The notes below the pieces were generated by a model. That model did no database searches. It had not been told where the DNA came from and worked only from the letters and a program-made list of their open reading frames with translations. From assembly GCA_023262195.1 (NCBI GenBank), contig JALRDM010000297.1, positions 1 to 5,730 of the forward strand: DNA of 5,730 nucleotides, given 5' to 3'. Positions 1 through 5,730 of this stretch are shown piece by piece. This stretch comes from Salibacteraceae bacterium (GTDB taxonomy: Bacteria > Bacteroidota > Bacteroidia > Flavobacteriales_G > Salibacteraceae). Position 1 is the stretch's first letter; each line of letters starts with the position of its first letter. The position numbers and the translations under genes are program-made.

Positions 1-563
1 GAACTATAGTTTCTTAAAAGGGAGTTCATAATTGTTACTTCATTGCCCTTTGAAAGAATAAACGCTGCTGCTGCATCTCCAAATAATGAATAGGTTTCCC
101 TGTTTTCTGGATTTAACCCGTTTGAAGATACTTCTGCAGAAATCAATAAAATTTGAGTCGCCTTCGACAACGCTAGTTTTTCGGTCGCTATTTCTAAGCC
201 TGTGATAAAGCTTAAACACGTGGTGTCAATATCAATACAGGGAATGTGATGTGCGCTATCGCAATCCAGCATTGATTTTATCACACTTGCTTGATTAGGT
301 AATACATAATCATAAGTAGCTCCGGCGAAAATCACTAAATCAATCTCATGTATTGATACCCTAGCCATCTCCATTGCCTTTAAAGCCGCCTCAGTTCCTA
401 ATTCACCATTAGATTCTGGATGATCTACCCAATGTCTTTTCCTGACTCCGGAATATCTTTCGGACCATCCTTCTGGCCATTCAAATTCACGCTCTATTTG
501 GGCACTATCTATTGGTTTAGGGACTGTCCAAGCATGTCCGATTATATTAAAGGAAAGGCTCAT
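1..563 (-). CDS. Ketoacyl-ACP synthase III (FabH-like), C-terminus cut off by window edge
   Basis: The reading frame starts at ATG (complement of 561-563) and stays open to the window edge, giving 187 residues, a little over half the usual ~330. The first half of the thiolase fold is recognisable: a GVRKRHW segment at residues 39-45, like the GI.eR region of FabH, then the nucleophile segment DIDTTCLSF with Cys116 (E. coli FabH uses Cys112), then FGDAAAAF at 161-168, matching the FGDGAGA-type motif. The catalytic His and Asn lie in the missing half. Family members condense an acyl starter with malonyl-ACP, or transfer acyl groups to hydroxyls. Being 44 bases downstream of the FkbH-like gene on the same strand, it is probably a secondary-metabolism paralogue rather than housekeeping fabH. 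TTC instead of the usual aCsG after the nucleophile supports a specialised subgroup. No Shine-Dalgarno is visible before the start. Confidence 0.85.
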   Translation of the reverse strand, partial: MSLSFNIIGHAWTVPKPIDSAQIEREFEWPEGWSERYSGVRKRHWVDHPESNGELGTEAALKAMEMARVSIHEIDLVIFAGATYDYVLPNQASVIKSMLDCDSAHHIPCIDIDTTCLSFITGLEIATEKLALSKATQILLISAEVSSNGLNPENRETYSLFGDAAAAFILSKGNEVTIMNSLLRNYS

Positions 564-607
564 CTAAGATTATATATTGGTTATTAACTGTTGGGACTAT
601 TTGAGGT

Positions 608-1936
608 TCAATTAATTTCCTCCAAAGGAATTTCTGTGATTGATTTGAGAAAATCCTGTGCTACACTGTTTTTATCAGTTCTTTTGAAGTTTATTGCCTC
701 TATTTTATATTTTGACAAAATCTCATTTAATACCGCATGCTCTAGTTTAAAACCGAGAGCTCTGCAGCTCAAAGCAAAGTTTGCCAAGACATCTTTTCTT
801 GAAATTAACGCATATCCAACCACTCCAAGACAACCGTATTGTGTTTCGCAATCCCAAGTGAAAACTCTGTAACTTTTTAGTTCCTTTTCATTCAACACTT
901 TTTTATTTAAGTTGAATTGGTTTGTCTTCGAGCTGAGTTCTAAAACCCTTTCTGCATGAGGGGTATGATTTTCATAAAGGTTGTATTTAAAATTAATCTT
1001 TAGATCCTGATGTTTCGGTTTGGAGATTGAACCTAATTTTCGCTCATAATGACCCCTTCTTTCCTTGATAAAACTAGCTTTCCCAAACGAGTAAAGGCCT
1101 TTAGATTTCAGATCATGCACAAAGTGTTGAAAATTATTTTTAAATATTTGTGTATTAATCTGTGGCAAATATTCTCCTATAGACCCAATTTCTAGAGGTC
1201 TATCGTCGATTATCAAGCAGTCCTCCATGGCGATTCCCATTCGGGCAACCATTTGATTTATTCTATTGTGTTTAGCGCCCCAGCCGCTATCAACATGTGT
1301 TATCCATTGATCCCATCCCGTGTCTATAAATTCTAGTGCCTCAATTATGCTAGAATGTTCGTTTTTGGAAACAATAATGACCTGAGCACCATAACTAGCC
1401 TGTTTCTTCAAGAACATTTTCATACATAGAAAACTTCCTGAAGATGGTTTTTGATATTCATCAGCTATTGATGCCTTATCTTCTTCCCATACACCAGGGA
1501 TTAACGTGTTGTCTAGATCAACAAAATAGCATTTTAAGGCTCCTCGCGTTTTTTGACGAATAAAGCTTTTTATCTCAATTATTAATTTTTCTATACCAAC
1601 CTTGCTCAATGGCATCTGGGCATAAAACCCAAATGAAAAATCATAATGGGAAATGTCTGAAATTATCCCATTACCATGTAAATCCGATAATAGTAAAACG
1701 CTATTCGAATAATGGTAACCCTGCACGAGTTGTCTTATTTCATTTGATGCACTGCTTGAATAATTCTTATAGAGGTCGGAAAATATAAAGACCACTATAG
1801 CGTTCTCTACTAAAGGAAAATCGTAAGTTTCGCTGTAATAGTATTTAGCCCGAATTTCTAATGATAAATGAGGCTCAACATATAAATCTGAAAAAATATA
1901 TGTGTCCATTAAGCTAAAAAGAAGGATTTGATTCAT
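608..1936 (-). CDS. FkbH-like HAD-family protein, putative glyceryl-carrier-protein loading enzyme
   Basis: This 442-residue protein has the FkbH layout: a short N-terminal region, a HAD (subfamily IIIC) domain and a C-terminal acetyltransferase-like domain. HAD motifs are complete: I, DLDNT at 140-144 (Asp140, Asp142); II, VSKNE with Ser190; III, Lys222 in WGAKHN; IV, IIDDRP with Asp244 and Asp245. The family's TNQFN is at 338-342 and SCRALG at 389-394, within the C-terminal domain. Characterised relatives take D-1,3-bisphosphoglycerate, dephosphorylate it and load glyceryl onto an acyl carrier protein, for methoxymalonyl units or tetronates. The sequence is divergent: from memory, most members read CSKN and DLDNTLWGG, whereas here they are VSKN and DLDNTLIPG. 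It is the first gene of a leftward pair with the FabH-like gene. Met10 (complement of 1907-1909) is a plausible alternative start, because homologues tend to begin at the strand corresponding to TYIFSD. Carrier partner and substrate are inferred. Confidence 0.85.
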   Translation of the reverse strand: MNQILLFSLMDTYIFSDLYVEPHLSLEIRAKYYYSETYDFPLVENAIVVFIFSDLYKNYSSSASNEIRQLVQGYHYSNSVLLLSDLHGNGIISDISHYDFSFGFYAQMPLSKVGIEKLIIEIKSFIRQKTRGALKCYFVDLDNTLIPGVWEEDKASIADEYQKPSSGSFLCMKMFLKKQASYGAQVIIVSKNEHSSIIEALEFIDTGWDQWITHVDSGWGAKHNRINQMVARMGIAMEDCLIIDDRPLEIGSIGEYLPQINTQIFKNNFQHFVHDLKSKGLYSFGKASFIKERRGHYERKLGSISKPKHQDLKINFKYNLYENHTPHAERVLELSSKTNQFNLNKKVLNEKELKSYRVFTWDCETQYGCLGVVGYALISRKDVLANFALSCRALGFKLEHAVLNEILSKYKIEAINFKRTDKNSVAQDFLKSITEIPLEEIN

Positions 1937-1998
1937 CTTAAAGTTAGTTAATATTTACACTCATCCAATCGGCTTTAAGTTTTAACTTGACTTCCGTT
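1937..1998. promoter_or_regulatory. Divergent intergenic region with candidate promoters
   Basis: These 62 AT-rich bases separate the starts of the leftward FkbH-like gene and the rightward acyltransferase-carrier gene, so promoters for both would be expected here. On the minus strand there is TTG (complement of 1966-1968), a 19-base spacer, then TAACTTTA (complement of 1939-1946). This is close to the Bacteroidota vegetative consensus TTG-N19ish-TAnnTTTG. It lies only two bases before the annotated FkbH start, so a transcript from it would favour initiation at Met10. On the plus strand TAAGTTTT at 1976-1983 is a weaker -7-like match with no TTG at the right distance. The boxes are short, so chance matches are possible. 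Confidence 0.35.
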
Positions 1999-3414
1999 AT
2001 GTCATACAGACGCTCTTTAACTTTTAATGAACAGTTATTTTTCGTTAACTCCGTATTTAAACATCGTGATGCGGTACAGGTACTTGTTAAGTTAACCTCA
2101 AGCAATCATAATAAAGCTGTAGATTCATTAAAACGCGGTATCGAATTGGTCTCAAGGGCGCATAGAATCCATTCTAGACGCGTCAGAGGGTCCAAGCTTT
2201 ATTTGGACAATACGAATGACGTGTACGTTAAAATCCATCATGAAGACAAGGAGCCTTCTTTAAAAAGTCCTTTATTTAATGACCCTGTAAAAAACACTGG
2301 AACTCTAATAGAGCATCACATCATTGTCACAACTAAACATTTATTCTTACTAGTTAAATGCCACCATGTTTTAATGGACGGTTCTGCGTATGTCCAATAC
2401 CTCAAAGATCTTTTTAAAGCCATTCGTGGTGTTCCAATAATTGGTGATCAACATTTATACTCCGAAGCCGATGCCTTTCCAGCGGATATTTCAAAAAGTG
2501 CCGGACTACAAAGACCCAAAATTTCTAGAGTTAGAGGAGATTGGCGCCCAAAAAGACCCCCAGAAACCCTATCCCATGACAAAGTAATTGGTAATCTTTG
2601 TGCCGTTTTAGCATTAGCAGTATCAAAAGCAACGGGAAGAAAAGGAAGCTTTATTGTCCCTTTCGATCTAAGAAAATTCGGAATCTGTAACTCTGGGTTT
2701 GGAAACATGACGCTTCCAATATATCTCTTTGTCAAACCCACAGACTCAATATCGGAAATTACAGCTCAACTAAACTTTCAAGTTAAATATAAAGCTCCGT
2801 TAAACAACAGCTTAAGCTCCTTTTGGATTAAACGCATCCCCAATTGGTTGCTAGGTCCTTCAGTTAAATTTATTCATATGTTCTCTCGAATCACGGGGTA
2901 TTATTTCGCAAGCGGGTTTATTTCTGATCTTGGGCAAGTTTCCTTACAGCACTTTTCTGCACCTGGTCTTGATGCAGTGGACCTTATCCCTGTTCCCATG
3001 GTAGGCACTCAAAGTCCGTATTCAGCATTTTGTTTGTCTCATGAAAACGGAACAAGAATAGGGCTGGCCGTGCATGTTGGAGAAGGCCTTCAAAAATGGG
3101 AAGAAGAAATACGCAGCATTATTGATAAACCGAACCCTGTTCTAAATGAAGTAGATGTTGCAGAAAACGAGTCCTTGGTCGAAGTGATTATATCTGCGTG
3201 GACACGCTTCTTAAAGCTGGAAAAACAAGAAGATATAACCCTCAGCAATAACTCATTCTCGGATTTTGGAGGTGATTCTGTTGCCTTGGTGTTAATGTGC
3301 TCGGAGATTCAAAAGGAGCTTTCCCTGGAGGGCAACCAACAAGTGATGACTAATATCTTCGCCCGAGGCACTTCGATAACATTACATGAAATGATTAAAA
3401 TCTACACTCGATGA
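1999..3414 (+). CDS. HHxxxDG acyltransferase (condensation/WES-DGAT-like) fused to C-terminal carrier domain
   Basis: This is a 471-residue two-domain protein. Residues ~5-380 resemble the condensation-domain/wax-ester-synthase acyltransferase superfamily: HHVLMDG at 122-128 supplies the catalytic His123 and Asp127, PFDLR at 221-225 and FGN at 234-236 match conserved positions, and SDLG at 309-312 resembles the late SNxG/DFG motif. Residues ~390-470 form a carrier domain with DFGGDS at 422-427, where Ser427 is the expected phosphopantetheine site. The enzyme should join an acyl thioester to a hydroxyl or amine, with one partner possibly held on its own carrier. There is no adenylation domain, so the carrier must be charged in trans, with the neighbouring FkbH-like protein a candidate. 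I chose ATG 1999; an in-frame TTG at 1987 would add four residues and is less likely. The gene overlaps the sulfotransferase by ATGA, so translational coupling is probable. Superfamily is clear; substrates are not. Confidence 0.82.
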   Translation: MSYRRSLTFNEQLFFVNSVFKHRDAVQVLVKLTSSNHNKAVDSLKRGIELVSRAHRIHSRRVRGSKLYLDNTNDVYVKIHHEDKEPSLKSPLFNDPVKNTGTLIEHHIIVTTKHLFLLVKCHHVLMDGSAYVQYLKDLFKAIRGVPIIGDQHLYSEADAFPADISKSAGLQRPKISRVRGDWRPKRPPETLSHDKVIGNLCAVLALAVSKATGRKGSFIVPFDLRKFGICNSGFGNMTLPIYLFVKPTDSISEITAQLNFQVKYKAPLNNSLSSFWIKRIPNWLLGPSVKFIHMFSRITGYYFASGFISDLGQVSLQHFSAPGLDAVDLIPVPMVGTQSPYSAFCLSHENGTRIGLAVHVGEGLQKWEEEIRSIIDKPNPVLNEVDVAENESLVEVIISAWTRFLKLEKQEDITLSNNSFSDFGGDSVALVLMCSEIQKELSLEGNQQVMTNIFARGTSITLHEMIKIYTR

Positions 3415-4478
3415 AAGTTTCATTTCTTTATGGTACAACATTCCGGCGCCTGTTGAAATATCCAATAAAGTTTAAAAAAAATATGGGCTTTGGAGGTTGG
3501 TTAAAGCTACTTCCATTTGTCCCTATTAGTGTGCTAAACTCTGTTTTAGCAATCCCGGATTATTTCTTCAAGGGTCAACGTCCAAAGCAACTAATTTTCA
3601 TTGTTGGACATTATCGCTCTGGAACAACTCATTTACATAACCTTATTGAAGCTGCAGGAGATTTAATAGCACCGACCACTTATGAATGTGCTATGCCCGC
3701 ACATTTTCTTTTTACAAACTCCTGGCTAAAACCGATTGTCTCTCTTTTTACTCCAAAACAAAGACTTTTTGATTCTATGAAAATGAGCGTTGATTCGCCA
3801 CAGGAAGACGAACTTGCTATGGCCAGCTATTGTGCGGCAACGCCATATCTATCTATTACCTTCCCTTTTGATGATGAATACTTTAAATCTTGTATTTCAT
3901 TGACTTCGTTGCCGCAAAAGGATTTAGAGGACTGGAAAGCTATTCACTCAAGGTTTGTGTTGAAGCTAGGTAGAAAAACCCACGGAAAGAAAGGCCTAAT
4001 ATTAAAATCCCCAGCTCATGCGTCAAGAATAAAAATGCTTTTAGAGCTCTATCCAGATGCTAAATTCATACATATTCACAGAGATCCTATACCTGTTATT
4101 AAGTCCAGCTTAAACCTTTACGGAGTATGGTATGAAATGCAATCTTTTGGCGATGTCTCCAATCTTAAAGAAAACAAAGAAAAAACTTTAATCGAGACCT
4201 ATAAGACTCTTGAGAATGGATGGGATAACGATCATACCCTGATACCAAAAAAAAATCGAATTGAGGTTTCTTTTAGTGATTTAAACACAAATCCAGCATC
4301 TACAATTGAATCTATATTCAGCCACTTAGATATTACGGGGTTCTCAAAAGAAAAACTAAACACGTACCTCAACTCAGTTAAAACTCATATTCCTGGTTCA
4401 TATCCCGAATTAAGCAATGATTTGCTAAAAAAAGCCAACCACCATCTGGAGGCTTATATTCTAAAGTACGGCTATTAA
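3411..4478 (+). CDS. PAPS-dependent sulfotransferase family protein
   Basis: This 355-residue protein has the hallmarks of a bacterial PAPS sulfotransferase. The 5'-phosphosulfate loop is VGHYRSGTTHL (from residue 65), with Arg69 to Thr73 in the position of the eukaryotic PKSGTT. The 3'-phosphate motif IHIHRDP at 220-226 is followed by Ser232/Ser233. DSPQEDE (128-134) and LKSPAH (198-203) are further family-typical segments. It would transfer a sulfuryl group from PAPS to an acceptor hydroxyl or amine. A hydrophobic stretch at ~34-53 just before the P-loop could be a membrane contact, but no clear signal peptide precedes it. Its ATG overlaps the stop of the acyltransferase-carrier gene by four bases, so the two are almost certainly one transcript. 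The acceptor is therefore likely to be, or be derived from, the acylated product of that protein. Its stop overlaps that of the convergent hydroxylase gene. No PAPS-synthesis genes are in the window. Confidence 0.88.
   Translation: MKVSFLYGTTFRRLLKYPIKFKKNMGFGGWLKLLPFVPISVLNSVLAIPDYFFKGQRPKQLIFIVGHYRSGTTHLHNLIEAAGDLIAPTTYECAMPAHFLFTNSWLKPIVSLFTPKQRLFDSMKMSVDSPQEDELAMASYCAATPYLSITFPFDDEYFKSCISLTSLPQKDLEDWKAIHSRFVLKLGRKTHGKKGLILKSPAHASRIKMLLELYPDAKFIHIHRDPIPVIKSSLNLYGVWYEMQSFGDVSNLKENKEKTLIETYKTLENGWDNDHTLIPKKNRIEVSFSDLNTNPASTIESIFSHLDITGFSKEKLNTYLNSVKTHIPGSYPELSNDLLKKANHHLEAYILKYGY
4475..4478. other. Overlapping convergent stop codons (TTAA)
   Basis: The sulfotransferase stop TAA occupies 4476-4478 and the stop of the leftward hydroxylase gene is the complement of 4475-4477, so the two genes share the palindrome TTAA. 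There is no room for a terminator between them. Each transcript must therefore extend antisense into the other gene or end inside it. Confidence 0.9.
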
Positions 4479-5563
4479 ATTGGCCTTTTATATTCCTTCA
4501 TTTGTTCGTTTAAATTCCGGAGTAATATAATGGCCGTATAGCCTATGGTAGCAGCTACTGATATTTTAACGGCGTGAAAGCCGAATAACCCAAGGTAGTA
4601 CATCACTATGCTTGAGCCTGCCAAGTTTAAAATCCACAATGACCAAGCGTATCGTTTCCTTTCTTGAGCCATTCCGATAATTATAGTGCCCAAGAGAATA
4701 AAAACAACAAAAACAGCTCCCGATACAATTGCGAGCCTATCCTGTATTGCGATAAATGATAATAGTTGTATGTAAAGTAGGAATGAAGCTATGTTTAGTA
4801 ATGGGTCGTTATTCAATTTCACATTTGGTCTTGAAGATTTTAAGAAGGGTAAAATATTCACCAAAATTGGGCTTCCAGTAGAAAAGCCCTTTCTAAGACC
4901 CAATTCGACAGGGACATGTTCAAGTTCTTGTTGATGAGTGCCGTATATCCGGTCCCAAATGCTAAATGTACCTCCACAGTTTTTGTTCAAATACTCTACA
5001 TTGACTCCATGATGTACCTTGTGAAGTGATGGTGTAATGAGAAACTTTTCCATCCATTTTGGATGCTTAATTACATCATTATGATTATAGAATTGCACGA
5101 AATAATGAATGGAAGAAACCAAAACAAAAATCTCCACTGGAATACCTATTAAAGCTAGCGGAATAAAAAATGGTAAGGATGAAATCGAAGAAAACCATGA
5201 GTTCCTTATTCCGAGCGAGGAATTAAAATGTTCTCCTTGATGATGAACTTCATGTATATACCATAGAAGGGGGATTCTATGATGAAGGTTGTGGAGCCAG
5301 TAGAATTGATGGTCCCAAAAAATTAGAGCAACCAGAACGACCCAGAACAACCCAATATAATCTGTTAATTGGAATGAAATTAACGTTGTCAAATAATAAT
5401 ATCCTAAAACCTCAAGGCCTCTTCCAAGCCAAAGAAGAATTTGTCCTGAGTTTAAATTCAGGGTGATTTCTGACCATGGAATTGGCTTTTTGAGAACCTT
5501 TAAGACTAATAACTCGAGGGTAACTAAAAGTAATAATAAGGCTGGGCCTATAAATATTGACAT
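4475..5563 (-). CDS. Sterol desaturase/fatty acid hydroxylase superfamily, alkylglycerol monooxygenase-like membrane protein
   Basis: This 362-residue integral membrane protein has the full histidine set of di-iron membrane hydroxylases: HNLHH at 91-95 (HxxxH with His91 and His95), HEVHH at 104-108 and HKVHHG at 181-186. His161 in YNHNDV and IWDRIYGT at 202-209 are also family-typical. Hydrophobic segments lie near 4-24, 42-62, 68-83 and 126-157, plus extra ones at ~255-275, 277-298, 306-326 and 329-348. That membrane tail beyond the hydroxylase core, and the segment around ITPSLHKVHHG, resemble alkylglycerol monooxygenase (TMEM195) more than short sterol desaturases. AGMO cleaves ether lipids using tetrahydrobiopterin; here substrate and cofactor are unknown, with lipid hydroxylation the safe call. 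It begins 8 bases after the hydratase stop on the same strand and converges on the sulfotransferase. No Shine-Dalgarno is visible upstream of the ATG. GC content fits the cluster, not the hydratase. Confidence 0.85.
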   Translation of the reverse strand: MSIFIGPALLLLLVTLELLVLKVLKKPIPWSEITLNLNSGQILLWLGRGLEVLGYYYLTTLISFQLTDYIGLFWVVLVALIFWDHQFYWLHNLHHRIPLLWYIHEVHHQGEHFNSSLGIRNSWFSSISSLPFFIPLALIGIPVEIFVLVSSIHYFVQFYNHNDVIKHPKWMEKFLITPSLHKVHHGVNVEYLNKNCGGTFSIWDRIYGTHQQELEHVPVELGLRKGFSTGSPILVNILPFLKSSRPNVKLNNDPLLNIASFLLYIQLLSFIAIQDRLAIVSGAVFVVFILLGTIIIGMAQERKRYAWSLWILNLAGSSIVMYYLGLFGFHAVKISVAATIGYTAIILLRNLNEQMKEYKRPI

Positions 5564-5571
5564 GGTGCTGT

Positions 5572-5730
5572 TTATTTACTCTTAAAAGCGTTTATGGCAT
5601 CTTTAGCTTCCTTGCTCAGGATCAGTTCGCCGCTAATCGCAGCGCGCTCGGCCAACAAATGATCCCAGTGCTCGGTGCCTTCCCAAAAGACCTTCTTGAG
5701 CCCGCGCATGGCAGGGACGGATTTGGTCAA
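5572..5730 (-). CDS. Enoyl-CoA hydratase/isomerase family, probably methylglutaconyl-CoA hydratase, C-terminal end only
   Basis: The last 52 codons of a leftward gene enter from the right edge and end at TAA (complement of 5572-5574). The visible part includes VFWEGTEHWD and LLAERAAISGEL, a tail I associate with Bacteroidota enoyl-CoA hydratases annotated as methylglutaconyl-CoA hydratase in leucine degradation. The crotonase catalytic residues lie outside the window, so the precise substrate cannot be confirmed. Third codon positions are about 65% G/C (34 of 52 codons), against roughly 37% in the first 30 codons of the hydroxylase gene that starts 8 bases downstream. The gene therefore looks like resident chromosome next to an AT-richer insert. 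The short spacing may allow read-through from the hydratase promoter into the hydroxylase gene. Confidence 0.75.
   Translation of the reverse strand: MTKSVPAMRGLKKVFWEGTEHWDHLLAERAAISGELILSKEAKDAINAFKSK

Follow-up and report, generated by a model that had tools for sequence, protein, structure and literature searches.

The analysed window, the whole stretch of 5730 bases, is an entire contig that is truncated at either end, and for this reason its FabH-like gene is partial (Table 1). The FabH-like, FkbH-like and sulfotransferase genes are as an earlier note on this DNA had named them, but the gene it described as a carrier is larger and encodes a condensation-like domain followed by a carrier domain (C-T protein). 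The arrangement in two divergent, tightly packed pairs (FabH/FkbH and carrier/sulfotransferase) is borne out by the coordinates, by a 4-bp overlap of the C-T and sulfotransferase genes and by an 89-bp gap between the divergent starts, a figure that depends on the start choices 1909 (FkbH) and 1999 (C-T). Four of the five closest aligned relatives of the FkbH-like protein begin at the second methionine, so 1909 is probably the start rather than 1936. A fatty-acid hydroxylase gene, outside the span read in the earlier note (1..4478), is also part of the cluster.

Table 1. Features of the window and the matches or motifs that characterise them.
Feature	Position	Strand	Characteristics
FabH-like ketosynthase, N-terminal 187 aa	3..563	-	PF08545 63 bits; active-site Cys in DTTCLSF; gene cut by contig end
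FkbH-like protein	608..1909 (probable; ORF opens at 1936)	-	HAD domain DLDNT and acyltransferase part KTNQFN/SCRALG; TIGR01686 105.4 bits
Gap between divergent starts, 89 bp	1910..1998	.	Likely promoter location, from coordinates alone
C-T protein	1999..3414 (probable)	+	Condensation-like domain (HHVLMDG) and C-terminal carrier domain (GGDS)
PAPS-dependent-type sulfotransferase	3411..4478	+	PF13469 101 bits (cut-off 27); aligned motifs GHYRSGTT, HRDP...SS
Membrane fatty-acid hydroxylase/sterol-desaturase family protein	4475..5563	-	Histidine boxes; PF04116 86.8 bits
Enoyl-CoA hydratase, C-terminal end	5578..5730	-	Flanking gene outside the cluster; 94% identity (51 aa) to the gene that L006 has in the same position

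A search for the same neighbourhood across genomes, which had been suggested as a check, revealed that the gene set recurs. Three related MAGs (L004, L005 and L006) contain a full cluster of eight genes, in two arrangements, and the window retains every cluster gene that its contig reaches. The eight genes encode the fatty-acid hydroxylase, the C-T protein, the sulfotransferase, the FkbH-like protein, the FabH-like protein, an OleD-like reductase, a metallo-beta-lactamase-fold hydrolase (MBL) and an F390-related AMP ligase. The cluster is two-layered, with a core (FabH, reductase, MBL and ligase) and an add-on (FkbH, C-T and sulfotransferase). Among the 88 genomes of the L006 family, five exceed the TIGR02304 cut-off, of which three have the add-on and two have the core and hydroxylase without C-T. 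The cluster is rare and is found in uncultured Bacteroidota, and all genomes with it are MAGs. The presence of C-T in only 3/88 family genomes would fit an add-on whose genes are chance neighbours, unrelated to the core and to one another. However, the C-T proteins form two subgroups with a mutual identity of only 44-45%, and despite this divergence all three MAGs keep the full set and the window keeps the part it covers. The named genes are more than a chance grouping, and we consider unrelated neighbours extremely improbable.

Cluster protein families were scanned on L006. The AMP ligase belongs to TIGR02304 (349 bits, cut-off 251.9), and the best NCBIfam matches of the OleD-like reductase are 2-alkyl-3-oxoalkanoate reductases (157 bits, far below the cut-off of 580). 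The four core genes are adjacent in all nine loci of the bin's class that exceed the TIGR02304 cut-off, including one on a contig of only 5.5 kb (L099), and FkbH and C-T adjoin the core in none of them; more distant FkbH-like genes occur at other places in two core genomes (G445 and G482). The core is also carried on plasmids of several phyla, again without FkbH or C-T alongside, and by 672 of 5426 complete E. coli genomes (about 1 in 8). The hydroxylase of the window is 41-45% identical to core-adjoining hydroxylases of four loci (L096, L097, L100 and L103) and 37% identical to that of the E. coli module. No described product of the core was found in the literature searched, and the module is not described in the available part of PMC2649909.

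The FabH-like, FkbH-like and carrier genes had been read as a tetronate-like core. In a tetronate-type pathway the FabH would join a glyceryl-carrier to a beta-ketoacyl chain, with sulfation to follow, and this would account for the co-occurrence of FkbH, carrier and FabH and for the motifs that the window FkbH shares with those of FkbH-ACP-FabH operons. Phylogenetically, however, the window FabH falls within a clade of 13 rows made up of core-module FabHs (96/97), outside the FabHs of FkbH-ACP operons. Identities follow the same division: the full-length L006 FabH, to which the window half is 84.5% identical over 187 aa, shares 32-42% with nine class core FabHs and 20-21% with those of the FkbH-ACP operons (34-41% and 26-28% for the window half), where the tetronate comparators (L130 and L131) were typed by gene content and not by known product. 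The L006 protein holds Cys, His and Asn, and in the alignment the catalytic His of the full-length relatives is Pro in the FabHs of the two FkbH-ACP operons. Furthermore, the core also exists where FkbH is lacking, the carrier forms the C-terminal part of C-T instead of being a stand-alone acyl carrier protein, and the family scan found no Agg4 or Agg5 counterpart among the eight genes, as had been noted for the window. A tetronate core was rejected on the FabH tree, the active site and the distribution of the core module, and we regard a tetronate-type pathway as very unlikely. In an FkbH-FabH-carrier neighbourhood, the FabH needs to be typed before the tetronate label is applied.

The closest solved structures to the L006 FabH are 4v2p (E 1.9e-46), titled only 'ketosynthase', which we take to be MxnB, and CorB (E 3.7e-44). 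The position of the glutamate base of OleA and PpyS is Val in the window FabH and is not Glu in the proteins of the three MAGs, so the enzyme does not have to join two simple acyl chains, and we do not claim an Ole/PpyS-type condensation with a Glu base. MxnB and CorB, which fuse two polyketide chains, have also been reported with Val at this place.

The FkbH-like protein scores below the TIGR01686 cut-off of 146.65 bits and is a remote relative of plasmid FkbH proteins (about 20-26% identity only), so its substrate may differ. FkbH matches were found in 44 of 395 class genomes, and the top three other than the window itself (L105-L107), which were inspected, lie in other gene settings; relatives in the PDB cover the HAD part only (3slr). 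The low score and the long divergence from other FkbH proteins leave some room for the loading of another three-carbon or hydroxy-acid unit, or for a carrier-bound unit that serves chain extension instead of ester transfer. On the other hand, the HAD and acyltransferase motifs are intact, the eight genes lack the dehydrogenase/methyltransferase pair of methoxymalonyl-type extension, and C domains, to our knowledge, form esters or amides and never C-C bonds. We therefore think a different unit or role distinctly unlikely, and FkbH probably loads glyceryl onto the C-T carrier in place of an A domain, as judged from sequence features.

The carrier domain of C-T exceeds its cut-off (PF00550 25.1 bits, cut-off 20.8), the condensation-like domain is below that of PF00668 (16.1 bits), and no adenylation domain was found by the family scan. 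A PDB search with C-T gave no useful relative (best E 0.27). The alignment of C-T with a lipstatin-type C-A-T NRPS spans the entire C domain (25% identity, E 3e-25), and the genes next to this NRPS encode two FabH-like proteins as well as an OleD-type reductase and an AMP ligase. NRPSs of this type are thought to transfer an amino acid to a lipid hydroxyl. Three further C-T homologues that were inspected are also C-A-T NRPSs, but none belongs to a lipstatin-like cluster, and two are neighbours of type I PKS genes.

The aligned motifs of the sulfotransferase are those of PAPS binding. Sulfotransferases that adjoin the core in different lineages form three separate sequence groups, and APS kinase is present in all three cluster genomes, although it also occurs in 62/88 of their family, which makes this a weak test. 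A sulfated product, as the earlier note had proposed, is thus plausible. The sulfate may be placed on the core lipid itself, for example on the hydroxyl made by the hydroxylase, with glyceryl as a separate decoration or linker; in core loci that lack FkbH, sulfation presumably takes place on the lipid. Two of the nine class loci (L097 and L101) have sulfotransferases without FkbH or C-T, L097 together with ATP sulfurylase-like genes and APS kinase, and so do four of 13 annotated contiguous plasmid modules (Paracoccus and Ketogulonicigenium; two of the four are one species), with PF13469 in 3/3 scanned. However, the window sulfotransferase is of another group (about 44 and 20-22 bits, versus 166 and 125 bits for proteins from two loci that lack the core), and its gene overlaps that of C-T in 4/4 clusters (the window and the three MAGs). 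A plasmid search with it gave remote relatives only. We consider direct sulfation of the core lipid rather doubtful.

Our preferred reading, to which we assign a probability of about 0.5, is that the eight-gene cluster makes a hydroxylated, chain-built lipid that is then capped with glycerate and sulfate. What supports this proposal is the set of genes present and its conservation, together with the way the domains are related, the motifs, and the modular split between core and add-on. The FabH-like enzyme would condense two acyl or ketoacyl units, the OleD-like reductase would reduce the keto group, the MBL-fold hydrolase and the F390-related ligase would release and re-activate the acid, and the fatty-acid hydroxylase would introduce a hydroxyl. 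FkbH would transfer glyceryl from 1,3-bisphosphoglycerate to the carrier of C-T, whose C domain, by analogy with lipstatin-type C-A-T NRPSs, would move it to a lipid hydroxyl, and the sulfotransferase would sulfate the glyceryl either while it is carrier-bound or later. More tentatively, and at less than even odds, the A-domain-less C-T, FkbH and sulfotransferase could constitute a free-standing sulfoglyceryl-transfer cassette capping the core-module lipid, giving a new sulfolipid class in uncultured Bacteroidota, in which chain-fused hydroxy lipids are esterified with sulfoglycerate. The product is possibly a sulfated lipid of an undescribed kind. If true, this would predict that an uncultured group makes a new sulfolipid and would offer a handle on a core module that E. 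coli also carries.

A probable Bacteroidota origin, as previously suggested, is supported by the named relatives, but assignment to the Salibacteraceae bin itself is doubtful. The contig is probably misbinned, its true host being a Schleiferiaceae/Cryomorphaceae-type organism; the taxon of the bin was assessed from kinship and a single GTPase only, because no rpoB was found in the bin. A phage origin was rejected, as a search of viral contigs with C-T found no relative.

The entire TIGR02304-type core is present in the eight-gene cluster, whereas other hosts pair it with different add-ons (ATP-grasp, GNAT, Rieske, PAP2, desaturase or other sulfotransferases) or with none. Like the RK-682, agglomerin and tetromadurin operons, the cluster has an FkbH-like protein and a carrier, putatively for glyceryl as described for tetromadurin, but its FabH is of another branch with Cys-His-Asn, its carrier is fused to a C domain and it lacks Agg4/Agg5 homologues. 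MxnB and CorB (myxopyronin and corallopyronin) are the best structural matches of its FabH and share the Val, but they act on polyketide chains and the cluster has no PKS gene. Lipstatin-type clusters (Lst; Rhodococcus L129) likewise have KAS-III, an AMP ligase and a related C-domain/carrier protein, and they have an OleD-type reductase to which the OleD-like reductase here may correspond. However, they have an LstAB pair (a KAS-III heterodimer with a catalytic Glu), an OleC-like beta-lactone synthetase, an A domain and a formyltransferase, whereas the eight-gene cluster has a single FabH, a TIGR02304 ligase, an added MBL, FkbH and a sulfotransferase. Lipstatin membership was rejected for want of the LstAB pair, OleC-type ligase and A domain, and the comparison is retained as an analogy for C-T. 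The earlier note knew of no described pathway with this gene set, but in cyanobacterial NRPSs glycerate loading, a carrier and a sulfotransferase are already described as acting together, as proposed for the add-on, to give sulfated glycerate (available parts of PMC2533009, PMC6520454 and PMC13122637). According to these parts, the loader is an FkbH-like domain in DysB (dysinosin) and BslA (suomilide) and a 'GA domain' in Oci (cyanopeptolin), and sulfated glyceric acid is present, or proposed to be present, in the products. In those systems these functions are domains within a peptide synthetase. In the present cluster FkbH, carrier and sulfotransferase also occur together, but on three individual proteins encoded next to a predicted lipid module, and none of the eight genes encodes an adenylation domain, a peptide module or an O-methyltransferase. 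In this cluster the combination of glycerate loading and sulfation described for cyanobacterial peptides would be joined to a multi-phylum core module, a link that is new to us.

The window spans an entire contig (C69 of the Salibacteraceae bin G000, 5730 bases), and therefore the assembly holds no sequence to the left of position 1. It contains five real genes, encoding the N-terminal half of a cut FabH, an FkbH-like protein, a condensation-like plus carrier domain protein (C-T), a sulfotransferase and a fatty-acid hydroxylase, together with the end of an enoyl-CoA hydratase gene. Two additional ORFs were taken as spurious because real genes overlap them on the opposite strand. The gene read in the earlier note as a carrier does encode a carrier domain, but it is larger than a carrier alone, with a condensation-like domain preceding it. 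This condensation part scores 16.1 bits, below the Pfam cut-off of 30.6, and the HHxxxDG motif is conserved in all 11 aligned C-T rows (window included).

Coordinates of features in the window and in compared loci
Locus	Coordinates	Strand	Feature
Window	591-872	plus	extra ORF, taken as spurious
Window	2448-2741	minus	extra ORF, taken as spurious
Window	5578-5730		enoyl-CoA hydratase end
L006 (related MAG)	13577-14347		hydratase gene
G000, contig C343	2924-3634		the bin's own full hydratase copy
L004 (related MAG)	6523-7245		desaturase-like gene
L005 (related MAG)	275-997		desaturase-like gene
L097 (core locus, bin's class)	5726-14971		core, sulfotransferase and fatty-acid hydroxylase beside a putative PAPS supply set

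C-T is rare, with 16 protein clusters including the window's own in a database of 5.77 billion (one named Schleiferiaceae), and none was found in the viral contigs searched. Recurrence of the gene combination in other genomes, a check proposed in the earlier note, was borne out by a neighbourhood search. Three MAGs with C-T, titled Cryomorphaceae or Flavobacteriales (loci L004, L005 and L006), each carry an identical set of eight genes: fatty-acid hydroxylase, C-T, sulfotransferase, FkbH, FabH, SDR, metallo-beta-lactamase fold hydrolase (MBL) and F390-related AMP ligase. Gene families were scanned on L006, and the sulfotransferase family on all three loci. The AMP ligase exceeds the TIGR02304 cut-off (349 vs 251.9), while the best NCBIfam matches of the SDR (OleD-type reductases, 157 bits vs 580) and the MBL (AttM-type lactonase, 79.8 bits vs 390) are below theirs. 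The proteins of L004 and L005 share 44-69% identity with their counterparts in L006, which has the divergent gene order of the window, whereas all eight genes face one direction in L004 and L005. Upstream of the hydroxylase, two of the three clusters have a desaturase-like gene (the L004 copy matches PF00487, and that of L005 is alike by start and length), paralleling the desaturase adjoining the E. coli core module.

The contig is probably misbinned, because its hydratase end shares 94% identity over 51 aa with the gene of L006, from a Cryomorphaceae-titled MAG, and G000 carries a divergent copy of its own (61% identical to L006; 61-63% across the eight members of its genus searched). C-T was not found in any of the 34 remaining genomes of the family of G000. 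Transfer of the cluster together with its flank is possible, though less likely than misbinning. The hydratase end has a GC content of 54%, against 37% for the remainder of the window. In L006, GC content is 48% in the right flank, 38% in the cluster and 40% in the left flank, suggesting a genomic island on one side only.

For the bin's class, taken as Bacteroidota, 395 genomes were searched for TIGR02304. Some match was present in 103 genomes, nine of them above the cut-off, and FabH, SDR and MBL adjoin the ligase in all nine loci. Four of these have a fatty-acid hydroxylase and two a PF13469 sulfotransferase, but FkbH or C-T was detected near none (E 1e-4; stretches up to 18 kb, one of 5.5 kb). 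Within the L006 family (88 genomes), five genomes have TIGR02304 above the cut-off: the three C-T carriers and two with the core and hydroxylase, one of the latter loci (L145) being a short contig that ends inside the SDR.

On plasmids, 18 regions around FabH or F390 matches were examined, picked from 364 and 41 records. A contiguous core is annotated in 13, two of which have an ATP-grasp gene inside it. An unannotated Burkholderia stagnalis region has all four core genes and a hydroxylase by tblastn, a single P. amygdali plasmid carries the core in separated parts in two regions, and the remainder are a plasmid with a dispersed core and Priestia with FabH only. Of the 13 contiguous modules, four have a sulfotransferase as add-on (Paracoccus alcaliphilus, Paracoccus sp. 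MA and two Ketogulonicigenium), six have ATP-grasp, accompanied or not by GNAT and Rieske, E. coli has PAP2, sterol desaturase and acyl-CoA desaturase, and two have none of these. Neither FkbH nor C-T was found in the 19 plasmid and E. coli stretches or the 11 Bacteroidota core loci (E 1e-3). The core thus occurs without FkbH or C-T in these loci, and therefore FabH is a core gene; FkbH, C-T and the sulfotransferase are an add-on of this lineage.

A second add-on, in which a Rieske protein and ATP-grasp accompany GNAT or an unassigned gene at the GNAT position, recurs in both the bin's class and Proteobacteria (L102, L113, L114, L125). On the P. alcaliphilus plasmid, the core lies between sulfotransferase, NRPS, carrier and AMP-binding protein genes and a sulfate ABC transporter. 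In E. coli, the four core genes occur in 672 of 5426 complete genomes (670 chromosomal); in two loci (L119, L128) the stretch from narI to purU holds them along with genes for PAP2, a sterol-desaturase-family protein and an acyl-CoA desaturase. No described product of the core module, E. coli's included, was found in the literature searched, which reached few subscription papers.

The window FabH half is 84.5% identical to the L006 FabH, and Cys, His and Asn are present in the full-length FabHs of L004, L005 and L006. In two Streptomyces FkbH-ACP-FabH operons (L130, L131), classed as tetronate-type by gene content, Pro replaces the catalytic His of FabH. The window half is 26-28% identical to these operon FabHs vs 34-41% to class core FabHs; for L006, the values are 20-21% vs 32-42% (nine class core FabHs), 25-33% to core FabHs from other phyla, and 34% to Priestia FabH, which has no core module around it. 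A tree of 28 rows places the window inside a 13-row clade (96/97) that unites the nine core FabHs of the class with the four of this cluster; the tetronate-type rows and those of a Rhodococcus locus (L129) are long-branched and their own placement is unsure. The closest solved structures are CorB and 4v2p, an entry named only 'ketosynthase' that we take to be MxnB. Val occupies the position of the PpyS/OleA catalytic Glu in the window FabH, as placed by our alignment. MxnB and CorB are reported to have Val there too (PMC4578411).

A plasmid search with C-T returned 18 records, the two lowest E-values (1e-18 and 5e-14) both from Rhodococcus. The L129 homologue is a single-module NRPS with adenylation (A) and carrier domains by Pfam, which likewise misses its condensation (C) domain; over that domain it matches C-T with a BLASTP E-value of 3e-25 (25% identity) and an hhalign probability of 98.9. 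Three Streptomyces matches, too, combine A and carrier domains in one module, in non-lipstatin settings (two adjoin type I PKS genes). As these homologues are single-module C-A-T NRPSs, C-T looks like a protein of this type without the A domain. Neighbours of the L129 NRPS are two FabH-like proteins, an AMP ligase that fits 'fatty acid CoA ligase' best (above cut-off) and olefin beta-lactone synthetase next (below), an OleD-type reductase (209 bits, below cut-off) and a formyltransferase. A second Rhodococcus plasmid locus, L136, has the same annotated layout, and both, with their C-A-T NRPS and MMPL transporter, are lipstatin-like (FabH-like families checked in L129); this layout is that of lipstatin. 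In lipstatin biosynthesis, the NRPS joins leucine to a hydroxyl of the lipid through an ester bond. The lipstatin cluster layout is partly described in PMC12141560 and PMC7064751, and ester-forming C domains are discussed in PMC12304814.

Sulfotransferases adjoining the core form three groups, all matching PF13469: that of the window, that of two class core loci (L097, L101) and that of Paracoccus/Ketogulonicigenium. Among the proteins compared, the window's is closest to those of Aureibacter and Gloeothece (166 and 125 bits), whose loci lack the core, and scores 44-45 bits against L097/L101 and 20-22 bits against Paracoccus/Ketogulonicigenium. Sulfation thus looks to have been recruited repeatedly, in keeping with a predicted sulfated end product but also with the alternative that sulfate is placed on the core lipid. 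In L097, the core and sulfotransferase adjoin a PAPS_reduct-family gene, presumably of the ATP sulfurylase small-subunit type, a CysN-kind GTPase and an APS kinase. APS kinase is present in all three cluster genomes, a permissive test because 62 of the 88 family genomes also have it.

For the proposed lipid esterified with glycerate and sulfated, the FkbH comparison is relevant: the motifs DxDxT, SKN, DD, TNQFN and SCRA are common to the cluster and operon FkbHs, the one exception being an Asn-to-Asp change adjoining DxD in another comparator. In published work, sulfated glycerate is tied to one domain for glycerate loading and one of the sulfotransferase kind in cyanopeptolin (PMC2533009), and to FkbH, carrier and sulfotransferase domains in dysinosin, with sulfate loss observed by MS (PMC6520454); its origin from such domains is proposed for suomilide (PMC13122637).
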